From Synergistaceae bacterium (lineage in GTDB: Bacteria > Synergistota > Synergistia > Synergistales > Synergistaceae): a DNA stretch of 64,000 nucleotides. Made by a program: the position numbers and the translations under genes. The notes under the pieces were generated by a model. It made no database searches. It was given only the letters and a program-made list of their open reading frames with translations, and was not told the origin of the DNA. Every line of letters starts with the position of its first letter. Position 1 is the first letter of the stretch. The stretch lies in assembly GCA_021372895.1 (NCBI GenBank), contig JAJFTP010000007.1, forward strand, positions 1 through 64,000, given 5' to 3'. Below, piece by piece: positions 1 to 64,000 of the stretch.

Positions 1-15
1 GGATGTGGAAATGAG

Positions 16-1200
16 ATGCTTTCAGAGAAGATGCTTGAATTGGGCAAAAAAAGGTCCGTAATACGTGAGATATTTGAGTACGGCAAGACGCGCATCAAGG
101 AGATAGGCTCGGATAAAGTGTTTGATTTCAGCCTGGGCAACCCGAGTGTTCCCGCTCCGGAATGTGTGAAAGAGGCAATTTTGTCCCTGCTTGCGACAGA
201 GGATTCGGTCCTTCTCCATGGATATTCATCGGCGCAGGGAGATGCCAATGTCAGAAAGACGATCGCCGGACACATCAACAAGACTCATAACACCAGAATT
301 ACAGAGGACAACATATATATGACCGTAGGCGCAGCTGCCTCGCTTACTATCTGCTGTAAGGCACTGACAGCTCCCGGTGACGAGTTTATCATTTTTGCCC
401 CGTACTTTCCGGAGTATAAGGTCTTCGTCGAGGCAGCTGGTGCAAAACCTGTCATCCTGCCTCCTAACGAACCTGATTTTCAGATCAGTGTGGAGAAATT
501 CAGAGCAGCTGTGAACGATAAAACCAATGCGGTCATCGTCAACTCGCCGAACAATCCGTCCGGTGTGGTATATTCCGAAGAGACGCTTCGTGATCTCTGT
601 TCGGTACTTGAGGAAAAATCCAAAGAATATGGACACCCTATATATCTTATATCAGACGAACCTTATCGCGAACTTGTCTATGGTGACGTTAAAGTACCAT
701 ATCTCATCAATTACTATAGAAACACACTTGTATGTTACTCCTACAGCAAGTCGCTATCTCTGCCCGGAGAGAGGATAGGCTACATCGTGGTTTCTAACGA
801 GATGGAGCAGTGGCAGGACATGTTTGCCGCGATCTGCGGAGCCGGCCGCGCACTTGGCTATGTCTGCGCGCCCAGCCTCTTCCAGCAGGTCATCGCGAAA
901 TGTGTAGACAAAACCGCTGATATTGCAATTTATAAGAGAAACAGAGATTTGCTCTACAATGGGCTCACAAAACTTGGATTTGACTGTGTGAGACCGGACG
1001 GAGCCTTCTATCTTTTTGTAAAAGCCCTTGAGCCTGATGCAAATGCCTTCTGTGAGAAGGCAAAAAAATATGAGCTTCTTCTGGTTGCCGGTGACGGGTT
1101 CGGATGCCCGGGATATGTAAGGATCTCTTACTGCGTGAGAACAGAACAGATCATCAACTCTTTGCCTGCATTTGAAAAATTAGCCGCAGAATACAAATAA
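16..1200 (+). CDS. Class I/II pyridoxal-phosphate aminotransferase
   Basis: Cytosolic PLP enzyme expected to move an amino group between an amino acid and a 2-oxo acid; aspartate or aromatic amino acids are likely substrates, but specificity cannot be read from sequence. At 394 residues it has normal fold-type I length. Visible motifs are NSPNNPSG (about 176-183), SDEPY (213-217, the Asp that contacts the PLP ring nitrogen) and SYSKS with the Schiff-base lysine at K245, followed by the R/G-rich GERIGY. The ATG is preceded by a weak GGA-containing stretch; only 15 bases of upstream sequence are present. It converges on the citrate lyase operon, separated by a bidirectional hairpin. Family assignment is firm, substrate open. 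Confidence 0.9.
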   Translation: MLSEKMLELGKKRSVIREIFEYGKTRIKEIGSDKVFDFSLGNPSVPAPECVKEAILSLLATEDSVLLHGYSSAQGDANVRKTIAGHINKTHNTRITEDNIYMTVGAAASLTICCKALTAPGDEFIIFAPYFPEYKVFVEAAGAKPVILPPNEPDFQISVEKFRAAVNDKTNAVIVNSPNNPSGVVYSEETLRDLCSVLEEKSKEYGHPIYLISDEPYRELVYGDVKVPYLINYYRNTLVCYSYSKSLSLPGERIGYIVVSNEMEQWQDMFAAICGAGRALGYVCAPSLFQQVIAKCVDKTADIAIYKRNRDLLYNGLTKLGFDCVRPDGAFYLFVKALEPDANAFCEKAKKYELLLVAGDGFGCPGYVRISYCVRTEQIINSLPAFEKLAAEYK

Positions 1201-1245
1201 ACACTAACCGCATTAAGGACACAGCGCATATTCTCAAAGCACATA

Positions 1246-1285
1246 AAATGGCGCGTCGTACTCATTCATGTACGTCGCGCCATTT
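1246..1285. terminator. Bidirectional terminator hairpin between convergent genes
   Basis: Inverted repeat with 16-nt arms (1246-1261 and 1270-1285, one mismatch) and an 8-nt loop. It lies between the plus-strand aminotransferase and the end of citF on the minus strand. Read on the minus strand the hairpin is followed by TTTTATG; on the plus strand by the weaker T-rich CTCTTT. It probably ends both transcripts. Confidence 0.75.
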
Positions 1286-1331
1286 CTCTTTGGATCCTGC
1301 CAAGTCAGTAAGGGTATATAAGAAGCGCCCT

Positions 1332-2879
1332 TTATTTCTTCAGTTGACGTACGACGTCGATAACTGTCCCGTCGCGCCATTCAATGATACCTACGATGCG
1401 GTCTTCCGTAGCAACGGGGTCTGTAGGGCCGGCCATCTTAAGGGCACGCGCCGCGAGTTCGTCCATTGAGACAAGAGGGAGGTCCTTGACCTCTGAGCAG
1501 GCTTCGAGCAGGTCTTTGCGGCGCGGGTTGATTGTGATCCCGTATTCGGTGACGATCGCGTCAACGACTTCGCCGGGCGTCGTTACACTGTAGACCTTGT
1601 CAGTTACGCACGGGATGCGGCCACGGAGCAGCGGCTGCGCGATGATGGTGAGTTTTGCGCCTGCCGCCGTGTCCTGGTGTCCTCCTGTTCCGTGAAGCAG
1701 AGCTCCGTCGGCTTCGGTGTTTACATTTGCGTTGAAGTCAACGTCGACCTCGGTTGCGCCCAGGATTACGACATCAAGCATATTGACGGCCGTGCCGTTG
1801 TTCCAAGGGTTGGCATACCAGTCGGCGGATATCTCGATGTGGTTCGGGTTCTCACCTATAGAGCGAACTGCGTCAAGGTCAAAGGACTGAACGTCCATAA
1901 GCCTCTCCACAAGACCCTCTTTAAGCAGTTCGACAAAATATCCGGTGATCCCGCCAAGCCCGAAGCTCCCCTTTATGCCCTTCTTTATCATCGCTTCTTT
2001 CATGAATGCGGTTACCGCGAGCGGGATCCCACCGGCCCCCGTCTGGAAGGAGATGCCGTCCTTGAAGTATGGGCTGGCTTCGATGAGCTGTGACGCGTAC
2101 TTGGAGATGAGAAGACGGAGCGGGTCGCGGGTGACCTTAGTCGTTCCGGAGACAATTCCTGCCGGGTCGCCGATGCTTGGAACCTCAACGACTAGATCCG
2201 CATAGACCTGTGGGATGGAAACCGGAGCTGCGGGATATGGCTGGAGGTTGTCCGTGATGGCAACGACGCAGTCGGCGTAATGCGCGTCGGTGAACGCGTA
2301 GCCAAGTGAACCGCAGGCTGATTTTCCCTGAGTCCCGCAGATGTTGCCGTATTTGTCGGCTGTCGGTGCCGCGATAAATGCGACATCTATGTGCACATCT
2401 CCTGCCATCACCGCGCGCGGACGGCCGCCGTGGCTTCTGAGAACGACCGGGACATCCATGCCGCCGTCTGAGACCAGCTGCCCTATTGGGCCGTTGACCG
2501 ATCCCATGATTTTGGTAATTACGCCGCTCTTGATGTGGTCGATCAGTTTTTTATGGACGCCGAAGAGTGCTGTCGGGAACAGCGTCAGGTCTTTGATGCC
2601 AAGTTCCGCGCATGCGTCTATTACCATGTTTACCACGTAGTCGCCGTTGCGGAGGTGATGGTGGAACGAGACTGTCATCCCGCTTTTGAGTCCTGACGCA
2701 ATGATAGCTGCTTTTATGTCGTTTACCCGTTTGTCGGTACGGTCGCTGTTTACACAGCGCAGCCTCGGACCGGCTCTTAAGCCTTCGGGTTTAATTGCGA
2801 ATGCGCCTTTAAAGGGCTTTGTCCTGCCATAACCTTCGATGAAATCGGGGATTTCGCGGCCAAGTGCGTTCTTTGCCAT
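1332..2879 (-). CDS. citF: Citrate lyase alpha subunit (citrate:acyl-carrier transferase)
   Basis: CitF exchanges the acetyl group on the acyl carrier protein CitD for citrate, giving citryl-ACP, which CitE then cleaves. The 515-residue length is typical for CitF. The protein shows glycine-rich segments typical of family I CoA-transferases (for example around GLGGITGYF and HGTGGHQD). The ATG follows GGAGGTG with 7-nt spacing, and the gene starts 2 nt after citE ends, so translation is probably coupled. A citramalate lyase alpha subunit would look the same. I see no citC (ligase), citX or citG (prosthetic group synthesis) in the window, which are often linked to these genes. Confidence 0.93.
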   Translation of the reverse strand: MAKNALGREIPDFIEGYGRTKPFKGAFAIKPEGLRAGPRLRCVNSDRTDKRVNDIKAAIIASGLKSGMTVSFHHHLRNGDYVVNMVIDACAELGIKDLTLFPTALFGVHKKLIDHIKSGVITKIMGSVNGPIGQLVSDGGMDVPVVLRSHGGRPRAVMAGDVHIDVAFIAAPTADKYGNICGTQGKSACGSLGYAFTDAHYADCVVAITDNLQPYPAAPVSIPQVYADLVVEVPSIGDPAGIVSGTTKVTRDPLRLLISKYASQLIEASPYFKDGISFQTGAGGIPLAVTAFMKEAMIKKGIKGSFGLGGITGYFVELLKEGLVERLMDVQSFDLDAVRSIGENPNHIEISADWYANPWNNGTAVNMLDVVILGATEVDVDFNANVNTEADGALLHGTGGHQDTAAGAKLTIIAQPLLRGRIPCVTDKVYSVTTPGEVVDAIVTEYGITINPRRKDLLEACSEVKDLPLVSMDELAARALKMAGPTDPVATEDRIVGIIEWRDGTVIDVVRQLKK

Positions 2880-2880
2880 G

Positions 2881-3750
2881 TTATTTCACCTCCGGGATCC
2901 CGGCTTTGAGCAGAGTATGCTCCGCTCTCTTTACGACCGGAACATCCACCATTCGTCCGTCCACAGAGACTGCGCCCTGCCCATGTTTTGCCGCTTCCTT
3001 AGCTGCTTTGACGATCTTGATGGCTTGTTCTATCTCTTTTTCGGTTGGTTTGAATACGTCGTGTATTATTGGGATCTGGTTCGGGTGGATCACACTCTTG
3101 CCTTCAAATCCAAGCTGTTTGATAAACTCGGTCTCTTTGCGCAGGCCCTCGTCATCAGTGACCCTCGGGAAGACAGTGTCTATAGGATCCACGCCTGCGG
3201 CTCTGGCTGCAAATACAAGCATACGCCGCGCCCATTCCAGCTCAGTGCCTTCTTTTGAACGGTTTGTCTTAAGGTCTGCCGTCAGGTCTTCGCCGCCTGG
3301 TATTATCGCCGCCACACGCGGAGAAGCAGACGCGATGTCGTATGCGTTCCAGATGCCCTTCGCCGTCTCAAGAAGGCAGAATATCTTTGTACGTCCGACA
3401 GGAATGCCGTTTTTCTCTTCGACATGCGAGAGTTCTTCATCAAGTATCCTGACTGTGCCGGCATCGTCGACCTTCGGGGCGCGGATGCCTGTAAGACTGG
3501 TAAATGGAATTACGGCAGCCAGATCATCTTTCCAGTATTCTGTGTCGACACCGTTGATTCGGACAGTGACTTCGCAATTGCCGAACTCGCCCTGTTTAAG
3601 AAAGTGCCGCACAAGTATACGGGCTGTGTCCTTTTCAGCCATTGCGACCGCGTCTTCCAGGTCAAGGATGAGTCCGTCGGAACCGAAGAGATGCCCGCGA
3701 GTTAGCATGTTAGGGTTGTTGCCCGGAAGGTATAGCATTGTGCGCCGCAT
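2881..3750 (-). CDS. citE: Citrate lyase beta subunit (citryl-ACP lyase)
   Basis: CitE cleaves citryl-ACP to oxaloacetate and acetyl-ACP in the cytosolic citrate lyase complex. The 289 residues match the HpcH/HpaI aldolase-like CitE family: an N-terminal RRTMLYLPGN stretch, a DLEDAV motif, a conserved Arg in TVRINGVDT, and the Mg-binding acids in LLETAKG and GGEDL. SVIHPNQI near residue 240 is also typical. Its ATG overlaps the citD stop codon (TAATG), so the D-E-F subunits are translationally coupled in the common order. Stand-alone CitE-like proteins act on other CoA thioesters, but the citF and citD neighbours make the lyase complex much more likely. Confidence 0.94.
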   Translation of the reverse strand: MRRTMLYLPGNNPNMLTRGHLFGSDGLILDLEDAVAMAEKDTARILVRHFLKQGEFGNCEVTVRINGVDTEYWKDDLAAVIPFTSLTGIRAPKVDDAGTVRILDEELSHVEEKNGIPVGRTKIFCLLETAKGIWNAYDIASASPRVAAIIPGGEDLTADLKTNRSKEGTELEWARRMLVFAARAAGVDPIDTVFPRVTDDEGLRKETEFIKQLGFEGKSVIHPNQIPIIHDVFKPTEKEIEQAIKIVKAAKEAAKHGQGAVSVDGRMVDVPVVKRAEHTLLKAGIPEVK

Positions 3751-4016
3751 TATTTCGCACCTCCCAGTCTTTTTATAGCCGCTTCAACACGGGCCCCTAG
3801 CACTATGTCGAGCGCGCCGTTGTCCTGTATCGAAACATCGATATCCTTGATATCCATTGATACAAGAACTTCCGTTACTTTTTTCTCCATTGCTGTTTTA
3901 AAACGTGTCGCGCTGCTGCCGGTTATCCGGATTTTTACACCGGAACCGGCCGTACCTTCAGTCACGGTTACAAGGCAGTCCATTGATTCCAGTGTTCCAG
4001 CCTGAGCCGTATTCAT
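3750..4016 (-). CDS. citD: Citrate lyase gamma subunit (acyl carrier protein)
   Basis: CitD carries the phosphoribosyl-dephospho-CoA group that holds the acetyl/citryl moiety. The protein (88 residues from this start) has the diagnostic AGTLES sequence with the modified serine at S11, and ends with the conserved GALD..L.ARVEAA segment. I chose ATG 4016 over ATG 4022 because GGGAGG lies 9 nt upstream of 4016 but only 3 nt from 4022; the protein then begins MNTAQAGTLES, like other CitD proteins. It is the first of three tightly packed lyase genes and lies 171 nt downstream of the dehydrogenase gene. The modifying enzymes CitX/CitG must lie elsewhere. Confidence 0.93.
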   Translation of the reverse strand: MNTAQAGTLESMDCLVTVTEGTAGSGVKIRITGSSATRFKTAMEKKVTEVLVSMDIKDIDVSIQDNGALDIVLGARVEAAIKRLGGAK

Positions 4017-4187
4017 GATCATTTACCTCCCTGCTGATATCATGGGAATTACAGCCTGCCCCTCAGCCTCAACGAATAACTGAGAAAGCAGGCCGTATTT
4101 GTGTTTTTCCTGTTTTGCGGAAAATGTATCCGCAGGATCGGCCCGCAAACGTTGTGAAGCTAGTGTGCCAAAATGTCCGTTCCTGCT

Positions 4188-5453
4188 CTAGTCGTCAAAG
4201 CCAACGAGACTGGCTGCATCCCATGCGCACATTTTGTGGACTTTTGACTTTGCTTCTTCGAGCCTTGCACCGGTGAATGCCGGGTCGATTTTACCTGCGA
4301 TTGCCGCAGCCATATCCAGGGAGCTGGCCGCGTTCTTCTCCCAGTCCGGGTCGCCGCGGAAATCGCGGAGAACATCATATGTAAGGGTGCCGGGTTTGCT
4401 TTCTACGAGGACCTCGCCGAGCGCCTTCTCGATTTTATTTGCCGCATCGTCAAGGCCGAGGTACTCCAGCATCATTTTTGCGGTGAGGACTATTCCACTC
4501 GGGTTGACTCTGTACTGGTGGGCATATTTGGGAACAGAGCCGCTGCTGGGTTCGAAGATCGCCGCATCCTTGCCGATGTTTCCGCTTGGTGCGAAGCCCA
4601 GACCTCCTGTGAGCTGTGAAGCTTCGTCGGAGAGAATGTCGCCGAATACGTTACTGGCTACGATAACGCTGTAATCCTGCGGGTTCTTGATAAGCCACAT
4701 AGCCATTGCGTCCGCGTTTTCTTCAATGCCCCTGATCCCGTACTGCTCATATTCCTTTGCGATTTCAAGGAAAATCCTTTTCATCATTCCGTCGGTTTCA
4801 CGTATCACGTTTGCCTTGTTTCCGCAGTGGACTGTCTTGCGGCCGGTTGCCTTAGCGTATTCGAATGCCGCTCGGATTATACGCTCACAGCCGTCTTTCG
4901 AGAATACGCGCCATGAAACCGCTACTTCGCGGCCGCGGAAGCGGTCCATGCCCTTATGGAGGTCGAACATGGCCTCGGGAAGCGGATAGAATTCTACTGC
5001 TGCGTAGAGGTCTTCTGTGTTTTCACGGAACATGACTATATCGATATCGGGGTCTTTCGCAAGGGGGGTGCCTATTCCGGGGAGTTTTTTCGCCGGACGG
5101 AGGTTTATATAAAGGTCAAATATCTGACGCATCTGGAGGATCGCTGATTTGAAACCCTTTACGCCTGACTTTGACGTGATTGCCGCCATAAGGGTGGCGT
5201 CAGTGTCGCGGATCTTCTCGATCGTTTCGGGCGGAACTGTATTGCAGCGCGGGTCGCCCTCGCCGAATTTTTTGTTTGATTTTTCCCACATGCACCAGCC
5301 GAGATCGGCACGGATCCAGTCGATGGGCAGGTTCAGTGATTCGAGTACGAGCAGCGCGCTCTCCATCATATCGAAGCCGGAGTCGTCTCCTGGCATATAG
5401 CATACCTTGTAGCGGTCTTTCTTTTCCCTTATCTTTAGAATATTTTCTGACAT
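4188..5453 (-). CDS. Isocitrate dehydrogenase-like beta-decarboxylating dehydrogenase
   Basis: A 421-residue member of the isocitrate/isopropylmalate dehydrogenase family, expected to interconvert isocitrate and 2-oxoglutarate + CO2. Aligned from memory to E. coli Icd with constant offset, S103, R109, R119 and R143 match the substrate residues S113, R119, R129 and R153, and D272/D276 match the metal ligands D307/D311. K309 and Y310 match the NADP-associated K344/Y345. Two positions differ: N115 is I105 and H339 is S304, so substrate or cofactor preference may be shifted. The start has AAGGAGG 8 nt upstream. Context with aconitase-like and citrate lyase genes supports a C6 tricarboxylate substrate, but homoisocitrate or another analogue cannot be excluded. 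Confidence 0.85.
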   Translation of the reverse strand: MSENILKIREKKDRYKVCYMPGDDSGFDMMESALLVLESLNLPIDWIRADLGWCMWEKSNKKFGEGDPRCNTVPPETIEKIRDTDATLMAAITSKSGVKGFKSAILQMRQIFDLYINLRPAKKLPGIGTPLAKDPDIDIVMFRENTEDLYAAVEFYPLPEAMFDLHKGMDRFRGREVAVSWRVFSKDGCERIIRAAFEYAKATGRKTVHCGNKANVIRETDGMMKRIFLEIAKEYEQYGIRGIEENADAMAMWLIKNPQDYSVIVASNVFGDILSDEASQLTGGLGFAPSGNIGKDAAIFEPSSGSVPKYAHQYRVNPSGIVLTAKMMLEYLGLDDAANKIEKALGEVLVESKPGTLTYDVLRDFRGDPDWEKNAASSLDMAAAIAGKIDPAFTGARLEEAKSKVHKMCAWDAASLVGFDD

Positions 5454-5743
5454 AAAAAACCCTCCTTAAGTTATAAGTTATATTCTCAACTTTCCCACCT
5501 CTTGCTACTAGTGGATTCAAAACCTCTGTTTTTCGTCTTCTCTGTATGTTATTTAACAGAGAACCAGTGGCTCTAAAATATTAAAGTTGCTGGATTCCCG
5601 ATCTCGAAACGCACTCGAAATAGTTCAGTCACTATGGTGATTTGTTATGTCCCTCTTTCGAGGAACAGCGTCCTTCCTGATCAAAAGCATGCGGGAAAGA
5701 CGGTGGGAAAGTTAAGTTATATTTTAAGATATCATCCAGCAGC
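5454..5743. other. 290-nt gap inside the citrate operon with inverted repeats
   Basis: No gene found. A 12-nt sequence AACTTTCCCACC at 5488-5499 recurs perfectly inverted at 5702-5713, so the ends of the gap could pair or mark a small element. Inside is a smaller inverted repeat, TTCTCTGT/ACAGAGAA at 5538-5563. The motif AAGTTATATT occurs near both ends. The gap is long for an operon and may hold an extra promoter, processing site or attenuator in front of the dehydrogenase gene. Confidence 0.4.
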
Positions 5744-6238
5744 CTAGGATAACCCCAGGCTTTTCTTCACGTGAGGTATAAGTCCCCCATCATTGACCAA
5801 ACCCTGGACAAACTCAGGATAGGGGGGGAACTTTACAGTCTTGCCGCCGGCAATTATCTCGCCCTTGTCGAAATCTATCTCTATAATATCGCCCTTCGCG
5901 ACAAGATCCTGGATCTCAGAGCTGATTATTATAGGCAGTCCCTCGTTGAGGCAGTTGCGGTAGTGGATACGGGCGAAACTCTTTGCTATTATGGCGCCTA
6001 TGCCGCGCTCTTTCAGGCAGATGGCCGCCTGTTCACGGCTGGATCCACAGCCCCAGTTCTTACCGGCGACTATGATGTCTCCGGGCTGCGCGTTCTTGTT
6101 AAAATCGGAGTCAAGATCCTCCAGAGCATGCTGGCCCATTTCTGAGCGCTCTTTTACCGTATACGTGTATTTCCCGGCGAATATGACGTCAGTATTGACG
6201 TCATCCCCATATTTCCAGACCTTACCCTTTATCTTCAT
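5744..6238 (-). CDS. Aconitase/isopropylmalate dehydratase family small subunit (pair 1)
   Basis: Swivel domain (164 residues, LeuD-like size) of a two-subunit [4Fe-4S] hydro-lyase. It contains GDDVNTDVIFAGKYT near the N-terminus and the diagnostic GCGSSREQA, whose serine/arginine bind the substrate carboxylate. It partners the large subunit encoded 2 nt upstream; GGGAGGTG overlaps the end of that gene and sets the ATG. Given isocitrate dehydrogenase and citrate lyase in the same operon, aconitase activity is plausible for this pair or the other. Family members also act on isopropylmalate, homoaconitate, citramalate and dimethylmalate, so no gene symbol is given. Confidence 0.88.
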   Translation of the reverse strand: MKIKGKVWKYGDDVNTDVIFAGKYTYTVKERSEMGQHALEDLDSDFNKNAQPGDIIVAGKNWGCGSSREQAAICLKERGIGAIIAKSFARIHYRNCLNEGLPIIISSEIQDLVAKGDIIEIDFDKGEIIAGGKTVKFPPYPEFVQGLVNDGGLIPHVKKSLGLS

Positions 6239-6240
6239 AA

Positions 6241-7497
6241 TTACAGCACCTCCCTTGGGTCGGAGATATTGCCGGTCAACGCGGATGCAGCTACCGTGTA
6301 AGGACTGGCCAGGTATATAAAACTATCCTTATTGCCCATACGGCCTTTGAAGTTGCGATTCGCCGTGCTTATGCACGTCTCGCCCGTTGCAAGCGTTCCC
6401 ATATGCGCGCCAAGACACGGCCCGCACCCGGAGTTGCAGATGATGCATCCGGCATCGAGCAGCGTATCTATCGTGCCGTCTTTCATCGCCTCGCGGTAGA
6501 TATTCCATGACGCCGGGATCACTATCATACGAACCGCGATTTTTTTACCTTTAAGAATTTCAGCCGCGGCGTGTAAGTCTTCGAGTCTGCCGTTAGTGCA
6601 GGTCCCAAGGAAAGCCTGGTCTATTTTCGTGCCGACGACCTCTTCGATTGGGGCATAGTTGTCGACCGTATGGGGTTTCGCGACACCAGGCACGATATCG
6701 CTCAAATCGTAGCTTAATTCTTTGACGTATCGCGCATCGGGATCAGCCCACAGAGGCTCCCAGCCGGAGACCTTTTCCTTGCCCTTGATGTAGTCCAGTA
6801 CTTTTTGATCTGGAGGGCAGACGGCGTTCTTTGCCCCCATTTCAATACCGAGATTGCATAACGTCATGCGCTCCGAGATGCTCATGTCGAGGATGCCCTG
6901 TCCGTGGAATTCAACGCTCATGTAGTCGGCGCCGTCCGACTTGACGTCGCCCATGACCTTAAGTATGAAATCTTTGGCGGAAACGCCTTTATTAAACTTG
7001 CCGGTCACGTTTATCTTCATGCTCTCCGGGACCTTAAACCATATCTGTCCGGTTGCCCATGCAGCAGCCATCTCGGAACGTCCGATCCCCGTCGCAAAGG
7101 CCCCGAACGCGCCATACGTACAGGTATGGCTGTCACTGCCTATTATGACGAGTCCTGGAAGTGCGAATCCCTCCTCCGGGAACTTCTGATGGCAGACGCC
7201 TCCTGCGCTTGACACATCGTAGAAGTGGGTAGCACCCTGTTCCCGCATAAACTCCCTCGCCTCTTTATGGTTCTCGGCGTGATCCGTCGAAGGCGCTGGA
7301 ACTCCGTGGTCAAGGATCACAACAAGGCGCTCCGGCTTCCATACGTTCTTGACACCTATTTTTTTGAACGTGCGCGATATCGGGCCGGTGTTATCATGGC
7401 TCATACACCAGTCGGGTTCGACCGTGACTACCTGATTTGCTGTGACTTCATATCCGGCTGCCCTTCCGAGCGCTTTTTCAGCAAATGTCTTGCCCAT
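6241..7497 (-). CDS. Aconitase/isopropylmalate dehydratase family large subunit (pair 1)
   Basis: Catalytic [4Fe-4S] subunit (418 residues, LeuC-like size). Iron-sulfur ligands are visible in LGTCTNGR (about residue 298) and in CNSGCGPCLGAH (about 351-362). The IGSDSHTCTYGAFG segment carries the active-site Asp/His. With the small subunit 2 nt downstream it forms a hydratase that isomerises a hydroxy-di/tricarboxylate through an enoate. The start ATG lies behind GGGGTGT. It is about 200 nt from the upstream pair, which may mean a separate internal promoter. Which of the two pairs is the aconitase cannot be decided by inspection. Confidence 0.88.
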   Translation of the reverse strand: MGKTFAEKALGRAAGYEVTANQVVTVEPDWCMSHDNTGPISRTFKKIGVKNVWKPERLVVILDHGVPAPSTDHAENHKEAREFMREQGATHFYDVSSAGGVCHQKFPEEGFALPGLVIIGSDSHTCTYGAFGAFATGIGRSEMAAAWATGQIWFKVPESMKINVTGKFNKGVSAKDFILKVMGDVKSDGADYMSVEFHGQGILDMSISERMTLCNLGIEMGAKNAVCPPDQKVLDYIKGKEKVSGWEPLWADPDARYVKELSYDLSDIVPGVAKPHTVDNYAPIEEVVGTKIDQAFLGTCTNGRLEDLHAAAEILKGKKIAVRMIVIPASWNIYREAMKDGTIDTLLDAGCIICNSGCGPCLGAHMGTLATGETCISTANRNFKGRMGNKDSFIYLASPYTVAASALTGNISDPREVL

Positions 7498-7540
7498 TCT
7501 AAATTCACACCCCTTTGTGTTTTATAGATCGTGAAACCGT

Positions 7541-7560
7541 GACAAGGCATATCCCTTGTC
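7541..7560. other. Small hairpin in the 199-nt gap upstream of pair 1
   Basis: GACAAGG at 7541 pairs perfectly with CCTTGTC ending at 7560 around a 6-nt loop. It lies 44 nt upstream of the large-subunit start on the minus strand, between the two hydratase pairs. There is no T-run, so it is more likely a leader or processing structure than a terminator. Confidence 0.35.
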
Positions 7561-7696
7561 CATTTGAAACAATAGCAAGACGATCACAGGATCCCATAAA
7601 AATTCATTCTTACACATATACATAGTACAACTGATCATCTGGTGTTTGACACGGCGCTCTTCCTGCCGCGGCTTCAAAATTGCCTGACAGTTTATG

Positions 7697-8224
7697 CTAT
7701 TTTTTTGCCGCTGCCTGGGCTTTGAGATACTCGATAAGCCCGCCGGCCTCCATTATGTCGTTTTCCAGGTCGCTGACCGCGTCGCCGTGGAAAGATCCCC
7801 CGCTCGTTATGTCTCTTATGGTGCCGGTTGAGAGATCAACTTCGAGCTGGTCACCATCCTTGATCTTTCCTGCTTTTATAGCATCGGAGATCCCTTTGAC
7901 AAAGAGAACAGGGTATCCGTTGTTGATCGCATTGCGGTAGTAAATACGCGAGCAGGTCTCTGCGAGGATTACCGGAACGCCGGCATATTTGAGGCAATAT
8001 ACCGCATGCTCACGGCTGGAGCCGCATCCGAAGTTCTTTCCGGCTACTACAAAATCTCCCGGTTTTACCTCTTTTGCAAAGTTCTCCTTGCCCGGGTAGT
8101 ACTCGAATGCATACTGCGGCATATTTTTGGGATCTGTTTCCGCCAGATATTTGTTGTGGTATATGAGATCGGTATCTACGTCGTCGCCGAAGACCCACGC
8201 TCTGCCCCTGAGAATTTTGCTCAT
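7697..8224 (-). CDS. Aconitase/isopropylmalate dehydratase family small subunit (pair 2)
   Basis: Second swivel-domain protein, 175 residues, with GDDVDTDLIYHNKYL and GCGSSREHAVYCLKYAGV. It differs clearly from pair 1 (GCGSSREHA instead of GCGSSREQA, plus an alanine-rich tail), so it is an older paralogue and not a recent duplicate. It starts behind GGAGGAAAA, 18 nt after its large subunit. The LeuD-type size and divided architecture point to the isopropylmalate-dehydratase-like branch, which includes bacterial and archaeal aconitase and homoaconitase activities. I make no substrate claim. Confidence 0.87.
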   Translation of the reverse strand: MSKILRGRAWVFGDDVDTDLIYHNKYLAETDPKNMPQYAFEYYPGKENFAKEVKPGDFVVAGKNFGCGSSREHAVYCLKYAGVPVILAETCSRIYYRNAINNGYPVLFVKGISDAIKAGKIKDGDQLEVDLSTGTIRDITSGGSFHGDAVSDLENDIMEAGGLIEYLKAQAAAKK

Positions 8225-8242
8225 GTCTGTTTTCCTCCTCTG

Positions 8243-9523
8243 CTAGCCCAGAATATCCCTGGGGTCTGTGATGACGCCCTTGACCGCGGTCGCCATTGCG
8301 GACATCGGGCTCATAAGGTACGTATGGCTTCCCTTGCCGACCTTGCCGATAAAGTTGCGGTTCGTCGTTGAACAGCCTATATCGCCGCTGGGGAGTGCAC
8401 CATAGTGTTCGGCGGTGCATAGCGCGCATGTCGGGTTTGTAAAGACGACTCCTGCCTCCAGGAACTTTTCTATCATGCCGGCCCTGGCACACTGGAGCTG
8501 TACTTCGGTAGTGCAGGGGGTGATTATCGTTCGTACCTTGGGGTCGACCTTGCCGCCGCCGGCCATAAGAACATCATATGCAGCCTTGATGTCTTCAAAG
8601 CGGCCGTTTGAGCAGGAACCTATATGCACCTGGTCTACCGCAGTGCCTGCGATTTCCCTGATGGGTCTGACGTTGTCCGGTGCGTCAGGGCAGGATGCAA
8701 GCGGCTCAAGTTTTGAGACGTCGTACTTGATTATCCTGCAGTACTCAGCATCAGGATCCGCAGAGAACTCTTTGATACGTTCCTCAACGATCGGGCCTGC
8801 ACGCTCGACCATCCACTTAAGGACTTCGCCGTTCGGCATGATAAGCGGGACCTTGCCGCTCATCTCTGAAACCATGGAACATAGGGTAATGCGCTCTGCA
8901 AGGTTTGAATTTTCTATTGTTTCTCCTGTAAACTCGACCGCAAGGAAGTCCATGCCCCCCGCGCCCAGGTCGCCGACTATTCGCGTAAGGAGGTCTCTCA
9001 TGCAGACGCCCTTCTGGAATTTGCCCGTTACCTCTATCTTCATTGTCTCAGGCACGCGGAACCAGTTTATCCCGTTTATGAATGCCGCAACGATGTCGGT
9101 GTTTCCTACTCCGGTGGCAAAAGAACCGACTGCACCAAGGAGGTTCATGTGGCTGTCGGTGCCCAGGACGACATCGCCGGGTTTGATCATCCCGGCTTCA
9201 AGCATTACATGCTGGCCTATGCCGTGGTTAATGTCGAATACGCGCTTGATACCCTGTTTCTTCGCAAACTCACGAATGATCTTCTGATTTGCTGAAACCT
9301 TCTCCGAGTGTGAAGGAGCCTGCAGGTCAAAAGTGAACGCTATCTTATCGGGATCCCATACCTTGGCATCCGCGCCCATTTCCTTCTCAAACTGCAGAAC
9401 ACAGTTTGCCCCACCGAAATCCCGCGCCGTTGCCCAGTCTATTTTGCACCAGACACGGTCTCCAACCTTTACGGGTTTGCCTGCGGCCCGTTCCATGATC
9501 TTGACTATCGCTGTCTTACCCAT
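8243..9523 (-). CDS. Aconitase/isopropylmalate dehydratase family large subunit (pair 2)
   Basis: Catalytic [4Fe-4S] subunit (426 residues). Cluster ligands lie in IGSCSNGR and in CALCTAEHYG; the pair-1 protein has the more usual CGPCLGAH at the second site, so this paralogue differs right next to the cluster. LGTDSHMNLLGA is the counterpart of the GSDSHT active-site loop. I chose ATG 9523 because GGAGGG directly abuts the alternative ATG 9532, while it sits 9 nt from 9523. The gene begins 43 nt after the HD-domain gene and is followed by its small subunit after 18 nt. Confidence 0.87.
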   Translation of the reverse strand: MGKTAIVKIMERAAGKPVKVGDRVWCKIDWATARDFGGANCVLQFEKEMGADAKVWDPDKIAFTFDLQAPSHSEKVSANQKIIREFAKKQGIKRVFDINHGIGQHVMLEAGMIKPGDVVLGTDSHMNLLGAVGSFATGVGNTDIVAAFINGINWFRVPETMKIEVTGKFQKGVCMRDLLTRIVGDLGAGGMDFLAVEFTGETIENSNLAERITLCSMVSEMSGKVPLIMPNGEVLKWMVERAGPIVEERIKEFSADPDAEYCRIIKYDVSKLEPLASCPDAPDNVRPIREIAGTAVDQVHIGSCSNGRFEDIKAAYDVLMAGGGKVDPKVRTIITPCTTEVQLQCARAGMIEKFLEAGVVFTNPTCALCTAEHYGALPSGDIGCSTTNRNFIGKVGKGSHTYLMSPMSAMATAVKGVITDPRDILG

Positions 9524-9566
9524 GACGGTCATCCCTCCGTATATTTTGTTGATGTTGCTGATGATA

Positions 9567-10127
9567 TTATTTCATTCCGAGGAACGACTTCACACCTTCA
9601 AAATTCATGAAGTCGGCCTTGTTCACAATTACCCCTTCAGGGCTGCGGAGAGTCCCGTCGCCCTCATGCGCATGGTTTGCTATTATGTGGCCTATTGCAT
9701 CCGGACACCCGTTGCGAAGTGCAATGACAGTCCCTGAGAACGGATGGCGAAGGTTCTTTCCCATAGTTGACTTGACTGTCTCTCCGGCCGAATTTTTTTC
9801 ATATTCGACTAACTTGCCGACATCGTGAAGAAGCGCGCCTGCGACCAGGAGGTCATTATCAAGCGTGAACTTAGGATCCTTTGCCGGATAAATTGCGTTG
9901 AACTCCTCCATTGCGCTCTTTGCCATGCGCGTTACGCCCCGCACGTGGTCAAGGTATGAGAATGGACAGTCCGGAATGAGAAGGGTAAACGGTATCTTGT
10001 CCATATCGTCAGGCTCCCAGCCGCCTGTCTTAAGAGCATCGATGTAAGATGCGACCACCTTGTCCTGCAGCCCCTTGTCCTTGATCCATTCGATCTCAGG
10101 AAAGAGTTCTCTGATTCTTTTTTCCAT
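9567..10127 (-). CDS. HD-domain phosphohydrolase-like protein
   Basis: Small HD-superfamily protein, 186 residues. Metal-binding motifs appear in order: a His in YLDHVRGV, the HD pair in LLHDVGK, a HAHEGDG segment with further histidines, and an Asp in VNKADF. This matches metal-dependent phosphohydrolases acting on nucleotides or phosphoesters, but nothing identifies the substrate. The ATG at 10127 has GGAGGCG upstream; reading further upstream would run through the regulatory palindrome at 10190-10200. It is the first gene after the regulator and is probably co-transcribed with the hydratase genes. Its role in citrate or 2-oxo acid metabolism is unexplained. Confidence 0.8.
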   Translation of the reverse strand: MEKRIRELFPEIEWIKDKGLQDKVVASYIDALKTGGWEPDDMDKIPFTLLIPDCPFSYLDHVRGVTRMAKSAMEEFNAIYPAKDPKFTLDNDLLVAGALLHDVGKLVEYEKNSAGETVKSTMGKNLRHPFSGTVIALRNGCPDAIGHIIANHAHEGDGTLRSPEGVIVNKADFMNFEGVKSFLGMK

Positions 10128-10189
10128 AATCGACGCCTCCTGTTTATATGATGTATGTGATATTAAGTATTTTTGAATAATTACTTTAC

Positions 10190-10200
10190 TGGTCAGACCA
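10190..10200. promoter_or_regulatory. FadR/GntR-type operator palindrome TGGTCAGACCA
   Basis: Perfect 11-bp palindrome (odd centre) of the TGGTNNNACCA form recognised by FCD-type GntR regulators such as FadR and PdhR. It lies 2 nt past the regulator's stop codon and 63 nt upstream of the HD-domain gene, where it could control the citrate operon. A related site, TAGTCAGACTA, lies upstream of the regulator. Binding by the adjacent regulator is inferred. Confidence 0.65.
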
Positions 10201-10201
10201 A

Positions 10202-10900
10202 TCAGCGCTGAGCAGCTATTCCTTTGTGCAGAGTCCTGTATATTCTGTCGATATGACACGCGGCCATCTCCTTTGCCCGATCAACGTCATGGTCAAGGAT
10301 CGCGTCATACATGGTCCTGTGTTCGAGAAGAAAAGCATCTTTGTCATCGAGCAGGTTGTAAATCTTATCGTGAGTTGCCATAATAAGATCGAAATTCATC
10401 CTTGTGATGTTTACGAATACAAAGTTGTGGGTCGCCTCCGCGAGGACAAGATGGAAGTCAAAATCAGCCTGGGCCCGGCCGGACGGTTCGGTGAGATTCT
10501 TCTCGGTTGCCGTGATCACGCGCAGCATACGAGTCAGGTCGGATGGGGTCGCCTTCATCGCGCTCTCGCCTGCAATAGCAGGGTCAAGGACACGGCGTGC
10601 CTCCATGAGCTCAAGGATGGCCGAATCTTCAAGAGGTATCGTTTTCTTGTCTTCGGAAATAGACCTGGGGTGACGGACGAAACGGCCCTTGCCCGGGATG
10701 GACTCGATGAGGCCGAGAAGCTCCATCACCCGGAAAGCTTCACGAAGAGAACTTCGGCTGACGCCAAAATCATTCATCATCTGGCGTTCTGACGAAAGCG
10801 GATCTCCAGGCAGGATATCCCCGTTTGAGATGGACTCCTTAAGTTTTTCTACAACCTTTTCGTATATGCGGGTCCCCCGCGCAACGTGCGTTTCAGCCAT
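10202..10900 (-). CDS. FadR-subfamily GntR transcriptional regulator with FCD domain
   Basis: DNA-binding regulator of 232 residues. The N-terminal winged helix-turn-helix (about 10-80) carries the GntR signature LPGDPLSSERQMMNDFGVSRSSLREAFRVME. The C-terminal FCD ligand-binding helical domain keeps the usual acidic and histidine positions (DFDFHLVLAEATHN, EHRTMYDAI, ACHI) that bind a metal and an organic acid. The start is ATG 10900 with GGAG upstream. As the first gene of the minus-strand cluster, with matching palindromes on both sides, it is the likely local repressor, sensing perhaps citrate or a related acid. The ligand is a guess. Confidence 0.88.
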   Translation of the reverse strand: MAETHVARGTRIYEKVVEKLKESISNGDILPGDPLSSERQMMNDFGVSRSSLREAFRVMELLGLIESIPGKGRFVRHPRSISEDKKTIPLEDSAILELMEARRVLDPAIAGESAMKATPSDLTRMLRVITATEKNLTEPSGRAQADFDFHLVLAEATHNFVFVNITRMNFDLIMATHDKIYNLLDDKDAFLLEHRTMYDAILDHDVDRAKEMAACHIDRIYRTLHKGIAAQR

Positions 10901-11340
10901 GCGAAAAAACTCCTTTCCTGGACCACCCAGTATACTTTATACTACCCTGTGATTAAAAAATCAAGTGCAATGGAGCATTCTAAATAGTCAGACTAATCGC
11001 TTGTGAAATGAGGTAACGGGGATTGCCAGACGGCTTATGGATGCCGTAGGATCCGGGCCGGTGCGTACCAAAACGGAAGTGTTCCGTTTCATATAGAGAA
11101 AAACATCTGGAATAACAAATAATCGATAATATAGATATATAATATATAGAAGCGTACGGACAAGCTATAATATAATGATGGCTGATAAGCCGGATATGGG
11201 CCGGGGGCTGGGATGATGCCCAAATGCGGTAGTTTTACCGTAACATTTGTCCATTCAAACATCCGGTGTTTTCTTAACTGAGAGGGGTCGGGCCTGTGGT
11301 GGAACGTGCACTTGAAATGAAGATGCAGGAGCTGCTTTCG
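10901..11340. other. Divergent intergenic region between regulator and radical SAM gene
   Basis: About 440 nt without a gene. It contains the operator-like palindrome at 10985-10995, a pair of overlapping TATAAT sequences at 11166-11176 that could serve the radical SAM gene, and AT-rich DNA around 11100-11170. I see no hairpin, small gene or RNA I can support. Confidence 0.4.
10985..10995. promoter_or_regulatory. Second operator-like palindrome TAGTCAGACTA
   Basis: Perfect 11-bp palindrome sharing the GTCAGAC core with the site at 10190-10200. It lies 85 nt upstream of the GntR-type regulator's start, a position that suits autoregulation. The shared core on both sides of the same regulator gene is the evidence; binding is inferred. 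Confidence 0.6.
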
Positions 11341-12588
11341 ATGTCTGGAAAGAAGATACTTGGCGTTAATCCTCCGGTGCATGACTTCGCTTTCTTTGAC
11401 CTCTGGTCCAAGCCGCTTGGGCTGCTGTATCTTCTGCAGAGGATGAGGGATAACGGGAACGAGGTCCGACTGCTTGACTGTATCCACGAAGGCGCAGAAG
11501 GCAGGAAGTCCTTTGGCCGTGAAAAAATAGCTGAGACAGAGATAGAAAAGCCTGCGGCATATTTTGGTATAAAGAGAAAATATCACCATTTCGGAATGAA
11601 AGAAGAGGGTTTTTCAGCAAGGCTCAAAGAGCTCCCGAGACCGGATGCCGTACTGCTGACCTCAGCTATGACTTACTGGTACGGAGGAGTCAGGTGGGCA
11701 ACAGCGCTGCTGCACAGGGAACTTCCCGGCGTACCTGTCATCCTCGGAGGCATTTACGCTCGTCTATGTCCCGATCATGCTTCGGCTCTCGGCGCTGATT
11801 TTATTGTAACTGAGCATTGGGAGCCGGATGTATCATATCCGGCGATGGACCTTTATGGTGATCCGCCTTATGGAGTGACTATGACATCTTTCGGCTGTCC
11901 GATGGCCTGCAGCTACTGTGCGTCGCACATTCTATGGCCGGATTACAGAAGAAGATCTCTGGAAGAGGTGACCGGTGAAATTGATTTTCAGGCAAAGCTC
12001 GGAGCCGAGGATTTCGCATTTTATGATGATGCCCTTCTTATGCATAAGAGGGAAAATTTATATCCTCTATGCCATGAACTGATCAGGCTGTATCAAGGCA
12101 GACTGCGCTTCCACACCCCTAACGGCCTTCACGTGCGCGAGATAGACTACGAGTGTGCCATACTATTAAAAATGACAGGTTTCAAAACGATACGCCTTTC
12201 TCTGGAAAGTGTTGACCCGAAGGTCGCGAGCGCAAGCTCGGGCAAAGTCCTGCGCGAAGAATACGCTTCAGCAGTCAGAAACCTCCGCAGGGCAGGCTGG
12301 TCGCGTGATGACTGCGAGACCTACATACTGCTCGGTCTGCCCGGTCAGAGCATAGAGTCGATCAGGGAAACAATAAATTTTGTAAATGCGTCCGGTGGGA
12401 AGCCAAAGCTGGCCGAATTCTCACCCATACCGGGAACGAGGTCGTTTTCACAAGCTGCGGCCTTGATTCCGGAGCTTCTGACAGAGCCGCTTTTACACAA
12501 TAACTCAGTCTATTCTTCGTGGATTTCCGGTGCCATATCAGAGGAGGATCTGCAGGGATTGAAAGATCTTGCGAGAAAGACTCATTAG
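11341..12588 (+). CDS. B12-binding-type radical SAM protein of unknown function
   Basis: Radical SAM enzyme of about 415 residues. An N-terminal Rossmann-like region begins KKILGVNPPV, as in cobalamin-binding radical SAM proteins, and the [4Fe-4S] motif CPMACSYC (CxxxCxxC) follows after FGCP. TETYILLGLPGQS resembles the later conserved strand of this class. I chose ATG 11341 because AGGAG lies 9 nt upstream and family similarity begins there; GTG 11296 is an in-frame alternative adding 15 residues. The gene stands alone between divergent and convergent neighbours. Relatives modify lipids, tetrapyrroles or natural products; no substrate is suggested here. Confidence 0.75.
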   Translation: MSGKKILGVNPPVHDFAFFDLWSKPLGLLYLLQRMRDNGNEVRLLDCIHEGAEGRKSFGREKIAETEIEKPAAYFGIKRKYHHFGMKEEGFSARLKELPRPDAVLLTSAMTYWYGGVRWATALLHRELPGVPVILGGIYARLCPDHASALGADFIVTEHWEPDVSYPAMDLYGDPPYGVTMTSFGCPMACSYCASHILWPDYRRRSLEEVTGEIDFQAKLGAEDFAFYDDALLMHKRENLYPLCHELIRLYQGRLRFHTPNGLHVREIDYECAILLKMTGFKTIRLSLESVDPKVASASSGKVLREEYASAVRNLRRAGWSRDDCETYILLGLPGQSIESIRETINFVNASGGKPKLAEFSPIPGTRSFSQAAALIPELLTEPLLHNNSVYSSWISGAISEEDLQGLKDLARKTH

Positions 12589-12746
12589 GCGAACGCCGGT
12601 CGATATGCCGAAGGAATATCCCGCTATCGTAAGGTGTGCGGCACGGACACACGGCCGTCAAGAAAGATCAGATGTCTGTTTGCGGCGACTCCTGTGTAAT
12701 GTTGCAAGGTGATCAAGATTGACAAAATAACGGTGCAGTATATGGC

Positions 12747-12786
12747 GCGGGGCCCCCTGCTGCCGGAAGCAGCTAAAGGTCCCCGC
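12747..12786. other. Nested GC-rich hairpin between convergent genes
   Basis: GCGGGG at 12747-12752 pairs with CCCCGC at 12781-12786, enclosing a second stem CTGCT/AGCAG. It lies between the ends of the radical SAM gene and ppnP, where it may stop transcription. There is no clear T-run on either strand, so a Rho-independent terminator is not certain. Confidence 0.4.
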
Positions 12787-12828
12787 TCAAATTCCGGAAG
12801 TCAGTACTGAAAGCTCAAGCCGTGTCGT

Positions 12829-13152
12829 TTATTTATCAGAGATGTACGAGCATACATACTGTACGGGTACATAGCAACGAAAACAGTATTTGCTGTTTCC
12901 CGGCAGATCGAAGTTCTCTCCGGCCTTGACTTTTATGTACTCTGCAGAGCCCGGAAGAAGGACCTCGCACTCTCCGTCGATGATTTCCATGATCTCTGCA
13001 TCGCCGGTGCCGAACTCATAGCTGCCCGGCAGGAAAAGGCCGAGCGTCTTGCGCTTTCCATCCTTGGTATATACCGTGTGGCTGACTACTTTCCCGTCAA
13101 AATATACGTTTGCCTTTGCAACAGCGGTTACGTCTTCCAGTTTCTCGATCAT
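12829..13152 (-). CDS. ppnP: Pyrimidine/purine nucleoside phosphorylase (UPF0345)
   Basis: Cupin-fold enzyme that phosphorolyses many nucleosides to a base and ribose-1-phosphate (activity known for E. coli PpnP, formerly YaiE). At 107 residues it is slightly longer than the ~94-residue E. coli protein because of a short N-terminal extension. Family blocks are present: NVYFDGKVVS, LGLFLPGSYEFGT, EIMEIIDGECEVLLPGS and the closing FDLPGNSKYCF. The ATG has AGGAGG upstream. It is divergent from nudC, so both may share the 136-nt control region between them. Assignment is good. Confidence 0.88.
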   Translation of the reverse strand: MIEKLEDVTAVAKANVYFDGKVVSHTVYTKDGKRKTLGLFLPGSYEFGTGDAEIMEIIDGECEVLLPGSAEYIKVKAGENFDLPGNSKYCFRCYVPVQYVCSYISDK

Positions 13153-13288
13153 CCGATGTCCAACCTCCTGAGAAAATAATGAATGCCGTTTAATGCTGTA
13201 ATAATAGTGTGAATTTTGTCCTGCGTCCAGTAAAATAGTCTTGTCTGCGCAGGTTTTGTCAATTGCAAAAATATATGGGGGAATTTAT

Positions 13289-14053
13289 ATGCCAAACGTC
13301 TATGCGTTCAGCGACGGCAGAATAGTTTTAAGGGACAACGGCACAGCTCTGCCAGATAGGGACTCTGATATCGGGCTGGAAAAATTATTCTTAAACAGAG
13401 GTTTTGTGGATAAGGAAGACAGGTATGGCGATATCTGGGCGGAATTGCCTGAAGATGCAACTCTTCCATTAGGTTATTCTCTGTGTGAGCGGCGTGAACT
13501 CTGGCCCGTCTTCGATGAAAAAACTTTTTTTCGTGCCGGCAAGGCATATCATTTAATGGAGTGGCAGAGGACGCACAAATTCTGCGGGGTCTGCGGAGCG
13601 CGCTCTGAATTTGACGGCAGAGAACTCGCGATGCGCTGCCCGGAATGCGGGGAGCTTGTGTTTCCGGTTATAGCGCCTGCGATAATAGTTGCGGTAGAGA
13701 AAGACGGGAAACTGTTGATGGGACACGGTGTCTCATTTCCGCCGGGACGTTTCAGCGTACTGGCAGGTTTTGTCGAACCTGGTGAAAGCTTGGAAGAGTG
13801 TGTCAGACGCGAGGTCTATGAGGAATCGAAAATACTGGTGAAAAACATAAGCTACTTTGGCAGCCAGCCATGGCCCTTCCCGCGCTCTCTGATGGCGGGG
13901 TTTACCGCGGAATGGGAGAGCGGCGATATCGAGCCGGATATGACTGAGGTGACAGACATACGCTGGTTTGCTCCTGACGAAATGCCGGAATATTTCAAGG
14001 GCCTCAGTATATCCAGCCGGCTGATAAATGATTTTATAAAAAGGCATTCGTAA
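13289..14053 (+). CDS. nudC: NAD(P)H diphosphatase of the NudC type (Nudix)
   Basis: Zn-containing Nudix hydrolase that splits NADH to NMNH and AMP and, in E. coli, removes NAD caps from RNA. Three diagnostic parts are visible: a four-cysteine zinc ribbon (CGVCG and CPECG), the full Nudix box from GFVEPGES to REVYEES, and the NudC-specific SQPWPFPRS sequence just after it. I chose ATG 13289, with GGGGG 7 nt upstream, over an upstream TTG at 13241 that has no ribosome-binding site. The protein has 254 residues, close to the family norm. Confidence 0.92.
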   Translation: MPNVYAFSDGRIVLRDNGTALPDRDSDIGLEKLFLNRGFVDKEDRYGDIWAELPEDATLPLGYSLCERRELWPVFDEKTFFRAGKAYHLMEWQRTHKFCGVCGARSEFDGRELAMRCPECGELVFPVIAPAIIVAVEKDGKLLMGHGVSFPPGRFSVLAGFVEPGESLEECVRREVYEESKILVKNISYFGSQPWPFPRSLMAGFTAEWESGDIEPDMTEVTDIRWFAPDEMPEYFKGLSISSRLINDFIKRHS

Positions 14054-14090
14054 ACTACTGATGATTTAAGCTGCTCTTTAATGTACATTA

Positions 14091-14120
14091 ACACAGGGCA
14101 TAGTCTGATATGCCCTGTGT
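14091..14120. other. Perfect 12-bp hairpin between nudC and the M48 protease
   Basis: ACACAGGGCATA (14091-14102) pairs perfectly with 14109-14120 around a 6-nt loop. No T-run follows, so a simple intrinsic terminator is doubtful. It could end nudC transcription, stabilise its 3' end, or regulate the following gene, which starts 50 nt downstream. Confidence 0.45.
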
Positions 14121-14169
14121 CAGACAGAACGACAAATTCCGCAGTAATTTTAGAAGGAGGCCTGTGCTT

Positions 14170-14991
14170 ATGAAATTAAAAATATATAATGTGCTGCTTT
14201 TTATGCTTATAGCAGTTTTCTTTGCAATACCCGCAGAGGCCAAGCTCTCGCATGAGACCGCCAAAAATGTGTGGGGCCGCGTTGCTGAAGCAACGGATCT
14301 TACAAAAATTCCGTTTACAATAAAAGAGGAGAAGACGCCGAACGCCTGGGTCACAAACGGTAAATCAGTCACAGTAACGACCGGGCTTCTAAACATCCTT
14401 GATTCCCCAGCCGAGCTTTACGGAGTCTTCGCACATGAGGCAGGACACGCCAAGCTCGGACACTATGATGACACAGTTAAGCACGCGACCGGGCTGTCCG
14501 TTGCCGCGGCAGTACTGGGACAACTTCTTGGCGGAGGTATCGGAGACACCGCGGTAAATGTCGGCGCAAACCTTGCATACGCCGGATGGAGCCGGGAACA
14601 GGAGGTAGAGGCCGACGATTACGCTGTGAGGCTTGCGCACAAAAACGGAGAAGATCCAGTCGGATTGTACAGCGCAATGCTTAAACTTTCGAAGAGCGGC
14701 TCGAAGCTGCAGCCCAGCGGATTTAACTCGCATCCGCCTGATGATCGCAGGCTTCTCCATATAAGGAATGAAATACTGAAAGTTGAGCCTAATGCCAAAT
14801 TTCCGGACGGTTCAGAGAAAACCTCCGGTTTGCAGACACCTGTGGACCCTGTAGCCAAGACTCAGACAGATCAGCCTAAAACTGCAACAGTTGGACCCCG
14901 AAAATCCGGCGGATATGATATAGATGCGGCTATCGAGCGCATGAAGAAAGAAGAGGCCGCCAAAAACAAAGCAGCCGGAAGCACTAACTGA
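14170..14991 (+). CDS. Exported M48-family zinc metalloprotease
   Basis: The 273-residue protein starts with a clear signal sequence (Lys-rich start, hydrophobic IYNVLLFMLIAVFFAIP, AEA before the likely cleavage point), so it acts outside the cytoplasmic membrane. The zinc motif HEAGHAKLGH (HExxH) is followed by the third-ligand glutamate in EVEADDYA, as in M48 proteins of the YfgC/BepA or Oma1 type. The C-terminal ~60 residues are Pro/Thr/Lys-rich and probably disordered. ATG 14170 has GAAGGAGG 9 nt upstream; earlier in-frame starts would translate through the hairpin at 14091-14120. The cobO gene begins 2 nt downstream, an unlikely functional pair. Confidence 0.85.
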   Translation: MKLKIYNVLLFMLIAVFFAIPAEAKLSHETAKNVWGRVAEATDLTKIPFTIKEEKTPNAWVTNGKSVTVTTGLLNILDSPAELYGVFAHEAGHAKLGHYDDTVKHATGLSVAAAVLGQLLGGGIGDTAVNVGANLAYAGWSREQEVEADDYAVRLAHKNGEDPVGLYSAMLKLSKSGSKLQPSGFNSHPPDDRRLLHIRNEILKVEPNAKFPDGSEKTSGLQTPVDPVAKTQTDQPKTATVGPRKSGGYDIDAAIERMKKEEAAKNKAAGSTN

Positions 14992-14992
14992 T

Positions 14993-15520
14993 ATGTTTGG
15001 CGAAAAGGGGCTCACACAAATCTATACCGGGGATGGCAAGGGCAAGACGACAGCCGCTTTTGGGCTTGCGCTTCGGGCAGCCGGGCAGGGAGCTCGTGTC
15101 GCAATAATACAGTTCATGAAGGGTTGGAAGCATTACGGCGAGCTTAAATCCGCAGTGATGATCCCTAATGTGACGTTGATACAGACCGGCCGCCAGGATT
15201 ATGTCTATCGCGGCAAGGAGACGCCGGAGGACTATACAGAGGCTCAGCGCGGGCTGAAACTGGCGCAGGGGTTTGCCTTGCCCGACAAGTGCGACATGCT
15301 TATACTCGATGAAATAAACGTCGCGCTTGACTATGCCCTTATTCCGCTCGAAAGCGTCATCGAGCTTGTCATGAGCAAGCCTCATGAGATGGAGCTCATA
15401 CTGACAGGTCGCTCCGCGCCTCAGAAGCTGATCGAGGCGGCTGACCTTGTAACAGAGATGAGAGAGATAAAACATCCGTATCGGCAGGGGGTACAGGCGA
15501 GAAGGGGAGTAGAGTACTGA
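14993..15520 (+). CDS. cobO: Corrinoid adenosyltransferase (CobA/CobO/BtuR type)
   Basis: Cytosolic enzyme that transfers the adenosyl group of ATP to reduced cob(I)alamin or a cobyrinic precursor. The 175-residue protein has the P-loop GDGKGKTT near the N-terminus, then AAFGLALRAAGQGARVAIIQFMKG, and the LDEIN box near residue 105, all diagnostic of the family. No other cobalamin-synthesis genes are near, so salvage is a plausible role. The corrinoid methyltransferase cluster 20 kb away and the B12-type radical SAM protein are possible users. It starts directly after the M48 protease gene. Confidence 0.92.
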   Translation: MFGEKGLTQIYTGDGKGKTTAAFGLALRAAGQGARVAIIQFMKGWKHYGELKSAVMIPNVTLIQTGRQDYVYRGKETPEDYTEAQRGLKLAQGFALPDKCDMLILDEINVALDYALIPLESVIELVMSKPHEMELILTGRSAPQKLIEAADLVTEMREIKHPYRQGVQARRGVEY

Positions 15521-15643
15521 TCTGCTGCGCTTGAGTCATGTGGATCTTTTATCGCACCGCGCCGTCCACTCCGTTAAAATCCGGAAAGAAACAAATGCCT
15601 TTTTCAGCGATAATCAAAATGGAGCGTAAGGTAACCAAGCCGG

Positions 15644-15672
15644 TTGACAAATTATATATATTGGCTTAATCT
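15644..15672 (+). promoter_or_regulatory. Sigma-70-type promoter of the rubrerythrin gene
   Basis: TTGACA at 15644-15649, a 17-nt spacer, and TAATCT at 15667-15672, about 70 nt upstream of the ATG. An AAAATAGTTTT palindromic stretch follows at the expected start of transcription and might be an operator for a peroxide or Fur-family regulator; that part is speculative. Confidence 0.6.
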
Positions 15673-15740
15673 AAAATAGTTTTAAACAACAATGACCATC
15701 GCTTTCCGTACAGGGAAGAAAAATATCAAAGGAGGCAATA

Positions 15741-16238
15741 ATGATGAAAACACAGGACGACCTTGCAACGGCATTCGCAGGAGAATCACAGGCAAACCGC
15801 AAGTATCTCTTATTTGCAGAGCAGGCAGAAAAAGAAGGTTTCGATAACATTGCCAGGCTCTTCCGTGCAACGGCAGCAGCGGAAACGATCCACGCTTTCG
15901 GCGAATTTAAGGCAAAAGGCGGGATTGGCACGACCGCGGAGAATCTTGTTACAGCAAAAGAAGGCGAGACTTATGAGTTTACCTCAATGTATCCGCCAAT
16001 GCTCGAAGACGCTAAAGCAGATGGCAATAATGAAGCGGCGCGCATATTCCATTTTGCACTTGAGGCTGAGAAGGTCCACGCACGCCTGTACCACGAGGCG
16101 CTTGCCAATCTCGGCAATGAGCCTGAAGGTCAGGACTACTACCTCTGCCCGATTTGCGGATACATTCATAAAGGCACGGAAGCAACAAGTCCATGCCCGA
16201 TCTGCGGAGCAAAGCCCTCCATTTTTAAGAAGTTTTAA
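15741..16238 (+). CDS. Rubrerythrin
   Basis: Non-haem di-iron peroxidase that protects anaerobes from hydrogen peroxide in the cytosol. The 165 residues comprise a ferritin-like four-helix domain (AGESQANRKYLLFAEQAEKEG, then AETIHAF with iron-binding Glu/His, and a second pair in ALEAEKVHARLY) and a C-terminal rubredoxin-like centre with CPICG and CPICG. It is shorter than the ~190-residue Desulfovibrio protein but complete in both domains. AGGAGG precedes the ATGATG start. It has its own promoter and a strong terminator, so it is monocistronic. Confidence 0.93.
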   Translation: MMKTQDDLATAFAGESQANRKYLLFAEQAEKEGFDNIARLFRATAAAETIHAFGEFKAKGGIGTTAENLVTAKEGETYEFTSMYPPMLEDAKADGNNEAARIFHFALEAEKVHARLYHEALANLGNEPEGQDYYLCPICGYIHKGTEATSPCPICGAKPSIFKKF

Positions 16239-16308
16239 GTATTTGTAAATATTTTAATATAGCTGTCTCTTTAAACAAAGCGCCGGTGATCAAAGCAGAT
16301 ATATGCTG

Positions 16309-16333
16309 GCCGTCCGAAAGGGCGGCTTTTTTT
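16309..16333 (+). terminator. Rho-independent terminator after rubrerythrin
   Basis: GCCGTCC/GGGCGGC stem with a GAAA tetraloop, followed by seven T residues. It lies 70 nt past the rubrerythrin stop codon. Confidence 0.85.
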
Positions 16334-16394
16334 ATTGCTTTTTATGTGCGGAGACTGTAAGCTGTTGTAAAATCTGATGTACCATGCTTCGTCA

Positions 16395-16403
16395 TGATAT
16401 AAT
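16395..16403 (+). promoter_or_regulatory. Extended -10 element upstream of the aas-like gene
   Basis: TGATATAAT, a TGN extended -10 with perfect TATAAT, lies 60 nt upstream of the TTG start. No clear -35 is seen, which is normal for extended -10 promoters. Confidence 0.45.
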
Positions 16404-16462
16404 GTGCTTGATAATGGAATATTATTTCCACTATTTTATTTGGCAGAAGCGGAGGGGCTTGT

Positions 16463-18607
16463 TTGCTGCGACTTTTTGTTAGATATATTCTTAATCTCTT
16501 TTTCCGTGTTGAAGTCAAGGGATGGGAAAACTGGAGAGAAGCAGGAGAAGGGGTGCTCATTGCACCAAATTATGTCTCGTTCATTGATCCGCTTATACTT
16601 GCAGTTTTTCTGCCGGAAAAAGTTCCTTTCGCCATAGAACGCCGCCTCACAAAGAAACGTTTTGCCGGAATGTTCCTGCCTCTTGCCGACACACATATCC
16701 TTGACGCAGACACGCCTCTCACTCTTAAATACTTTCTTGCGCTGCTGAAAAACGGCGGGCGCTGTGTGATCTTCCCGGAACTGCAGCCCACGACCACAGG
16801 ACTCCCAATGAAGGTTTCAAGAGGGGTCGCCATGATCGCAGATCACACGGACGCGAAGATACTGCCGATACATATAGAAGGGACAGAACGGACTCCATTC
16901 TCACGCATCCAGCATAAGCGAGGGATCCGGTTCTTCTCTAAGGTCACTCTGACAGTATATCCGGCCCGCAGGCTCAATATCCCCGAACAAATCACAGGGA
17001 CCCAGCGTAACGCGGCTGCCGGACGCGCGCTTGAAAAAATAATGGAAGATATGTGCCTTGCGGCCAGGACAAAACAGAAGTCATTCTTCGGTATACTGCT
17101 TGACTCACGCAGACGGTTCGGGGGCAATTACAGGATATTCTGTGACTATGGGCAGAAGCCGGTGACATACAACGGCTTTATCACAAGAATACTCCTTATA
17201 GGGGAAGCTTTGAAAAATCAGAACATTGACGGTGACCACGTCGGAGTGCTGCTCCCTACATCCCTCGGCGGCGTTATCTCAATATATGCTCTTCAGAGGA
17301 TCGGCAAGATCCCGGCTATGCTGAACTTCTCTCTCGGTGGGCGCTCTCTTGTCAACTGCTGCAGGACGGCAGCAATAAAAACGGTTGTGACCTCACGTAA
17401 ATTCATAGAGTTAGGCAAACTTGAAAACCTTATAAACGCCATTGTCGAAGAGGGGCTTCGCATCATTTGGCTCGAAGATCTCGCACCGGAGATAACAACA
17501 CGGAAGAAGCTTTTCGCGGCAACCAGGACGTTATTCCTGAAGTCCCTCCCAGTTATCCCGGGGGAGACAGACAAGCCGGCGATAATCCTCTTCACATCGG
17601 GCTCGGAGGGCGCGCCGAAGGGGGTCGTGCTGAGCTACAGGAACATAAATACAAACAATGCACAAATATACACGCGGGTCGACTTCTACCCTTCAGACCG
17701 TGTCCTCAATGCTATGCCCATATTTCACTCATTCGGCCTATGCGGGATATTTATGCCGGTAAGCCTTGGCGTGATCGTTCACCTCTATCCCTCGCCGCTA
17801 CACTATAAAACGATACCCACGATCTGCTATGACGAGCGTATAACAGTGCTGTTCTCCACGGATACCTTCCTTAACGGATATGCAAAAGCTGCGTCTGACA
17901 ACTATGACTTTGCTACTATACGCCTGCTCGTGCAGGGTGGAGAAAAACTTCGTGCCTCCACGCAGGACGTCTGGTTCAAGCGTTTTGGCATAAGGATAAC
18001 TGAAGGCTATGGTGTTACAGAGGCATCTCCTGTAGTGGCCAACAATTATTACGCGCACTACAAAAGCGGAACAGTGGGATTGATATGTTCCGGTATTGAG
18101 TACAGGACAGAACCGGTCGATGGTGTCCATACGGGCGGAAGGCTATGGATAAAGGGCGACAATGTAATGATGGGATATCTGCGCGTTACTGACCCAGGTG
18201 TGATCGAACCGCCGGCAGATGGCTGGTACGATACAGGAGACATTGTAAGCATTGATGATGAAGGTTTTATGACTATACTCGGACGTGCAAAGAGGTTCGC
18301 CAAGATAGGCGGAGAGATGATCTCACTTGCTGCGGTCGAAGATCTGCTCGGCGAGTGCTGGCCTGAAGAAAAACACGCCGTGGTCATGCTGGACGGCGGA
18401 CCAAGGGGAGAGACGCTGACTCTTGTAACGACAAGAAGAGACCTTAAACGCGACGCAATGCACCAGCGGCTTTCTGAACTTGGAGTCGCAGAAATTGCTA
18501 TACCAAAGAGGATCTTGGTTATGGAGGATATGCCGCTTCTCTCGACAGGAAAAATCGACTATGTCCTGCTTGAAGAAGTCCTTAAGACGCGCGGGGAGGA
18601 TGCGTAA
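16463..18607 (+). CDS. aas: Aas-like acyltransferase/acyl-ACP synthetase with degenerate acyltransferase motifs
   Basis: Two-domain protein of 714 residues, like E. coli Aas, which re-acylates lysophospholipid using fatty acid activated on ACP. Residues 1-190 form a PlsC-like domain; about 200-714 form an AMP-forming synthetase with the P-loop-like TSGSEGAPKG, GYGVTEASP and YDTGD motifs. In the PlsC domain the catalytic NHx4D motif reads NYVSFID, with Tyr for His, and the usual FPEG reads FPELQ. The acyltransferase half is therefore probably inactive or altered, while the synthetase half looks intact. The start is TTG 16463 with GGAGGGG upstream. Confidence 0.8.
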   Translation: MLRLFVRYILNLFFRVEVKGWENWREAGEGVLIAPNYVSFIDPLILAVFLPEKVPFAIERRLTKKRFAGMFLPLADTHILDADTPLTLKYFLALLKNGGRCVIFPELQPTTTGLPMKVSRGVAMIADHTDAKILPIHIEGTERTPFSRIQHKRGIRFFSKVTLTVYPARRLNIPEQITGTQRNAAAGRALEKIMEDMCLAARTKQKSFFGILLDSRRRFGGNYRIFCDYGQKPVTYNGFITRILLIGEALKNQNIDGDHVGVLLPTSLGGVISIYALQRIGKIPAMLNFSLGGRSLVNCCRTAAIKTVVTSRKFIELGKLENLINAIVEEGLRIIWLEDLAPEITTRKKLFAATRTLFLKSLPVIPGETDKPAIILFTSGSEGAPKGVVLSYRNINTNNAQIYTRVDFYPSDRVLNAMPIFHSFGLCGIFMPVSLGVIVHLYPSPLHYKTIPTICYDERITVLFSTDTFLNGYAKAASDNYDFATIRLLVQGGEKLRASTQDVWFKRFGIRITEGYGVTEASPVVANNYYAHYKSGTVGLICSGIEYRTEPVDGVHTGGRLWIKGDNVMMGYLRVTDPGVIEPPADGWYDTGDIVSIDDEGFMTILGRAKRFAKIGGEMISLAAVEDLLGECWPEEKHAVVMLDGGPRGETLTLVTTRRDLKRDAMHQRLSELGVAEIAIPKRILVMEDMPLLSTGKIDYVLLEEVLKTRGEDA

Positions 18608-18682
18608 CATATTTGTGAAATATGACCTGCCGTCCGGTTTTATATCGACAAACCCCGGATAGTTAAAAAAGCATGCATATCT

Positions 18683-19537
18683 CTACTGTTTCCATGCAAG
18701 TGTGTCTATACGGAGGAGCTGGAAGTTCAGAAGAGTTTCGGTCTGGGGAGGTTTCCCATCCGCCAGGCTGTTGAATTCAGTCAGCATCCTGGCGTAGGCA
18801 AAGCGTTTCATAGGTGTGAACTCCCCCTGCATCCCGGCCCTCAAAAGTACAGAGAGCTGTTTATATACGTCAGGCACAGGAACAAAGGCAGGACCTTCCG
18901 GTGTCATCCTTATAGTGTAGACGAAAGAATAGCTGTCTCTGCCGCTGAACTGTCCAGCCTTGTTATACGTCGGTGTCGCGGGTGAGATATATACGGCTGT
19001 TCCCTTAGGCACTATGAGCTTGGCGGGTACGGCGTCCCATCTCGTATATTCGTATGGTGATACAGCGATGAAGGCTTTTGGCGACCATGTTGTCATGCCT
19101 ATCCACAAATGTACTCCGTTGCCTTCAAAATTAGTGAACGATGCGCGCCAGAGCAGGTCATCCTTCGTGTCCTGATCCACGCGTGAAAGGAAGGAACTGT
19201 CGGAGATAAAGGAGAGGCCTTCCAGCTGCTCTATCTGACGTACGCCTGCTGGAGTTCGCAGCCACGCAGAGGCAACAGTCCCGCCTCTCTGCTCAAGCAC
19301 CAGTATCACGGGGAAATCCGCAACCCGCAGAGTCGTCAGATTAGAACTGCCTTCCGGAAGCTCATTGCCCTGCAGTATGTATATCAGGACTGCGAGCAGC
19401 AGAAAAAAACAAGGCAGAAATGCGATCCGGAGATTTTTCGGTGATTGCGGCCAAATTCTCCATTTGGCCTTTGAACAGAGTCCTGTGATTTTTCTGGGGA
19501 TAAACTCTTTTGCATTTATCATATTTGTATTATCCAT
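18683..19537 (-). CDS. Membrane-anchored protein of unknown function
   Basis: I do not recognise this 284-residue protein. It has a basic N-terminal stretch of about 35 residues, one hydrophobic segment (about 39-56, FLPCFFLLLAVLIYIL) and then a largely beta-type region. This suggests a single-pass inner-membrane protein with its C-terminal domain outside the cytoplasm. Its start overlaps the 3' end of folK by 19 nt on the same strand, so it is the last gene of a folP-folK operon, but nothing ties it to folate. An AGGAAG sequence precedes the ATG. It may be a lineage-specific protein. Confidence 0.6.
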   Translation of the reverse strand: MDNTNMINAKEFIPRKITGLCSKAKWRIWPQSPKNLRIAFLPCFFLLLAVLIYILQGNELPEGSSNLTTLRVADFPVILVLEQRGGTVASAWLRTPAGVRQIEQLEGLSFISDSSFLSRVDQDTKDDLLWRASFTNFEGNGVHLWIGMTTWSPKAFIAVSPYEYTRWDAVPAKLIVPKGTAVYISPATPTYNKAGQFSGRDSYSFVYTIRMTPEGPAFVPVPDVYKQLSVLLRAGMQGEFTPMKRFAYARMLTEFNSLADGKPPQTETLLNFQLLRIDTLAWKQ

Positions 19538-20010
19538 TCCATTTTTTCTTCCTGCAGGGAGTCCAGCAACTCCCTGACGGTTTTTTTCAGAACTGGATGT
19601 ACTGCCCCGGGCGCGATCTCAGCAAGGGGAACGAGAACAAAAGCCCTTTCCTGAAACAGCGGATGGGGCACCTTCAACGATGGAATGTCAATAATCTCGT
19701 CTTCTAAAAGTATTATGTCTATGTCGATCTCACGAGGTCCCCAGTGTCCCGATAAGCTTCTTCCCAGGGATTTCTCTATTGCTTTGATAACGGTGAGTAT
19801 CTGTACTGCTTCCAGTTCTGTCTTGGCTGTAAGGCACATATTGAGAAAACGAGGCTGATCTGTCATGCCCCATGGAGCTGTCTCCCAGACGCGGCTTTTT
19901 GCCGATATGAGGAACCCGGAACCGCTCAGCGCACCGATCGCCTGTTCCAGCATCAGGAGCCTGTTCCCCATGTTTGAGCCGAGTGCCAGTACGACTGTCC
20001 TGCTAGGCAT
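19519..20010 (-). CDS. folK: 6-Hydroxymethyl-7,8-dihydropterin pyrophosphokinase
   Basis: HPPK transfers pyrophosphate from ATP to 6-hydroxymethyl-dihydropterin, the step before dihydropteroate synthase. The 163 residues show the family blocks: ALGSNMGNR at the N-terminus, ETAPWGMTDQPRFLNM, the GRSLSGHWGPREIDIDIILL signature with catalytic Asp residues, and VPHPLFQERAFVLVPLAEI. The ATG overlaps the last codons of folP, so the two consecutive enzymes are translationally coupled. GGAG lies just upstream within folP. Confidence 0.95.
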   Translation of the reverse strand: MPSRTVVLALGSNMGNRLLMLEQAIGALSGSGFLISAKSRVWETAPWGMTDQPRFLNMCLTAKTELEAVQILTVIKAIEKSLGRSLSGHWGPREIDIDIILLEDEIIDIPSLKVPHPLFQERAFVLVPLAEIAPGAVHPVLKKTVRELLDSLQEEKMEWIIQI

Positions 20011-21223
20011 ATTTTGCTCCTTTTATTGCCTCTGTCATCATAACCGCTTTTCTGTTCTGTGCGACATCATGCACGCGGATCATATCCACGCCCTGCCATG
20101 CGCAGAGCGTGGAAACAGCAATTGTGCCTTCAAGGCGTTCTTCGGGATATTCCGACTCAGTCGCACGTCCTATAGTCCCTTTCCTGGAGACACCGATCAG
20201 CAGCGGTAGCCCGAGGGTTTCGAAAGCCTCGAGATGCCGTAAAATAAAAAGATTCTGGTCATAGGTTTTTGCAAAACCAATGCCGGGATCTATTATGATG
20301 CGTGATCTGTCTAACCCGAAAGATCCCGCTGCGTCGATCCCCTTTTCGAAGAATTGCGTGAGTTCGAGAAGGATATTATCGTAACCGCACATTGACTGCA
20401 TTGTTTCAGGTGTGCCGCGCATGTGCATCAGCACCAGCATTGCTCCGAAATCAGATGCTGCTTTTGCTATTTCAGGTTCATAGGTAAGTCCGGAGACGTC
20501 GTTGATTATATCTGCACCGGCCTCCAGAGCAGATCGTGCAACAGAGGCACGGGTAGTGTCTATGGAAAGGGGGATGGATGGCAGCAATTTGCGGATCTCT
20601 TTTACTGCGGCAACTATTCTTTCTTTTTCAATGTCCTCCGGTACGCGGGCTGATCCCGGACGTGTAGATTCTGCGCCGAGGTCAAGGATGTCCGCGCCCT
20701 CTTCCGCAAGCTGAAGGGCCCTTTTGACAGTCTCTTCCAAGCTGCCGCCTGTGCGGCTTTTGCGGTAGAAGGAATCATCCGTCAAATTTATTATTCCCAT
20801 TATGAGAGTGCGTGCCCCGATTTTGAGGACGGCGCCTGATGGAAGGACTGTCGTTTTTCTCCTTCTGCTAAGCGCCGCAATTGCCCTGCGGATCTCTTTA
20901 GAAATATCAGGGAGTCCCCACCATGCCATAGTTTCAAGTTTGTCCGCAAGCAGCTCAAGCTGTTTTCTTGTGCCAAAGAGTATTACGTCGCTATGCGCCA
21001 CGCCACAGTCTATCACATGCGCATTCACGGCGGCGTCTCCGCCCCGGGACAGTATCTCCTGCTTTATGACATTGGCAGCGCGAACGTCGGCGTTGGAGAC
21101 GAAAAGGATCCTTATCTCCCTGCGGTTGCTGAAGAACGGAAGGCTGCGCATGTCTGCCCCGATCGCCCTTAGTGCGTCCGCAAGCTCCGATGTCTCAATG
21201 AATTTCATATTATATACAGTCAT
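20003..21223 (-). CDS. folP: Dihydropteroate synthase with an N-terminal extra domain
   Basis: DHPS joins dihydropterin pyrophosphate and p-aminobenzoate to give dihydropteroate. The TIM-barrel part begins near residue 138 with LIMGIINLTDDSFYRKS and continues with DLGAESTRPGS, SIDTT, DIINDVSG and the final VHDV. The total of 406 residues is some 125 more than E. coli FolP. The N-terminal part is a separate alpha/beta region (residues 1-125) that I cannot name, though similar extensions occur in DHPS proteins of other anaerobes. The gene order folP-folK is typical. Confidence 0.92.
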   Translation of the reverse strand: MTVYNMKFIETSELADALRAIGADMRSLPFFSNRREIRILFVSNADVRAANVIKQEILSRGGDAAVNAHVIDCGVAHSDVILFGTRKQLELLADKLETMAWWGLPDISKEIRRAIAALSRRRKTTVLPSGAVLKIGARTLIMGIINLTDDSFYRKSRTGGSLEETVKRALQLAEEGADILDLGAESTRPGSARVPEDIEKERIVAAVKEIRKLLPSIPLSIDTTRASVARSALEAGADIINDVSGLTYEPEIAKAASDFGAMLVLMHMRGTPETMQSMCGYDNILLELTQFFEKGIDAAGSFGLDRSRIIIDPGIGFAKTYDQNLFILRHLEAFETLGLPLLIGVSRKGTIGRATESEYPEERLEGTIAVSTLCAWQGVDMIRVHDVAQNRKAVMMTEAIKGAKYA

Positions 21224-21236
21224 TGAGATCTAGCCC

Positions 21237-21881
21237 TTATTCGAATTCCTGAACAAGGGGGATGCCCTTCAGGTGTTCCGTGAAGTTGAGCCCCATGAGA
21301 CAGAAGCCGCGGGTATCATCGTGAGTCAGCAGGCTGTATGACGCGTTGTCCATGTGGAGGCGCCAGAAACGGGGTTTTGCTATTCCAAGCGCCCCAGCGA
21401 GCGCAAGTTTAAGTACCCCCCTGTGTGCGACGATCGCAAGGGTATGTCCTTTACGTTCTTTTATGATCGATTCAAGCCCCTTCAGGGAGCGGTCCATAAC
21501 CTGGTCAAGCGTCTCTGCGCCCTCGACCCTCAAATCTTCAGGCATGGTTACCCATGTGTTCCAAAGCTCAGGTGTTTCAACTGCAAGCTCTGCCTTAAGA
21601 CGCCCTTCCCATGGTCCCAGCCTTATATTGCAGAAGGCATCAATTATCCCAACTCCAAGCCCGAGCGCATCGCCCAGTATTTGAGCTGTTTTGGTTGCAC
21701 GACTCAGGGGGCTGGAATATATGAACTCTATATGCTTGTCTTTCATAGCTTCGGCAAGAGCATATGCCTGAGTCAGTCCATTTTCATTGAGAGGGAAATC
21801 AAGACATCCGCGGATCCTGTTTTCCTTGTTCCCGGCACATTCGCCGTGGCGTATGAGGTAAATTGTCGTTTTAGTATTCAA
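21237..21881 (-). CDS. Histidine phosphatase family protein (phosphoglycerate mutase-like)
   Basis: 214-residue member of the RHG histidine phosphatase superfamily. The phospho-accepting His is in YLIRHGECAGN, the first Arg is in this motif, and the second catalytic His is in LAIVAHRGVL. Members include cofactor-dependent phosphoglycerate mutase, alpha-ribazole phosphatase (CobC) and broad phosphatases; size and lack of the long mutase insertions favour a phosphatase. A TTG start follows AGGGGTG. It sits 13 nt upstream of folP on the same strand and is likely co-transcribed; a role on a folate phosphate intermediate is conceivable but unproven. Confidence 0.8.
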   Translation of the reverse strand: MNTKTTIYLIRHGECAGNKENRIRGCLDFPLNENGLTQAYALAEAMKDKHIEFIYSSPLSRATKTAQILGDALGLGVGIIDAFCNIRLGPWEGRLKAELAVETPELWNTWVTMPEDLRVEGAETLDQVMDRSLKGLESIIKERKGHTLAIVAHRGVLKLALAGALGIAKPRFWRLHMDNASYSLLTHDDTRGFCLMGLNFTEHLKGIPLVQEFE

Positions 21882-22239
21882 TATTTACACCCCTGTTGTC
21901 TGTTTTGCCTGCTGACGGAGGCATTGTAAAATGGATCTCAGCAACGATCTTTCTGATATTTTCAGCTGCATTTATATATCTGTTTTCCACCGCAGCGAAT
22001 ATTGCAGGATCGGTCCCTGCATCCATGGGAACTTAAATATGCATTGCTGTCCGGAGTCTTATTGTAAAGGCGGCAGACAGCCACAAATATTGATCCGGCA
22101 TTATATATGGATGTCTGATCGTTGTTTGTAACGGGTAATTTTTATCCATTGGCTCATTATACCCTATTGTCCGGTTTATCCCATCCGTTATGTACCCGAC
22201 AAATCCGTAAAAAACACGATATAAATTGTCTGACCTGTC

Positions 22240-22268
22240 TTGACATTTGTGCGGGGGGCTGTTATTCT
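22240..22268 (+). promoter_or_regulatory. Sigma-70-type promoter of hrcA-grpE-dnaK-dnaJ
   Basis: TTGACA at 22240-22245, a 17-nt spacer and TATTCT at 22263-22268. The CIRCE operator begins 18 nt downstream of the -10 box, covering the early transcribed region as in other HrcA-controlled operons. Confidence 0.75.
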
Positions 22269-22286
22269 AATCCCGTTGGAAACTGT

Positions 22287-22313
22287 TTAGCACTCATAGT
22301 TACAGAGTGCTAA
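22287..22313. promoter_or_regulatory. CIRCE operator (HrcA binding site)
   Basis: TTAGCACTC, a 9-nt spacer, and GAGTGCTAA: an exact match to the consensus CIRCE inverted repeat. HrcA binding here represses the chaperone operon until heat shock. The element lies between the promoter and the hrcA start. Confidence 0.96.
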
Positions 22314-22336
22314 TAATGATGGAGGGGGTGCGGCCG

Positions 22337-23356
22337 GTGCTTACGGAAAGACAGTTGGAGGTTGTTCTCTCCGTTGTGTACGAATATATACGCAGCGGCG
22401 AGAGCGTAGGGTCGCGGACAGTGTCGCGGCGTTATCTGACAGGTCGCAGTTCTGCAACCATCCGCAATGAGATGTCCGATCTTGAAGAGATGGGCTTCCT
22501 TAAACAGACGCACACTTCGTCAGGCCGTGTTCCTACTACGCAGGGATACAGGCTTTATGTTGATTACGTCCTCCAGCGTGTCGATCCAAAAAGGCACAGC
22601 AGGGAATGGATAAGGAAGCTCGCAGAACATCATAGGGGGCTGGAAGGGGCGCTTGAGTCAGCCACGGAAATTTTAAGCCGCGTAACCAATTATGTCGGTG
22701 TTGCAGCATTGACGTCTCTTGACGCTGTTAAACTTCAACGTGTAGACTTTGTGCGGATCGCGGAACGCAATGTGCTGTTGTTGGTTGTGCTTCAGGGTGG
22801 ACTGGTACATCAGAAGATAATAACTCTCCCGTGGGATATGTCGCAGGATTGTCTTGACGATCTTTCGCGCAGGATAAATTTCTTTGCGGGATGCAGCTGG
22901 ACTGAAATAAAGAAAGAGCTTCAGACTTATATCCTGCAGGAACTTAGGGAGTATCAGTCGGCATGTACAAGGGCGCTGAAGGAGCTGGAAGATATAATGC
23001 TCTCGCCAACGATGAAAGTTTACACAGGTTCGATGAGCCACATGCTGAACTTTCCTGATTTCCAGGATCTTGGCAGGATACAGGCTCTCTATTCCTTCCT
23101 TGAACAGGAGGAAAGCATTTCTGAGCTTATAAACAGATGCTCCAATGAGGGGCTTAACATCTTAATAGGCGAGGAGAATGAATCCCCTGCAATGAAAAAG
23201 GCCTCGCTTGTCGCGGCCTCTACCGTTTTTAACGGCCAGCGTGCGACGATAGGCATCATAGGTCCGGAGCGCATGGATTATGAAAGGGTAATAACGACTA
23301 TAGACCGGGTGCTCCAGACGTTGGAGCCCGAGTCTGACGGGGAGGTAAAAGAATAG
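22337..23356 (+). CDS. hrcA: Heat-inducible transcription repressor HrcA
   Basis: Represses class I heat-shock genes by binding CIRCE. The protein has 339 residues from GTG 22337 and begins MLTERQLEVVLSVV.EYI, matching the usual HrcA start; the winged-helix region includes GSRTVSRRYL and SSATIRNEMSDLEEMGFL. GGAGGGGG lies 8 nt upstream of this GTG. Upstream in-frame starts (GTG 22307, ATG 22316/22319) overlap or crowd the CIRCE element and lack a proper ribosome-binding site. It is the first gene of hrcA-grpE-dnaK-dnaJ and is autoregulated through CIRCE. Confidence 0.95.
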   Translation: MLTERQLEVVLSVVYEYIRSGESVGSRTVSRRYLTGRSSATIRNEMSDLEEMGFLKQTHTSSGRVPTTQGYRLYVDYVLQRVDPKRHSREWIRKLAEHHRGLEGALESATEILSRVTNYVGVAALTSLDAVKLQRVDFVRIAERNVLLLVVLQGGLVHQKIITLPWDMSQDCLDDLSRRINFFAGCSWTEIKKELQTYILQELREYQSACTRALKELEDIMLSPTMKVYTGSMSHMLNFPDFQDLGRIQALYSFLEQEESISELINRCSNEGLNILIGEENESPAMKKASLVAASTVFNGQRATIGIIGPERMDYERVITTIDRVLQTLEPESDGEVKE

Positions 23357-23947
23357 ATGTGCAATGAGAATAATGAGAATAAGGATACGGTCTGTGATAA
23401 CAATGCAAATAGCCTTATAGACGGTATAGACGGTGAAGAAAAGGACTGGAAGAAGCTGTACGAAGAAGCACAGGCTGAACGGGAAGCGTTGTTTGCCGAA
23501 GCTGAAAAGGCAAAGGAAGAGATAAAGGGTCTTACTGACGAAGCGGCCAGAGCCAGAGCCGACTATTATAATTTGAGAACACGTGTCGAGCGCGACATGG
23601 AACGGGATCGTAAACTGGCCGCAGAAAGAGCTTTAAGTAAACTCCTTCCGGTTTTTGAGAACCTGGAGAGGGTTTGTGGCGCCATCGAAGACAAAGAGGG
23701 TAACCTTTATAAGGGAATAACGATGGTCATCAAGCAGTTCTGGAATGCGATGGAGAGTCTGGGGCTTGAACAGGTCTCCACGGAAGGACAGTTTGACCCG
23801 TCATTGCATGAGGCCGTCTCTATGGAGCCGGTCGATGACGAAGCTAAGGACGGCCACATTATCGATGTGCCGAGAAAAGGCTATAAACTTGCCGGCAGGG
23901 TAATCAGAGTCCCCCAGGTGAGAGTGGGTAAATATACTAAAAAATAA
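23357..23947 (+). CDS. grpE: Nucleotide exchange factor GrpE
   Basis: GrpE releases ADP from DnaK. The protein has 196 residues, with an acidic, low-complexity N-terminus, a long coiled-coil helix (about 30-90) containing ARADYYNLRTRVERD, and the C-terminal beta domain with FDPSLHEAVSME and GYKLAGRVIRVPQVRVG, the most conserved part of the family. Its ATG immediately follows the hrcA stop codon, indicating coupled translation. The 164 nt before dnaK contain no gene. Confidence 0.95.
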   Translation: MCNENNENKDTVCDNNANSLIDGIDGEEKDWKKLYEEAQAEREALFAEAEKAKEEIKGLTDEAARARADYYNLRTRVERDMERDRKLAAERALSKLLPVFENLERVCGAIEDKEGNLYKGITMVIKQFWNAMESLGLEQVSTEGQFDPSLHEAVSMEPVDDEAKDGHIIDVPRKGYKLAGRVIRVPQVRVGKYTKK

Positions 23948-24111
23948 TTTGGGCAGATCCGCGTGCCTCATGCGGCAAAAGCAGGTAAAATACAGATCAA
24001 GTCAAATAAACAGGAATAAATATATTCTGTCGCCTGCTGCAAATGGTACAAAACAAGGCAACCACATAAATAAATATATAAAACTAAACATCCAAAAAGG
24101 TGGAATGAACT

Positions 24112-25938
24112 ATGGAAAAAATTATTGGAATTGATCTGGGTACCACAAACAGTTGTGTGGCAGTAAAAGAAGGGGACAGCGTAACAGTTATCCCGAACTC
24201 CGAAGGAGGAAGGACTACCCCATCTGTTGTCGCCTTCACCAAGGATGGCGAAAAGCTGGTCGGCCAGCTTGCAAAGCGACAGGCAATAGTCAACCCGGAT
24301 CGTACTGTGATCTCAATCAAGCGCAAGATGGGCAGCGACTACAAGGTGAATATCGACGGACAGCAGTACACACCGCAGCAGATTTCCTCAATGATCCTTC
24401 AGAAGCTCAAAAGGGACGCCGAGGCATATCTCGGCACTACGGTCACCAAGGCTGTCATTACATGTCCTGCATACTTCACCGATGCACAACGCCAGGCTAC
24501 TAAAGATGCAGGGACAATTGCAGGGCTTGAAGTCCTGCGTATAATCAATGAACCTACGGCAGCTTGTCTTGCATACGGGATCGACAAAGAGGGAGAACAT
24601 AAAATAATGGTTTTTGACCTTGGCGGCGGGACTTTTGATGTCTCGATCCTCGACGTAGGCGACGGTGTTTTCGAAGTCCTCTCTACTTCAGGTGACAACA
24701 AACTTGGCGGGGATGACTGGGACGCCAGAGTTGTCGACTGGGTTGCAGACGAGTTTAAAAAGAGTGACGGCGTGGATCTCCGCAAGGACAAGATGGCAGC
24801 GCAGCGCCTGCGTGAAGCGGCGGAAAAAGCTAAGATAGAGCTTTCATCAATGCCGGAAACATCGATCTCCCTGCCGTTTATCACTGCTGACCAGAACGGT
24901 CCGAAGCATCTTGAAATGACGCTTACAAGGGCAAAGTTTGAGGAACTGACGAGGGATCTTCTTGACAGGACTGTTCAGCCGGTGCGCACGGCGCTGAAAG
25001 ATGCAGGATTGCAGGCGTCGGAAATAGGCAAGATACTGCTCGTTGGTGGTTCAACGCGTATGCCGATGGTGCAGCGCAAGGTCAGGGAACTCCTCGGCAA
25101 AGAGCCGACTAAGGGCGTCAACCCGGACGAATGTGTCGCTATCGGAGCAGCTATCCAGGGAGCTATCCTTTCAGGGGAACACAAGGGCATTGTGCTTGTT
25201 GACGTTACGCCTCTCTCTCTGGGACTTGAGACACTTGGCGGCGTATTTACGAAGATAATTGAGAAGAACAGCGCAATACCTGTCTCAAAGAGCCAGGTGT
25301 TCACGACTGCCGCAGATAATCAGCCGCAGGTTGAGATACATGTCCTCCAGGGCGAGCGTGCAATGGCCAGCGATAACATCTCACTCGGAAGGTTTTTCCT
25401 TGATGGGATCGCTCCTGCACCCAGAGGCATACCCCAGATAGAGGTCACTTTTGACATCGACGCGAACGGCATAGTCAACGTCACAGCCAAGGACAAGGCC
25501 ACAGGCAAGGCGCAGAACATCACGATCCAGTCGTCAAGGCTTTCAGACAAGGAGATCGAGAAGATGCGCCATGATGCGGAGATGAACGAGGAAGAGGACA
25601 AAAAGAAAAGGATACTCATTGAAGCCCGCAACGAAGGAGACAGCGCTGCATACAACGCGGAAAAAGCGCTGAAGGACCTTGGGCAGGAGGCAACTCCTGA
25701 GGAAAAGGCGGCAGTCGAAGAAAAAATCAAGGCGCTGCGCGACCTCCTTACAGGTGAAGACTCAGAGGCGATAAAAGCGGCAGTGGATGCGCTTATGACG
25801 GCTATGCACCCGATCACACAGAAGGCCTATGCGAAATCGACAGCGCAGGGGGGGACCCAGGAGGGCAATGCCGCACCTCAGGATGCCCCTGACGAGACAA
25901 CTGTGGATGCAGAGTTCCGCGAAGAAGACAATAAATAG
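24112..25938 (+). CDS. dnaK: Molecular chaperone DnaK (Hsp70)
   Basis: ATP-dependent Hsp70 chaperone of 608 residues. The nucleotide-binding domain starts [13 protein letters not shown] and includes [14 protein letters not shown] and [12 protein letters not shown]; the substrate-binding domain includes [13 protein letters not shown] and [10 protein letters not shown]; the helical lid ends in an acidic tail. It lacks the ~24-residue insertion near the N-terminus found in proteobacterial DnaK, as expected for Firmicutes- or Synergistota-like proteins. It is transcribed with hrcA and grpE, followed by dnaJ after 17 nt. Confidence 0.97.
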
Positions 25939-25955
25939 TGTGAGGTGAGGCGCTG

Positions 25956-27101
25956 ATGGCTGCTCCCGGCAAGAAAGACTATTATGAAATATTGGGTGTT
26001 GGACGGGGAGCCTCGGCCGACGAAATAAAAAAAGCCTACCGCAAGCTGACAAGGAAGTATCACCCGGATGCTAATCAGGGCAACGCGGAGGCAGAGAAAA
26101 AATACAAAGAGATCAACGAGGCCAATGAGATCCTGAGCGACCCCAAGAAGCGTGCGCAGTACGACCAGTTTGGCTACGTCGGGGATATGCCTCCCGGCGG
26201 AGGTTTTGAAGGTTTCGGAGGCGCGGGTTTCGGAGGTTTTGAAGGTTTCGGAGGCGGCGATTTCGGCGACCTGTTCGGGGATCTCTTCGGAGGCGCCGGC
26301 AGGCGTTCGGTGAATCCGAACGCCCCGCGCCGGGGCAATGACCTTGAATACACTATGCAGATATCTCTCGAAGACGCTTATCGGGGTGTCAGCCGCAAGA
26401 TAGAGATTCCAAAGTTGGTTACCTGTCCGCACTGCGGCGGAGGAGGAGCGGAGCCCGGCACAAAAGTCGATACCTGCCAGACCTGCGGCGGTCGGGGACA
26501 GGTACAGCAGACCGTCAATACTCCGTTTGGACAGATGGCGCAGGTAAGGACCTGTCCCGCGTGCAATGGCAAGGGCAAGACAATAAAGACTCCTTGCCGT
26601 GAATGTCATGGACAGGGTCGTGTACGCAAGCAGCATTCTGTTGAGGTCAAGATACCCGCCGGTGTCGATACCGGAAACAGGCTCAGGGTTTCAGGTCAGG
26701 GCGAGGCAGGAGTAAACGGCGGGCCGTCGGGTGACCTGTTCCTGCTCATCGAGGTGAAACCCGACATACGCTTCCAGCGAAAAGGAGACGACCTTAACAC
26801 GGCTGTCGACATAGCTTATCCTCAGGCGGCTCTTGGCTGTGAGGTCAAGATTGAGACGTTTGACGGTTTTGAGATGCTGGATATTCCGGCAGGGACACAG
26901 CCTGGTTCAAAACTGCGTATAAAGGGCCGCGGCATGCCTCGGCTGCGCGGGAACGGCAACGGGGATATGAATATCCTGGTTCGTGTAAAAGTTACAAAGG
27001 ACCCGTCTGCGAAGGAACGCGAACTCCTTGAGCAGCTTGCAAAAGAGATGAAAGTGCCTGTTAAGACAAAAGAAGGTATCTTTGACAAGTTTAGAAAATA
27101 G
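25956..27101 (+). CDS. dnaJ: Co-chaperone DnaJ (Hsp40)
   Basis: Type I J-protein of 381 residues that delivers clients to DnaK and stimulates its ATPase. The J domain (about 7-70) has the HPD motif in [10 protein letters not shown] Gly/Phe-rich linker follows (about 80-120). Four zinc-finger repeats appear in order: [24 protein letters not shown] and CRECHGQG. The C-terminal substrate domains are complete. The next gene in the conserved order, prmA, is displaced 5.2 kb downstream by the liv operon. Confidence 0.96.
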
Positions 27102-27625
27102 CGCCGCAGCTAAGTGGCAATAGTCTCGGCAAATACAGTTTTAACGCATTTGCAGCATGGATAAGGAAGGCCGATGGCAGGATCTTGCTTTTCTCTGATG
27201 ATGTCGGGTAATTTGATACCGACAGGCATGAGAGCGCAGGATCGTTGCCATTGGCTTTTTTTGCAGTTTTCGCGATATTTTGTGCTGACGGGACAATATT
27301 ATGAAAATCATCAGAGATGGTTTGGTATAGCCGGCTCATACCGGCATTCATCTTCCCACGCCTGAAAATGAACTCTTCGCACACATTGATTCAAAATTTT
27401 GGCTATTATGCCTGACAAAATGATTTTTTTCTTTACATATCACACTCTGGATTATAGAATAGCCAAAGCGGAGGGATCTTATCCAAAATCTATTTGTCCA
27501 TATTTTTAATTACCGATTTTCTATTTTTGTGAGGAGGTGAGGCACTGGCGGTAAGTTCTGGAATCACTGGGAACAAAACAGAAGTCCCTGAAGTTTTTCC
27601 ACAACATTATTGGAGGTGTAGTATA
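27102..27625. other. Intergenic region between dnaJ and the first liv operon
   Basis: 524 nt. It contains the liv promoter at 27432-27460. A strong Shine-Dalgarno-like GAGGAGGTGAGG at 27531-27542 has no conventional start codon after it; an in-frame CTG at 27545 would extend livK by 27 residues, which I do not favour. The first 320 nt show no gene or terminator I can support, so how dnaJ transcription ends is unclear. Confidence 0.45.
27432..27460 (+). promoter_or_regulatory. Sigma-70-type promoter of the first liv operon
   Basis: TTTACA at 27432-27437, a 17-nt spacer, and TAGAAT at 27455-27460. This gives a leader of about 160 nt before the livK start. Confidence 0.5.
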
Positions 27626-28774
27626 TTGAAGAAGATCCTTGCAGTACTGGCAGTCATTATGATTCTTTGTGCGGCGGGTGCGGCATTTGCAGCCGAGCCG
27701 ATCAAGGTTGGTTATCTTGCGGCTCTCACCGGTGACTTTGCAGCTTATGGAACGACAGAAGTAAACATGGCGAAGATGGTAGTCGGAGACGTCAATGCAA
27801 AGGGCGGAGTCCTTGGCCGTCCAATCGAACTCGTAGTCTACGATACAAAAACACGCAACGAAGACGCTGTCAATGCAGTCCGCCGTATGATCGAGAGTGA
27901 CAAGGTCGTAGCAATCATTGGAGCAAACTCAAGCGGGATCAACATCGCGACAGCACCCATCGTTGACAGGGGCAAGGTACCCCAGATATCGACGGTAGGG
28001 ACCAACCCGCTCGTTACGGTTGACAGTAAGGGTAATGTACGCCCCTACTCATTCCGTATCTGCTTCACAGACCCATATCAGGGCGAACTTGCCGCAGAGC
28101 TTGCAATGACCGATCTTAAGAAGGACAAAGCCGCGATTCTCTATAACGTTGGCTCAGACTATGCTCAGGGACTCAGAGAGTTCTTTACTAAGAGCTATAA
28201 GGCCCTTAACGGCAAGATCGTAGCTGACGAAGGTTACCGCGACACAGACGTCGACTTCCGCGCGCAGCTTACGAAGGTCAAGAGTTCAGGTGCAAATGTC
28301 CTGTTTCTGCCGGGTATGGGCAAGGACATGGCGCTCATCATCAAGCAGGCTAAGGAGCTTGGCCTGAACGTCACAATAATCGGCGGCGACGGCTACGGCG
28401 AGTTTATGAACGAGATAGCAGGCGACTCTATGAAGGGCACATACTGGGTCAACCACACATATCTTGAAGACCCCGTCATGGCCCCGATCTTTGCGCGCTA
28501 CAAGAAGGTCTACAAGGATGACTGCAAAGAATTCGTAAACGGTACAATGGCTTACGACGCAACCTACTGGCTCATCGACGCCATCAAACGCGCCGGCAAG
28601 GCAGAAGGACCCGCAATCGCGAAGGCGCTTGAATCAACGAAGAACCTTAAGCTGAACCACGCGACCCTTACGATCGACCCAAAAACTCACAACCCGCTTA
28701 AGAAGGCAGGAGTCATTCTCAGGGTCGGAGATGACCTCAAGGCGAAGTTCTACAAGAAGGTCCAACCGAAATAA
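27626..28774 (+). CDS. livK: Branched-chain amino acid ABC transporter, substrate-binding protein (system 1)
   Basis: Periplasmic or lipid-side binding protein of 382 residues that captures leucine-type amino acids for the LivHMGF permease. It starts at TTG 27626 behind GGAGGTG and begins with a signal peptide (KKILAVLAVIMILCAAGAAFAAE). The mature part shows the LIVBP fold: IKVGYLAALTGDFAAYG, VIGANSSGIN (ligand Ser/Thr region), STVGTNPLVT and SDYAQGLREFF. The ligand could be any hydrophobic or related amino acid. A strong hairpin follows the stop codon, before livH. Confidence 0.92.
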   Translation: MKKILAVLAVIMILCAAGAAFAAEPIKVGYLAALTGDFAAYGTTEVNMAKMVVGDVNAKGGVLGRPIELVVYDTKTRNEDAVNAVRRMIESDKVVAIIGANSSGINIATAPIVDRGKVPQISTVGTNPLVTVDSKGNVRPYSFRICFTDPYQGELAAELAMTDLKKDKAAILYNVGSDYAQGLREFFTKSYKALNGKIVADEGYRDTDVDFRAQLTKVKSSGANVLFLPGMGKDMALIIKQAKELGLNVTIIGGDGYGEFMNEIAGDSMKGTYWVNHTYLEDPVMAPIFARYKKVYKDDCKEFVNGTMAYDATYWLIDAIKRAGKAEGPAIAKALESTKNLKLNHATLTIDPKTHNPLKKAGVILRVGDDLKAKFYKKVQPK

Positions 28775-28794
28775 AATAGTTTCTGTGCGGTATA

Positions 28795-28821
28795 CGGGCT
28801 TGGGGATCGATCCCAAGCCCG
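28795..28821 (+). other. Strong hairpin between livK and livH (system 1)
   Basis: CGGGCTTGGG (28795-28804) pairs perfectly with CCCAAGCCCG (28812-28821); the 7-nt loop contains GATC. There is no T-run, so it probably stabilises the livK 3' end or attenuates read-through, giving excess binding protein over permease. The second liv operon has a hairpin at the same place. Confidence 0.6.
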
Positions 28822-28884
28822 CTCCGGCCTCTTGTTCAGGTCGATAAAAACCGGTCAGGCACCGGGAAGGCTGAGGTGTTTTAA

Positions 28885-29766
28885 TTGGATATGATTATCC
28901 AGCAGATCATTAACGGACTTTCACTCGGGTCTGTTTATGCTCTTATAGCAGTAGGCTATTCGCTAGTATATTCAATACTGCTTTGTTCGAACTTTGCACA
29001 TGGCGGGTTTCTCGTGATAGGCGGCTACATATGCTATTTTGCGCTTCGCACTGGCGGCATGAACATCTGGTTTGCCTCTCTTGCTGCGATCATAGGAGCC
29101 GGGATCTCGGCTGTAGTTGTTGAAAAGCTTGCTTACAAACCCATTCGTGAGCGTACGCCCATCACGCTGTACATGCTTATTGCATCAATGGGCATGAGCA
29201 TAGTTATTGAGAATATTTTCGTGGTTACCGTCGGCGGCCGCTTCCGTGCGCTTCCTCCGGTGATCCCGACGCAACCCGTAAATTTTTTCGGTCTTGCCAC
29301 CACCAGCGCATTTGACCTTCTTTCGCTGGTAACTGCGATTGTCTTTTTGGTAGCCCTTCAGCTCTTTTTATCAAAGACCAAATGGGGCCTTGCTATACGC
29401 GCTGCCTCATATAACCTTAAGACTGCGGGGCTGATGGGCGTAAACGTAAACAGGCTCATATCAATAGTCTTCTTCGTTGCAGGTCTGCTCGCAGGCGTCG
29501 GCGGCATATTTCTCTCCGTCCGTTACACTCTGTATCCACAGCTCGGAATGATCACGACCAAGGCGTTCGTTGCAGCGGTGATTGGTGGGCTTGGCTCTCT
29601 TCCCGGCGCTGTTGTAGGCAGTCTCATCCTTGGTCTTGCTGAGATGCTCACTGCTGGTTTCATATCGAGCCAGTTCCGTGACCTTGTCGTTTTCGGGCTG
29701 CTCATAGTTACGCTCATTATCCGTCCAACGGGTCTCTTCGGGAAATCCGTGGGCGAGAAAGTGTAG
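28885..29766 (+). CDS. livH: Branched-chain amino acid ABC transporter permease LivH (system 1)
   Basis: Inner-membrane permease of 293 residues with about eight hydrophobic segments, pairing with LivM. Typical LivH blocks are SLGSVYALIAVGYSLVYSILLCSNFAHG near the N-terminus and the EAA-like cytoplasmic loop ARAASYNLKTAGLMGVNVNRLIS-type segment before FVAGLLAGVGGI. A TTG start at 28885 has GAGGTG 6 nt upstream. The gene ends with TAG, used as a normal stop, and livM starts 9 nt later. Confidence 0.93.
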   Translation: MDMIIQQIINGLSLGSVYALIAVGYSLVYSILLCSNFAHGGFLVIGGYICYFALRTGGMNIWFASLAAIIGAGISAVVVEKLAYKPIRERTPITLYMLIASMGMSIVIENIFVVTVGGRFRALPPVIPTQPVNFFGLATTSAFDLLSLVTAIVFLVALQLFLSKTKWGLAIRAASYNLKTAGLMGVNVNRLISIVFFVAGLLAGVGGIFLSVRYTLYPQLGMITTKAFVAAVIGGLGSLPGAVVGSLILGLAEMLTAGFISSQFRDLVVFGLLIVTLIIRPTGLFGKSVGEKV

Positions 29767-29775
29767 GGATACAGC

Positions 29776-30660
29776 ATGGAAGGTTATGCTGGCGGCGTAA
29801 TCACCCTCCTTGCGGTAAACTGCATAGCAGCGCTTGGGGTATCACTGTTTACAGGATTTACCGGCATATTTACGCTTGGACACGCCGGTTACATGGCGAT
29901 AGGTGCATATACGGCTGCTATACTGACGATCCAGTATGGAGTTCACTTTATCCCTGCTATCATTATCGGCGGGCTTGTGGCGATGGTATTTGCATATCTG
30001 ATCGGTATCCCTACGCTTAAGCTTGTCGGTGACTACTACACAATAGCATCTCTGGGACTTGGAGAAGCTATAAGGCTTATTATAGAAAACTGGCAAAGTG
30101 TCACGCGCGGTGCGCGTGGATACCCCGGAATAGACAATTACACCTCGATGCCGGTGGCATTCGGATTTCTTATAGTAATGGGCATAGGGATGTTTTTTCT
30201 GGTAAACAGCAGCTATGGGCGTGCGTTCAAGGCTTGCCGGGACGACTATATAGCAGCGTCCCTTCTGGGCTTCAATACCGCACGGTTCAGGGTCCTCAGC
30301 CTTGCCATATCAGGCTTTTACTGCGGAGTCTCAGGGGCCCTGCTTGGGGGGTACATGTCGTTCATCCAGCCTGTCATGTTTGACATGGCTAAATCTACGG
30401 AACTTGTATCTATAGTTGTCTTCGGTGGTCTGGGATCGATGAGCGGCTGTCTTATCGGAACAACGATCCTGACACTTGTGACGGAACTGTTCCGCCCGAT
30501 ATCCCAGTATCGTATGCTGGTCTACGGACTTGTCCTTGTCCTGGTAATGGTCCTGCGTCCGGAAGGGATCATGGGGACGAATGAACTTACAATGACATAC
30601 ATAAAAAGTATTTTTCGCCGCAAAAAGAAAATCCCTGCAACAGAGGAAGGCGTCCGCTGA
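29776..30660 (+). CDS. livM: Branched-chain amino acid ABC transporter permease LivM (system 1)
   Basis: Inner-membrane permease of 294 residues. The N-terminal block LGVSLFTGFTGIFTLGHAGYMAIGAY and the cytoplasmic loop FKACRDDYIAASLLGFNTARFRVLSLAISGFYCG are characteristic of LivM. It is shorter than E. coli LivM, which carries an N-terminal extension. The stop codon overlaps the livG start (TGATG), so expression is coupled to the first ATPase. Confidence 0.93.
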   Translation: MEGYAGGVITLLAVNCIAALGVSLFTGFTGIFTLGHAGYMAIGAYTAAILTIQYGVHFIPAIIIGGLVAMVFAYLIGIPTLKLVGDYYTIASLGLGEAIRLIIENWQSVTRGARGYPGIDNYTSMPVAFGFLIVMGIGMFFLVNSSYGRAFKACRDDYIAASLLGFNTARFRVLSLAISGFYCGVSGALLGGYMSFIQPVMFDMAKSTELVSIVVFGGLGSMSGCLIGTTILTLVTELFRPISQYRMLVYGLVLVLVMVLRPEGIMGTNELTMTYIKSIFRRKKKIPATEEGVR

Positions 30661-31427
30661 TGGCAGCCATACTTGAACTCAAAAATGTAAACAAGGCCTT
30701 TGGCGGCGTTCAGGCTGTCAAAGATATGACGTTCAAGATAGAGACCGGTGAACTTGCCGGACTTATCGGACCGAATGGCGCCGGTAAAACCACTATATTC
30801 AACCTCGTCACAGGTGTTTACGATGTAACGAGCGGAGATATCGAATTCAAAGGAAATAATATAAACAGGCTTAAGACCTATCAGGTTATATCGCTTGGCA
30901 TTGCGCGTACCTTCCAGAACCTCCGTCTCTTCGCGGCTTCAACAGTGCTGGATAACGTAATGACTGCCGCACAGCAGCACTACAAGTACGGTTTCTTCGA
31001 AGCGGTCAGCCACATGGGACGCTGGAGAAAAATGGAGGGCGCAACACGTGCCGAGAGCATGGAGCTTCTTGAGAGAGTCGGGCTTGCGGATCGCGCAGAT
31101 CAGGCGGCAGGCACACTCCCTTATGGACTTCAGCGCCGTCTGGAGATAGCGCGCGCAATCTCCCTGAAGCCTGAACTCCTGCTTCTTGACGAACCGGCGG
31201 CAGGGATGAACGCGGAAGAGGTAGAGCAGCTGAACGAGCTGATACAAAACATTCACAAGGATTTTAACCTGACCATCCTCCTGATTGAACATCATATGGA
31301 TATGGTTATGGAGATATGTCCCCACATCGTATGCATGAACTTTGGTGCAAAGATAGCAGAGGGCTCTCCGGACGAGATACAGCGCCATCCGGAGGTCCTT
31401 AAGGCATATCTTGGAGAGGAGGAATAG
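30660..31427 (+). CDS. livG: Branched-chain amino acid ABC transporter ATPase LivG (system 1)
   Basis: Cytosolic ATPase of 255 residues. Intact motifs: Walker [10 protein letters not shown] (about 38-46), the LivG-type signature [14 protein letters not shown], Walker [13 protein letters not shown] and the H-loop [10 protein letters not shown]. It pairs with LivF. Because LivF of this operon lacks the Walker A lysine, LivG may supply the only fully active ATP site half of the heterodimer. Confidence 0.95.
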
Positions 31428-31430
31428 GAA

Positions 31431-32162
31431 ATGGAAGAAAGAAAGCCTATCCTCTCCGTAAGAAATCTATCCGTCAATTATGGCGCAATTCAGGCGCTTA
31501 AAGGCGTCGATCTTAATGTATATCCCGGAGAGATAGTGACTGTCATCGGAGCAAACGGAGCCGGCAACTCGACGATGATGAGTGCAATAATGGGCGAGGT
31601 GCCACGAGCGGGTGGCGAGATCCTGCTTGACGGTATGCCGTTGCCTGCAAGGAGCTTTCAGGTCGTTGAAGCCGGGGTCAGCCTTTCACCGGAGGGCAGA
31701 AAGGTCTTTGCTCCCCTTACTGTTTATGAGAACCTTGAGATAGGGGCGTTCCCGCTTAAGGACCGCGGTCAGGTTGCCCAACAGCTGGAAAAAGTATACC
31801 ATCTGTTCCCGCGTCTTAAAGAACGTAATGATCAATATGCCGGCACGCTTTCAGGCGGGGAGCAGCAGATGCTTGCCATCGGGCGTGCGCTCATGGCGAT
31901 GCCGAGAGTCCTGCTTCTCGATGAACCGTCACTCGGGCTTGCCCCGATAATCATCAATGAGATATTCAAAGAACTCACGGAGATCAATCAGAAACTCGGA
32001 ATGACGATCCTTCTGGTTGAGCAGAATGCCCGCAAAGCGCTGCTGCTCTCGCACAGGGCATACGTACTTCAGACCGGAAAAATCACGATGGAAGGAATTT
32101 CAAAAGATCTTTTGAACGATCCTGAAATTGAGGCGGCTTATCTGGGAGGCAAAAAGCATTAG
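31431..32162 (+). CDS. livF: Branched-chain amino acid ABC transporter ATPase LivF (system 1), Walker A Lys replaced
   Basis: Second ATPase subunit, 243 residues. The signature LSGGEQQMLAIGRALM, Walker B LLLDEPSLGLAP and H-switch region VEQNA are normal. The Walker A motif reads GANGAGNST: the invariant lysine is asparagine (N46, codon AAC at 31566-31568), one base from AAA/AAG. The partner operon's LivF has the normal GANGAGKSS. This should impair ATP hydrolysis at that site unless it is a sequencing error. Spacing and order otherwise follow a standard livKHMGF operon. Confidence 0.9.
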   Translation: MEERKPILSVRNLSVNYGAIQALKGVDLNVYPGEIVTVIGANGAGNSTMMSAIMGEVPRAGGEILLDGMPLPARSFQVVEAGVSLSPEGRKVFAPLTVYENLEIGAFPLKDRGQVAQQLEKVYHLFPRLKERNDQYAGTLSGGEQQMLAIGRALMAMPRVLLLDEPSLGLAPIIINEIFKELTEINQKLGMTILLVEQNARKALLLSHRAYVLQTGKITMEGISKDLLNDPEIEAAYLGGKKH

Positions 32163-32288
32163 TAAACGCTGACAGATAATAGATACACAGATGAGATCCG
32201 CTCCTTTCACAGTATATGTAGGTATAACAGGTAATATCCCCTGCCGCATACGCCGGATATCGAACTTCCATGATATCGGTATTTGCTG

Positions 32289-32318
32289 TTGTTCCGCCTG
32301 TCATTAATAGGGTACAAT
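32289..32318 (+). promoter_or_regulatory. Likely promoter of prmA-rsmE
   Basis: TTGTTC at 32289-32294, an 18-nt spacer and TACAAT at 32313-32318, 29 nt upstream of the prmA ATG. It would give prmA its own promoter after separation from dnaJ. Confidence 0.5.
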
Positions 32319-32347
32319 AGCAGACGACTTGAAGGGAGTGGAAGTTC

Positions 32348-33220
32348 ATGCAGAACAGCGAAGGATATTGGTGGTATATAACTATCTCAGATGAGACTGG
32401 ACAGGAAGATGTCCTTTTCTCTCTTGCCGATATCTCCGGGAGCATAGGCACGGAGCTTCAGGAACTTCCGTCGGGAGGGGCGAGACTCAGAGCATATTAT
32501 AGAAGCAGCGAAGAATTGTCTTACTGGAAAAAACGCCTTCTTGACGCAATGAAGGAATGGCCTTCAATAAAGGTCGAAGACTTTGGCAAGATTGAGAACC
32601 AGCCGTGGAACGTGGCTGCGGAGGAGGCTTTTCCGCCGCTGCCGGTCGGAAAGGGGCTTGTTGTCCTTGCGCCTTGGCATAAGGGGAGGGAGCCGCAAGG
32701 CCGTATGCCGCTTTACATTAATCCGGGAAGCGCATTCGGCACAGGATACCACGAAAGCACACAGATCGTGCTCGAGTTGCTCGAACAGTATTTGAAACCG
32801 GGCATGACGACAGCGGACATCGGCACAGGTTCAGGAATACTGACCATATGTGCACTGAAAATGGGTGCTGCCAAGGCCTATGCCCGCGATATCGACCCTG
32901 CTGTGATTGAGGAAGCACGCAAAAACTTTGAGCTTAATGGGCTTGACCTTCATAGGGTCGATCTCTGCACGGAAGACCTGCTTAAAGATTTCAGGCATAA
33001 AGTGGATATACTGACCGCCAATATACTTCTTGATCCGCTTATCAGCATGGTCGCCCACGTCCCTGCGGTTATCGGCAAAGATGGGGTTGCCATTTTCTCA
33101 GGCATGCTGCTTGCAGAACGCGATGTTTTCATGAAGGCGCTTGGCGAGTCAGGAATGAAGCCAGTCGAAGAACTTGTGAAGGGAGACTGGTGGGGTGTCG
33201 CTGCCAAGGCTTCGTCTTGA
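32348..33220 (+). CDS. prmA: Ribosomal protein L11 methyltransferase
   Basis: AdoMet-dependent enzyme that methylates lysines and the N-terminus of ribosomal protein L11. The 290 residues have an N-terminal L11-recognition domain (about 1-95) and a Rossmann methyltransferase domain with the family motif NPGSAFGTGYHEST, then VADIGTGSGILTI-type motif I and the NILLDPL segment (NPPL-like position). prmA usually follows dnaJ in this genomic context; here the liv operon separates them. The last 26 nt overlap rsmE. Confidence 0.93.
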   Translation: MQNSEGYWWYITISDETGQEDVLFSLADISGSIGTELQELPSGGARLRAYYRSSEELSYWKKRLLDAMKEWPSIKVEDFGKIENQPWNVAAEEAFPPLPVGKGLVVLAPWHKGREPQGRMPLYINPGSAFGTGYHESTQIVLELLEQYLKPGMTTADIGTGSGILTICALKMGAAKAYARDIDPAVIEEARKNFELNGLDLHRVDLCTEDLLKDFRHKVDILTANILLDPLISMVAHVPAVIGKDGVAIFSGMLLAERDVFMKALGESGMKPVEELVKGDWWGVAAKASS

Positions 33221-33902
33221 GAAATGTACCAAAGAAGATGGGACGTGGCTGATAGATGCGGAACAGGCGCACCATCTTGTACGCGTGCGCCGCTGCTACA
33301 ACGGATCCATTGTCGAAGGCCTGCTCGACGGGGAAAAACTTGAGCTGCGCCTTATATGTGAAGGCGACATGGTGCGGGCAGCGGAAATTTCGCGTGAAGC
33401 CGAGGCGCCTATGTCACCTGAGATCCATCTCCTGCTTGGGCTGCTGAAGAATGACCAGTTTGATGATGCCCTCCGTTTTTCGGCAGAGATAGGGGTGCAC
33501 ACCATACATCTGGTCGCATGCGAACGCAGTGTGCCTAAGTACAGCAATGACAAACTTGACGATAAAATGTCACGCTGGCGCAAAATACTTGACGAGGCCA
33601 CAAAACAGGCCGGTTCTACGAGACCGCCGGTTTTGTGTCCTCCGTGTAATTTTGACAGATTTGATTTTGCCGTGTTGCCTGAAAATCGCTTTGCAGCACT
33701 GTTGTCGCCTGATTCCGCAGCGCTTAAGAGTTTGAAGCCGTGCAGCCCGCTTGCCATTGCAATAGGTCCGGAGGGAGACTGGTCCCTTTCTGAGACAAAA
33801 ATACTGCTTGCGGAAAAATTTATACCGATAAGCCTCGGAAAAAGGATCCTGCGCGCAAGCACGGCAGTAGCCGTTGCGTGCGGCTGGTTCATGTTAGTGT
33901 AA
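33195..33902 (+). CDS. rsmE: 16S rRNA m3U1498 methyltransferase
   Basis: SPOUT-class methyltransferase of 235 residues that N3-methylates U1498 of 16S rRNA. Features: an N-terminal PUA-like part with HLVRVRR, the LLLGLLKNDQFDDALRFSAEIGVHTI segment, the AdoMet knot signature IAIGPEGDWS, and SLGKRILRASTAVAVA at the C-terminus. It starts at GTG 33195 inside the end of prmA (26-nt overlap), indicating coupling. The start codon choice is reasonable but rests on context more than on a strong ribosome-binding site. Confidence 0.93.
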   Translation: MSLPRLRLEKCTKEDGTWLIDAEQAHHLVRVRRCYNGSIVEGLLDGEKLELRLICEGDMVRAAEISREAEAPMSPEIHLLLGLLKNDQFDDALRFSAEIGVHTIHLVACERSVPKYSNDKLDDKMSRWRKILDEATKQAGSTRPPVLCPPCNFDRFDFAVLPENRFAALLSPDSAALKSLKPCSPLAIAIGPEGDWSLSETKILLAEKFIPISLGKRILRASTAVAVACGWFMLV

Positions 33903-33997
33903 GATGTGCATCCCTAACAGCGGACCATGTTATCTTTGACTTGTTGCCTATTTTTATTTTATAATCGTTTGCCAAACTGGAAAATAATTATGGTTGG

Positions 33998-35344
33998 GTG
34001 AAATATATGCTCCCATTTACGAATAAAACTTTTTCTATAAATATCCAAGGCTGCCGCACTAACCAGTATGAGGGTGAGGCAATTGCAGCCGCTCTCGAGA
34101 AGGCAGGGGCTGTCCATAACGATGTCAGCCCGGATATCGCCGTTATAATGACTTGTACTATAACAGCCGCAGCGGACAGAAAGTGCCGTAAGCTGATAAG
34201 AAAACTGCGCAGGGAGAACCCGGCCGCGGTGATCGTAGTATGCGGCTGTTATGCGCAGAAAATCTCCGGCGCGGAGCGCGAACTGCTCGACATAGACATC
34301 GTCATCGGCAACAGGATGAAGCATAAACTCCCTGAACTGCTGTCCCAATGGTATGCGAATGAAGGGATCAAAAAAGACATCTCGCTGTTTGACGACAATA
34401 TACTTGCTGAAAGCTCATGGGATGGACTGATGCTTGATCACCCGCGCATGCACAGGCGTGCCTTTCTCAAGGTACAGGACGGATGCAACCATTACTGCAG
34501 CTATTGCATAGTACCATACGTCCGCGGCAATCCTGTATCACGGGACATGGATAAAGCCGTAGCCGAAGCACGGGGTATCATCGATTCGGGCTGTAAAGAA
34601 ATTGTCCTTACCGGGATCCATTTAGGTCTTTATAAGGACCTGGGCACACTTGTCAGGCGCATAGGAAACATAGACGGACTCAAGCGTCTGCGCTTTGGTT
34701 CCATAGAGCCGTTTGCTGTCGATGATGCACTGCTTGATGCGCTTGCAGAGACAGAAACTTTCTGCCCACACCTGCATCTGCCGCTGCAGTGCGGCGATGA
34801 TGGCGTGCTTGCAGCCATGAGGCGGGGCTATACGGTCCGCGCTTTCAGAAAGATAACGGAAGATATAAGACGCAGGCTGGGCGATAAGATCCATTTAAGC
34901 ACGGACCTCATGGTAGGTTTCCCTGCGGAAGGCGATGCTGCGTTTGACAACAGCATGAAATTTATAGAGGAAATCGGTTTTGGCAAGGTGCATGTATTCC
35001 CATATTCGCCTCGCGAGGGAACGGATGCGGCTGCCATGGAACGCCAACCTGAAAAGGAAGTGCAGGAACGTGTCCATAGGGCACTTGCATTAGCAGATAA
35101 GCTCCACAAAAAATACTGCTCCGAATGGATAGGCGAAAAAGTATCAGTCCTCGTTGAAGAAAAGAAAAACGGAACGATCCGCGGCCTCACACCCAACTAT
35201 GTGCGTATTGTCGCAGAAGACAATGGAGCCAGGCTCTCTGAAGAGGTCATGGTCACACCGCAAAGATATGCGAATGGCATCCTGCTTGCCGGAAACATTC
35301 CCGACCCTCTGCATGACGAGGAAGAGTTCCCCGAAATTTTATAG
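33998..35344 (+). CDS. mtaB: tRNA t6A37 methylthiotransferase MtaB
   Basis: Radical SAM enzyme converting t6A37 to ms2t6A37 in tRNAs that read ANN codons. The protein (448 residues) has the N-terminal MTTase domain with three Cys positions (GCRTNQYE, TCTITAAAD, CGCYAQ), the radical SAM motif CNHYCSYC near residue 165, and a C-terminal TRAM domain. The GCRTNQ form and TAAADRK favour MtaB over MiaB or RimO. The start may be GTG 33998 or ATG 34007. In the ancestral order, rpsU-yqeY would follow; here 14 kb of other genes intervene. Confidence 0.92.
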   Translation: MKYMLPFTNKTFSINIQGCRTNQYEGEAIAAALEKAGAVHNDVSPDIAVIMTCTITAAADRKCRKLIRKLRRENPAAVIVVCGCYAQKISGAERELLDIDIVIGNRMKHKLPELLSQWYANEGIKKDISLFDDNILAESSWDGLMLDHPRMHRRAFLKVQDGCNHYCSYCIVPYVRGNPVSRDMDKAVAEARGIIDSGCKEIVLTGIHLGLYKDLGTLVRRIGNIDGLKRLRFGSIEPFAVDDALLDALAETETFCPHLHLPLQCGDDGVLAAMRRGYTVRAFRKITEDIRRRLGDKIHLSTDLMVGFPAEGDAAFDNSMKFIEEIGFGKVHVFPYSPREGTDAAAMERQPEKEVQERVHRALALADKLHKKYCSEWIGEKVSVLVEEKKNGTIRGLTPNYVRIVAEDNGARLSEEVMVTPQRYANGILLAGNIPDPLHDEEEFPEIL

Positions 35345-35495
35345 AAGGCCCATCTTTTTGATAAAACATTTGATAAAACAATAAAAAATCTCAGTTTCCC
35401 CTTTCAGTTGAGGTATGCTACAGTAAATATGTTTGTTATAGCAGTCGCCCGGTGAATCATGCAGTAATATGTCCATATAATGGCAGGTGAATTGA

Positions 35496-38465
35496 ATGAA
35501 GTACAAGGCCCGTTTTCTTGGAAACCCTGAATTTTTTGTAGATGGTCAGCCGCTGGCCTTTGCGTTTCAGAAGGCACGGATCCTCACGCTCATGCTCATT
35601 GAGGAAAAGAGCATATCCAGAGATAAGATATGTGAGTACTTGTGGGCGGACAAACCTATAGAAAAAGGGCGCAGAAATCTCAGCAACGCTCTTAGTTATA
35701 TAAGGACCATAATACCTGTCCATGCGGGAAGCGCCGGCATGATTTCGCTGGATCATGCATTCAGGATAGAAAAAGATATCGACCGCCTATGTCATATAGA
35801 TACTATGGACTGGAACGATATCTCTGATTTGTGTTTGCCTTTTATGGATCTGGCTGAGCTTGATGAATGGCCTTCTTTCAGCGACTGGCTCCTCCCTAAA
35901 AGGCAGTACTACCATAACGTAGCTGTAGAAAATCTTAAAAGGCGGGCAGCGAAAAAACTTATATCACCATCGGAGGAAGGCTATGACGATGCTGTGCTCT
36001 GCTATGAAAAGCTGGCTGAATACGAACCTTATGATGAAAAGATACATGGCGAACTTGTAAGGTTATACATAAAAACAGGACAGAAAGTTAAGGCTGTTGA
36101 CACTGCCCGCGCATACTCCATGCGTATTGAGAATGATCTTGGGATAAGTACAGATCTGTCCGATATTTCATCTTTGATGAAAAGGAAGACGCCCGGCAGC
36201 AATCCATTGTCGATGAATCGTACTTTTGATGATATTCCACTGGCCAGAAATGCCGAAATGCTCAAGATGCTGGATTTTTTATCAAGGACTGGTGCTGAAT
36301 CCTGTTCTTCCTGCGGGCTTGTCTGGGGAGAACAGGGAATAGGAAAGACTGTTTTTATAGATGAAATAGCGTCTTGTCTGAAAGAAAAGGGCTGGGAGTG
36401 TTATTTTGTCAGGTGCTCTCAAGAAGAAAAAAATCGTCCTATGGTTCCATTTATACAGCTTCTGCAGAGGCTCAAATATACACCTTCGCAGTTGGAAAAC
36501 ATCACATCTCTCACAGAACTCAATTATTCGCGCCTTGCAGAGCTGGTCTATCAGCAGATTGCCGAAGTCTCTGCCGGTCGGAGTAAAATACTGATTATCG
36601 AAAATATCCAATGGATGGACGAAGCATCATGGATGATTCTTGAAACTATCATGTGGGATCATTCCGCACCGAGACATCTCCTTATTTCCGGATTTGAAAA
36701 TATCCGTTCCGCATTTATGATACGGACCACTCTTGCTGATGAGCCTTTTGAAGAATTTGAAGTGAGACTTAAGCGATTCAACCTTGAAGAGACAGGCCAG
36801 ATTTGCCGCGGGATCAGGCCCGATCGTCAATGGTCGGATGAACTTATTCACGAAGTATACATGCAGACAGAAGGGAATCCTTTTTTTATCAAAGAGCTGC
36901 TGACGTCTAATGAAGGAACAGAAGACCAAGGAGTAACTTTATATAAAAATCCGTTTTTGTCGGTTGTCGAACGGCTTGATAAGGACGAAAGGCTCTTCAT
37001 GGAGGCCATGGCAGTGTCTTCTGAACCCGCTTCAATGCTGTATGTTGCCAAACTGATTGATATGTCTCCGCTGCAGATTTCAAATATCTATGAAAACATT
37101 AAAGTCTATGAATTACTTCGTGAAAAAAATGAAGAAGGGGATGTGTTATATTACTTTACACATGTAAAAATACGTGAGATCCTCTTGAAAAATATGTCTT
37201 TTTCAAGAAAACAGGCACTTCACTTAAAAAATATCATGATTTTGGAGGAGTCGGCTTTGCCGCTTTTATACAGGCATAGGAATATTTATAAAAGACTTTA
37301 TTATCATTGTCATGATGCCGGGCTCAATGAGAAAGAGCTCTTATGGCGTGTCAGGGAATTGAAGCTGCATTTCATGGCCGCACATGAAGTTTTTCCGACA
37401 CTCATTGATCAGGACCTTATGTACTATATCCCCTCATTAGACGATGTAGACTATACCAATCGGTCTCTTGCGTCAGCATGGGAACTTATGAATAAAATTT
37501 CCCGCTCCGGAGGAAGAAGCCATGATCTTGACAGAATAGAGAGAGATCTTTATATACTGCAGGGAGCTTATCATTGGTGGGCTGGGCAGTATGAAGATTC
37601 AAGACAGATGCTCACAGAGGGTCTGCGCAAGGCACTTAAAATCGGGGAGCAGGAAGCTGCCATCGAAGCAGTTGTGCAGATGTGCTATCTTGCAATACAG
37701 ACTGATAATGCACAATTTCTTCATTCCTGTGCATCTAAAGTATATAGGATCTCCCAAAAAGAACACCTGCACCAATGGCTTGGAATTTCTCTGCGCTTTT
37801 TGGCTATAGCCAAAATCCTAGAAGGTAAGCATTCAGAAGCCGAAAGGCTTTTACAGATGTCCACCCTTGTTTTTGAAAAGCTCGAAGAAGAGGGAAGCAG
37901 CTACACGGTATGTCTTATAGCCGCCGAGCACTTCAGGGGAGATATGAAACTGGCCTCGGGGGATATTGAAGGTGCTCTTTCTTTTTACATGAGCTGCATC
38001 AACATCGGAGAGTCTATCGGACTTTACCGTGGACTTGGGCTCTCTCTTGCAAAATCAGCATTTTGCCTTATGCTTCTTGGAAATTTTGAAGAGGCAGAAA
38101 AATACCTTCTTCGGATGGAGAAATTTTATAACCTCATACACTCAGACCTGGACGGTGGTCTACAGGGTTCAGGTATCGCACTTGGACTCATGGGGTTGAT
38201 CAACTCAAGGAAAGGAGACTGGGAAAAGGCCAGGATCTATTTTACGTTGGCTCAAAAGCTGGTAGCAAAAACAAGGCGTCCGACATGGCAGGCTGTGCTA
38301 TGTTGGTCTAAACTGGAGTTATTCAGGCTTTCCTTGCAGATCCCTGAGGATTTTGCAAAGGACGTGCTCAATAAAGAGCCTGAATGGTATTTGAATCAAT
38401 TGGAGCAAATGAAGCATAAAGTGGGATGGGTCAACATCGCGGAGCCGGCTAGTCCTGTTACATGA
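35496..38465 (+). CDS. BTAD/AAA-type large transcriptional regulator
   Basis: 989-residue regulator. The N-terminal ~95 residues look like an OmpR/SARP-type winged helix, followed by a bacterial transcriptional activation domain (about 100-225: SDWLLPKRQYYHNVAVENLKR, YEPYDEKIHGELVRLYIKTG, ENDLGI). Next comes an AAA-type ATPase with Walker A GEQGIGKT at 278-285 and Walker B LIIENIQWMDEA. The C-terminal ~450 residues are helical with TPR-like repeats, as in MalT/SARP-type STAND regulators. It lies directly upstream of the methyltransferase genes and is separated from them by a terminator. Control of that cluster is inferred from position only. Confidence 0.8.
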   Translation: MKYKARFLGNPEFFVDGQPLAFAFQKARILTLMLIEEKSISRDKICEYLWADKPIEKGRRNLSNALSYIRTIIPVHAGSAGMISLDHAFRIEKDIDRLCHIDTMDWNDISDLCLPFMDLAELDEWPSFSDWLLPKRQYYHNVAVENLKRRAAKKLISPSEEGYDDAVLCYEKLAEYEPYDEKIHGELVRLYIKTGQKVKAVDTARAYSMRIENDLGISTDLSDISSLMKRKTPGSNPLSMNRTFDDIPLARNAEMLKMLDFLSRTGAESCSSCGLVWGEQGIGKTVFIDEIASCLKEKGWECYFVRCSQEEKNRPMVPFIQLLQRLKYTPSQLENITSLTELNYSRLAELVYQQIAEVSAGRSKILIIENIQWMDEASWMILETIMWDHSAPRHLLISGFENIRSAFMIRTTLADEPFEEFEVRLKRFNLEETGQICRGIRPDRQWSDELIHEVYMQTEGNPFFIKELLTSNEGTEDQGVTLYKNPFLSVVERLDKDERLFMEAMAVSSEPASMLYVAKLIDMSPLQISNIYENIKVYELLREKNEEGDVLYYFTHVKIREILLKNMSFSRKQALHLKNIMILEESALPLLYRHRNIYKRLYYHCHDAGLNEKELLWRVRELKLHFMAAHEVFPTLIDQDLMYYIPSLDDVDYTNRSLASAWELMNKISRSGGRSHDLDRIERDLYILQGAYHWWAGQYEDSRQMLTEGLRKALKIGEQEAAIEAVVQMCYLAIQTDNAQFLHSCASKVYRISQKEHLHQWLGISLRFLAIAKILEGKHSEAERLLQMSTLVFEKLEEEGSSYTVCLIAAEHFRGDMKLASGDIEGALSFYMSCINIGESIGLYRGLGLSLAKSAFCLMLLGNFEEAEKYLLRMEKFYNLIHSDLDGGLQGSGIALGLMGLINSRKGDWEKARIYFTLAQKLVAKTRRPTWQAVLCWSKLELFRLSLQIPEDFAKDVLNKEPEWYLNQLEQMKHKVGWVNIAEPASPVT

Positions 38466-38549
38466 TCTTTATTTTGCGGTAATTGCAATGTAACTTAGGC
38501 TGATTTTTTGAAAAAGTGTCAAAGAAATGCAAAAAAAATATCTATCTAT

Positions 38550-38592
38550 AACCCCTTTCGGACAATGAGGCCGGATGGGGTTTCTTTTTTTT
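38550..38592 (+). terminator. Rho-independent terminator after the BTAD regulator
   Basis: AACCCC (38550-38555) and GGGGTT (38577-38582) form the outer stem, extended by an inner TTCGG/CCGGA stem; a T-rich tail (TCTTTTTTTT) follows. It separates the regulator transcript from the corrinoid protein gene. Confidence 0.85.
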
Positions 38593-38627
38593 GCATAGTT
38601 TTTATAGCCGGATGATATCCTTTGCAC

Positions 38628-38651
38628 GTTGAACATAAATATTTTTTCAAC
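38628..38651. promoter_or_regulatory. Inverted repeat GTTGAA-N12-TTCAAC upstream of the methyltransferase operon
   Basis: Six-base perfect arms spaced 12 nt apart, centred about 50 nt upstream of the corrinoid protein start and downstream of the terminator. It is a candidate binding site for a cluster regulator. I cannot place a convincing -35/-10 pair around it. Confidence 0.35.
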
Positions 38652-38688
38652 ATTAAGGTTTTAATTAAATTAAACGGAGGTTGTAGAT

Positions 38689-39318
38689 ATGTCGATCGAA
38701 CAGGTTCGTCAGTACATGGTTGACGGTGAGGGTGAAGCGGCCGTAGAGATCGTGAAGGATCTCATCTCAAAAGGTACGCCGGCTAAGGATATTATGAGCG
38801 GTCTTACGGATGAAATGGCTATCCTCGGACAGAAGTTTGAGAACTTCGAAGTATTCCTCCCAGACCTTATGGTTGCAGGTGATGCGTTTATGACGATCAT
38901 GGAGGTTCTTAAGGTACACCTTATAGCGGCTGTTGGGGACAAGATACCACACACAGTTGTTATCGGTACGGTAAAGGGCGACTATCACGATATAGGCAAG
39001 AACATAGTAGGAATTGTCCTGCAGGCAAACGGTTTTCATGTAGTTGACCTTGGTTCTGACGTAGACCCGGTTGCCTATATAGATGCGGCGCGCAGGGAAA
39101 AGGCCGATGCGGTAGGCCTGTCAGCTCTTATGACCACTACAATGCCGGGACAGGAAGAGTTTATAAAGATGGTTGCCGATGCCGGTGACAAGGGTAAATA
39201 TCTCATCTGTGTGGGCGGCGCACCCACGTCTGTTGAGTGGGCAGAGCGCATAGGCGCAGATGTCTGGTCATTCGATGCATTTGAGTACGCGGCTAAGCTC
39301 AAAAAGCTTCTTGGTTAA
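38689..39318 (+). CDS. Methylamine-type methyltransferase corrinoid protein
   Basis: 209-residue cobalamin carrier of the MtmC/MtbC/MttC type. An N-terminal helical cap (about 1-85) precedes a Rossmann B12 domain with DYHDIG at 98-103 (DxHxxG, His100 as lower axial cobalt ligand), GSDV near 118 and GGAPTS near 185. It accepts a methyl group from the substrate methyltransferase and hands it to the second methyltransferase. ATG follows ACGGAGG. The gene begins an operon with the MtmB-like enzyme 25 nt downstream, the natural partner. Confidence 0.92.
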   Translation: MSIEQVRQYMVDGEGEAAVEIVKDLISKGTPAKDIMSGLTDEMAILGQKFENFEVFLPDLMVAGDAFMTIMEVLKVHLIAAVGDKIPHTVVIGTVKGDYHDIGKNIVGIVLQANGFHVVDLGSDVDPVAYIDAARREKADAVGLSALMTTTMPGQEEFIKMVADAGDKGKYLICVGGAPTSVEWAERIGADVWSFDAFEYAAKLKKLLG

Positions 39319-39343
39319 TAAGGAATCAGAGGAGGAATAGATC

Positions 39344-40735
39344 ATGTCTACATTTAGGATGTGGGAAGTTTTTGCGAAGGCAGATAACGGGCCCTTCTAC
39401 AGAGACCAGTCGGAGTGGATGATAAAGAGCTTCATCCCCAATATGAAGAGAGTTGTTAAGGAATATAACGTTAAATATGACGGCAAAACGATTGTCAACT
39501 GCGACGACGATTTGGCTGATAGGGTATGGGCTGCTGCAAAAGATTTCTTCATCTCCGTTGGTGTATATAATCAGGATTCACACAGGGTCATGAAGTTCAG
39601 CGAACAGGAAGTCAACGAAATACTCTACACAAAACAGCCCAAATATATGATCGGAGCAGGGCACGACCAGCGCTGGCTTCAGGTCCGTTCAATAGAAGAT
39701 AAAGAGCGCCGTCCCTTCCACCTTTTCAGCCCGGATGCAAACTTCAGCACCGATATCCATAAGAAGGCATGCATGGCTTATCTGAAAGAGCCCCTTCTTG
39801 ACGGACTTTGCGCTCCTTTGATCGAAGATTTTATGGGACGCAAGGCGACATCGCAGAGTCCGACTGAAGTTGCAGCGGCAATGGAACATGCGATGAACCT
39901 ACGCGATGCTCAGCGTCTTGTCGGTAAGCCGGACGTATGGACTGTATCAGTAGGTACGGCAGAAACAGACCAGGCACAGATTGCAGCAGCAAATCCTGAA
40001 TGGGGAGTCCGCCCGTCACACCTTGATGGCCGTATGGTATCCATTCTCACAGAAATGACCACCAACAACTCGATGCTCAATAAGGCCCTGCACTACCGCT
40101 CATACGGCAACGTTTTCGGGAACCTCTGCGGAGCCATATTCGGCGGCCATGCCGGCGGCACGGAAGGCACTGCGATTCTCCAGACAGCTTACAATATCGA
40201 AGGGGCATGTCTCTACGGCTCAGCCTGGGCATTGAACTTCCCGTTCCATCTTAAGTGGCAGTCAACAACTACGAGAGAACTTCTATGGCTCCAAAGCGTT
40301 CTCAGCCAGGCAATGGCACGTAACTCAAATCAGATATTCCTCAACAACCTTTTTGCAAACGCAGGTCCTGCGACGGATCAACTCTATTGGGAGTGCGCGA
40401 ACCATGCCCTTGCAACTGAATCTTCGGGCGGCAACCCATGGGGTGCTGCAACATGCCGCAATAAATTTACAGACAGGGCAACCCCGCTCGAATCCCGCTT
40501 CTATCATGAAGTTTCCGAATCTTCTTTCAAGATGCGCATTACCCGTGCCCAGGCAAACGAAATCTGCCAGAAGATCATGGAAAAATACGAGAAACTTATT
40601 CCGATCGACAACTATGGAAAGACGATTCAGGAAGTTTACGACATGGAACGTCTCGTCCCTCATCAGGAGTACCTTGATCAGTACAGACGCATGAAGGACG
40701 AACTCTCTGCTATGGGAGTAGATTTCGTCTACTAA
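39344..40735 (+). CDS. MtmB-family methyltransferase lacking pyrrolysine
   Basis: 463-residue protein that I align (from memory) along its length with archaeal monomethylamine methyltransferase MtmB (458 residues). Matching blocks include the SP.EV.AA..E stretch before residue 180, GNVFGNLCGAIFGGHAGGTEGTAI with the MtmB IFGGYAGG core, SAWALN..HLKW.STTTRE and AGPATD. At the position of the MtmB pyrrolysine (UAG, residue 202) this gene has Trp199 (TGG at 39938-39940); there is no in-frame TAG. It should still methylate the neighbouring corrinoid protein, but from a different substrate, as MtgB does among non-pyrrolysine MttB homologues. GGAGG precedes the ATG. Confidence 0.82.
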   Translation: MSTFRMWEVFAKADNGPFYRDQSEWMIKSFIPNMKRVVKEYNVKYDGKTIVNCDDDLADRVWAAAKDFFISVGVYNQDSHRVMKFSEQEVNEILYTKQPKYMIGAGHDQRWLQVRSIEDKERRPFHLFSPDANFSTDIHKKACMAYLKEPLLDGLCAPLIEDFMGRKATSQSPTEVAAAMEHAMNLRDAQRLVGKPDVWTVSVGTAETDQAQIAAANPEWGVRPSHLDGRMVSILTEMTTNNSMLNKALHYRSYGNVFGNLCGAIFGGHAGGTEGTAILQTAYNIEGACLYGSAWALNFPFHLKWQSTTTRELLWLQSVLSQAMARNSNQIFLNNLFANAGPATDQLYWECANHALATESSGGNPWGAATCRNKFTDRATPLESRFYHEVSESSFKMRITRAQANEICQKIMEKYEKLIPIDNYGKTIQEVYDMERLVPHQEYLDQYRRMKDELSAMGVDFVY

Positions 40736-40755
40736 TAAGACAGCATCGTTTTCAG

Positions 40756-40793
40756 TTTGCAAAGAGGCACATTATTGTCTGTCTCTTTGCAAA
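40756..40793 (+). other. Perfect 11-bp hairpin after the MtmB-like gene
   Basis: TTTGCAAAGAG (40756-40766) pairs perfectly with CTCTTTGCAAA (40783-40793), with a 16-nt loop. Without a T-run it probably protects the 3' end of the corrinoid/MtmB-like message or attenuates transcription into the next gene. Confidence 0.55.
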
Positions 40794-40842
40794 ACCTATG
40801 TTAAGGATACAGTCCATGCAATTTATATAACGAGGTGAGGAA

Positions 40843-42216
40843 ATGACAGGCAAAGAAAGGGTACTTAAGGCGCTGCGTTTTCAGGAAGTAGACCGCGTTC
40901 CATGGGTTCCTTTTACCGGAGTCCATGTCGCCAGACTCATAGGAAGCGATGCAGAAAAGCTTCTTAAGGAAGGCGATGTGCTGGTAGAAGCTGTCACTGC
41001 TGCTGCAGAGCGCTACTGTGCCGACGGAGTCTGTTCTGCATTCGACCTTCAAGCTGAAGCGGAGGTCCTGGGATGTGACCTGCATTGGTCTAAGAATAAT
41101 CCTCCTGCAGTTACAGGCCACGTGCTTGCACAGGGAAAAACATTGGAGGATCTGCCCGAATTCACGAAGGACAAGGGACGCCTTCCTATGTTCTTTGATG
41201 CAACCCGTAGGCTGGTTGAAAAAATAGGAGATAAAACTGCGGTGTTTGCCCTCTGCTGCGGACCGTTTACCCTTGCTCTCCATCTTCGCGGCTCAGATTT
41301 CATAATGGATATGATCAAGAAGCCTGAAGAGGCCCATAAGGTACTGGCGTTCTGCTCCGAGGTTACGCGTAAGATGGGTGAGTGGTATATGGAAACAGGA
41401 GCTCATGTTGTGGCTGTTGTCGACCCTATGACAAGCCAGATAGCCCCGAAACATTTTGAAGCGTTTGTAACTCCCTATGTAAAACCTGTAATTGATGAAG
41501 TGCACGTAAAGGGCGGTATCGTCACGTTGTTCTGCTGCGGCAACGCCACCAAGAACATAGAGCTTATGATGCAGAGCAAGCCCGATGCGATCGCTTTTGA
41601 CGAGCAGGTAGATTTAGCTTTTGTCAGAGAACTTGCAGAAAAATATAAGGTCTGCTTCGAGGGGAATATCCCGCTTACAACCACACTGCTTTTCGGCTCC
41701 CCACGCGAATGCGTAGCCGACGTTAAAAAGAGAATAGAGATCGGCGGTACTGCAGGATACATCCTTTCCCCGGGCTGTGACCTGCCATATGATACTCCGT
41801 TCTACAACCTTGAGGCTGTTGGTAAATATGTTGCTATAGGTGAAGAACCCTCCGAGACATCTGGTTTCCTATCCCTTGAAGAAGCCCTTGCTCAGGCAGA
41901 GGACTCCGGTGATATTTTAGAGGATGTGAAAATAGAGCCGGGAAAGGTGTTCATAGAGATCGTTACTCTGGACTCAGAGGGTTGTGCTCCATGCCAGTAT
42001 ATGTGTGAAGCAGTGAAAAATGTGGCTCCTCTCTATGGTGAAAAGTTAGAGTGGCGGGAATCCCTCATAAAGAGTGCTGCCGGCATCAAGCGCACCATGG
42101 CTTTGGGCGTTTCAACCCTGCCTACGATGCTCATCAACAATGAAGTCGTCTACGACAATATAATCCCAACAGCAGACGATCTTATGAAACAGATTGACAA
42201 GAGGTTGAAAGGATAG
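40843..42216 (+). CDS. MtaA/CmuA-type methyltransferase fused to a thioredoxin-like domain
   Basis: 457 residues. Residues 1-335 are a uroporphyrinogen-decarboxylase-fold methyltransferase of the MtaA/MtbA/CmuA family, which transfers methyl groups between a corrinoid and a thiol through zinc. The zinc motif HxC of MtaA is here FCC (F230, C231, C232), so the His ligand is missing while the third Cys in SPGCDLPYDTP (C312) is kept. Residues about 368-457 resemble a thioredoxin domain with CAPC at 381-384 and STLPTM (cis-Pro) near 427. The acceptor is unknown; bacteria of this kind normally lack coenzyme M. It follows the MtmB-like gene after 107 nt. Confidence 0.82.
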   Translation: MTGKERVLKALRFQEVDRVPWVPFTGVHVARLIGSDAEKLLKEGDVLVEAVTAAAERYCADGVCSAFDLQAEAEVLGCDLHWSKNNPPAVTGHVLAQGKTLEDLPEFTKDKGRLPMFFDATRRLVEKIGDKTAVFALCCGPFTLALHLRGSDFIMDMIKKPEEAHKVLAFCSEVTRKMGEWYMETGAHVVAVVDPMTSQIAPKHFEAFVTPYVKPVIDEVHVKGGIVTLFCCGNATKNIELMMQSKPDAIAFDEQVDLAFVRELAEKYKVCFEGNIPLTTTLLFGSPRECVADVKKRIEIGGTAGYILSPGCDLPYDTPFYNLEAVGKYVAIGEEPSETSGFLSLEEALAQAEDSGDILEDVKIEPGKVFIEIVTLDSEGCAPCQYMCEAVKNVAPLYGEKLEWRESLIKSAAGIKRTMALGVSTLPTMLINNEVVYDNIIPTADDLMKQIDKRLKG

Positions 42217-42231
42217 TTGATTATTTCAGTA

Positions 42232-42282
42232 ATATTTTCATGTTCCGGTGCAGATGAAACTTGCACCGGAACATGAAAATAT
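42232..42282. terminator. Perfect 21-bp hairpin after the fused methyltransferase gene
   Basis: Arms 42232-42252 and 42262-42282 are perfectly complementary, with a 9-nt loop. The outer part is A/T-rich, so both strands show a T-rich end (TGAAAATAT after the loop). It may act as a terminator or a strong stabiliser between the methyltransferase genes and the NhaC gene. Confidence 0.6.
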
Positions 42283-42336
42283 AGTTATATAAGACATACT
42301 TGCTGAAATTATATTCAAGAATAGGGGGAAACATCA

Positions 42337-43890
42337 ATGGAAAACAAAAATGTGAAAAAACCCAGCGTTACATTGGCTTTTGTAACATTTGTAGGTATAG
42401 CCGGAATTATCGGTTATGGTCTGCTTGGTCTTGGTCTAGACGCTCATGTCCCAATAGCGATAGCAACAATTTTTGCCGCATTGGTTGGTTTTTTCGCTAT
42501 AGGAATTAAATGGGAGGATATGGAAGTTGCCATTTGCAGCGCTATTAACTCTTCTATAAGCGCATTGCTTATACTGATAGCGATTGGCATGTTGATAGGT
42601 TCGTGGGTGCAGGCTGGAGTTGTTCCGGGAATGATTTATTATGGGTTTGATCTTCTTTCCCCAGGAATCTTCCTCTTAGCCACTCTCCTGATATGTTCTG
42701 TAGTTTCTCTCGCAACAGGTACATCATGGGGTGTTGGGGGTACAGTTGGAGTTGCATTGATCGGTATTTCAATCGGACTTGGAATCCCTGCCCCTCTGAC
42801 GGCAGGAGTAATCATTTCCGGAGCATATCTCGGAGACAAGATGTCTCCACTCTCCGACACAACAAATTTAGCACCTGCGGTTTCCGGATCGAACCTTTTT
42901 GACCACATACGTGCAATGATGTGGACGACGGGACCTACATATATCATCGTTATAATAATTACGATCGTGCTTGGGTTCGGATATGCAGCAGGAGATGCTA
43001 GCTCCATGTTTGATACAAGCCGGATAAAAGCTTTCCAGGCTATCATCGGAGCCGAATTTGACATTAATCCTATTTACACGATTGTCCCTCCTCTTATCGT
43101 TATTGTTCTTGCTGCTATGAAATGCCCAGCTCTCCCAAGTATGATGGCTGGGACAGCAGCAGGATCGGTTTTTGCTATATTCCAGGGCAAGACACTGGCA
43201 GAGGCACTAACAGCCATTCACTACGGGTATACTTCTTCGGTAGCTGCAAAGATTTCGGAAACAGCGGTTGAAGGGATTCCTGCACTTTTGACTAAATTTG
43301 GCATATCCGGTGTGACACCTGATATAGCGCATGAAGTCGGATCGCTTGTTGTTGAGCTTCTTAACAGAGGTGGACTTGATAGTATGATGTGGTCGCTGTC
43401 TCTGATTATGATCGCTCTCTGTCTCGGAGGTGTCATGGAAAGCTGTCACTATCTTGATGTCCTTCTTAATCCACTTCTATACAAAGTCCGTAGAGTCGGT
43501 GATTTTATTACTCTCGTAGAGGCATCCTGTTTGGTAAGCAATATATTCTTAGGGGACCAATATCTTGCAATTATTGTCCCTGGACGCATGTTCAAAATGG
43601 CAGTAGAAAAGTCGGATCTTTCTCCAAGGATGCTTTCCCGTGCTTTGGAAGATTGCGGAACGCTGACTTCACCCCTGGTTCCATGGACAGGATGCGGCGC
43701 ATTCCAGTCCGCAGCGCTTGGAGTTCCCACACTGGAATATCTTCCGTACTGCTTCTTTAATTACCTTAACCCGCTTGTTGCAATATTTATTTCCTATTTG
43801 GGGATCGGGATTTATTGGGGTAGAAATAAAGATGACAAAGTTGAAAAGCGCACTGCACTTGACTTTAGTTTCCTCAAAAATGAAGCATAA
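42337..43890 (+). CDS. NhaC-family Na+/H+ antiporter-type carrier
   Basis: Integral membrane protein of 517 residues with about 11-12 hydrophobic segments. NhaC-type features include GTSWGVGGTVGVALIGI and ISGAYLGDKMSPLSDTTNLAPA, with the conserved Asp/Ser/Thr-rich loop. Family members exchange Na+ for H+ or for organic acids (such as the malate/lactate carrier MleN). Placed among methyltransferase genes, it could import the substrate or export the product instead of balancing ions. Its DNA is visibly more AT-rich than the flanking liv and chaperone genes. An AGGGGG sequence precedes the ATG. Confidence 0.85.
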   Translation: MENKNVKKPSVTLAFVTFVGIAGIIGYGLLGLGLDAHVPIAIATIFAALVGFFAIGIKWEDMEVAICSAINSSISALLILIAIGMLIGSWVQAGVVPGMIYYGFDLLSPGIFLLATLLICSVVSLATGTSWGVGGTVGVALIGISIGLGIPAPLTAGVIISGAYLGDKMSPLSDTTNLAPAVSGSNLFDHIRAMMWTTGPTYIIVIIITIVLGFGYAAGDASSMFDTSRIKAFQAIIGAEFDINPIYTIVPPLIVIVLAAMKCPALPSMMAGTAAGSVFAIFQGKTLAEALTAIHYGYTSSVAAKISETAVEGIPALLTKFGISGVTPDIAHEVGSLVVELLNRGGLDSMMWSLSLIMIALCLGGVMESCHYLDVLLNPLLYKVRRVGDFITLVEASCLVSNIFLGDQYLAIIVPGRMFKMAVEKSDLSPRMLSRALEDCGTLTSPLVPWTGCGAFQSAALGVPTLEYLPYCFFNYLNPLVAIFISYLGIGIYWGRNKDDKVEKRTALDFSFLKNEA

Positions 43891-43971
43891 TATTGTAATC
43901 AGGGATATCTGTCTTGTAACAACAATTTATGACATATCAAAGATGTTGCCGTAATTAATATAAAGCATGTA

Positions 43972-44013
43972 GGCAGAGTCTTATTATTTTAAAGATTCTG
44001 CCTTAAGGTTTTT
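43972..44013 (+). terminator. Terminator after the NhaC-family gene
   Basis: GGCAGAGTC (43972-43980) and GATTCTGCC (43994-44002) form a 9-bp stem with one G-T pair, followed by TTAAGGTTTTT. It separates the NhaC gene from the aminotransferase transcript. Confidence 0.6.
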
Positions 44014-44060
44014 ATATATGTTTATGTATTGTTAATATTTATTTAATTATATAGTAAAAA

Positions 44061-44069
44061 TGATATAAT
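44061..44069 (+). promoter_or_regulatory. Extended -10 promoter element for the class III aminotransferase operon
   Basis: TGATATAAT in a strongly AT-rich stretch, 46 nt upstream of the TTG start. No good -35 is visible. It suggests that the aminotransferase and corrinoid-activator genes form a second transcription unit. Confidence 0.5.
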
Positions 44070-44114
44070 TATAGTTATTTCTAGTAACAATAAAAAAACG
44101 GAGGTGTGATTCAT

Positions 44115-45467
44115 TTGCAAAGAAATATCTCAAAAAGCATGAAAATTATTGAACGCGATAACAGAGTGATATCGCCATGCTCAAGATCTCCGTACTATCC
44201 TTTTGTTGTAAGTTCTGGAGTCGGTGCTTTATTGAAAGATGCGGATGAAAATGAATATATAGATTTTTCTGCAGGGGCTGCTTCTCTAAATACAGGGACA
44301 TGTCATCCATGTGTAGTTGAAGCGATCCGTAACCAAGCCGACAAGTTGCTGTGCTATACTATCGGCTATATGTACGAGGAGTCTTCTGTCCAACTTGCAG
44401 AAAAATTGGTAAGCTTGGCCCCCGGAAAATTTAAAAAGAAAGTTGCTTATGGCTTGTCAGGGTCAGATTCGATCGACGGTGCAATAAAATTTGCCCGTAA
44501 ATATACCGGGCGCAGCGAAATTATTTCTTTTCAGACGGCATATCATGGCTGTACTTACGGCGCACTTTCTGCTTCAGCTATTTGCCTTAATATGAGAAGA
44601 GGCATAGGTCCGATGCTTCCAGGGTTTCACCATTTCCCATATCCGGAATGCGATTGTTGCAGGTGGCATGAGACAATAGAATCATGTAACCTCAATTGTC
44701 TGGAAGAAATAAAGAAGGCTTTTAGGTTTTATCTGCCTTCTGAAGAAGTTGCCGCTGTTATTTTTGAACCCATTGGCGGAGACATTGGTATTGTGGTCCC
44801 GCCTATCAAATATGTCAAAGCTCTTGCCCAGCTTTGTTGGGAAAACGGTATCCTTTTTGTATCTGATGAAGTACAGCAAGGAATGGGACGTACTGGAAAA
44901 TGGTTTGGAATAGAGCATTTTGATGTTCAACCGGATATTATAGCTGTATCTAAATCTCTTGCTTCTGGAATGCCTCTAAGCGCACTTATAATGAGGGCTG
45001 AAATTGCAGATTGTCTTATGGATCCAGGGCATTGCTTCACATTGGCAGCAAATGCTGTTTGTTGTCGTGCCGCACTTGCCACAATACATATTATTGAAAA
45101 TGAAAAACTTATTCGCCGCAGCAAAGATCTTGGAGAGAAAATAACCGATAAAATTTCAAAAATGAAAGAAAACATCCCTATTCTGGGGAACACAAGAGGG
45201 CTTGGACTTACGATAGGGCAAGAGATAGTTCATTCTGATGGTTTGCCGGATAGAAATGCATGTGCAAAGATTTGTTATCGTTGCTGGGAGAGAGGGCTCA
45301 TTCTTACATTTCTTGGGGATAACGTACTGCGGATACAACCGCCTCTAGTTATTACAGAAGGGCAGGTGGAAGAGGGACTTAATATTCTTGCTGCATCATT
45401 AAATGACTACAGAGAGGGCCGTATCGGAGATGAAGTACTCGCTTTTGCCAGAGGATGGTCCTATTAA
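44115..45467 (+). CDS. Class III (omega-amino acid type) PLP aminotransferase
   Basis: Fold-type I aminotransferase of 450 residues, in the group containing 4-aminobutyrate, ornithine and diamine transaminases. Motifs: GLSGSDSIDGAIKFARKYTGR (phosphate-binding), FQTAYHGCTYGALS, the LFVSDEVQQGMGRTGKWFG block with the PLP-binding Asp, and AVSKSLASGMPLSA with the Schiff-base lysine near residue 283. I prefer TTG 44115, 8 nt after GGAGGTG, to GTG 44106, which overlaps that site. In this cluster it may deaminate the primary amine freed by demethylation. It is AT-rich relative to core genes. Confidence 0.87.
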   Translation: MQRNISKSMKIIERDNRVISPCSRSPYYPFVVSSGVGALLKDADENEYIDFSAGAASLNTGTCHPCVVEAIRNQADKLLCYTIGYMYEESSVQLAEKLVSLAPGKFKKKVAYGLSGSDSIDGAIKFARKYTGRSEIISFQTAYHGCTYGALSASAICLNMRRGIGPMLPGFHHFPYPECDCCRWHETIESCNLNCLEEIKKAFRFYLPSEEVAAVIFEPIGGDIGIVVPPIKYVKALAQLCWENGILFVSDEVQQGMGRTGKWFGIEHFDVQPDIIAVSKSLASGMPLSALIMRAEIADCLMDPGHCFTLAANAVCCRAALATIHIIENEKLIRRSKDLGEKITDKISKMKENIPILGNTRGLGLTIGQEIVHSDGLPDRNACAKICYRCWERGLILTFLGDNVLRIQPPLVITEGQVEEGLNILAASLNDYREGRIGDEVLAFARGWSY

Positions 45468-45470
45468 TTA

Positions 45471-47090
45471 ATGGAAGACATTAATTGTGTAATCACATTT
45501 TTGCCGGCTAGAGTAAAAATTTCTGCACATAAAGGCGAATATCTGTCTGACGCAGCTTTCCGTGCCGGTGTGAAAATAGACCGCCACTGCGGCGGTGTCG
45601 GTGTGTGCGGTAAATGTCGTGTAAGTGTTCTGAAAGGCGGTAAATTTCTCAAACCTTTGACAGATACTGAAAGAAAAGTTCTTTCAGATGCTGATATCGC
45701 CAATGGCATACGCCTTGCCTGCTGCGCAGCTGTTATCGGCAGCGGAGAAGTCTATGTACTGGACGGGGTCGAAATGTCCGGAAATCAGATACTTGACAGC
45801 ATTTCAGATAAATTGATCACAATCTGGGCGCCGGATTGTGAAGGATATGGCGTGGCTGTGGATATAGGAACCACTACGGTCGTATGCTATCTTCTTGACC
45901 TTGATGGTCATAAAGAGGTGGACCGTTTTTCTTTTCTTAATCCGCAGGTATCTTTCGGCGATGATGTCATATCCAGAATAGCTTTCTCAAACTCTGTTCC
46001 TGATGGGCTTCAGCGGCTGCAAAAAATTTTAACAGATGAAATGGACAGTGCCTTAAGCGTACTTGCTGAGCGGAACGGAATAAAAAAGGACCAGATAAGA
46101 GAGGTCACCGCAGCCGGCAACACCGTTATGGAGCATCTTTTTTTAGGTGTCTCGCCGGAGAGCATCGGGCACAGTCCCTATATGCCTGGGTTTTTAACGC
46201 ATTCGCCTGTCCCTGCGAAGGAACTGGGACTTAATATATATCAAACTGCTGTCGTTAAATTGCTTCCGAACGTGGCCGGCTATGTAGGAGGTGATATTGT
46301 AGCGGGGGTCGCGGCCCTTGATATGGACAAGGACTCAAGGATAAGGCTCATGGTCGATATCGGCACTAACAATGAGATAGTTATCGGAAACAGCGAGGCT
46401 CTGTTCTGTTGTGCCACTGCGGCCGGCCCTGCCTTTGAAGGAGCCAGAATACAGTATGGCATGAGGGCAAGCACCGGCGCCATAGAAAAAGTCACGCTTA
46501 CAGAGTCTGGGCTTATATGTCAGACAATAGACAACACTGCACCGAAAGGACTTTGCGGGTCCGGCCTCGTTGATGCCGTTGCCTTGCTTCTTGAAACAGA
46601 AATGATGAACAAAAACGGCAGGCTTCAATCTCCAGAGGAGTGCCGCGACGAACGTTTCAGAGAACGTATGGACAGGGATAGAAAAGGAATAATCCGTCTT
46701 CTGCTGACAGATGCGCGGGACCCGGTTTACCTGACGCAAAAGGACATCAGGGAGGTTCAGCTCGCGGTGGGAGCCGTAAAAGTCGGGATAGAGGTAATGG
46801 TTGAGCGTATGGGTATTACTTTGGATGATATTTACGAAGTTTTGCTGGCTGGTGCCTTTGGGAATAATATCGATATAGGCAGTGCGATTACTGTTGGATT
46901 GCTGCCCCGCGTATCACACGGCAAAATCCGAAGTGTATATAATTCTTCAGGTTTAGGAGCCTCTCTCTCACTGGCGTCATCGGAATTTTACGAAGGGACC
47001 AAGACGACAGCGGAAAAGATGTCTTACGTAGAACTTTCATCCCTGGCTGATTTTCAGAAACGTTTTATCCGTGCCATGATATTTTCTTAA
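45471..47090 (+). CDS. Reductive activator of corrinoid proteins ([2Fe-2S] + ASKHA domain, RACo/RamA-like)
   Basis: 539-residue protein expected to use ATP to reduce inactive Co(II) corrinoid back to Co(I). The N-terminal ferredoxin-like domain (about 1-90) holds a [2Fe-2S] motif, CGGVGVCGKC (CX5CX2C) with another Cys in RLACCAA. The rest is the DUF4445 ASKHA region: AVDIGTTTVVCYLLDL, RLMVDIGTNNEIVIGN and VLLAGAFGNNIDIGSA. RamA of methanogens instead carries C-terminal [4Fe-4S] clusters; none are present here, so the architecture is RACo-like. It starts 3 nt after the aminotransferase stop. Confidence 0.88.
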   Translation: MEDINCVITFLPARVKISAHKGEYLSDAAFRAGVKIDRHCGGVGVCGKCRVSVLKGGKFLKPLTDTERKVLSDADIANGIRLACCAAVIGSGEVYVLDGVEMSGNQILDSISDKLITIWAPDCEGYGVAVDIGTTTVVCYLLDLDGHKEVDRFSFLNPQVSFGDDVISRIAFSNSVPDGLQRLQKILTDEMDSALSVLAERNGIKKDQIREVTAAGNTVMEHLFLGVSPESIGHSPYMPGFLTHSPVPAKELGLNIYQTAVVKLLPNVAGYVGGDIVAGVAALDMDKDSRIRLMVDIGTNNEIVIGNSEALFCCATAAGPAFEGARIQYGMRASTGAIEKVTLTESGLICQTIDNTAPKGLCGSGLVDAVALLLETEMMNKNGRLQSPEECRDERFRERMDRDRKGIIRLLLTDARDPVYLTQKDIREVQLAVGAVKVGIEVMVERMGITLDDIYEVLLAGAFGNNIDIGSAITVGLLPRVSHGKIRSVYNSSGLGASLSLASSEFYEGTKTTAEKMSYVELSSLADFQKRFIRAMIFS

Positions 47091-47108
47091 ATAGAAGGAG
47101 GAAGGTAA

Positions 47109-47894
47109 ATGAAGGACATACAGATATTTTTTTCCTCTCTGCACGGAGGCGGATCACAAAATATCACAGCAGTAAAATACGCCCCCATGAATGTTGAGCT
47201 ATCATCGCTTATGGAACATTATGTTCTTCTTGGTGAGAAACACATAAAAAACATTGAAAAATTTATGTCATACTGGAATCTGGAGGGGAAAGAGACTCTT
47301 TTATCTCCTAAAGCACGCCTGGTCATGATGCCTAAAAAAGAGGCCGAAAGAAACTTTGGTTATGACATTATGATGGGCGAAGAATCTGCAGATCATGTTA
47401 TTATGGCTGTCTGGACGCTTGGCGGCGATCTTGAGAAGAAGAGCATGGAGCTTATGTCGGCCAACGGGGATCTAATGATGGGATTTTTGCTTGATGTAGC
47501 AGGTTCAATAGCCCTTTACAATATGCATGACGTTTTAATCGAATGGATCAGGTCAGAGTTGGCCGCGCCGAATAACAAATTCATCACTAAGGAGTTTTAT
47601 CCGGGGCAGAACGATGTTATCCCGGATATGATGGAGAAGATCGAACTTTTGGGCTGCACGGAGAGAACAATAGAAGTGGCAGCCCACGGATCTCCCATGC
47701 TTCACCCCAGGAAGACACAGTGCTCTTTTGTCGGGATCAGTTCAACTCCTCTGGAGATGTCTTTGACCGTCCTTCCATGTTCTCCGTGCAGCGATAAAAA
47801 ATGTTTGTACTACCAGCTTGGAGGGTGCCATATGCAAGTTCTGGCGAATTTCGATAAAGCCAAAGGCAATAAAAATGAGCCACAACAAGTGTAA
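47109..47894 (+). CDS. MetH activation-domain-like protein with a C-terminal cysteine cluster
   Basis: 261-residue protein resembling stand-alone versions of the AdoMet-binding activation domain of B12-dependent methionine synthase, which occur next to corrinoid methyltransferases and their activators. Supporting segments are ITKEFYPGQNDVIPDMMEKIELLG and GSPMLHPRKTQCSFVGISSTP. The C-terminus carries CSPCSDKKCLYYQLGGC (C-x2-C-x4-C-x7-C), suited to binding a metal or Fe-S cluster. AAGGAGGAAGG precedes the ATG. It probably assists corrinoid reactivation with the preceding RACo-like protein. The family match is from memory and moderate. Confidence 0.65.
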   Translation: MKDIQIFFSSLHGGGSQNITAVKYAPMNVELSSLMEHYVLLGEKHIKNIEKFMSYWNLEGKETLLSPKARLVMMPKKEAERNFGYDIMMGEESADHVIMAVWTLGGDLEKKSMELMSANGDLMMGFLLDVAGSIALYNMHDVLIEWIRSELAAPNNKFITKEFYPGQNDVIPDMMEKIELLGCTERTIEVAAHGSPMLHPRKTQCSFVGISSTPLEMSLTVLPCSPCSDKKCLYYQLGGCHMQVLANFDKAKGNKNEPQQV

Positions 47895-48864
47895 AATATT
47901 TTTACTTTCTGGATTTCTGGGTAGCGGTAAAACTACGCTTCTGAAGCATCTTGTCAGCACTGTTCCCGATGCTGAAAAAATAGCTGTGTTGATGAACGAA
48001 TTTGGCAAGGCCGGGGTAGACGGAGATGTCATACGGAAAAATGGCCTTGAAATCATAGAGGTCAGCAGGGGCTCCATCTTTTGTGCCTGTGCCAAAGGAG
48101 ACTTTCTCAGGGCCCTATATACAATATTCCGCGACCACAAACCGACGGTGCTTCTCATAGAAGCAAGCGGAGTAGCGGATACAACCGATATGGAACGCGA
48201 TCTTGGATACGGGATGCTGCATGATTATTATCAGATGGAAGGAAATATTTGTGTAGTTGATGCGCAGCATTTTGAAGAATGGCTTGATCTCTTCAACGCA
48301 GTAATAAAACAGGTCCAAGCCGCATCCCACATCGTCATAAACAAAACAGACCTTGTCTCAGCGGCAGAACTGAAAAAACTGGATGCACACATAAGCGGAA
48401 TAAATCCGGAGGCAAAAATAAGACACGCGGAATACGGCAACATATCATGGGGACTATTTATGTCAAAAGATGCGATGGCGGAAAAAGCTCCTGTGCTTCC
48501 AATGTCCGAGGAATGGGAGAAATATATAGAACAGGCACTCAGCGACAACACAGCACACCTTACTCCTCCAGACAAATTATCCTCGTTGAGTATATTTTGG
48601 GAGGGAAACCCCGAGGTATTTAAAAAATTACTGAATGAACTGCCGGAGGACATCATACGTTCAAAAGGATATTTCAAAGACACAGATCATAAATGGAAAG
48701 TATTTGACATAGTCGGTAATGCAGCTCCGGAATATTCTGAACCTGAGGCCGATTTTGCTCAAAAACGCAACCTTGCAATCTTCATCCGCACGAAGAAGGC
48801 AAGGCGCGAAATACCGGCACTTTTTCAGGATCACGGGCTTAAGTTGCTGGAAGTCAGGTTCTGA
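47875..48864 (+). CDS. CobW/HypB-type GTPase (G3E family)
   Basis: 329-residue P-loop GTPase. It opens with IFLLSGFLGSGKTTLLKHL (Walker A), has EVSRGSIFCACAKGDF, where the CxCC metal motif of COG0523 proteins reads CACA, and has the guanine-specificity motif NKTD. COG0523 members act as metallochaperones or in cobalamin metabolism. ATG 47875 overlaps the end of the previous gene by 20 nt, implying co-translation with the corrinoid-reactivation proteins. A role in delivering metal or corrinoid to the methyltransferase system is inferred from position only. Confidence 0.83.
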   Translation: MSHNKCKIFLLSGFLGSGKTTLLKHLVSTVPDAEKIAVLMNEFGKAGVDGDVIRKNGLEIIEVSRGSIFCACAKGDFLRALYTIFRDHKPTVLLIEASGVADTTDMERDLGYGMLHDYYQMEGNICVVDAQHFEEWLDLFNAVIKQVQAASHIVINKTDLVSAAELKKLDAHISGINPEAKIRHAEYGNISWGLFMSKDAMAEKAPVLPMSEEWEKYIEQALSDNTAHLTPPDKLSSLSIFWEGNPEVFKKLLNELPEDIIRSKGYFKDTDHKWKVFDIVGNAAPEYSEPEADFAQKRNLAIFIRTKKARREIPALFQDHGLKLLEVRF

Positions 48865-48889
48865 TGCTGAAGAGAGTGAGATTATAAGC

Positions 48890-49485
48890 ATGGGAGCCGA
48901 GAATAACGAAGATCAGAGCTTTTGCTCCATATCGGAGAAATGCATTAAATTTTATATGTCGCAGGAAGACGCAACACCAATGGAAATGGCCCTGGCTATA
49001 ATGAAGCTGCAGGATTTTCCAATACATAACTATGCGCATCACTAACTTGTCCCGGCGGTCCTTCTGGCTGCAGTTCACCGTCATCAGGACCGTTCAATTG
49101 ACCTTTATAATAAAGACATGGAAGAAATATGCAGACGAGCTAAGAATGTGCTCCCTGGTTTTTGGGGATTCTGCGGGGCATGCGGTGCTGCAATCGGAGT
49201 AGTTATATTTATGAGCATGATTACCGGGTAATAAGCCGCTAACAAAAGAGACCTGGGCAATGTTGCAACATGGCCACATCTGAAGCGCTTAAAGAAATGG
49301 CGCTTGCAGGCTGGCCGAGATGCCGCAAACGCAACACGTTTATAGCCGTTAAATACGCAATTGCTTTTGTCTCCGATAATCTTTCAATAAACCTTGGATC
49401 TGATGAAAAAGTAAGGTGTGTGTTCAGCCGGTTCAACAAGGAATGCCTGAAAGAGTATTGTTCGTTCTATGATGATGAAGGATGA
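48890..49485 (+). pseudogene. Decayed DUF5714-domain gene
   Basis: Remnant of a ~197-residue DUF5714 protein. From ATG 48890 the frame reads to a TAA at 49043-49045, then continues in the same frame as LVPAVLLAAV and LPGFWGFCGACGAAIG. An extra G at 49226-49228 shifts the frame into NKPLTKETWA, and an extra T at 49263-49264 shifts it again into NMATSEALKEMALAGWPRC. The last Cys pair expected by the family (PRCCKR) reads PRCRKR. One stop, two insertions and a lost Cys indicate a dead gene, or sequencing errors. It begins 25 nt after the CobW gene, at the end of the operon. Confidence 0.78.
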
Positions 49486-49771
49486 AAAAATACTTCTGGC
49501 CGCACAGTCTTTTAATAATAAAACCATCGATACAGTGATTGACAGAATGCCTGTAAATGACGCATAATGTTATGGTGTTTCTAAAAACTCATAACAGCAA
49601 GAGATTGATAGCGACACGCGCAAAAACAGACACTCTCTGGCCGCAGTTGATCCCACCGGGCTATGAGACACGGTGGCGGTCAGCCTTTTGGATCAAAGAA
49701 GGGTGTCTATCCCCCACTTGCACATTTTTTCTTTATTGTTTTGTGAGTGGCTGAGAAAGGGGGGAATGTAG
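49486..49771. other. Gap between the decayed gene and rpsU
   Basis: 286 nt. A 32-codon open frame (49469-49567, starting MMKDEKILLAAQ) overlaps the end of the DUF5714 remnant; I do not recognise it and it may be a broken gene start. Downstream, a TTGCAC at about 49718 and GAGAAAGGGGGG before rpsU suggest promoter and ribosome-binding site, without a clear -10. Confidence 0.3.
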
Positions 49772-49960
49772 ATGACCACCGTAACTAGACGCGATAACGA
49801 GTCGATCGAAGATGCGCTTAAGCGTTTTAAGCGTGAGCTTCGTAAGGTGGGCGTGCTCCGCGAAGCAAAGAAGCATGAGCATTACGAAAAACCCAGCGAA
49901 ATCAAGAAACGCAAGAAGGCTGAAATGACCCGAAACAAAGGCAGAAAGGCTGATTATTGA
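49772..49960 (+). CDS. rpsU: 30S ribosomal protein S21
   Basis: Small basic ribosomal protein (62 residues) of the 30S platform. The sequence carries the family pattern: TRRDNESIEDALKRFKREL near the N-terminus and a Lys/Arg-rich C-terminus (KKRKKAEMTRNKGRK). GGGGGG precedes the ATG. It is followed after 2 nt by yqeY, the usual partner. Confidence 0.95.
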   Translation: MTTVTRRDNESIEDALKRFKRELRKVGVLREAKKHEHYEKPSEIKKRKKAEMTRNKGRKADY

Positions 49961-49962
49961 TT

Positions 49963-50424
49963 ATGTCTGACCTTGTGCTTAAAATCCAGAATGATCTTGT
50001 AGCCGCGATGAAGAACAAGGATGAGCTTGTACTTTCTGTGCTTCGTATGCTCAAGTCGGCGATACAGCTTGCTCAGATTGAAAAGGGCAAGGAAGATCCT
50101 CTTACTGATGATGAAGTTCTCGTATTGGTCCGCAGGCTCATCAAGCAGCGCAACGAAGCGGCTGCGATGTACAGGGCTGGCGGCGCTGAGGACAGGGCGG
50201 TACGTGAACTTGAAGAGGCGAAGGTCCTGGACGCATATCAGCCGTTGCAGCTTTCGGATGATGACATTGCAAAGGTCGTTTCTGAGGTTGCTGCTCAGTT
50301 CGGAGCAACCGGGCCTAAGGATATTGGCAAGATTATGGGCAAGGTCATGGCTGCCGTAAAGGGCCGGGCCGACGGAGACAGGGTAAGGACCCAGGTCCAG
50401 AAATATCTGACTTCCCTTATGTAA
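49963..50424 (+). CDS. yqeY: GatB/YqeY-domain protein
   Basis: 153-residue helical protein with the tail domain found at the C-terminus of GatB of the tRNA-dependent amidotransferase. Typical blocks are the MKNKDELVLSVLRMLKSAI segment, LVRRLIKQRNEAAAMYRAGG, and GKIMGKVMAAVKGRADG at the C-terminus. ATG 49963 is chosen over TTG 49957, which overlaps the rpsU stop. Its exact function is not established; it may bind tRNA. It forms the conserved rpsU-yqeY pair. Confidence 0.92.
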   Translation: MSDLVLKIQNDLVAAMKNKDELVLSVLRMLKSAIQLAQIEKGKEDPLTDDEVLVLVRRLIKQRNEAAAMYRAGGAEDRAVRELEEAKVLDAYQPLQLSDDDIAKVVSEVAAQFGATGPKDIGKIMGKVMAAVKGRADGDRVRTQVQKYLTSLM

Positions 50425-50449
50425 TGAATAATCTATAATTTACGTAGGT

Positions 50450-50479
50450 GTCGGACGAAAGTTCGGCATCTTTTTTTTT
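50450..50479 (+). terminator. Rho-independent terminator after rpsU-yqeY
   Basis: GTCGGAC/GTTCGGC stem (two G-T pairs) with a GAAA loop, then ATC and nine T residues. Confidence 0.85.
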
Positions 50480-50625
50480 GTAAATCTACCGATGGAAAAC
50501 AAAAATAACTGTAATATATTGAAAGCAGAGGCTATATGTGCGAATATTAGTTATGTCAGCAATAACGGGGTGCTTTTTATATCCGGCAGCCTTTATCTAT
50601 CTGTGGAGTACTGGAGGTTATGATA

Positions 50626-51711
50626 ATGAAAACTTATAAAATCCCGCTTGTGCCGGGGCCGGTATCTGTCCCGCAGAAGTATCGCGAGGCATACCTGACA
50701 GATTACGGCAGTTCGGATCTGGAGAAAGATTTCTATGATCTGCTCGAAGAAAATCAAAGGCTTCTGCAGACGATACTGAGGACGAAGAACAGCGTAACTA
50801 TCCAGTCAGGCGAGGCTATGCTGGTACTATGGGGAGCGCTGAAGAGTACTGTCAAGAGCGGTGACAAGGTGCTTGCTCTTTCAAACGGCCTGTTCGGACA
50901 TGGCCTGGGAGAGATGGCCGAAGCTTCGGGGGCAGTGGTCGAATATATCGAGGCTGCAGACGGAGAGTTCGTTGATATTGAGGTCCTGCGCTCCCGTATA
51001 GCGGTTTTTAAGCCTGATATCGTGACCGCAGTGCATTGCGAGACGCCGAGCGGACTTCTGAATCCCATAGAGGAGGTTGCACCTGTAGTCCGCGAGAGCG
51101 GCGCACTTTTCTGCGTTGATTTCGTTGCAAGCGCAGGAGGTGCCGATGTGCGTGTCGACGACTGGGGTATTGACCTTGGACTCCTGGGAAGCCAGAAGTG
51201 CCTGTCCCTGCTGCCGGACCTCTCTGTGATGACCGTGAGCGACAGAGCATGGAAAGCTGCCGAGCGTGTGAATTACGCGGGATACGATGCGGTGCTGCCA
51301 TGGCGCAGCGCAGTTCAAAAGAGGGAAATGCCTTGTACGCATAACTGGCATGCAAATGCTGCCATGAACCTCTCCCTTAAAGCCCTTCTTGAAGAGGGAC
51401 TCGAAAATTCTTTCAAGCGCCACAGCGAAGCTGCGGATCATTGCCGTTCAAGGGTAAAGAAGATGGGGCTGGAGTTTTACGCTAAGAACGAAAAGCTGGC
51501 ATCGCCTACTGTGACGGCCATAAAGATCCCGCAGGGCTGGACGTGGGAAGAACTCGACAGGGCTCTGCGCCTGCGCGGCATGGTGGTCGGGGGAAGCTAC
51601 GGCTCACTTGCCGGCAAAGTCTTCAGGATCGGGCATATGGGAACTCAGGCAGATATCGGACTTGTAAGGAGCGGCATGGATATACTGGAAAGTGTCTTGC
51701 AGTCACGCTGA
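50626..51711 (+). CDS. Class V aminotransferase (serine/alanine-glyoxylate type)
   Basis: PLP enzyme of 361 residues in the alanine-glyoxylate/serine-pyruvate aminotransferase group. It begins IPLVPGPVSVP, the substrate-end loop of this family; AVHCETPSGLLNP and VDFVASAGGADVRVDDWGIDLGLLGSQKCL contain the cofactor-contacting Asp/Ser and the Schiff-base lysine (in SQKCL, near 190). ATG 50626 is preferred to ATG 50620, because GGAGG lies 8 nt from the first but only 2 nt from the second. It is a single gene before nrdR. Alternative family members include phosphonate and purine-pathway aminotransferases. Confidence 0.85.
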   Translation: MKTYKIPLVPGPVSVPQKYREAYLTDYGSSDLEKDFYDLLEENQRLLQTILRTKNSVTIQSGEAMLVLWGALKSTVKSGDKVLALSNGLFGHGLGEMAEASGAVVEYIEAADGEFVDIEVLRSRIAVFKPDIVTAVHCETPSGLLNPIEEVAPVVRESGALFCVDFVASAGGADVRVDDWGIDLGLLGSQKCLSLLPDLSVMTVSDRAWKAAERVNYAGYDAVLPWRSAVQKREMPCTHNWHANAAMNLSLKALLEEGLENSFKRHSEAADHCRSRVKKMGLEFYAKNEKLASPTVTAIKIPQGWTWEELDRALRLRGMVVGGSYGSLAGKVFRIGHMGTQADIGLVRSGMDILESVLQSR

Positions 51712-51773
51712 TGATTCACGGCCGGCAAGCAAGATGCACATGGGTATTTCTGTAATATTTTTCTTAATGTTGC

Positions 51774-51802
51774 TTCACTATCTCTATATCTAGTGTTATA
51801 CT
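51774..51802 (+). promoter_or_regulatory. Likely promoter of nrdR-nrdD-nrdG
   Basis: TTCACT at 51774-51779, a 17-nt spacer and TATACT at 51797-51802. NrdR box 1 fills the spacer, so a bound repressor would block RNA polymerase. Confidence 0.55.
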
Positions 51803-51827
51803 TATAAGAGTACAATATATATAGTGG
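51781..51827. promoter_or_regulatory. Tandem NrdR boxes
   Basis: Two 16-bp sites resembling the published NrdR box ACACwATATATwGTGT: TCTCTATATCTAGTGT at 51781-51796 and ACAATATATATAGTGG at 51812-51827. Their starts are 31 bp apart, with a 15-bp linker, the phasing usual for paired NrdR boxes. They lie directly upstream of nrdR, implying autoregulation and deoxynucleotide-responsive control of nrdD-nrdG. Confidence 0.85.
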
Positions 51828-51840
51828 TTGGAGGAATTCC

Positions 51841-52320
51841 ATGCGCTGTCCTGTATGCGGGGCTCCTGAGACGAGGGTCATAGAGACGAGAAGCACCGAC
51901 GATGGGCGCGTAAACCGCCGCAGGCGCGAATGTCCTGAGTGTCAGGGTCGTTTTACGACGTATGAGAGGCTTGAGGAAAAAACATACCTCTGGGTCGTTA
52001 AAAAGGATGGCCGGCGAGAGGCATTTGACAGAGACAAGCTTATGAAGGGGCTTCAGCGTGCGTGTGAGAAGCTGCCTGTGCCGCTTGAGCGAATAGAGGA
52101 GGCTGTCGCACAGATCGAGGACAGGCTCCGCAGCTCCGGTCAGGGCGAGGTGGCTGCGTCTGTTATAGGAGAGAATGCGGCGGAGGAACTCCGCAAGATA
52201 AATAAAGTGGCTTATGTGCGCTTTGCTTCGGTCTACAGGGAATTTACGGATATATCCAGCTTTACCAAAGAAATAGCAAGGCTGCTTGAGGACAAGGAGG
52301 CACACCGCAATGGCAAATGA
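51841..52320 (+). CDS. nrdR: Ribonucleotide reductase repressor NrdR
   Basis: 159-residue repressor of ribonucleotide reductase genes. The N-terminal zinc ribbon (CPVCG, CPEC) with RRRRECPECQGRFTTYER is followed by an ATP-cone domain (about 50-140: VVKKDGRREAFDRDKLMKGLQRAC) that senses ATP/dATP. GGAGG precedes the ATG. Its last 11 nt overlap nrdD, and two NrdR boxes lie just upstream, so it represses its own operon. Confidence 0.95.
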   Translation: MRCPVCGAPETRVIETRSTDDGRVNRRRRECPECQGRFTTYERLEEKTYLWVVKKDGRREAFDRDKLMKGLQRACEKLPVPLERIEEAVAQIEDRLRSSGQGEVAASVIGENAAEELRKINKVAYVRFASVYREFTDISSFTKEIARLLEDKEAHRNGK

Positions 52321-54445
52321 CACAACGCAGGGATCTGAATCATATTTTGGCAGACAGGGGTATCTGTTTGAAAACGCGGGGGAATCGACGGACCTTGCTT
52401 TAATGGTTGATGCTCTGGCGCAGGAGGAAAGCTCACCATGGGATGTGAGTAGGATCCGCGACGCACTGATCATAGAAGCGGGGGTCGATCCTGCCACCGC
52501 TGAGGCTATAGCGCTTGAGGTCGAAGAAGACCTGCTGAAGTACGGCCGCAGCCGCGTGACGACTTCTATAATCCGCGAGATGGTCAACGTAAAACTTTTT
52601 CAGCGGGGGCTGGAGGCGAAACTTGCCGACCACAGCCGCATCGGTCTGCCGGTTCACGACCTTGAGAAGATGATGCTCACCAAAAATAAGGAAAACAGCA
52701 ATACAAGTCATAATCCGGAATCTATAAATCTTTCCATCGCAGAGATGGTGCTTAAGGAATATGCGCTTACGAAAGTTTTTACGAAGGATGTGGCAGAGGC
52801 ACACCTGAAGGGTGACATACACCTCCATGACCTGGGCATGGTCAACCGCCCGTACTGCTCAGGGCAGAGCGTTGCATACGTTGCTCGCTACGGGCTTAAC
52901 ATCCCTTCGATCACCAGTGTCTCGAATCCGGCAAAGCACGCTGATGTTCTCCTTGCCCATATACTTAAGATGACTTCCGTGCTTCAGAATCACTTTGCCG
53001 GCGCCATAGGCTGGGATGCGATAAATATGTACTTTGCCCCTTACCTCGTAGGCTGGACTTATGAGCAGGATAAGCAGCTCGCACAGCAGCTCGTATTTGA
53101 GTTCAACCAGCTTGCCGGCGGGCGCGGCGGTCAGGTTGCGTTCACAGACATCAACCTGTATTACGAGATACCGAATCACTTCAGGGATGTTCCGGCGATA
53201 GGGCCGGGCGGCAAGTTCACAGGCAAAACAAAGTCCGAATCTGACAAGGAATCCAAGATGTTCGCCAGAGCTCTGTTCGATGTCTATATGGACGGAGACA
53301 GCCGCGGCCAGCCTTTCTTCTTCCCCAAGCCGCTGCTTCACATCACCGATTATTTTTTCAAGGAAGAGGGCTGGGAGGAATTCCTTGATCTCGCATGTGA
53401 GCTTGCATCGGAAAAGGGCAATACATACTTTGTGTTCGACCGCGGAGGCGTGGCTAAGTTATCGGAGTGCTGCCGACTTTCGTTTGAGCTTACGCCTGAA
53501 GACCTTGACGAGGCAAAACATCCATGGAAGATGCGTTACTGCGCTCTCCAGAATATCACGCTGAACCTTCCGCGCGCCGCGTATAAGAGCGGCGGCGATG
53601 AGGAGATGCTCTTTGATATCATTGAGCAGGAGATGGAGCTTGCGGCAAAGGCGCATATGCAGAAGCGCGCTTTTATCAAGGGCATTCTTGACCTCGGTGT
53701 GGAAGGACCGCTTGCGGCCCTCTCGGTATCGCATGATGACGAGAGTTACCTCAGGATGCGGAAAGCGAGCCACCTTATCGGCATCCTTGGCCTCAATGAG
53801 ATGGTCCAGGCGATGACGGGATGCCAGCTCCACGAGAGCGAACATGCTGAGCAGCTTGGCAAGGCCGTCATACAGTATATGGACCTCAAATGCCAGCAGC
53901 TTTCCGAACGCTTCGGCCTGAAGATAGTTCTTGAACAGACACCTGCGGAGAGTACGGCGCTGCGTTTTGCGAAGCTTGACCTAAGGGCCTACCCGGATAT
54001 CGCGCGCAAGTATGTCAAGGGCAACTTAGAAAAGGGAGAGATATACTACACAAACAGCACGCACCTCAACTATCAGCTTGTTCAGGACCCGATCGACAAG
54101 GTGATCCGCGAGGGCGAACTGCACCCGATGATAAAGGCCGGGGCCATAACCCATATATGGATGGGCGAACACAAGCCTGATCCGAAAGCACTGGCGTCTT
54201 TTGTGATCAAGACATTCCGGCACTCCGAGAACGCGCAGATAGCATTCAGCCCGGAGTTTACAATCTGCAACGAGTGCGGGCATATCGAGCGCGGGCTTCT
54301 GGAGGCATGTTCCCGCTGCGGCTCGGAAGACGTCGACGGTATTACCAGGATCACTGGTTACTTCACCAGGACGTCATCGTGGAACGCGGGCAAAAGGGGA
54401 GAGCTCAGAGACAGGGCAAGGGGACCAGTCAAGGTCCCGTTCTGA
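52310..54445 (+). CDS. nrdD: Anaerobic (class III) ribonucleoside-triphosphate reductase
   Basis: Oxygen-sensitive glycyl-radical enzyme reducing NTPs to dNTPs; 711 residues from ATG 52310, which has AAGGAGG 9 nt upstream. An N-terminal ATP-cone (about 30-110) gives allosteric control. The central ten-stranded barrel includes GRGGQVAFTDINLYYEIP and FVFDRGG. Near the C-terminus are the zinc site CNECG/CSRCG and the glycyl-radical region RITGYFTRTSSWNAGKRGE. It is coupled to nrdR by an 11-nt overlap and followed by its activase nrdG. Confidence 0.96.
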   Translation: MANDTTQGSESYFGRQGYLFENAGESTDLALMVDALAQEESSPWDVSRIRDALIIEAGVDPATAEAIALEVEEDLLKYGRSRVTTSIIREMVNVKLFQRGLEAKLADHSRIGLPVHDLEKMMLTKNKENSNTSHNPESINLSIAEMVLKEYALTKVFTKDVAEAHLKGDIHLHDLGMVNRPYCSGQSVAYVARYGLNIPSITSVSNPAKHADVLLAHILKMTSVLQNHFAGAIGWDAINMYFAPYLVGWTYEQDKQLAQQLVFEFNQLAGGRGGQVAFTDINLYYEIPNHFRDVPAIGPGGKFTGKTKSESDKESKMFARALFDVYMDGDSRGQPFFFPKPLLHITDYFFKEEGWEEFLDLACELASEKGNTYFVFDRGGVAKLSECCRLSFELTPEDLDEAKHPWKMRYCALQNITLNLPRAAYKSGGDEEMLFDIIEQEMELAAKAHMQKRAFIKGILDLGVEGPLAALSVSHDDESYLRMRKASHLIGILGLNEMVQAMTGCQLHESEHAEQLGKAVIQYMDLKCQQLSERFGLKIVLEQTPAESTALRFAKLDLRAYPDIARKYVKGNLEKGEIYYTNSTHLNYQLVQDPIDKVIREGELHPMIKAGAITHIWMGEHKPDPKALASFVIKTFRHSENAQIAFSPEFTICNECGHIERGLLEACSRCGSEDVDGITRITGYFTRTSSWNAGKRGELRDRARGPVKVPF

Positions 54446-54450
54446 TTTTG

Positions 54451-55140
54451 ATGGATATATCGAAGGACTGTTGCGCGGGAGGATATCTTCCCGCATCTTT
54501 TTTGGATTGGGACGGGCATGTTGCCGCCGTTATATTCACGTTGGGCTGCAACTTCCGTTGTCCGTGGTGTCATAACAGCGATCTGGTATTAGAAACTGCG
54601 GAACCTGTCCCGATAACGGAAATAATTGCGGACATAGAGCGCCGCCGGAAGTTTCTTGACGGTGTTGTGGTGAGCGGAGGAGAACCTTGCCTTTGGAGCG
54701 GCCTGATGCATTTGCTGCATGAGCTGAAAAAGATGGGGCTTTCTGTCAAGCTTGACACTAACGGCTCATTTCCGGACGTACTTTTTGAAGTTTTAAAAGA
54801 AAAACTGGTCGACTGTGTCGCTATGGATGTAAAAGCACCGTTTGACGGGGATGCCCTTAAAAGGGTGACAGGCGTCGAAGTCCCGGTGGAAGCTATAGAA
54901 AAGAGCATATCTTTCGTCCGTGAATTTGCCCCTTCTTATGAATTCAGAACTACCTATGTTGCTCAGCTTCTTACACAGGAGGACCTTATATCCATACGCA
55001 AAAGCCTCAACGATGACGCGCATTGGATCGTCCAGTGTTTCCGTCCCGTCAACTGTCTTGACGCGGCATATCTCGATCACCCTCCGGTAAGCGCCGAAAC
55101 AGTCAGGGGTATACTGCCCGGGATCTCCGTAAGAGGGTAA
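54451..55140 (+). CDS. nrdG: Anaerobic ribonucleotide reductase activating radical SAM protein
   Basis: Radical SAM activase (229 residues) that abstracts hydrogen from the NrdD glycine. The [4Fe-4S] motif is CNFRCPWCHN (CxxxCxxC) near residue 34, followed by VVVSGGEPCLW. The protein is somewhat longer than E. coli NrdG and similar to pyruvate-formate-lyase-activase-like NrdG proteins of other anaerobes. ATG 54451 lies 5 nt after the nrdD stop; TTG 54448 is an alternative. The ribosome-binding site is weak, consistent with translational coupling to nrdD. Confidence 0.93.
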   Translation: MDISKDCCAGGYLPASFLDWDGHVAAVIFTLGCNFRCPWCHNSDLVLETAEPVPITEIIADIERRRKFLDGVVVSGGEPCLWSGLMHLLHELKKMGLSVKLDTNGSFPDVLFEVLKEKLVDCVAMDVKAPFDGDALKRVTGVEVPVEAIEKSISFVREFAPSYEFRTTYVAQLLTQEDLISIRKSLNDDAHWIVQCFRPVNCLDAAYLDHPPVSAETVRGILPGISVRG

Positions 55141-55308
55141 AGATCGGTGGAACTGAAAATTACCTGTTTGTCCGGGGTTTTGCCAATATCAGCGTTCCGC
55201 CGCGGTCTGTTCCGCATATTCTAATCCATGGTCCTCTGCTGCTATGGGGTTTTTTCTGTGTATGTTTCAAATATTCTTCAAATGACAGGTAAAAATGATA
55301 TTTTGAAA

Positions 55309-55375
55309 AATTTCATGATGAAATTGGCAGTTCTATACGCTATAATCATAGCCACATTTATGAAGTTTCATAAAT
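55309..55375. promoter_or_regulatory. Promoter region with two palindromes upstream of the second livK
   Basis: Two near-perfect palindromes flank a TATAAT at 55341-55346. The first, AATTTCATGATGAAATT (55309-55325), lies where a -35 would be. The second, ATTTATGAAGTTTCATAAAT (55356-55375), lies just past the expected transcription start. Both are built from TTTCAT/ATGAAA half-sites, as for a dimeric repressor. The remainder of the 276-nt nrdG-livK gap shows nothing I can name. Confidence 0.5.
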
Positions 55376-55416
55376 TGCCTGTATTAAAAATCCAGAGAAG
55401 AAGAAGGTGTTCTGCA

Positions 55417-56550
55417 GTGAAGTTGGGAAAGAAAATCGCAGTGGCTTTTTGTATCGTTCTTTTGACGGCCGGAATGGCTATGGCCGCGGATACGGTCAGA
55501 ATCGGAGTGTATCTTCCGGTAACCGGAGGAAATGCGATCGGCGGGCAACTTGAGCTTGATGGTGTGAAACTTGCAAACAAAGAAGCTCCTACAGTGCTGG
55601 GCAAGAAGGTTGAGATCATCTTTGTAGACAACAAGAGCGACAAAGTTGAGGCGGCCAATGCGGTCAAGAGACTCATTGAAAAAGAGAAGGTAAACGCAAT
55701 CATCGGGACCTATGGATCATCGCTTGCTATGGCCGGCGGCGATGTTGCCGAGAAAGCCCATATCCCTATGGTCGGGACCTCCTGCACTAACCCGCTTGTG
55801 ACGCAGGGCAAGAAATATGTCTTCCGTGTCTGCTTTATAGACCCATTCCAGGGTTCGGGTGCGGCTGAGTTTGCCAGACAGGAACTGAAAGCCAAGACAG
55901 CGGCGTGCCTCATCGAAGTTACAGAGGACTACAGCGTGGGCCTTGCTTCCTTCTTTGAGCGCAGCTTCACTAAGCGCGGCGGCAAAATAGTTGCAAAGCT
56001 CAACTATCAGAAGGGCGACCAGGATTTTACTGCACAGCTTACGGAAATCATAAGCAAAAAGCCGGACATCCTCTACATACCGGCGAACTTTGCCGAGGGC
56101 GCGATCATCATGCGCCAGGCAAGGGAACTCGGTGCGAAGTTTAAGATCCTCGGCGGCGATGCGATGGACAACCCTGAGATCGTAAAGATTGGCGGAGATT
56201 CAGTTGAAGGGTTCAGCTACACGACATTTGCATATGCACCCGAGATGCCCAATATGAGTCCTATTGCGAAAAAGTTCACAGAGAACTGGAGAAAGGCATT
56301 CCCTGGAAAAGAGCCAAACGCACTTACGGCATGCGGATATGACAGTTATATGCTCATTCTGGATGCCATTAAGCGCGCAAAGAGCGACAACCCGGAAAAA
56401 ATCACCGCAGCGCTGGCCGCCACTAAGAACTTTGCCGGCGTGACCGGCAACACGACAATCAACGCATCACACGATGCCGAGAAGTCTGTCGGTATAATGC
56501 AGATCAAAAACGGCAAACGTATATTCCTTACAGTTGTCGAGCCCAAATAA
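55417..56550 (+). CDS. livK: Branched-chain amino acid ABC transporter, substrate-binding protein (system 2)
   Basis: Second periplasmic-binding protein, 377 residues from GTG 55417, which has AAGAAGGTG upstream; a longer frame upstream would include the promoter palindromes and lacks a signal sequence at its start. The signal peptide is KLGKKIAVAFCIVLLTAGMAMAA. The mature protein shows IGVYLPVTGGNAIGG, IIGTYGSSLAMAGG and GTSCTNPLVTQG. It differs clearly from system 1, so the two importers probably have distinct ligands. A GC-rich hairpin follows before livH. Confidence 0.92.
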   Translation: MKLGKKIAVAFCIVLLTAGMAMAADTVRIGVYLPVTGGNAIGGQLELDGVKLANKEAPTVLGKKVEIIFVDNKSDKVEAANAVKRLIEKEKVNAIIGTYGSSLAMAGGDVAEKAHIPMVGTSCTNPLVTQGKKYVFRVCFIDPFQGSGAAEFARQELKAKTAACLIEVTEDYSVGLASFFERSFTKRGGKIVAKLNYQKGDQDFTAQLTEIISKKPDILYIPANFAEGAIIMRQARELGAKFKILGGDAMDNPEIVKIGGDSVEGFSYTTFAYAPEMPNMSPIAKKFTENWRKAFPGKEPNALTACGYDSYMLILDAIKRAKSDNPEKITAALAATKNFAGVTGNTTINASHDAEKSVGIMQIKNGKRIFLTVVEPK

Positions 56551-56579
56551 GAATTATCTGGTTTAAACTCCAAAATTGA

Positions 56580-56607
56580 AGGGGAGGGGCGCTGTCCCTC
56601 CCCCCCT
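56580..56607 (+). other. Strong GC-rich hairpin between livK and livH (system 2)
   Basis: GGGGAGGG pairs perfectly with CCCTCCCC around a short GCGCTGT loop. A pyrimidine run with several T follows but it is not a classic T-tract. It occupies the same place as the hairpin at 28795-28821 in system 1. Confidence 0.6.
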
Positions 56608-56629
56608 TTCAGGAACGAGGGGAATTCTC

Positions 56630-57523
56630 ATGACTCTGGACATGTTCATCCAGCACTCTTTCAATGCGCTGACTCTGGGCAGCCTTTACGGGCTCATCGC
56701 AATAGGCTATACGATGGTCTACGGCATCCTGAGGCTCATTAATTTTGCTCACGGCGATATTTTCATGATCAGCGCCTATTTTGTCTTTTTTGGGATAACA
56801 CTTTTCCATCTGCCGTGGGTGTTGGCAGTTATTCTGTCAATTGCTGCCACGGCCGCATTAGGGGTTATGGTTGACCGCATCGCATACAGGCCGCTTCGTG
56901 ATGCGCCGAGGATTTCTGCTCTTATAAGTGCGATAGGAGTATCCTTCTTCATCGAAAATATTAGCCTTGTACTCTTTTCCGGAGTACCTAAACCTATGCC
57001 CAGGCTTGAAATGCTTGTAACGGTCATGCAGTTCGGCAACATCCGCATACTGCCTCTGGCCATTTTTGTGCCTGCGATTTCATTTATCCTCGTAGCTGGT
57101 CTGTTGTGGGTGCTCTATAAGACACCTCCCGGACTTGCAATGAGAGCTATATCGAGGGATATTGAGACGACCCGTCTCATGGGGGTCAAGGTTGACAGGA
57201 TAATCGCCCTGACGTTTGCCATAGGTTCCGGGCTTGCGGCTGCAGCTGGCATTATGTGGGCTCTCCGCTACCCGCAGATCCATCCGTTTATGGGAGTATT
57301 CCCCGGGTTTAAGGCTTTCATCGCAGCTGTCTTCGGCGGTATAGGCTCAGTTCAGGGGGCTATGATCGGAGGACTTATCCTGGGTTTCATGGAAATCATG
57401 ATAATCGCATTTTTCCCGGCTCTCTCCGGCTACAGGGACGCGTTCGCGTTTGTGCTTCTTATCTTGATTTTGTTTGTAAAACCTACCGGCCTTATGGGCG
57501 AAAAGCTTGAGGACAAAATATAA
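56630..57523 (+). CDS. livH: Branched-chain amino acid ABC transporter permease LivH (system 2)
   Basis: Inner-membrane permease, 297 residues from ATG 56630 behind GAGGGGAA; the upstream frame runs through the GC-rich hairpin and is not coding. Typical block: LGSLYGLIAIGYTMVYGILRLINFAHGDIFM. The cytoplasmic loop is AMRAISRDIETTRLMGVKVDRIIA. The stop codon overlaps the livM start (TAATG). Confidence 0.94.
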   Translation: MTLDMFIQHSFNALTLGSLYGLIAIGYTMVYGILRLINFAHGDIFMISAYFVFFGITLFHLPWVLAVILSIAATAALGVMVDRIAYRPLRDAPRISALISAIGVSFFIENISLVLFSGVPKPMPRLEMLVTVMQFGNIRILPLAIFVPAISFILVAGLLWVLYKTPPGLAMRAISRDIETTRLMGVKVDRIIALTFAIGSGLAAAAGIMWALRYPQIHPFMGVFPGFKAFIAAVFGGIGSVQGAMIGGLILGFMEIMIIAFFPALSGYRDAFAFVLLILILFVKPTGLMGEKLEDKI

Positions 57524-58563
57524 TGAACAAGTCGAAAAAAATAGGATCAAATATTTTTCTGCTCGCAGTCCTTGCAGCGTTCCTCTGGTGGGCTCAGGGA
57601 AATCTGGACGGCTACAAAATACAGGTACTCAACCTCATCGCTGTCAACGCAATCCTTGCCCTCAGCCTGAACCTGATTTACGGTTTTACGGGGATGTTCT
57701 CTCTGGGCCATGCAGGTTTCATGGCTATAGGCGCATACGTGAGCGCGATACTGATCCTGCCTGCGGCTCAGAAGGAAATGATGTACATCCTTGAACCTAT
57801 AATCTGGCCGTTCTCAGTCATGCACGCACCCTTCTTCATCTCTGTGCTTGCGGGAGGTCTTGTCGCCGCGCTGCTGGGACTTCTTATCGCGCTTCCGGTC
57901 CTTCGCCTGGGCGGGGATTATCTTGGTATTGCGACCCTGGGTTTTGCGGAGATCATCAGGGTAGTGTTTACAAACCTGACGCCGATCACTAACGGCGCGC
58001 TTGGACTGAAAGGGATCCCCAACTACGCAAACCTTGGCTGGAACTATTTCTGGTGTGTCCTTACGTTCTATGTGATAGTCAAACTGCTGTCGAGCAACTT
58101 CGGCAACTGCCTGCGCGCGATAAGGGACGATGAGATCGCAGCCAAGGCCATGGGGATAAATACGTTTAAATGCAAGGCGATATCGTTCTCCGTAGGGGCT
58201 TTTTTTGCAGGAGTGGGGGGCGCGCTCATGGGCAGCCTTATCACTACGATCGACCCTAAGATGTTCAACTTTCAGCTCACTTTTAATATCCTGATGATCG
58301 TAGTTATGGGGGGACTGGGGTCAATAACAGGCTCAATGGCTGGGGCTGTTGTCATAACCGTGCTGCTGGAATGGCTGCGCTTTGTCGAGGACACGATAAC
58401 TATAGGATCGTTTGTCCTTGTCGGTATCCCCGGAATGAGGATGGTCATCTTCTCCGTGGTGCTTCTCTTCATAATACTTTACCGCAGAGAGGGCATCATA
58501 GGCGGCTATGAGTTCAACTGGAACAGCATAACAAAGCGTTTCAGCCGGAAGGGGGACGCCTAG
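57523..58563 (+). CDS. livM: Branched-chain amino acid ABC transporter permease LivM (system 2)
   Basis: Inner-membrane permease of 346 residues, longer than its system-1 counterpart (294) because of an N-terminal transmembrane segment and a loop near residues 80-100. Characteristic: LIYGFTGMFSLGHAGFMAIGAYVSA and the cytoplasmic loop LRAIRDDEIAAKAMGINTFKCKAISFSVGAFFAG. It starts on the livH stop codon, and livG follows immediately. Confidence 0.94.
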   Translation: MNKSKKIGSNIFLLAVLAAFLWWAQGNLDGYKIQVLNLIAVNAILALSLNLIYGFTGMFSLGHAGFMAIGAYVSAILILPAAQKEMMYILEPIIWPFSVMHAPFFISVLAGGLVAALLGLLIALPVLRLGGDYLGIATLGFAEIIRVVFTNLTPITNGALGLKGIPNYANLGWNYFWCVLTFYVIVKLLSSNFGNCLRAIRDDEIAAKAMGINTFKCKAISFSVGAFFAGVGGALMGSLITTIDPKMFNFQLTFNILMIVVMGGLGSITGSMAGAVVITVLLEWLRFVEDTITIGSFVLVGIPGMRMVIFSVVLLFIILYRREGIIGGYEFNWNSITKRFSRKGDA

Positions 58564-59352
58564 ATGTCAGACGCAGTCCTCAGGACAGAGGATGTATCAA
58601 TCAGATTCGGAGGTCTTACTGCAGTGGGAGGTTTTAATATCACCATCGAGGATGGGACGATATCAAGCCTTATAGGTCCTAACGGGGCGGGCAAAACTAC
58701 CTGCTTCAACATAATAACCGGATTCTACAAGCCCACTGAGGGGAGGGTCCTCTTTATGGGCATGGACATAACGGGAATGAAGCCGCATGAAGTCTGTAAG
58801 GCCGGCATAGCCCGCACGTTCCAGAATATACGTCTCTTTGCCGGCGGCACAGTTCTCCAGAATGTCATGACTGCCTGCTGGGTAAGGCAGAAATCGCCGT
58901 GGTGGGCGGCTCCTCTGATGCTGCCCGGCTTCCGGCGCGAGGAGCGCGAGATACGGGAGAAATCTATGAGTCTGCTGGACTCTCTAGGACTTGCCCATCT
59001 TGCGTCAGAAATCGCGACAGGGCTTCCCTATGGTGCGCAGAGAAGGCTTGAGATAGCCAGAGCTCTTGCTACGGAGCCAAAACTGCTTTTGCTTGATGAG
59101 CCTGCGGCGGGCATGAACCCCCAGGAGAGTCAGGAACTTATGGACTTTATCCGGCAGATAAGGGACAGATTCCATCTCACCATATTCCTGATAGAACACG
59201 ACATGAAGGTTGTCATGGGTATCTCCGAGTGGATCAGGGTGCTTGACTACGGTCTTATGATCGCGGAAGGGACCCCGGCGGAGATCCGCTCTAATCCAAG
59301 GGTTATAGAAGCCTACCTTGGGAAGGAGGCCGCAGCTTATGTTGAAAATTGA
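58564..59352 (+). CDS. livG: Branched-chain amino acid ABC transporter ATPase LivG (system 2)
   Basis: Cytosolic ATPase of 262 residues with complete motifs: Walker [10 protein letters not shown], LivG-type signature [14 protein letters not shown], Walker [13 protein letters not shown] and H-loop FLIEHDMKVV. The gene starts directly after the livM stop and overlaps livF by 14 nt. Confidence 0.95.
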   Translation: MSDAVLRTEDVSIRFGGLTAVGGFNITIEDGTISSLIGPNGAGKTTCFNIITGFYKPTEGRVLFMGMDITGMKPHEVCKAGIARTFQNIRLFAGGTVLQNVMTACWVRQKSPWWAAPLMLPGFRREEREIREKSMSLLDSLGLAHLASEIATGLPYGAQRRLEIARALATEPKLLLLDEPAAGMNPQESQELMDFIRQIRDRFHLTIFLIEHDMKVVMGISEWIRVLDYGLMIAEGTPAEIRSNPRVIEAYLGKEAAAYVEN

Positions 59353-60043
59353 GGACCTTACCGTGCGATACGGAGGCATACAGGCTATACGCGGCATATC
59401 GATGGAAGTTCCTATGGGCAGGATAGTGACTCTTATCGGAGCCAACGGAGCCGGTAAAAGCAGCACACTCAGATCCGTCGCCGGTTTGGTCAAGACCAAG
59501 GCCGGCATGATAACATGGAAGGGTCGGGATATAATGCGGCTCCAGCCCGAACAGATACTGGAGGCCGGAATAGCGCTATGCCCGGAAGGCCGCCGTATAT
59601 TCCCGCAGCTCACAGTGCTTGAGAACCTGAGGCTTGGCGGCTATACGCGCAAGGACAAGGGAGGACTTGAATCCTCAATAGAAAAATCTTTCAACCTTTT
59701 CCCAAGGCTGAGGGAGCGCTCGTGGCAACTGGGCGGGACACTCTCAGGCGGAGAGCAGCAGATGCTGGCGCTGGCCAGGGCACTCATGAGCGATCCTGAA
59801 CTGATAATGATGGACGAACCTTCACTTGGACTGGCACCGCTGCTTGTAGAAGAAGTCTTCAATATCATCATGGAGATAAACAAAGAGGGCAAAACAGTTT
59901 TGCTTGTAGAACAGAACGCTTTTGGAGCGCTTAAAGTCGCGGACTATGCCTATGTCCTTGAGGTGGGCACAATATCGCTCGAAGGGAAAGGGCCGGATCT
60001 TTTGAAGGATCCAAGGGTTATAGCGGCATATCTCGGAGGATAA
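59339..60043 (+). CDS. livF: Branched-chain amino acid ABC transporter ATPase LivF (system 2)
   Basis: Cytosolic ATPase of 234 residues. Walker A is intact (GANGAGKSS), in contrast with the system-1 LivF; the signature LSGGEQQMLALARALM and Walker B MMDEPSLGLAP are normal. ATG 59339 has GGAAGGAGG 9 nt upstream, within the end of livG. The operon ends with a clear terminator. Confidence 0.95.
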   Translation: MLKIEDLTVRYGGIQAIRGISMEVPMGRIVTLIGANGAGKSSTLRSVAGLVKTKAGMITWKGRDIMRLQPEQILEAGIALCPEGRRIFPQLTVLENLRLGGYTRKDKGGLESSIEKSFNLFPRLRERSWQLGGTLSGGEQQMLALARALMSDPELIMMDEPSLGLAPLLVEEVFNIIMEINKEGKTVLLVEQNAFGALKVADYAYVLEVGTISLEGKGPDLLKDPRVIAAYLGG

Positions 60044-60095
60044 ATCGCTGTCGCGGCAATGTTATTTTGAAAGAATTAAAGCCTGAAACGAATTT

Positions 60096-60130
60096 ACGGG
60101 GTCCAGATCTAAGTCTGGACTCCGTTTTTT
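60096..60130 (+). terminator. Rho-independent terminator of the second liv operon
   Basis: A 12-bp stem (60096-60107 with 60114-60125, one G-T pair) containing GTCCAGA/TCTGGAC, followed by six T residues. Confidence 0.88.
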
Positions 60131-60298
60131 GGAGCGCGGCATAATAAGTGCAACTTGTCCCTATTGCACGTCAGGCCTCCGTTGTACAATTGTTTTTCTT
60201 ATTCCGGACGAACCTCTGTCAAAAGACGCGATAGTAGTATAGAATTACACAAGTGTCTGGGAAAATTCTATTTTTCGTCCGACGGAGGAGAAACGGTC

Positions 60299-60841
60299 AT
60301 GTCTGTACTCAATGTGCCCAATATGCTCAGTATATCCAGGGTATTTCTTGTTCCTGTTGTGATGGTCTTCCTGACTCTGCGCACGCAGTTCGGATTCATC
60401 GAAGGGGTCAGCATCGGGGATCTTCTTGCCGGGCTTGTCTTTATTATCGCTTCGCTGACAGATGCTGCAGATGGTTATATAGCCAGAAAGAAAGGGATAG
60501 TTACAAACCTCGGGAAATTCATTGATCCTCTGGCCGATAAGATAATGGTCGTGGCGGTGCTTGTCGCGCTCGTTGATCTGCATCGTGTGCCGGCGTGGAT
60601 GGTCGTAGTCATTATCTCACGCGAGTTCATAGTCACAGGACTTCGTATGGTCGCGGCTTCGGAGGGCATTGTCATCGCCGCGTCACGCGGAGGCAAACTC
60701 AAGACCGTAAGCCAGATCATCGGGATTATCCTGCTTATATTCAACCTGCCAGGCGGTATGGTTGTAATGTGGATAGCGATGTTCCTCACTATATGGTCCG
60801 GCGGAGACTACCTCATCAAGTGCATTGACCTGCTTTACTGA
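60299..60841 (+). CDS. pgsA: CDP-diacylglycerol--glycerol-3-phosphate 3-phosphatidyltransferase
   Basis: Inner-membrane enzyme making phosphatidylglycerol phosphate, the committed step to PG and cardiolipin. The 180-residue protein has the CDP-alcohol phosphotransferase motif DAADGYIAR followed by G and FIDPLADK, matching D-x2-DG-x2-AR-x8-G-x3-D-x3-D, plus four to five hydrophobic segments. It starts NVPNMLSISR, typical of PgsA. ATG 60299 has GGAGGAG upstream; longer readings begin before any ribosome-binding site. Confidence 0.93.
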   Translation: MSVLNVPNMLSISRVFLVPVVMVFLTLRTQFGFIEGVSIGDLLAGLVFIIASLTDAADGYIARKKGIVTNLGKFIDPLADKIMVVAVLVALVDLHRVPAWMVVVIISREFIVTGLRMVAASEGIVIAASRGGKLKTVSQIIGIILLIFNLPGGMVVMWIAMFLTIWSGGDYLIKCIDLLY

Positions 60842-60906
60842 ATGCAGGCTAAACTGCATGTACGGGATCTTAATGTTTGTAAACAGAATATAGGGAGGTT
60901 ATATAG

Positions 60907-62127
60907 TTGAAAGAAAAAATTTTTAAAGCAGCAGAGTCCCTTGTGCCTGAAATGGTCTCACTGCTTTCCGGGCTTGTGGCGATCCCTGCTGTCTCTCCGC
61001 TGGATGGGGGCGACGGCGAGTACAGCAAGGCACAATTTATAATCAAAAAGCTCGAAGAGCTTGGCTTAGGCAAGATCGAGGTGCACAATTCAGAAGACCC
61101 CGCCGCAAGGAACGGTGTGCGCCCGAATATCATAGTCAGGATCCCCGGCAGGACAAATAAGCGGCTCTGGATCGTCACGCACATGGATGTTGTCCCGGAA
61201 GGTGACCGTTCTCTATGGCATACAGATCCCTTCCAGGCGGTTGTGAAGGACGGAAAAATTTACGGACGCGGCACTAATGACAACTGCCAGGAATTAGTCT
61301 CGTCGCTCTATGCGGCAGTCGCGCTCAAACAGCTTGGCATAACACCGCAATACGAGATATGCCTATGTTTCGTAGCCGACGAAGAAGTCGGAAGCGTCCA
61401 CGGTATACAGTACCTTATAAAACAGGATCTGTTCAGACCGGACGACCTTATCATAGTGCCGGATGGCGGCAGTGAGGCCGGAGATTTTATTGAAGTTGCC
61501 GAGAAGAGCATATGCTGGATAGAATTTGAGATCGAGGGAGAGCAGGTGCATGCAAGCCGTCCTGAACAGGGTAACAACGCATGCCGCGCAGCCAACGAAT
61601 TTTCAGTGTCTCTTGACGCAGCTTTGCATAATGCATTTCCCGACACGGATAAAATTTTCATCCCTCCTGTCTCAACGTTTGAGCCGACGCGGCGTAATGC
61701 GAATGTCTCAAACATCAACACAGTGCCGGGCAGGGAAGTTTTTTGCTTTGACTGCAGGGTCCTGCCGAACATACCTCTTGAAGCGGTTTTCAAGGTGATT
61801 GACGCTGAGGTCAAAAAGATACATGACAAACGCGGAGTTAAGGTGTCTTACCGTTTTATGCAGAATGAACAGGCTCCTGTCCCGACGCCCGCCGATGCTC
61901 CTATAGTCCTGCTGCTTCGCGACGCGCTCATGCAGGTGCTGCCGTCAAAGCCGATCGTAGGCGGAGTCGGAGGAGGTACTTGTGCCGCATACTTCCGCAG
62001 GGCAGGCATTCCTGCTGTCGTATGGTGCCAGGAGGCGGATGTCGCGCATATGCCGAACGAATATGCAGAGATAGGACATCTGGCTAACGAAGCTAAGGTC
62101 TTTGCACTCATGATGGCAGGGCAATAG
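60907..62127 (+). CDS. M20-family metallohydrolase (ArgE/DapE-like)
   Basis: Di-zinc amidohydrolase or peptidase of 406 residues. Metal ligands and catalytic acids are visible: THMDVVPEGD, GRGTNDNCQE (bridging Asp), ADEEVGS (catalytic Glu-Glu) and DGGSEAGD; the dimerisation or lid domain includes EGEQVHASRPEQG. Members deacylate N-acyl amino acids or cleave small peptides. Which one is unclear, but it suits an amino-acid fermenter. TTG start 60907 follows GGGAGG. Confidence 0.87.
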   Translation: MKEKIFKAAESLVPEMVSLLSGLVAIPAVSPLDGGDGEYSKAQFIIKKLEELGLGKIEVHNSEDPAARNGVRPNIIVRIPGRTNKRLWIVTHMDVVPEGDRSLWHTDPFQAVVKDGKIYGRGTNDNCQELVSSLYAAVALKQLGITPQYEICLCFVADEEVGSVHGIQYLIKQDLFRPDDLIIVPDGGSEAGDFIEVAEKSICWIEFEIEGEQVHASRPEQGNNACRAANEFSVSLDAALHNAFPDTDKIFIPPVSTFEPTRRNANVSNINTVPGREVFCFDCRVLPNIPLEAVFKVIDAEVKKIHDKRGVKVSYRFMQNEQAPVPTPADAPIVLLLRDALMQVLPSKPIVGGVGGGTCAAYFRRAGIPAVVWCQEADVAHMPNEYAEIGHLANEAKVFALMMAGQ

Positions 62128-62154
62128 GACTCAGACTCCTGATTGCGGCTTAAA

Positions 62155-62227
62155 ACACCGGCTTGATATATGGTCATTCATCCGAAGGTCCGAATTGGAT
62201 GATCCGGTGTAGGATATATTTTTTTTG
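62155..62227 (+). terminator. Probable terminator after the M20 gene
   Basis: Outer stem ACACCGG (62155-62161) with CCGGTGT (62204-62210) and inner stem TCATCC with GGATGA, followed closely by a run of eight T residues (from about 62220). The loop is large, so folding efficiency is uncertain. Confidence 0.55.
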
Positions 62228-62294
62228 TCCTGTGCGGCGGGGCTTTTCCTGAGAACTCCATGTAATTGTTGTGATGTGTATAAGCCATATTGCT

Positions 62295-62324
62295 TTGACT
62301 GCGAGAGCACATTGAGGATATAAT
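62295..62324 (+). promoter_or_regulatory. Sigma-70-type promoter of secA
   Basis: TTGACT at 62295-62300, an 18-nt spacer and a perfect TATAAT at 62319-62324, 78 nt upstream of the secA start. Confidence 0.7.
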
Positions 62325-62401
62325 CACAAAATATATTATTATATGGAAGCGCATGTAAGCGCAGCAGGTTGTTTTGTGCTGTTCGAAAGGTGGAGTAATT
62401 T

Positions 62402-64000
62402 GTGGGACTTTTCAGCGGAGTTATAAAGGCGCTGGGGCTTGACCCTAATGACAGGGCTATAGCACGTTACGAAGAAAAAGCGGCAATAATAGATTCATTT
62501 GAACCGGAAGTACAAAAACTTTCAAATGAAGAACTTGCGGGGTCAATGGCGTTTTTTAAAGAGCGCTTAGACAATGGCGAGTCTATTGATGACATACTTC
62601 CAGAAGTTTTTGCGCGGGTGCGCGAGGTTTCGCTTCGAACACTCGGGCTTCGTCACTTTAAGGAACAGCTGATCGGCGGCATTGCACTTCATGAAGGCAA
62701 GATAGCCGAGATGAAGACGGGTGAAGGCAAGACCCTTGTGGCAACTCTTGCGGTTGCGCTCAACGCGATAGCCGGCAAGGGCGTCCATTTAATAACTGTC
62801 AACGATTACCTCGCATCACGCGACGCCGAATGGATGGGACCTGTTTATCAGGGCATGGGGCTCTCTGTAGGAGTCATAACCCCGTTCATGAGCCAGGAGG
62901 ACCGTTTTGAGGCTTACCGTAAGGATATCACTTACGGGACTAACAGCGAATTTGGTTTTGATTACCTGCGCGACAATCTGGCGATACAGAAGGAACAGCA
63001 GGTCCAGCGCGGTCATTTTTACTGCATAGTCGACGAGGTCGACTCAATTCTGATAGATGAGGCAAGGACACCTCTTATAATCTCAGGGCCGTCAGAAGAC
63101 GACACAGAACCATACCGCGTTGCTGACCGCGTAGCGAGGGAGCTCGTAAAAGGGACCGACTTCGAGGTCGAAGAGAAGGAGCGCAACCTTGCGCTGACGG
63201 AATCCGGAATATCCAAGGCTGAACGTATCATGAATCTGCCCAATCTTTTCACCGATTTTGCAAATTCATCTCTCTCGCATAAGATAGTCCAGGCGCTCAA
63301 GGCACACCATCTCTTCCAGCGAGATGTCCACTATGTCGTCAAGGACGGGGAGATTATAATTGTGGACGAATTTACAGGTCGCCTTATGATAGGCCGTCGC
63401 TACTCGGACGGACTGCATCAGGCTATCGAGGCGAAGGAACGTGTGAAGGTCGGGCGGGAAAACCAGACGCTTGCTACGATCACGATCCAGAATTATTTCC
63501 GCATGTACGAAAAGCTGGCCGGTATGACCGGGACGGCGCTTACAGAGGCGGAGGAATTCAAGGAAATATATGGACTTGAGGTCATAGTCGTTCCGACGCA
63601 CATGCCTATGATCAGAAAAGACAATCCGGACTCAATTTATAGGACTGCTGTTGAAAAATATAACGCCGCGGCTGATGAAGTCGTTAAGTTTCACAATATT
63701 GGTCAGCCTGTTCTGCTGGGCACAACGTCCATAGATCACTCCGAGTATGTAAGCAGGCTCCTGCGCGCGCGCAAGATCCCGCACAATGTGCTGAACGCCA
63801 AGGTACACGATAAAGAAGCATCGATAGTAGCTCAGGCAGGAAGGTTCGGAGCCGTTACAGTCGCGACGAATATGGCTGGACGCGGGACCGATATTGTACT
63901 GGGCGGCAATCCGGAGTTTCTTGCACGTGAAGAAATGACTAAGCGAGGTATTGATCCGAAAAAAGACCCGGCCACCTATGCAGGCGCACTTGAAGAGTCG
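62402..64000 (+). CDS. secA: Preprotein translocase ATPase SecA (partial, continues past window)
   Basis: Motor ATPase that pushes unfolded secretory proteins through SecYEG. The first 533 residues are present; the reading frame is open at the right edge. Features: [12 protein letters not shown] start, [28 protein letters not shown] with Walker A (about 80-108), [35 protein letters not shown] (DEAD-like box), and [14 protein letters not shown] of nucleotide-binding domain 2. The start is GTG 62402 with AGGTGGAG 6 nt upstream. Length and C-terminal zinc motif cannot be judged here. Confidence 0.96.

Follow-up and report, generated by a model that had tools for sequence, protein, structure and literature searches.

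A pyrrolysine-free MtmB-family methyltransferase of a Synergistaceae bacterium and its possible role in demethylating an N-methylated amino acid

A 64,000-nucleotide stretch of a Synergistaceae genome (assembly GCA_021372895.1, contig JAJFTP010000007.1, positions 1 to 64,000; hereafter the window) encodes a bacterial member of the MtmB methyltransferase family, here called MtxB, that carries no pyrrolysine. MtmB, a pyrrolysine-containing monomethylamine methyltransferase, is the textbook case for the need of this residue. The family and fold of MtxB, the absence of pyrrolysine, the replacement of the catalytic-site residues, and the arrangement of the operon rest on the sequence itself. Building on these features, we tentatively propose that MtxB is a pyrrolysine-independent, corrinoid-dependent demethylase of an N-methylated amino acid, with histidine favoured and preferably methylated on the ring (tau- or pi-methylhistidine), a reading to which we give somewhat less than an even chance. 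The gene neighbours of its relatives suggest N-methyl-amino-acid demethylation, a role so far undescribed for the MtmB family.

The mtxB open reading frame comprises 463 codons on the forward strand, from an ATG at 39344 to a TAA stop at 40735, and is the only MtmB-family gene that we found in the source genome. A preliminary description of this DNA had recognised an MtmB-family homologue by shared sequence blocks and had proposed a profile search and a structural superposition as checks, both of which bear the family assignment out. The protein matches the Pfam MtmB profile (PF05369) over its full length with 266 bits against a gathering score of 25 (E=6e-79; residues 6-458 on profile positions 3-449/450), and phmmer comparison with the crystallised Methanosarcina barkeri MtmB (PDB 1l2q/1tv2) returned an E value of about 2e-50. 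The motifs FGGHAGG, STTTRE and AGPATD are all present. An AF2 model, built from the window protein and its relatives (mean pLDDT 94), superposed on the MtmB structures 1tv2, 1l2q and 1nth with TM scores of 0.93-0.95. A better match to an unrelated family, the outcome that had been named as speaking against the assignment, did not appear, as the next-best structural family gave a TM score of 0.51 or less (MttB family, 0.51 at most). By profile and predicted structure, ORF 39344-40735 thus encodes a genuine MtmB-family protein with the TIM-barrel fold of MtmB.

As had been claimed, none of the 463 codons of mtxB is an in-frame TAG, and this triplet serves as an ordinary stop in the window, where it ends 18 of the 52 longer non-overlapping stop-bearing ORFs, including livH (29766), hrcA (23356) and dnaK (25938), names given from sequence by the earlier reader and by us. 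A search of the source genome for PylS gave a best match of 22 bits, compared with 333-343 bits in two pyrrolysine-using relatives. Because TAG ends these ORFs and the genome is without PylS, the usual genetic code applies. The residue at the pyrrolysine site had to be reassigned: the preliminary description had put Trp199 there, and three alignments (phmmer to the crystal sequence, MAFFT with the TAG-bearing MtmBs L002 and L003 from the same bacterial family, and a large alignment of the whole MtmB family) rule this out, all giving Val201 (codon 39944-39946, forward strand) as the equivalent of Pyl202. Trp199 (TGG, 39938-39940, forward strand) precedes it by two residues and falls opposite MtmB residue 200 in the MAFFT and family alignments; in the phmmer register, 'GKPDVWTV' of MtxB lies on 'GRPGMGVX' of MtmB, where X is Pyl202. 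Residues 199-201 of the predicted structure are in a strand, which agrees with the anchoring of Pyl202 of MtmB on a barrel strand (PMC9842639). Throughout the sister clade the residue at 202 is Val or Ile, and Val there is therefore a clade feature.

The TAG-bearing MtmB genes L002 (G036) and L003 (G015) each have PylS within 1 kb downstream, and G015 also holds a non-pyrrolysine MtmB (L026), so that both kinds coexist in one genome. Two Methanosarcinaceae non-pyrrolysine MtmBs (G181:C1:1469862-1471208 and G182:C61:10592-11938) score 646-658 bits to the MtmB profile, far above the other non-pyrrolysine forms at about 545 bits or less, and are possibly recent losses of pyrrolysine.

We next considered the surroundings of this site. 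E229, E259, Q333 and Y335 are the residues that we take, from the structure papers, to surround pyrrolysine at the active site of MtmB. In the family alignment they are replaced by M231, L261, N335 and F337 of the window protein, and on this alignment the acid-base set of MtmB is lost. The replacements run through the clade, where position 229 is Leu, Ile or Met (mostly Leu), 259 is Leu, 333 is mostly Asn and 335 is Phe. R230, H354 and K374 of MtxB are likewise clade-conserved replacements and could bind a substrate carboxylate. The pocket of the Synergistota subclade is distinct (W199, M231 and C262, against mostly F, L and T in the sister sequences), and the substrate of this subclade may therefore differ, perhaps being another methylated amino acid.

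In the phylogeny, the window protein grouped with 18 other Synergistota sequences at 68-100% identity, and its next relatives, at 44-52% identity in the alignments, came from Bacillota, Actinomycetota, Bipolaricaulota, Spirochaetota, Desulfobacterales and Aminicenantes. Together these sequences form one fork (SH-aLRT 100%) that is distinct from the pyrrolysine clade and from probable MtqB. The preliminary description had called for a phylogeny of TGG- versus TAG-bearing homologues; in the present tree, the clade of the window protein stands apart from the pyrrolysine one. Wider sampling of about 400 genomes each of Bacillota and Actinomycetota added only one close relative, G585, with 61% identity to the Bacillota sequence L091.

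The earlier statement that non-pyrrolysine MtmB homologues are without any assigned substrate held until recently and has been superseded by MtqB of Methanococcoides methylutens Q3c (Kashyap et al., March 2026), which demethylates tetramethylammonium and choline (PMC13044021). According to the same paper, non-pyrrolysine MtmBs have been known for many years (PMC13044021). Since MtqB has been characterised, the general novelty of such a protein with a substrate is overtaken; the new, testable part is the amino-acid and histidine link of the window protein's own clade, for which the open-licence literature searched yielded no substrate. MtqB was represented in our comparisons not by the published sequence but by the probable orthologues L182-L184 of Methanococcoides-group genomes, chosen because these non-pyrrolysine MtmBs are encoded immediately after a corrinoid-protein gene, as has been described for mtqBC. 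With these as stand-ins, the window protein shows about 28% identity and falls in a separate, fully supported clade, which rules out MtqB orthology, and its pocket positions 259-261 read L-C-G versus C-M-C. MtxB has M231 and C262, which may or may not correspond to the Met and Cys conserved near the ligand in the MtqB pocket. The Methanosarcinaceae non-pyrrolysine MtmBs L118-L121 were dropped as MtqB candidates for having no adjacent corrinoid gene; in these Methanococcoides genomes the gene lies beside undecaprenyl-diphosphate-synthase-like and Cdc6-like genes.

The genes around mtxB, all on the forward strand, make up a complete three-component system, in which a corrinoid protein, a second methyltransferase and a reductive activator are encoded close to one another. 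A SARP/BTAD-AAA-TPR protein of 989 residues (35496-38465; BTAD, AAA_16 and TPR domains), linked in several Synergistota loci, is the probable pathway regulator. It is followed by mtxC (38689-39318), encoding the cognate corrinoid protein of 209 residues with B12-binding and B12-binding_2 domains, MtbC/MtgC-like below the NCBIfam cut-offs and matching MtmC and MttC in the PDB. Downstream of mtxB, mtxA (40843-42216) encodes a 457-residue UroD-type (MtaA/MtbA-like) methyltransferase (URO-D 215 bits; PDB MtaA 4ay7, E 1e-22) with a C-terminal thioredoxin-like domain that scores 42.5 bits with the HUIPC model, below its cut-off. The NhaC-family transporter that comes next (42337-43890; NCBIfam NhaC 418 bits, cut-off 370) adjoins mtxB in most Synergistota loci and probably carries substrate or product. 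A class III aminotransferase family protein (44106-45467; Aminotran_3 341 bits) is kept in many Synergistota loci, and a RamA/RACo-type reductive activator of 539 residues (45471-47090; Raco_middle and RACo_C_ter) has an N-terminal 2Fe-2S domain (Fer2). Beside RamA in Synergistota stands a conserved 261-residue protein (47109-47894) without known family, for which a Pfam search gave no match even at E 1 and whose C-terminal half may resemble the methionine synthase activation domain. The last gene encodes a CobW-family GTPase (47818-48864, likelier start ATG at about 47875; cobW 137 bits), and the order from regulator to CobW recurs in many Synergistota. In MtxA, TLFCCGN stands where MtaA (4ay7) has VLHICGN, so that the presumed zinc-site His is Phe; a Cys precedes the conserved Cys, and the fused thioredoxin-like domain has a CxxC. 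The methyl acceptor of MtxA may be unusual.

The module lies in an island at 34025-48975. Two blocks of it (34025-42295 and 45400-48975) have 95-98% nucleotide identity to G033, a genome of another genus in the same family, whereas the orthologous flanks have 69-78%, with sharp boundaries (G033:C10; L188, L189). GC content is 46% and 42% in the island, compared with 50.6% outside. Between the blocks, G033 carries a cassette of molybdopterin oxidoreductase, ferredoxin, pyridine nucleotide-disulphide oxidoreductase and MobA/MobB-like genes and a different NhaC, which replaces the NhaC and aminotransferase genes of the window. Identity and composition mark the island as a functional module that has been exchanged horizontally and whose middle can be swapped.

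From these genes we infer the reactions of the MtxB system, its methyl acceptor and its substrate. A methylated substrate would enter through the NhaC-family transporter, MtxB would move its methyl group to the cob(I)amide of MtxC, and MtxA would deliver the methyl to a further acceptor, probably tetrahydrofolate in view of the MTHFR encoded in the genome; the RamA/RACo protein would re-reduce cob(II). The demethylated product would be an amino acid that is deaminated by a neighbouring enzyme, either the class III aminotransferase in the window or, in relatives, HutH (histidine ammonia-lyase) or HisC-like aminotransferases. If this product were histidine, it would be eliminated by HutH or transaminated by a HisC-like enzyme or the class III enzyme of the window. 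A ring-methylated histidine would need no pyrrolysine adduct, since protonated N-methylimidazole would already be activated and would leave as neutral imidazole.

The histidine link comes from relatives of MtxB, which in three phyla are encoded in histidine-utilisation operons (HutH/HutI/HutU). Directly after mtxB come hutH and hutI in both L091 (Bacillota) and L086 (Actinomycetota), and L086 additionally holds FtcD-like and hutU genes. The Desulfobacterales genomes G266 and G268 have mtxB-mtxC clustered with hutH, hutU, MttB homologues, molybdopterin oxidoreductase and polar amino-acid ABC transporters, G266 with hutI and FtcD as well. All hutH, hutI and hutU genes examined score above the NCBIfam cut-offs; an ergothioneine pathway was also considered, as NCBIfam has thiourocanate hydratases, and the hutU genes score as urocanate hydratases. 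Other clade members adjoin genes for HisC-like aminotransferase, IorAB and ADP-forming acyl-CoA synthetase. Hut linkage was seen at 4 of 24 non-Synergistota loci (P about 1e-4 if the chance were 1% each), and the HisC-like, IorAB and acyl-CoA synthetase genes lie beside mtxB in 6 of 8 genomes lacking HutH as against 1 of 17 with HutH (Fisher p 0.001), statistics uncorrected for shared descent that overstate independence because several of the loci share ancestry and many come from MAGs. What these neighbours have in common is most simply explained if MtxB yields an amino acid, most probably histidine. The island of the window (34025-48975) holds no hut genes, the hutU-hutH-hutI cluster of the source genome (G000) being on another contig, so the link to amino-acid deamination within the window is the class III aminotransferase. 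HutH was present in all Synergistota tested; we did not count this as evidence, because the enzyme may be common in the group. Two Synergistota genomes (G014 and G020) each have 14-15 histidine ammonia-lyase family matches, fragments included. The large Desulfobacterales clusters that combine Hut genes with an MtmB homologue, several MttB homologues and molybdopterin oxidoreductase (L236, L238 and L239; G268:C42, G266:C152) may serve to break down a histidine with more methyl groups, hercynine for example. A search of open-licence literature found no paper on corrinoid-dependent methylhistidine demethylation.

The histidine reading has to be weighed against a quaternary ammonium substrate, whether choline, tetramethylammonium or an amino-acid betaine such as hercynine, which we consider possible but doubtful. 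These compounds come to mind because MtqB, the only characterised non-pyrrolysine MtmB, uses tetramethylammonium and choline (PMC13044021), because the aromatic, uncharged pocket of MtxB (W199, M231, L261 and F337) would suit a cation, and because non-pyrrolysine MttB homologues stand beside several clade members; those beside the Desulfobacterales genes make hercynine or another betaine a possible substrate. The low identity, separate clade and differing 259-261 residues of the MtqB stand-ins argue against a shared substrate, and amino-acid-degrading neighbours fit choline or tetramethylammonium poorly, although hercynine would still fit the hut link. That same context of the relatives, together with the change of pyrrolysine and all four catalytic-site residues, makes it highly improbable that MtxB has kept monomethylamine or a similarly simple methylamine as its substrate and handles it without pyrrolysine, even though low in vitro activity with monomethylamine was measured for MtqB (11 versus 37-42 nmol/min/mg; PMC13044021). 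A halomethane or other non-amine methyl donor is brought to mind by 'Ca. Formimonas warabiya', in which a non-pyrrolysine MtmB showed the greatest induction during growth on dichloromethane (PMC9768040, 2022). With aminotransferase and amino-acid genes recurring at loci that have no dehalogenase-type or C1 context, such a donor seems very improbable here.

Demethylation of an N-methylated amino acid is thus the reading that we carry forward. Extended to the whole group, it would have a widespread bacterial MtmB branch demethylate tau- or pi-methylhistidine at the ring nitrogen, or take a methyl group from hercynine, and feed histidine to Hut or HisC/IorAB catabolism, a wider claim that we think rather unlikely. 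If true, methylated histidines would have a route of anaerobic breakdown, and the MtmB family would have come to do without pyrrolysine in two ways that differ chemically. Methylhistidine occurs in large amounts in muscle protein and in dipeptides. With its amino-acid catabolic neighbours, this separate and conserved clade of non-pyrrolysine MtmBs offers a concrete substrate to test; if right, the proposal would explain the use of methylhistidine or hercynine by sediment anaerobes and Synergistota and would show how far a substrate must be activated for pyrrolysine to become dispensable, and which ones are.

Set beside known systems, MtxB shares with MtmB of Methanosarcina barkeri (1l2q, 1nth, 1tv2) its fold, length, profile, partner corrinoid protein and UroD-type second methyltransferase. 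It differs in having 25-28% identity, Val in place of Pyl202, replacements of E229, E259, Q333 and Y335, a genome without PylS, and a bacterial operon with NhaC and aminotransferase genes. Relatives of MtxB are encoded inside hut operons, whereas the island in the window is without hut genes; we know of no demethylase in the classical Hut pathway. Like MtqB, MtxB belongs to the non-pyrrolysine MtmB homologues and is encoded next to an MtbC-like corrinoid protein of its own, but the clade and pocket residues of the two differ, as judged from the stand-ins (PMC13044021). The analogy drawn in the preliminary description, between a pyrrolysine-free bacterial MtmB homologue and the non-pyrrolysine MttB enzymes, stands. 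The MttB superfamily (MtgB, MtpB, MtcB, MtyB) likewise has a pyrrolysine-free branch with new substrates and a three-component system, but it is another sequence family and resembles the MtxB model only weakly in structure (2qne, TM 0.46).
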